Source of the DNA: a bacterium
GTDB taxonomy: Bacteria > UBP15 > UBA6099 > JAJRTR01
Length of the DNA stretch: 13,276 nt
NCBI GenBank assembly: GCA_024278215.1
Contig: JAJRTR010000161.1
Span: 1-13,276, forward strand
Direction: 5' to 3'
Program-made: the position numbers and the translations under genes
Part shown: piece after piece, positions 1 to 13,276 of the stretch
Position numbering within the stretch: position 1 is the first letter of the stretch
Layout: every line of letters starts with the position of its first letter
The notes under the pieces: generated by a model
What the model was told of the DNA's origin: nothing
Database searches by the model: none
The model's input: only the letters and a program-made list of their open reading frames with translations

Positions 1-99
1 CAAATAGCAAATTATAAGCAATTCAAAAAACTTACCGGCGAATGGATCGACCTATCCGTCGAACTCGCCAAGCTTCGCAAATCAGTAAAAAAGGGGTAA
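1..99 (+). CDS. C-terminal tail of DUF6788-like protein (5' end outside window)
   Basis: Frame 1 is open from the first base to a TAA at 97-99, giving 32 residues that end in LAKLRKSVKKG. The tail has an amphipathic, charged helical pattern (NYKQFKKLTGEWIDLSVELA) like the C-terminal helix of the small DUF6788 family. That family is often found next to insertion-sequence transposases. The match is from memory of the family's 'NYrrFrel...eLs.eL.rL' ending and is not proven. No transposase lies downstream in the window, so if this is an IS-associated gene its partner lies to the left or has been lost. Nothing can be said about its start or regulation. A short hairpin, GTACTG-tc-CAGTAC at 118-131, follows the stop but has no T-run. 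Confidence 0.45.
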   Translation, partial: QIANYKQFKKLTGEWIDLSVELAKLRKSVKKG

Positions 100-150
100 A
101 GTATTATCCAGAACTTGGTACTGTCCAGTACAAAGGAAAGAACACTTTAT

Positions 151-342
151 TGTCGTGTCAATGATGAAAAGACGTAAGTAAATAATTTTTTGGAAGGAAC
201 AGAAAGAGTGCAGGACGCAGTCACCGTACCGCGCCTCAACCTTTGCCCACACAAAAAGTTATCGCGAAAAATACGCTCAGGCGCGGTACGGTGACCGCGC
301 CTTTGTCTACACTCAAAACGTCGATACAAAGTTGACACGACA
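151..342. repeat. Imperfect long inverted repeat with 17-bp perfect inner arms
   Basis: Bases 220-236 (GTCACCGTACCGCGCCT) are the exact reverse complement of 279-295, separated by 42 nt. Outside them, TGTCGTGTCAA at 151-161 pairs with TTGACACGACA at 332-342. Shorter matching blocks (GACGT, GAGTG) lie between them in collinear order. The whole is therefore one imperfect inverted repeat of about 190 bp, not two chance hairpins. It could be the remnant of a mobile element, given the DUF6788-like tail beside it, or a structured transcript. No T-run marks it as a simple terminator. Confidence 0.65.
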
Positions 343-392
343 CCATGTTGTTTCACGATTTCACGTACGCAATTCCTATTGATAACCGCTAC

Positions 393-419
393 ATTATATA
401 ATAGTGCACTATATGTCAA
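393..419 (-). promoter_or_regulatory. Leftward promoter-like sequence with palindrome in spacer
   Basis: On the minus strand TTGACA (414-419) and TATAAT (393-398) are both perfect sigma70 hexamers, separated by 15 nt, which is shorter than the usual 16-18. The spacer contains the perfect 12-bp palindrome ATAGTGCACTAT (401-412), placed as a repressor operator would be. Transcription would run left into the inverted repeat at 151-342, where no convincing gene exists. Confidence 0.4.
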
Positions 420-459
420 TAGTATTTATGTCTTGAAAAATAGGTGTAAACAGGGACGC

Positions 460-1122
460 TTACCGTTTTTGGGATTGTCGGATTATCTCTTTTCTGCGGT
501 GGTAGTGGATGATGATTTTTTCGGGATCGACAACTTTTTCCACAATTCTGTCGGGCCGCACGTAGTCGTTGCCGACAGGCGTTGCAGCGGAAACGGCAAA
601 GGGAAAAGTATTTTTTATAAATTCGCTGCTGTCTCCCTTTTCTAAAAGAATTGCCACGGCTGCTGTCTCCATATCCAGGACTTCCATCTGCACATTTTCA
701 TCACGCGCGGCCCGCAGAAGGCGTTCGCCGATTCCGTCGGCGGCGTCTGTGAAATAAATGTAATATTGCATCGCCTTCGGCGGGTTTTCGTCTTTCTTCG
801 CCGAGCGCACCCGGCGGATTGAATCCAGCACCAGGCCCGGCGGCATCGCCGCGGCGAATGCGCGCTCGACTTCCGTCTCCGGTAACTCTTCCATAAGCTG
901 GAAAAACACGCGCTCGCATTCACTTGTGTGTCCCGAGGAAAGCGGCATAGTACGATACGATATTTTCGGTTTGGGATTAAACCCTTCCGAGAAATATATC
1001 GGCAATCCGGTGCGCCGAAGAAGCCGCATGAAAGCGCGCATCAGGTCGAGATGCGATATGAAACGCGCCTCCCACAACCTGGCGAATCGTATCCGGTATG
1101 GCACTCGTGTATCTTCAGTCAT
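460..1122 (-). CDS. DUF2344 / TIGR03936-like radical SAM-linked protein
   Basis: A 220-residue soluble protein of the DUF2344 family, which almost always sits beside or is fused to a TIGR03960 radical SAM protein. Its reaction has not been assigned as far as I know. Family-typical blocks are the N-terminal YRIRFARLWEARFISHLDLM, then FSEGFNPKPKISYRTMPLSSG, and the C-terminal basic RKEIIRQSQKR. The ATG at 1122 is chosen; an in-frame GTG at 1131 would add three residues. Either start overlaps the stop of the upstream radical SAM gene (TGA at 1115-1117), and neither has a visible Shine-Dalgarno, so translation is probably coupled. It should be transcribed from the promoter at 3014-3042. No transmembrane segment or signal peptide is seen. 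Recognition is firm; function is unknown. Confidence 0.88.
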   Translation of the reverse strand: MTEDTRVPYRIRFARLWEARFISHLDLMRAFMRLLRRTGLPIYFSEGFNPKPKISYRTMPLSSGHTSECERVFFQLMEELPETEVERAFAAAMPPGLVLDSIRRVRSAKKDENPPKAMQYYIYFTDAADGIGERLLRAARDENVQMEVLDMETAAVAILLEKGDSSEFIKNTFPFAVSAATPVGNDYVRPDRIVEKVVDPEKIIIHYHRRKEIIRQSQKR

Positions 1123-2950
1123 TGGTGTCACAGTCCAGTCCGCAGCCTGTACACCTGTTGCCGATGCAGCTTTCTGTTGTGTCGCCCCGCATGGCCTTAG
1201 CGCGTTCTATAAGAAGGTACTTTGTTGTTATGCCGCAATCAATGTGGCTCCAGGGGAGGCGGCTTCCGGGTTTGTACGGCGTGTGCGCGTAATCGGCGGG
1301 GTCGACACCTGCACGGCTGAATGCCTGTCGCCATTTATCTGCATCGAGACATTCGCTCCAGCCGTCGAATCGGCAGCCGAGATTGTAGGCTTCCTCGAGT
1401 GCGCGGCCGATCCTGCGGTCGCCACGTGCGAATACCGCTTCCATCGCGCTGCGGTGCGGATCGTGAAAGTCGAGTTTGACATGCCGCCGGTCGATCACCG
1501 AGCGAAGCAGCCTCTGTTTCCCGAACAGTTTTTCGACAGGTTCAAACGGTTCCCACTGGAACGGAGTGTGCGGTTTGGGCACAAAGTTAGAGACACTCAA
1601 TGTAAAATCCGGTTTGCCGCGTTTTCGGCCTGATTTTTTCTTTCCTGCAACCGCCGTCAGGCGTTTAATGAGCGCGGCTATTCCCAGCACATCTTCTTCT
1701 GTTTCCGTCGGGAGCCCGATCATAAAATAGAGTTTGACTTTTTTCCAGCCCGCCGCGAACGACGACGCGACAGCCCCGATTATCTCTTCATCCGTTATCC
1801 TTTTATTTATCACATTGCGCAGGCGCTGAGTGCCAGCCTCGGGAGCGAGAGTGAGCCCGGTCGCGCGCACGAGCCGGAGTTTTTCGCCGACCTCCTCGCT
1901 GAATGTGTCGATGCGCGACGACGGCATCGAGATAGACACGCGCCTGGGTGTGGCGAACTCGCTGAGCCCGTCCAGCAGGTGCGCCAGTTGTGAGTAATCC
2001 GGTGCGTTGAGCGACAGGAGCGACACCTCGTTCCAGCCGGAATGCCGATACATTTCTTTCACGTTCCCGATGAGGAAATCCGCATCGCGTTCCCGGCGCG
2101 GCCTGTAGATCATGCCTGCCTGGCAGTAGCGGCATCCCTGCGCGCATCCCCTGAAAATCTCGATGCTCATTCTGTCGTGTACCGCGTTTATCGAAGGCAG
2201 GATCAGTTTCGACGGGTAGTACGAGTTGCTCATGTTGCGCACATAGCGCCGCATTACCGGATAGGGCGCAGGCGGCGTTCCAGAGACGGTACACCTGCCG
2301 TTTTCGCCGGTTCCGGTTTCATATAGAGAAGGGATATACACGCCCTCGACCGCCGCGATCTTTTCGAGTATTTCCGGCCGTCCGCCACCTGCGGCTTTCA
2401 CCCGCCGCGCCGCTTCCATAATCTCCATTAGCGGCTCTTCGCCCTCGCCGATGACGAAGGCGTCGATGAAATCCGCCAGAGGTTCGGGGTTAACGGAGCA
2501 CCCGCCGCCCGCAATCACGACCGGTGCCGAGTCCGGTCGCCGCGCCGCCCGCAGTCCGAGTCCGCCCAGGTCGAGCATAGTCAGCACATTGGTGAAAGTC
2601 ATCTCGTAGGAAAGGGAAAACCCTATAATGTCGAACTCGCTCAGCGGGGTGAATGTTTCGAGCGAATAGAGTGGAAGAGCGCGACCGCGCAGTTCCTGCT
2701 CCATATCCGGCCAGGGCGCGAAACAGCGTTCGCAGGCGGCCCAGCCGAGTTCGTTGACGTAATGATATAAAAGCGTGAATCCGAGGCTCGACATGCCGAT
2801 CTCGTAGACTTCGGGAAAGCAGAGCGCGAGACGCACTTCCGCCGTGTCCTTCACGACGGCGTTGAGCTCACCGCCTGCATACCTGCCCGGTTTTCGCACA
2901 CGCGGAAGCACTTCCAACTCGATTTTTTTTCTTAGTTCTTTCCCTGTCAT
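1115..2950 (-). CDS. B12-binding-domain radical SAM protein, TIGR03960-like
   Basis: A 611-residue protein. The N-terminal third has the degenerate cobalamin-binding fold of this family (LCFPEVYEIGMSSLGF, with no base-off histidine), then an IAGGGCSVNPEPLADFIDAF block. The radical SAM CX3CX2C motif is at residues 269, 273 and 276 (FRGCAQGCRYCQAG) and should bind a 4Fe-4S cluster and S-adenosylmethionine. A Cys-rich tail (Cys 595, 600, 603, 607) may hold a further metal site. The ATG at 2950 is chosen because the conserved start (LPRVRKPGRYAGGE) follows at once and the promoter lies at 3014-3042. The frame stays open to 3115, but the extra 55 codons run through the promoter into the repeat element at 3066-3243. 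It is followed by the overlapping DUF2344 gene. The substrate is unknown. Confidence 0.9.
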   Translation of the reverse strand: MTGKELRKKIELEVLPRVRKPGRYAGGELNAVVKDTAEVRLALCFPEVYEIGMSSLGFTLLYHYVNELGWAACERCFAPWPDMEQELRGRALPLYSLETFTPLSEFDIIGFSLSYEMTFTNVLTMLDLGGLGLRAARRPDSAPVVIAGGGCSVNPEPLADFIDAFVIGEGEEPLMEIMEAARRVKAAGGGRPEILEKIAAVEGVYIPSLYETGTGENGRCTVSGTPPAPYPVMRRYVRNMSNSYYPSKLILPSINAVHDRMSIEIFRGCAQGCRYCQAGMIYRPRRERDADFLIGNVKEMYRHSGWNEVSLLSLNAPDYSQLAHLLDGLSEFATPRRVSISMPSSRIDTFSEEVGEKLRLVRATGLTLAPEAGTQRLRNVINKRITDEEIIGAVASSFAAGWKKVKLYFMIGLPTETEEDVLGIAALIKRLTAVAGKKKSGRKRGKPDFTLSVSNFVPKPHTPFQWEPFEPVEKLFGKQRLLRSVIDRRHVKLDFHDPHRSAMEAVFARGDRRIGRALEEAYNLGCRFDGWSECLDADKWRQAFSRAGVDPADYAHTPYKPGSRLPWSHIDCGITTKYLLIERAKAMRGDTTESCIGNRCTGCGLDCDTND

Positions 2951-2976
2951 AAGCTCGCCGGGTTCCTGCCGAATGG

Positions 2977-3010
2977 GACTTTCGACCCGCTCTGGTGAAA
3001 TATGCGGGGT
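2977..3010 (-). repeat. 34-bp hairpin-forming repeat, copy 1 (leader of radical SAM operon)
   Basis: The minus strand reads ACCCCGCATATTT, then ACCA, then GCGGG. It matches 3792-3825 at 28 of 34 positions in the same orientation. CCCGC and GCGGG can pair around a 13-nt loop. This copy lies in the predicted 5' leader of the radical SAM gene, between the transcription start near 3007 and the ATG at 2950. Confidence 0.6.
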
Positions 3011-3013
3011 TAA

Positions 3014-3042
3014 AATATAGTCTATGTGCGATGGAATATCAA
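3014..3042 (-). promoter_or_regulatory. Sigma70 promoter of the radical SAM / DUF2344 operon
   Basis: On the minus strand, TTGATA (3037-3042) and TATATT (3014-3019) are separated by exactly 17 nt, each 5 of 6 to consensus. Transcription would start near 3007, leaving a leader of about 57 nt before the ATG at 2950. This position excludes the longer frame start at 3115. Confidence 0.6.
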
Positions 3043-3065
3043 TACAATAGAATCGGAATATAGAT

Positions 3066-3243
3066 GAGCCAATTGCAAAATTCTGATTCTGCTGCGGTCT
3101 GCTGCTATTGTCCATAGCTGCGTTGTCGGCATAAAATCGTCCTCGACGTACTCTACAAGTACGCCTGCGAGGATTTTACACCTCCGCCTTGCTCTTATCA
3201 ATTTCGCTCAACCTCGCTACGAACATAATTTTGTAATTGGCTC
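3066..3243. mobile_element. MITE-like element, copy 1, with terminal inverted repeats and AGAT duplication
   Basis: The 178-bp element begins GAGCCAATTGCAAAATT and ends AATTTTGTAATTGGCTC. These ends are inverted repeats of each other with one mismatch in 17. It is flanked on both sides by AGAT (3062-3065 and 3244-3247), consistent with a 4-bp target duplication. It encodes no transposase. The centre folds into a stem: TAAAAT, CCTCG and CGTACT (3132-3152) pair with AGTACG, CGAGG and ATTTTA (3158-3178). A diverged second copy is at 10991-11163. It lies between the divergent radical SAM promoter and the tatA promoter and leaves both intact. Confidence 0.75.
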
Positions 3244-3279
3244 AGATGAAGTAGCGCAAATGAATCCGAAAGAAATTCG

Positions 3280-3307
3280 TTGAAATATGTACAATGTGCG
3301 GTATAAT
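3280..3307 (+). promoter_or_regulatory. Sigma70 promoter of tatA
   Basis: TTGAAA (3280-3285), a 16-nt spacer and a perfect TATAAT (3302-3307). A start near 3314 gives a leader of about 26 nt. AGAGG at 3329-3333 is a ribosome binding site 6 nt before the ATG at 3340. Confidence 0.7.
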
Positions 3308-3339
3308 GAGAATGAAATAACTATTAAAAGAGGTATGTT

Positions 3340-3564
3340 ATGTGGACACCGGGAATCGGTGAAATTATAGTAATACTCGTAGTGGCGTTGCTGATATTCG
3401 GGCCGAGGAAACTGCCTGAGATGGGCAAGGCCATCGGTTCGGCTGTAACAGAATTCAAAAAAGGCATCGCGGGAGTATCCGTGGACGACACAAAAAACGA
3501 GCCGCCGAGAATAATAGATTCATCGAACGAAAAAGAAGAAGACAAGACAAAACCAGTCGGCTGA
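3340..3564 (+). CDS. tatA: Sec-independent protein translocase subunit TatA/TatE
   Basis: A 74-residue inner-membrane protein that forms the oligomeric pore component of twin-arginine translocation, which exports folded proteins. An N-terminal membrane helix (IGEIIVILVVALLIF, about residues 6-20) is followed by the hallmark hinge FGPRKLPEMGKAIGSAVTEFKKG and its amphipathic helix, then a short acidic and charged tail (SSNEKEEDKTKPVG). Length and layout are normal for TatA; TatB proteins are usually longer with a different hinge. AGAGG sits 6 nt upstream of the ATG and the promoter is at 3280-3307, so it appears to be a single-gene unit. No tatC is in the window. The next gene's product has a Sec-type signal without twin arginines, so it is not an obvious Tat substrate. 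Confidence 0.93.
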   Translation: MWTPGIGEIIVILVVALLIFGPRKLPEMGKAIGSAVTEFKKGIAGVSVDDTKNEPPRIIDSSNEKEEDKTKPVG

Positions 3565-3570
3565 TAACGT

Positions 3571-3602
3571 GCTGCCGCTTCAGCATTTATTCAAGCGGCA
3601 GC
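3571..3602 (+). terminator. Strong hairpin after tatA
   Basis: GCTGCCGCTT (3571-3580) and AAGCGGCAGC (3593-3602) form a perfect 10-bp GC-rich stem with a 12-nt loop, starting 6 nt after the tatA stop. There is no T-run on either strand, so it may terminate weakly or protect the mRNA 3' end. Confidence 0.4.
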
Positions 3603-3625
3603 CTGTGATGAGTTTGCACTTATCA

Positions 3626-3649
3626 GTCAATGAATAATTATTCATTGAC
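3626..3649. repeat. Perfect 24-bp palindrome
   Basis: The half-site GTCAATGAATAA (3626-3637) is followed directly by its exact reverse complement (3638-3649) with no spacer. A perfect palindrome of this length suits a dimeric DNA-binding protein or a cruciform better than an RNA hairpin, as it leaves no loop. It lies between tatA and the barrel gene. Confidence 0.6.
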
Positions 3650-3791
3650 CGCATCGGGTCTGGTGTACATGCTGCCGAACTTCGGTCCTGCGGCAAAAGC
3701 CGCTGGATGCCTGTTTAAATGAATAAATAAAACCGGAACTTGTGCGACTTATATGTTTGCCGGGAACATAAGCAGGAGATTCTTCGGTTAC

Positions 3792-3825
3792 GATTTTTGG
3801 CCCGCATTGGTAAAATATGCGGGGT
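3792..3825 (-). repeat. 34-bp hairpin-forming repeat, copy 2
   Basis: It matches 2977-3010 at 28 of 34 positions in the same orientation. Here the stem is longer: CCCGCAT (3801-3807) pairs with ATGCGGG (3817-3823) around a 9-nt loop. No gene start follows on the minus strand, unlike copy 1. Confidence 0.6.
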
Positions 3826-3886
3826 AGAATAAACACTTTCTATCGAGCAGATTGTTTCCATCCTGCAGGAAGTTAAGTATCCCTCA

Positions 3887-3915
3887 TTTCAATAACGCAC
3901 AAGTCAAGTTATAAT
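3887..3915 (+). promoter_or_regulatory. Weak promoter candidate for the barrel / nucleotidyltransferase operon
   Basis: A perfect TATAAT at 3910-3915 is preceded at 17 nt by TTTCAA (3887-3892), a poor -35. It would give a leader of about 130 nt before the GTG at 4053. It is the best rightward candidate seen in the spacer, but other AT-rich sites nearby could serve. Confidence 0.3.
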
Positions 3916-4033
3916 TCATGAAACAACTAATCATTATAAATGCAGATAATACTTTCAGGAGATCTGCGATATTTGTGTATGTATGGCGAATTGCGTGTGC
4001 CGGGGTATCGGTGCCGAAAAGGGAATAAAAGCA

Positions 4034-4055
4034 GCGGTTAAGTGGCGGTTAAGTG
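4034..4055 (+). repeat. 11-bp tandem duplication containing the start codon
   Basis: GCGGTTAAGTG occurs at 4034-4044 and again at 4045-4055 with no gap. The second copy ends in the GTG start of the barrel gene. The GTG of the first copy opens a four-codon frame whose TGA (4054-4056) overlaps that start. No strong Shine-Dalgarno precedes the gene. Confidence 0.6.
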
Positions 4056-7000
4056 ACTGCGAAGAAAAAATTTATAGCGGCAATAATTTTTTTATATGTA
4101 TGCGTACTGTCGGCGCGCAGCTATGCCGTGCCCGCTTTTGTTTCCAACGTGATATACGATTTCAAGAACGACGAAATAACATTTAATATGGGACCCGGAC
4201 GCGGGATCAAGCCCGGCGATGTGTTCGAAGTAGTGCGCGAGGGCGAGCGGCTGGGAGTGCTGAAGGCTGTCGAGGTGTCGCCGCTGTACACCCGGATGCA
4301 GATTATTGTCGACGAACAGAAAAAAGGCGAAGAAGGCATTATCGGCACAATAATATCCGCGGCGGAAGCCGGAAAGCTGATGCTGCCGCGCGAACAGGCC
4401 GCCGCCGCGCCGGTCGAGTCGAAAGGAAAAGAACCGAAAAAAAACACCACACCGGAAAAGCCGGCGGTTGCGCCGGAAGCGGCGAACCCGGAAGAACTAT
4501 CTGCTCCGGTGAAGCCTGTCGGGCAGCGGCCCGCCCTCCCTGAAACCGCTAAGACGGCAACTGCTACCTCCGCTGTGCCGCCACAGGCGGCAGGACAACA
4601 AAACGCGAAGAAAAGCGATTCCGGCGAACCGGCCGCCAACGACTTTGTCGTCATGGACAAGGAACTCACGGAAAAGGTGAAAGACAAGAAGGTCGATGTC
4701 AAACTTTCAGGTTACAGGTACCTCAAGTACCGCAGTTACAGCGCGGACGGCGACGAAACCAATTTCCTCTCACGTAACGGACTGCTGACACAGGGCAGCA
4801 CGTATGAGCAGGGCAGTCAGTTGCAGGCAAAAATGTCTTATGGCGGAAATGTGTCGCTTAATGGCAGTTTTATCGAGTTGCCGTACCAGGAGCGGGACAT
4901 GGAGTTCGAGTTGCTTGCAGGCAACTACCGCGCCCTGTTCGGCGATGTGGCCACAGACCTCAGAACCGGCGAACTGGGCAAGATACAGAAGGAGATTACA
5001 GGCACACAGCTCCAGTACACGACGAAAAAGTTAGAGATGGACTATCTCGCGTCGCGCTCGAGGAGCGAGCCGCAAACTATTTCTTTCTATGGCGACAACA
5101 CGCACGGGCCGTTCTCCCTCGAGGCGTTCGAGGTGCTGGAAAACAGCGAAACGGTGAGGATCAACGGAGTAGTAGTGCCCCGCGAGGAATATGACATCGA
5201 CTATTATCTGGGGCAGATAACATTCTGTACCCGGGCCGATTCGACCGACTGCCGTGAGGTCAAAACGTCGGACAGGGTGCAGGTCGAGTTCGAAGAGAAG
5301 ATGCTGCTGGCGATGAAGGGCGGCAACCTGTTCGGAGTATCCTCCAAATATAATTTCAACGAAGGGCGGAGTCTCGGTTTCGCGTATGTCGAGCAGGAAG
5401 CGAACAAGGCGAGCGAGCGGATCAGGAAATCCGCGACATACACTGCGACCGGCTCCGAGATCGACTCGCAGACCGATTGCCCCGCTTCGACTATCTGCCT
5501 GCCGAAAACCTACCAGAACACTTACACACTCATGGCGAAGAATTTCGAGAAGGTGTATTACAACGGGCAGGTGTGGACAAATGGCGAGGACTATGTGCTG
5601 GACGATGAAGGATACGCTGAAGGCGAACTGGAACTGACTTCATCCTACACAGCGTCGGACGTTTTCAGGATCGAATATACATATTACGACAAAGATTTCG
5701 TACAGGAAGTCGAGTTCGGAGACGAAAACAGCGAATACACAAGCGAGATCGGAAACGAAACATATTTCATATTGCGCAAGAGCAGGATTTATGAAGGCAC
5801 GGAGACGGTGAGATACTGCAAGGGCCTGGTGGAAGACCCATGCAGCGATTACCAGTTACTCGAGTACGGTGTGGACTACGACATCTATGAGGACGGCAAC
5901 GCTTTGCAGATAATAAACAACGCGTATCTGCCCAACGACACCACGGAGCGGTACATTCAGATCGCATATTTGTATGTACCGTCGTCTTCCGACAACGACT
6001 CGCAATACAACCAGACCGTGACGGAGGTCTACGGAAAAACAAACCTGGGTGGAGTGTCGCTCGAGTTCGATTTCGGACGCAGCGAGAGCGACATCGCGAA
6101 AACCCCGATACAAGTGCTGCGCGAGCAGTTGACGAACGTCACCGGCACATACACGTGCCCGGTGGAATCCGGCGCGAGCGGCGAGTGCGTGTTCAGCCTC
6201 GAAAACAGCAACATCATAGAACTTTCCGAGACGCTTACAATCACTACCACGGATGTGCCGCTCCAGAGAGGTGTCGAGTATGACATCGAGTACGACACGG
6301 GCGTGGTCGAACTCAAAGGCGGTGTCACACTCGCGACGGGCACCATCGTGTTCGCCGACTACCAGTACAACCCCGATGTTGCCGAAGGCATAGTCGACGG
6401 CAAGGCGCTGCGCTTGAAGGCCGCCACACAAATAAGTGATTTCAACATCGGACTGGAACTTGGCAACAGCGACACTTATTTCTCGCCCATCGGGGGCAAC
6501 AATACCCTCGAAACCAGCAGGCTCGACCTGAGTCTCGACGGCAATATCAATGACAACCTGTCGCTCACCCTGAAGAAATCTTCGTTCGACATTGCGAGAG
6601 ATATATTCGAGTCGTCGACCACCGGCAACGATCAACTCGATGCCGCTGTAAAGTACCGGACGACCCGGGGCTACACCTTTGAATACAACTATGGTAAAGA
6701 CGAGGCGATTGACGACCTGGCGACACACAAAGCCGACGACTCCCGGAAAAGACAGGGGATGAAGATCGGAATGCCTGGAATATGGAAACCCGATCTGACA
6801 CTCACACTCGCACGCGACCAGGAAGACTTCAGCGACAACACAGACACAAACTACGACACGTCGACCAGGAAAAATACGATTGAAGTAACATACAAAAAGA
6901 ACAACAGCATGGACCTGAAGGCGAATATCGCGACAACCGAAGTCGACTCGTCCGGCCTCGGCGATCCCTTCTCGACAGAAAACGTCACAAGAGGTCTCCT

Positions 7001-7799
7001 GCTGAGCTTCTATCCTTTCGACCTGCTTAATGTCGAGGCCGATATAAACCACCAGCGAAAAACCGACTCGAGACCCGCCGCAGGTGTGTCGGGCAAAGAC
7101 ACAAGCTCGATCCGCGTCAGCTCGAAACCCTTCGGAAAATTCAAGTCTGCCGTCGTCAATGTTCTCAATCAGAGCTATCCCGGCCAGTTCTCGGGCACCA
7201 CCAACTCGAAAACTATTTTCGCCAGTTTCGCCTACGCCCTTACTTCCGCGCTCACTATGACACCGGGAATCACGAAAACCGATACAAGCTCGGAAAGCTA
7301 CAGCACAAACTCCGACCGCCGTACACTTATGCTCGACTACAGGCCCTACCGCAAGAAGTATTCCACTACGATAAAACAGGAATGGGGCAACACCGACTCG
7401 CAAAGCGACACAAGCGCCCCCACAAGCAGCGACCAGCAAAGATTCAACTGGGACTTCCTCTACAAGTTTTCCCCGAAAACAAATTTCATCTACAGGTTCG
7501 ACAACCAGAAAAACTCTTTCTCGAGCGGCAGTTCGAGCACGTCCAGAAACCGGAGTGTAAATGTCGTACATATTCCAAGTAAGAAAAAGCGCTATTCGCT
7601 CGTCTACAGAACCAATGACCGGAGCGATTCATCATCATCATCGCAGGAGCAGACCTACCGCTTCGAATCGGACATAAAACTTTCCGACATTATCAGGTGG
7701 ACCACTAAATTCAGCATGAGTGAATATACAAACGACACGAATCCGGGTACCAACTACGACGGCACTCTGCTTGAAAGCGAATTCAGGGCTGAGTTCTGA
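4053..7799 (+). CDS. Large exported outer-membrane beta-barrel protein with SprA-like repeats
   Basis: 1248 residues. Residues 1-25 are a Sec signal peptide, probably cleaved after ARSYA. Residues 27-108 resemble the FlgT C-terminal type domain (GPGRGIKPGDVFEVVREGER). About 113-195 is an Ala/Pro/Lys-rich linker. From about 215 on, beta strands dominate. Four divergent units follow the pattern 'nSE.V..nG.....DYdiDY..G.i.F' (about 364-414, 498-545, 580-642, 722-772), a motif I associate with SprA-like and other large surface barrels. Residues 780-1248 are strand-rich, cysteine-free and Ser/Thr/Asp-rich, ending in EFRAEF with the terminal Phe typical of BAM substrates. All eight cysteines of the mature part form four close pairs (392/400, 476/482, 589/597, 702/712). 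The GTG at 4053 is the first in-frame start, since a TAA lies at 4026-4028. The location is well supported; the function (secretion, adhesion or surface assembly) is not known. Confidence 0.8.
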   Translation: MTAKKKFIAAIIFLYVCVLSARSYAVPAFVSNVIYDFKNDEITFNMGPGRGIKPGDVFEVVREGERLGVLKAVEVSPLYTRMQIIVDEQKKGEEGIIGTIISAAEAGKLMLPREQAAAAPVESKGKEPKKNTTPEKPAVAPEAANPEELSAPVKPVGQRPALPETAKTATATSAVPPQAAGQQNAKKSDSGEPAANDFVVMDKELTEKVKDKKVDVKLSGYRYLKYRSYSADGDETNFLSRNGLLTQGSTYEQGSQLQAKMSYGGNVSLNGSFIELPYQERDMEFELLAGNYRALFGDVATDLRTGELGKIQKEITGTQLQYTTKKLEMDYLASRSRSEPQTISFYGDNTHGPFSLEAFEVLENSETVRINGVVVPREEYDIDYYLGQITFCTRADSTDCREVKTSDRVQVEFEEKMLLAMKGGNLFGVSSKYNFNEGRSLGFAYVEQEANKASERIRKSATYTATGSEIDSQTDCPASTICLPKTYQNTYTLMAKNFEKVYYNGQVWTNGEDYVLDDEGYAEGELELTSSYTASDVFRIEYTYYDKDFVQEVEFGDENSEYTSEIGNETYFILRKSRIYEGTETVRYCKGLVEDPCSDYQLLEYGVDYDIYEDGNALQIINNAYLPNDTTERYIQIAYLYVPSSSDNDSQYNQTVTEVYGKTNLGGVSLEFDFGRSESDIAKTPIQVLREQLTNVTGTYTCPVESGASGECVFSLENSNIIELSETLTITTTDVPLQRGVEYDIEYDTGVVELKGGVTLATGTIVFADYQYNPDVAEGIVDGKALRLKAATQISDFNIGLELGNSDTYFSPIGGNNTLETSRLDLSLDGNINDNLSLTLKKSSFDIARDIFESSTTGNDQLDAAVKYRTTRGYTFEYNYGKDEAIDDLATHKADDSRKRQGMKIGMPGIWKPDLTLTLARDQEDFSDNTDTNYDTSTRKNTIEVTYKKNNSMDLKANIATTEVDSSGLGDPFSTENVTRGLLLSFYPFDLLNVEADINHQRKTDSRPAAGVSGKDTSSIRVSSKPFGKFKSAVVNVLNQSYPGQFSGTTNSKTIFASFAYALTSALTMTPGITKTDTSSESYSTNSDRRTLMLDYRPYRKKYSTTIKQEWGNTDSQSDTSAPTSSDQQRFNWDFLYKFSPKTNFIYRFDNQKNSFSSGSSSTSRNRSVNVVHIPSKKKRYSLVYRTNDRSDSSSSSQEQTYRFESDIKLSDIIRWTTKFSMSEYTNDTNPGTNYDGTLLESEFRAEF

Positions 7800-7808
7800 A
7801 AACATACG

Positions 7809-8972
7809 ATGCGCGACAAAAAGTCAGACAACACAGTAATTACTGCAACACTCACCTGCCTGTCCGACAGGTTTTCACCACGTGATGCGGTCATAAAAAA
7901 TATCAGCTGTGCAGACATTCCCTGGCCGCGGCTGATGCGGATCGCCCGCGAAAACCGAGTTCTTCCGCAGATCGGCAAAAACGTCGCACGGGCCGGCGCT
8001 GAAAATATCATTCCTCCGGAATATAGAAAAGAAATCACCGGGGCACCCCGGCACGCGGCGGCAATGAACATGCTGCTCGACGCGGCCCGGCACGCGATAT
8101 CGGGCGCGGCGGCAGCGCGCTCCATACCGCTGATTCCGCTCAAAGGCATCTCGATGCTGGGGCGGGTCTGCGAGTTCGACGAAAGACGTATGAGCGACAT
8201 AGACCTTCTCATAAAGAAGGAAAGTCGCGACCCGTTCCGCGACATGATGGCGGAGCTTGGGTATAAAGAGGATGAAGATGACATACATGGCAGTTTCTCC
8301 GATGAACACGCAGGTGAAAACAAATATTACAGAATTGTTTCCGGCGCGCGAATAGCCGTTGAAGCACACTGGGACCCGGCACCCGAAACGGCGATAAAGA
8401 AGGCTTTCCCACTCCCGCCGGATATTCTTTGGCGCAGTTCTCATTGCGCATGTTCGCGGTGTGAACATACCGGTTCCCGCAACCTCAGCCCGGAGTCCGA
8501 GTTGCTTTTCTGCATCCACCACCTCGCCGCCCGGCACTCGTTCGCGCGCCTGATGTGGTTTCTGGACATACATTATCTGCTCGCCGCGCACAGTGGCGTC
8601 CTCGATGCGGACCTGTTGCGCACGCAACTCGCAGACGCCGGACTTTCCAGAGCGTCCCGTTTCATATTCCGGTTTTTAAAGCGCTTTTTCGGCGCGATAA
8701 TCCCCCGCGCACTATCCCCGGATAGCGAGTCGCCCAGGAAAATTGATGGAATGATGGACGGTTTTATTATCGATTCAATCTGCGGCGGCAGAATAAAAAA
8801 AACAGGTCTGCTTCCCGGAATCTTCGCGGACAACCCCGTGCCGTATTTCACAGGATACCTTTTTCCACCCGTCGAATTCCTGAAATCGCGCTTCCCCGGC
8901 GTGCCCACGCCCCTGCTCTATCCATACAGAATAATCGACCTGGCCGGAAAAGTATTAAAAAGAGCAGATTAA
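7809..8972 (+). CDS. Nucleotidyltransferase-fold protein, NTP_transf_5 (PF14907)-like
   Basis: 387 residues with no signal peptide. The family signature is present: LKG at 111-113, then ERRMSDIDLLI (Asp130 and Asp132 as the metal-binding pair of the polymerase-beta-type fold) and RIAVEAHWD at 181-189 (Glu185 and His187, where the third acidic residue is expected). Members are usually annotated as uncharacterised nucleotidyltransferases and often sit in polysaccharide, surface-protein or peptide-modification loci. The true substrate is unknown. The ATG lies 9 nt after the stop of the barrel gene and lacks a strong Shine-Dalgarno, so the two are probably cotranscribed and coupled. This suggests, as inference only, a role in modifying or building the same surface structure. 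The C-terminal half is helical and basic and resembles no second domain I recognise. Confidence 0.75.
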   Translation: MRDKKSDNTVITATLTCLSDRFSPRDAVIKNISCADIPWPRLMRIARENRVLPQIGKNVARAGAENIIPPEYRKEITGAPRHAAAMNMLLDAARHAISGAAAARSIPLIPLKGISMLGRVCEFDERRMSDIDLLIKKESRDPFRDMMAELGYKEDEDDIHGSFSDEHAGENKYYRIVSGARIAVEAHWDPAPETAIKKAFPLPPDILWRSSHCACSRCEHTGSRNLSPESELLFCIHHLAARHSFARLMWFLDIHYLLAAHSGVLDADLLRTQLADAGLSRASRFIFRFLKRFFGAIIPRALSPDSESPRKIDGMMDGFIIDSICGGRIKKTGLLPGIFADNPVPYFTGYLFPPVEFLKSRFPGVPTPLLYPYRIIDLAGKVLKRAD

Positions 8973-8982
8973 ATTTTGTAAT

Positions 8983-9064
8983 CAGCTCAAAAGCTGCACC
9001 CGTTCAAAGTGCAACAACAGTGAATAATGATAGAAAAACGAGATCCTTCGATTCGCTCAGAATG
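8983..9064. other. Convergent intergenic region with small hairpin and familiar intergenic motif
   Basis: CAGCT-caaa-AGCTG (8983-8996) is a short hairpin just after the nucleotidyltransferase stop, without a T-run. Bases 9038-9064 (AACGAGATCCTTCG, then CGCTCAGAATG) recall a sequence I have seen dispersed between genes in unrelated environmental genomes; this is memory, not a search. The rest, up to the TPR gene end at 9214, shows nothing clear. Confidence 0.3.
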
Positions 9065-9213
9065 TTCCCCCAAAAACAAAATCCCGTCCCCGTGACGAAT
9101 CGCGGGAACGAGATATGCCTCCACAATATATCAACGATTTTCCAGGACAATGAAGAATTTCAATCAAACATTTACAGCGCCGGCAATTCCTTGCGGGGTG
9201 CACTTCCGGCGGT

Positions 9214-9795
9214 TCAGGAACCGTCGGCACCGGTCAGCGCAACTTCCTTTTTCCCCTCGGATGTCTTCTTCACTTCGATTATTTCCATCGACATTCCCGC
9301 CTTTTCCAGTGCCTCCGCGTACTTCTCTTTTTCGCCCAGGAACCTGTAGGTTTCCGCAAGATTACGCCATGAATAGGCTTCCGCGATGCTGCTCTCGACA
9401 GCTTCTTCAAGCAACTTACGCGCCTTTTCATATTTTCCGGACTTGAGATAGAGATAACCGAGATTGTTAAGCGTGTAGTAGTAGCCGGGCTTGAGCCGGA
9501 GGCATTTTTCATAAGCATCGACAGCTTTTTCGGACATGCCGAGCCTGTCGGCTGAGCGTGCCACGTAATAGTGGGCGATCCAGTTGCCGGGCTTCTCTTC
9601 CACGGCTTTTGTGGCTGTGTCGAACGCGGCCCTGTCTTCGCCATTCCTGAAAAGTTGCCTTGCATCCTTAACAAGGTCCTTCTTTTCAATTATTGTTTCA
9701 CTCTTCGCCGTTTTTGCCGACGCCGTCTCTCCGGCATTCACAATCGCCGCGAAAGCGGCCATAAAGATTACAGTACATACGATCATTTTAAACAT
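9214..9795 (-). CDS. Exported tetratricopeptide repeat (TPR) protein
   Basis: 193 residues. Residues 1-21 are a short Sec-type signal (hydrophobic MIVCTVIFMAAFAAIVNA). The rest is about four TPR units: roughly 40-70, 71-104 (the clearest, WIAHYYVARSADRLG then AVDAYEKCLRLKPG), 105-138 (LNNLGYLYLKSGKYEKARKL) and 139-168. TPRs form a helical solenoid for protein contacts, here presumably in the periplasm. No lipobox is evident; Cys7 lies inside the hydrophobic stretch and is not followed by a typical cleavage site. GGGGAG at 9805-9810 lies 9 nt before the ATG at 9795; an in-frame ATG at 9786 is the alternative. It is convergent with the barrel operon. A hairpin, ACCGCC-ttcc-GGCGGT (9831-9846), sits in its leader. 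No partner can be assigned. Confidence 0.83.
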   Translation of the reverse strand: MFKMIVCTVIFMAAFAAIVNAGETASAKTAKSETIIEKKDLVKDARQLFRNGEDRAAFDTATKAVEEKPGNWIAHYYVARSADRLGMSEKAVDAYEKCLRLKPGYYYTLNNLGYLYLKSGKYEKARKLLEEAVESSIAEAYSWRNLAETYRFLGEKEKYAEALEKAGMSMEIIEVKKTSEGKKEVALTGADGS

Positions 9796-10163
9796 TTGTC
9801 ATTTCTCCCCTGCCGTTTTAGTTTTGTTCTACCGCCTTCCGGCGGTTTGTCGTTCTGTCGCTTCCTGCGGCCGCTGAAAACTGCTTTCATCTTGAGCAAG
9901 AAACGAACCAACTCAGAAAAGAGGCTTGAATATTCGTCGCGTAACAGAAAAGAACAACCTTATTGTTATGCCGTTGTTTTTTCTTGTTTCTTGCCTTTCT
10001 CTCCCGTTTCATATACGTTAACTTCTGAAAAATACGGACTTTATAAACAGTATTGTCGTCAGGAAAAAATATTGCTTAATATAAATCTACAGACGATTTT
10101 CCTGATTCTTTTGCCGGACGGTTCGTGTTGATAAATACACACAGTTCGATGAATAATTGACAC

Positions 10164-10189
10164 ACCTGAGGTTTCAGGGAGGCTCAGGT
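10164..10189 (+). other. Hairpin with alternative pairing upstream of the ANTAR regulator
   Basis: ACCTGAG (10164-10170) can pair with CTCAGGT (10183-10189). The same left arm can instead pair with TCAGG at 10174-10178, giving two mutually exclusive stems. It lies upstream of the predicted promoter at 10277-10306, so it would be transcribed only from a farther start. Confidence 0.35.
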
Positions 10190-10276
10190 CCTTTGCTTGA
10201 CGTTAGCGACAGGATGCCGGCGATTGTTAAAAATTTCACAAAGGCATATCTTATGTTTTCGATATTTCCCGCTTCA

Positions 10277-10306
10277 TTGACGCACACAGATACTGCTTAA
10301 TATACT
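10277..10306 (+). promoter_or_regulatory. Sigma70 promoter of the ANTAR response regulator
   Basis: TTGACG (10277-10282), an 18-nt spacer and TATACT (10301-10306). A start near 10313 leaves only about 9 nt before the GTG at 10322. Confidence 0.5.
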
Positions 10307-10321
10307 GATATAAGTATTACA

Positions 10322-10978
10322 GTGCCGGTCAGCATGAGGATGTGGACCGAAAACCAGACTGGCAAAGATAGAACTTTTGTGGAAGCGGGAAAAGAAAAGC
10401 TGAGACAGTTAGAAGGAAAAACAGCGCTTGTTGTCGACGACGATGTCGATCACGCAGTACTTGTAAAAGAGCAGCTCGAGTCGGTAGGAATGCTGGTTTC
10501 AGGCATTGCTCACGATGGCCCGACAGCACTGGAAATGATAGAAGCGCTTGATCCTTCTATTGTGATCCTCGACATCGTTATGCCCGATATGGACGGTATC
10601 GAAGTCGCAAGACGAATCAACGACAGGGAGCCTCGGCCCATCCTCTTTCTTTCCGCCTACTCGGATATCGAGTATATAGAGAAGGCAATGGCGACCAATG
10701 TGCTTACCTACCTTGTCAAGCCGGTGAAGATCGAAGAGATGGTGCCGTCCATTATTCTTACAATGGACAGGTTTCGGGAAGTGAGTGCCCTGCGGGCCGC
10801 TGTGGACGACATGCGCGAGAATATCATCAACCGGGAAATTATCGACAAGGCGAAGAAGTTGCTTATGGCGGAAAACGATATGAGCGAAAACGAGGCATAT
10901 TCGACTATCCGGAAAAGGAGCAGAGAAGAAAATAAGCCGATTGTGGATGTCGCCCATACGGTTGTTGCTCGTAACTGA
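10322..10978 (+). CDS. Response regulator with C-terminal ANTAR RNA-binding domain
   Basis: Up to 218 residues. Residues about 33-150 are a receiver domain: acidic triad Asp39-Asp41, phosphoacceptor Asp84 (VILDIVMPDMDG), switch Ser111 (LFLSAYSD) and Lys133 (LVKPVK). Residues about 150-215 match ANTAR (REIIDKAKKLLM, then MSENEAYSTIRKRSREENKP). ANTAR proteins such as AmiR and NasR bind paired RNA hairpins to prevent transcription termination, so this is probably a phosphorylation-controlled antiterminator. The start is uncertain: GTG 10322, ATG 10334 and ATG 10340 are in frame and none has a well-spaced Shine-Dalgarno; all precede the receiver domain. No histidine kinase lies in the window. A repeat element begins 13 nt after the stop. 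Confidence 0.87.
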   Translation: MPVSMRMWTENQTGKDRTFVEAGKEKLRQLEGKTALVVDDDVDHAVLVKEQLESVGMLVSGIAHDGPTALEMIEALDPSIVILDIVMPDMDGIEVARRINDREPRPILFLSAYSDIEYIEKAMATNVLTYLVKPVKIEEMVPSIILTMDRFREVSALRAAVDDMRENIINREIIDKAKKLLMAENDMSENEAYSTIRKRSREENKPIVDVAHTVVARN

Positions 10979-10990
10979 CAACCGGGAAAG

Positions 10991-11163
10991 CCGATTGCAA
11001 AATTCTGATTCGGCTGTGGCCGGCTGCAATTGTCAACAGCTGCGTTGTCGGCGAAAGACCGTCCTCGACGTAGCTCCGAGAGTATGCTTTTGGGGATTTT
11101 TCATCTTTGCTCTGTCCAGAAATATTTAGCCCGGCCTCGTTACAAACATGATTTTGCAATTGG
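10991..11163. mobile_element. MITE-like element, copy 2 (diverged)
   Basis: 173 bp from CCGATTGCAAAATTCTG to the inverted end ATTTTGCAATTGG. The two ends match each other as inverted repeats at about 14 of 17 positions. The first 82 nt match copy 1 (3069-3150) at roughly 85 percent by eye, including GCTGCGTTGTCGGC and CGTCCTCGACGTA. The last 28 nt match at 24 positions; the stretch between is poorly conserved. No target duplication is visible, so this copy is probably older. It occupies most of the gap between the ANTAR regulator and the next gene. Confidence 0.7.
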
Positions 11164-11191
11164 ATGAAGAGAACTCCTGTTTTATAAGGAA

Positions 11192-11587
11192 GTGGTATTG
11201 GGCCGCGGTTTGATAATGCCGCAAGGTATGTATACCGATGTGTTTAATGCCATATTATTAGAGAGTGGCCGGACAAGTCACTTCAGTAATAAGGAGGGTG
11301 GTGCCTGGGTGTATAGAAGAAATGATGATGAGGCGCTGGAGATTGTAAAAAGGACTATCCGTGCGACATTTCCGGAAGTTACTATCTCCGTACTGGACAA
11401 CCCGAATGATTACGCGGGCGGGATTCTTTACATCAGTAATGTGCCCACGGATTTCCGGAGCGCATTCTCGAAGCAGCTCGACTTTGTAACTGTTCCTGTC
11501 GAAGCGGGAGATGACCGGGGGGTAATGGTGATCCCGATGCCGGAACAGGAGCCGGAGCCTGAAGATGCGGTCCGGCAATACGAATAG
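11192..11587 (+). CDS. Conserved-looking hypothetical protein, up to 131 residues
   Basis: I do not recognise this family. It is a soluble mixed alpha/beta protein with no signal peptide, membrane segment or cysteine. It has a helix-like ALEIVKRTIRATF followed by strands (EVTISVLD, GGILYISNV, FVTVPVE) and a proline/glutamate tail (MPEQEPEPEDAVRQYE). The start is uncertain. GTG 11192 gives the longest frame; TTG 11198 is 7 nt after AAGGA (11186-11190); ATG 11216 and ATG 11228 are alternatives. The end of the repeat element supplies TTGGAT (11160-11165), 17 nt before TATAAG (11183-11188), a possible weak promoter that would favour the ATG starts. It ends 18 nt before the next response regulator, so those two are probably one operon. 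Confidence 0.65.
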   Translation: MVLGRGLIMPQGMYTDVFNAILLESGRTSHFSNKEGGAWVYRRNDDEALEIVKRTIRATFPEVTISVLDNPNDYAGGILYISNVPTDFRSAFSKQLDFVTVPVEAGDDRGVMVIPMPEQEPEPEDAVRQYE

Positions 11588-11605
11588 TATTTATTGGGGT
11601 GCGGT

Positions 11606-12019
11606 ATGAAGACGGAACGGAAGATACTTATTGCAGATGACGACCAGGACTTCAGGGAACTCATCGCTGATTACCTGGTCGAAAAAGGCTTCAAGATCGT
11701 CGAAGCCTGCGACGGCCACGAAGTGTTTCAGAAAGTCCTCGACGAAAACCCGGATATCATCATCCTAGACGTTATGATGCCGCGCATGAACGGAATTGAT
11801 GTTTGCAGGGAACTTAAAAGCGACTACCGGACTCGCGACTCCTCCATCGTTATGCTTACGGTCAAGAACAGGCTCAGCGACAAGCTCACTGCCTATGTGG
11901 CCGGTGCACAACGCTACCTCACTAAACCCTGTGAAATGCAGGAACTCGACGACTGCATCCGTACTGTCCTCAGTCAGCGCGAAATCAACATATTCCAGCA
12001 CAGACAGGATTACCGGTGA
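11606..12019 (+). CDS. Receiver-only response regulator (CheY-like)
   Basis: 137 residues, a single receiver domain with all key residues: Asp11-Asp13, phosphoacceptor Asp55 (IIILDVMMPRMNG), Thr85 (IVMLTVKN) and Lys107 (YLTKPCE). There is no output domain; the tail after the last helix (REINIFQHRQDYR) is only about 15 residues. Such proteins act by binding a partner or as phosphorelay intermediates. The ATG at 11606 is chosen because GGGGT (11596-11600) sits 5 nt upstream; a TTG at 11594 would add four residues. It follows the hypothetical gene by 18 nt. Its kinase and target are not in the window. It may work with the ANTAR regulator upstream, but this rests on proximity only. Confidence 0.88.
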   Translation: MKTERKILIADDDQDFRELIADYLVEKGFKIVEACDGHEVFQKVLDENPDIIILDVMMPRMNGIDVCRELKSDYRTRDSSIVMLTVKNRLSDKLTAYVAGAQRYLTKPCEMQELDDCIRTVLSQREINIFQHRQDYR

Positions 12020-12059
12020 AAAGTGGCTGAACGTAAACCTGCTCCTGCCGGAATGTGAG

Positions 12060-12136
12060 CAAAGCGTTGCTGCATCACCGCTTTGTCTTAAGCCGGGAAT
12101 TAATTTCCGGCGATGAAAGCGACAATGAATTGTCGC
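12060..12136 (+). other. Three consecutive hairpins downstream of the response regulator
   Basis: Stem 1: CAAAGCG (12060-12066) with CGCTTTG (12079-12085), 12-nt loop. Stem 2: GCCGGGAA (12092-12099) with TTTCCGGC (12104-12111), loop TTAA, one G-T pair. Stem 3: GCGACAAT (12119-12126) with ATTGTCGC (12129-12136), nearly loopless. They start 41 nt after the stop and are spaced evenly. None has a T-run, so a classical terminator is not supported. A structured 3' end or a small RNA is possible. Confidence 0.45.
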
Positions 12137-12206
12137 ACTCCAAATCGTCTTGTGATCTTAAGTGAACGGTATTGGGGTCTAAACATACTCTCCATGCACT
12201 GCTTTT

Positions 12207-12235
12207 TTGACACCTGTGTTTACCCGTGCTAACAT
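12207..12235 (+). promoter_or_regulatory. Promoter of the SGNH-like gene, possibly leaderless
   Basis: A perfect TTGACA (12207-12212), a 17-nt spacer and TAACAT (12230-12235, 4 of 6). Transcription would start near 12242-12243, at the ATG itself, and no Shine-Dalgarno is seen before it. Confidence 0.5.
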
Positions 12236-12242
12236 GCCTTCC

Positions 12243-13276
12243 ATGACAAGGCGTCGGTTAAAAGTTATTACTATCATTGTTGCTATAACGGCATTCTTTG
12301 TCTACTCGGAGGTCATAGTACGCATTTTCTGGAAAAACCGACCTGTCGTCATCCGCTTCCGCAACGATAATATTTTCACTGAAGTTCCCGAAGGCGGCGT
12401 CGCTTTCGCCATAAAACCTCATTATCTGTTCTATTACGAGGGTACTGTCTTTACGACCAACGACCAGGGTCTGCGCAACGCAAATGTCACCGTTCCGAAA
12501 CCGGACAACACGACACGCATACTTATGCTCGGCGACGAAACAGTGTTCGGGCCGGGATTGCCGGATGACAAAACATGGCCTTCCGCGTTTTCCGTTGCTC
12601 TGTCGGAGATGTTGTCCGGAACCACGGTGGAAGTGATAAATGGCGGGGTACCGGGCTATAATTTCGCGCGAACGGCGGCGGTGGCGGAACCACTGATAAA
12701 AAAGTATGCGCCTGATATTGTTATTCTGTCTATTGCCGAGGACGATCTCGACATTCAGGGCGCTTTCCATGGTGGAATGATGCCGCCGACCGAGGGGTCG
12801 CCGGCCAGGCAGCGACACGGAAAGTTACCCGCGCTCGGCAATCTTATGCTGCCGGACTCGAACGCGCCTCTGCGCTATTTCCTGGCAAACACATCCCAGG
12901 CCTATCTTTTCGCCGCTCTCGAATTCAAGGGTACCCATACTTTCCCCCTGCCTCCGGGAATCCCGTTGGGGCCGACAACTGCCGCGGAGTCCGGCACACG
13001 GCAGTTCGATCTCGCTTCGACATCCGCCTGCCAGGCCGGCACTCAAATATGGAATCCGCTCGGCAGCCGCCTTGCAAAACTCAAGGCTATGTCCGAAGAC
13101 CGTAAATTTATTATTATGGGTGTCCTCTATTCAGACTTCCGCCTCCGGGGCCGCGCCGCGCTACGGCTCATCGAGTCCTTCGAGCGCGCCGCCATTCCAC
13201 TGCTCAACCTTTCCACATACAGGAAATCGCAGGCATCGGAAATGAAGACTCACACCCTCGGGTGGGCACCATGGCC
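12243..13276 (+). CDS. SGNH/GDSL-hydrolase-like membrane-anchored protein, 3' truncated by window
   Basis: 344 complete codons, open to the window edge. Residues about 7-25 (KVITIIVAITAFFVYSEVIV) form an uncleaved signal anchor after a basic MTRRR, so the rest is probably periplasmic. The SGNH pattern is clear: block I RILMLGDETVFGPGL, block II EVINGGVPGYN, block III PDIVILSIAEDDLD. The block I nucleophile, normally Ser in GDS, is Glu99 here, and the usual block III Asn-Asp is Asp167-Asp168. The expected block V (Asp-x-x-His) would lie just past THTLGWAPWP at the edge. SGNH proteins are esterases, lipases or acyl/acetyl transferases and esterases acting on envelope polymers; this one may be inactive or altered. 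The start is ATG 12243; in-frame ATG 12234 and GTG 12216 are alternatives, and the frame opens after TAA at 12180-12182. Confidence 0.78.
   Translation, partial: MTRRRLKVITIIVAITAFFVYSEVIVRIFWKNRPVVIRFRNDNIFTEVPEGGVAFAIKPHYLFYYEGTVFTTNDQGLRNANVTVPKPDNTTRILMLGDETVFGPGLPDDKTWPSAFSVALSEMLSGTTVEVINGGVPGYNFARTAAVAEPLIKKYAPDIVILSIAEDDLDIQGAFHGGMMPPTEGSPARQRHGKLPALGNLMLPDSNAPLRYFLANTSQAYLFAALEFKGTHTFPLPPGIPLGPTTAAESGTRQFDLASTSACQAGTQIWNPLGSRLAKLKAMSEDRKFIIMGVLYSDFRLRGRAALRLIESFERAAIPLLNLSTYRKSQASEMKTHTLGWAPW

Follow-up and report, generated by a model that had tools for sequence, protein, structure and literature searches.

The DNA stretch analysed here (the window, 13,276 nucleotides) is contig 137 of a bacterial genome assembled into 207 contigs totalling 4.55 Mb. 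A short element lies in the gap that separates tatA (3340-3564, plus strand) from a radical-SAM/B12-binding gene on the minus strand with its start at 2950; the element reads AGAT, GAGCCAATTGCAAAATT, 144 bp of interior, AATTTTGTAATTGGCTC and a second AGAT (Table 1). The two 17-bp terminal inverted repeats pair at 16 of 17 positions. The 178 bp between the duplications are non-coding and hold no transposase gene, and their length falls below the 500 bp used to delimit MITEs. The element folds on itself from end to end, with z values of -4.8 and -6.3 for the two strands. A sequence-only reading of the window had described a 178-bp non-coding element with inverted-repeat ends and AGAT on both sides, and positions 3062-3247 agree with that description. 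In the radical-SAM gene, the longest open frame (1115-3115) begins at an ATG within the MITE. The gene itself probably starts at 2950, and automatic annotation may stretch it into the element.

Table 1. Positions of the MITE, its parts and related features. Coordinates are those of the window, except in the last row, which lists loci in other genomes.
Feature	Position	Strand	Basis or remark
Left target-site duplication AGAT	3062..3065		Sequence; 4-bp duplications family-wide
178-bp MITE	3066..3243	-	Conserved 'core' strand is the window minus strand
Left terminal inverted repeat GAGCCAATTGCAAAATT	3066..3082	+	Sequence, copy ends
Subterminal motif GCAGCAGAA, core strand	3087..3095	-	46 nt 3' of core in family consensus; position common to other-phylum elements
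Hairpin tip, core strand GGCGTACTTGTAGAGTACGTCGAG	3142..3165	-	Tip comparison and alignment
Subterminal motif TTCGTAGCGA, core strand	3214..3223	-	About 58 nt 5' of core; 59-61 nt in most other-phylum elements having the motif
Right terminal inverted repeat (reverse complement GAGCCAATTACAAAATT)	3227..3243	-	Sequence, copy ends
Right target-site duplication AGAT	3244..3247		Sequence
Second family copy, decayed	10988..11166	-	75% identity over whole element, ends decayed, no intact duplication
Possible lone terminal-repeat relic, 3 mismatches	8972..8988	-	Directly 3' of NTP_transf_5 gene; weak
Shorter tip-bearing loci	L087, L092, L122, L152, L156, L171; L090, L105, L142, L153, L160		Desulfobacterota, Phascolarctobacterium

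Other repeats also lie in the window. One, at ~148-342, belongs to a different family of high-copy repeats with inverted arms, which is present at 30 places in the 2.0 Mb of the genome that were sampled. Elsewhere, the MITE has inserted into copies of a repeat related to this one, which is the source of the empty sites described below. The palindrome GGCCCGCATTGGTAAAATATGCGGGG occurs at 2977-3010 and 3792-3825 and at 56 places in the same sample; one of its arms equals CCCGCATATTTCACC, the end sequence of related elements in other phyla.

The element belongs to a large family in its own genome. At least 40 full-length matches at 94-100% identity were present among 479-483 first-look candidates, and the genome contains 209 matches to the 22-base inner-end pattern when one mismatch is allowed, against 0 for the reversed control. 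The 2.0 Mb sample (44% of the genome) contains 113 full copies, 68 partial copies and 32 copies near stretch or contig ends, covering 1.4% of the sampled bases, a density that is not unbiased because the stretches were partly chosen for carrying matches. Full copies are mostly 178 or 179 bp long. Among 75 copies from the first 1.42 Mb, identity to the consensus has a median of 95.5% and reaches 99.4% in the best copy, which indicates that some copies are young. Many contigs begin at a MITE (e.g. C25, C28, C31, C60, C76, C108, C173 and C174); the element thus breaks the genome assembly, and its copy number is probably underestimated. Copies lie between genes and close to gene ends and show no preferred orientation: of those beside tandem genes, 22 point the same way as the genes and 16 the other way (p 0.42). 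When eight close cases were checked for gene interruption, none of the joins restored one open frame, so the element sits at gene ends. Plasmid and phage collections gave no match, and in viral contigs the ends had 0 matches and the tip of its hairpin one chance match.

Exact target-site duplications of 4 bp flank 69 of the 107 testable copies in the sample, and a further 6 copies have duplications of 5 bp. These 75 copies compare with about 3 expected from shuffled flanks (2.4 for 4 bp and 0.4 for 5 bp). The target is AT-rich, with a C just 5' in 43 and a G just 3' in 30 of the 69 cases, and the 30-bp flanks have a GC content of 34% vs 51% in the sample. Insertion is shown directly, since copies within other repeats of the same genome have uninterrupted counterparts with a single target. 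The copy at L191:5166-5343 reads CCCATC-TTAC-element-TTAC-GTCTTTT, to be compared with the empty counterpart CCCATCTTACGTC; this counterpart is found in L043 with CCCATCTTACGTCTTTT, at 96% identity over 52 bases, and at a second place with 92%. In another case (L190:19199-19376) the target is ATTTG. What inserts is a 178-bp unit with GAGCCAATTGC at its ends, and it duplicates 4 bp and sometimes 5. The window element is a genuine and abundant non-autonomous MITE, and ordinary as such. This bears out the sequence-only reading, which had named many copies with ends coinciding with the inverted repeats as support: the genome contains them, mostly with 4-bp duplications, and empty sites with a single target copy, the kind of evidence that it had named as decisive, exist for other copies of the family.

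That reading had also placed the transposase outside the window. We agree, and none was found in 2.0 of the 4.55 Mb of the genome either, where long end pairs were examined for an autonomous element with the family ends. Where such a pair is flanked by a duplication, what lies between the ends is a fapA gene (L074) or a gene for phosphonate binding (L220) and not a transposase, and the L220 pair is in fact two separate element copies. The fapA-like gene lies between two MITE-family ends with TTAT on both sides (L074:1696-3518), possibly as a composite mobile unit or by chance. As partners we rejected DDE_Tnp_1, with three genes in the genome, all with other or no recognisable ends; IS1380, with one C-terminal remnant below the cut-off that is not bounded by family ends; and DDE_Tnp_1_6, present only as fossil tails. 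The DDE_5 (PF13546) transposase had no match in this genome. Fossil C-terminal tails occur beside MITE copies in L255 (C188:8625, DDE_Tnp_1_6-like) and L174 (C44:16102, IS1380-like); in L255 the MITE lies 10 bp past the stop codon, with a CATA duplication.

The sequence-only reading is incomplete rather than wrong, as it missed a hairpin interior that is common to elements of other phyla with other ends. In a genome from another family of the same order (G002), a 179-bp element is present in three full copies and as fragments, and its interior aligns to the window family at 70% (E 6e-10). Its ends read GAGRCTCTAACAA (GAGRCTCTAAC), and all three full copies have 3-bp duplications (TTA, TAA and TTA), whereas the window family combines GAGCCAATTGC with 4 bp. 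Searching 84,980 species genomes for the tip pattern GGCGTACTT-N(2-6)-AGTACGTCGAG yielded at least 90 stretches, from Gammaproteobacteria, Deltaproteobacteria, Nitrospira, Acidobacteria, Bryobacterales, Aegiribacteria, Phascolarctobacterium and others; four of the matches (L099, L117, L140 and L159) were judged coding by eye and left out. The long, imperfect hairpin with the invariant tip GGCGTACTT...AGTACGTCGAG and fixed subterminal motifs occurs again in Nitrospira, Acidobacteria, proteobacteria and Aegiribacteria, where it is usually multi-copy. Many of these stretches are foldback elements of ~180-220 bp with CCYGCAT...TCA ends, flanked on both sides by CTAG, TTAG, CTAA or TTAA. Since the non-palindromic flanks (TTAG/TTAG, CTAA/CTAA) are direct repeats, YTAR is the target duplication of the CCYGCAT elements. 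Shorter tip-bearing hairpin elements with other ends and spacing, the relation of which to the window family is less clear, occur in Desulfobacterota and Phascolarctobacterium (Table 1).

The elements of other phyla were gathered by their tip, so that identity of the tip is given by construction; only the positions, the ends, the covariation and the strand bias do not depend on it, and the window family itself was not selected by the tip. Among 37 non-redundant elements, 23 contain TTCGTNGCGA with no more than 2 mismatches, in most cases 59-61 nt 5' of the tip, while 16 contain GCAGYAGAA with no more than 1 mismatch, usually 45-47 nt 3' of it. Fifteen of the 37 have both motifs, where local shuffles predict 0.1, and in the window family the spacing is ~58 and 46 nt from the tip. 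Global alignments of five other-phylum elements and the G002 element to the window-family interior gave z values of 3.2 to 24 over flank-shuffled controls. A core-masked nhmmer profile, too weak to use alone, did not detect most other-phylum elements at low E-values; homology outside the tip therefore rests on positions, structure and the flank-shuffled alignments.

When 23 interiors are aligned, bases pair in 85.6% of the stem cells, and 29 of 39 pairs have changed on both sides. The covariation score is 0.55, compared with 0.19 for shuffled and at most 0.16 for slid controls, in a test somewhat favoured by deriving the structure from the same alignment. The resulting covariance model R1 spans 144 positions and has matches in 33 of the 36 genomes searched, where the copies per genome range from 1 to at least 88; most of these genomes had been chosen for containing the tip, and some had supplied rows of the model. 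In the window, R1, the alignment of which includes this copy, matches 3084-3225 on the minus strand with 109.7 bits (E 3.3e-27). The related copy that the sequence-only reading had seen about 7.9 kb away is likewise found by the model of the interior (E = 1.2e-8). Against Rfam 15, neither the window nor any of 12 loci carrying related elements matched a covariance model.

One strand of the hairpin is favoured. In 33 of 36 non-redundant elements from other genomes, the core strand gives a more stable fold than its reverse complement does (mean -14 kcal/mol, p 1.6e-9), and the sequence neighbouring those 36 elements has no such bias. The same preference is seen in 73 of 75 copies of the window genome (mean -10.7 kcal/mol). 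With the tip swapped for a perfect palindrome, the core strand is still better in 32 of the 36 (mean -10 kcal/mol). Strand-biased mutation as the source of the asymmetry is ruled out in the window genome by the substitution spectrum of its copies, in which private substitutions run opposite to the asymmetry, with G>A at 3.9 and C>T at 2.7 per site. Where one base of a stem pair has changed in these copies, the outcome is A-C in 236 cases, more often than G-U (163). An RNA is not proven by the asymmetry, because G-T wobbles also beat A-C mismatches in DNA. In resident copies, single changes broke 431 stem pairs and kept 322. Resident copies decay while the consensus stays folded, which would place the constraint on the spreading copies and not on a host function at each site. 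Judged from these patterns, the fold would be kept through selection among spreading copies and not through use at each site.

Taken together, the best explanation is probably that the family belongs to a MITE superfamily with a kept, strand-specific hairpin relevant to its propagation, and that lineages have changed its ends and hence its transposase. A DDE-type transposase acting in trans would cut the GAGCC ends with a 4-bp stagger. Folding of the core strand in single-stranded form, which is most likely RNA but may be single-stranded DNA, would matter to how the element propagates, and the hairpin could bind a protein or protect or regulate an intermediate. Between lineages, the ends would have been changed, and with them the transposase that moves the element.

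On a simpler account, the family would be an ordinary MITE that arose from a local insertion sequence by internal deletion; its interior would be filler, and the cross-phylum likeness would reflect horizontal spread of one MITE with drifted ends. The family has every classic MITE feature, a compact element plausibly spreads horizontally, and resident copies decay unconstrained. However, filler should not retain, from phylum to phylum, covarying pairs, motif distances that differ by only 1-3 nt and a fold of one strand. The ends also differ both in sequence and in duplication length (3 bp, 4 bp, YTAR), and drift alone does not produce such differences because ends must match a transposase. We therefore consider this account unlikely. 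It is far less probable still that the repeat serves the host, for example as a hairpin for transcript processing, a terminator or a nucleoid site, and that many loci retain it for the benefit of each copy. The strong hairpin and the position of copies close to gene ends would suit such a role, but the lack of an orientation preference and the excess of broken over kept stem pairs in resident copies do not, and the clean duplications and empty sites mark recent transposition.

The one-strand fold bias would also suit the single-stranded DNA intermediate of a REP/RAYT-type repeat moved by a tyrosine transposase, and REPs, as far as PMC3733652 describes them, are likewise palindromic, extragenic, high in copy number and found in several phyla. 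In that description, however, REPs measure only 20-40 bp and bear a GTAG or CGTC tag, whereas the window family is 178 bp long with terminal inverted repeats and 4-bp duplications, the marks of double-strand staggered-cut transposition, and has empty sites with a single target copy. This origin is largely refuted, and we give it hardly any weight. Returning to a MITE with a propagation-relevant hairpin, a more far-reaching version can be put forward only tentatively and may well not hold. According to it, the hairpin, with its invariant tip, asymmetric internal loop and fixed subterminal motifs, could be a widespread and uncatalogued mobile passenger across many phyla, which repeatedly swaps transposon ends so that unrelated transposases move it and which would itself be the strand-specific RNA or single-stranded DNA on which its propagation depends.

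The exchanged ends are reminiscent of different insertion sequence families. IS701-type ends have a YTAR target, and the CCYGCAT elements of other phyla have matching 4-bp YTAR duplications. Unlike these, the window family has no YTAR preference, its duplications being varied AT-rich 4-mers, and its genome lacks a DDE_5 match. The GAG... ends and 3-bp TTA/TAA duplications of the sister family in G002 are reminiscent of the IS1031/ISL2 type of the IS5 family. In contrast, the window family duplicates 4 bp, and the three DDE_Tnp_1 genes of its genome lie in elements with other ends.

The bacterial MITE families named in the parts of PMC3733652 and PMC10969869 drawn on here are Correia/NEMIS, ERIC, RUP, Nezha and QMITE. 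As characterised there, bacterial MITEs resemble the window family in being shorter than 500 bp, carrying no gene, and having terminal inverted repeats, a target duplication, AT-rich intergenic sites and a stable stem-loop. Compared by description and not by all sequences, none of these named families is described in those parts with one interior across phyla and different ends. According to the 2024 review of prokaryotic MITEs (PMC10969869), transcripts of MITEs adopt stable stem-loops, so a folded hairpin is not novel in itself. The new part appears to be the shared interior with exchanged ends, of which we found no description in the literature searched. A full-text search of mainly open-access literature, with ISfinder outside its scope, returned only primers and unrelated matches for the tip and end sequences, which is weak evidence of absence.

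The interior of a MITE is usually taken for leftover filler, with the ends alone mattering; here, the interior hairpin is kept and the ends change. The kept hairpin, its compensatory changes and its preferred strand provide a testable case of a MITE with a functional folded element of its own that switches transposases. In addition, the 144-position covariance model offers a marker for such elements in environmental genomes, where they occur in dozens to hundreds of copies.
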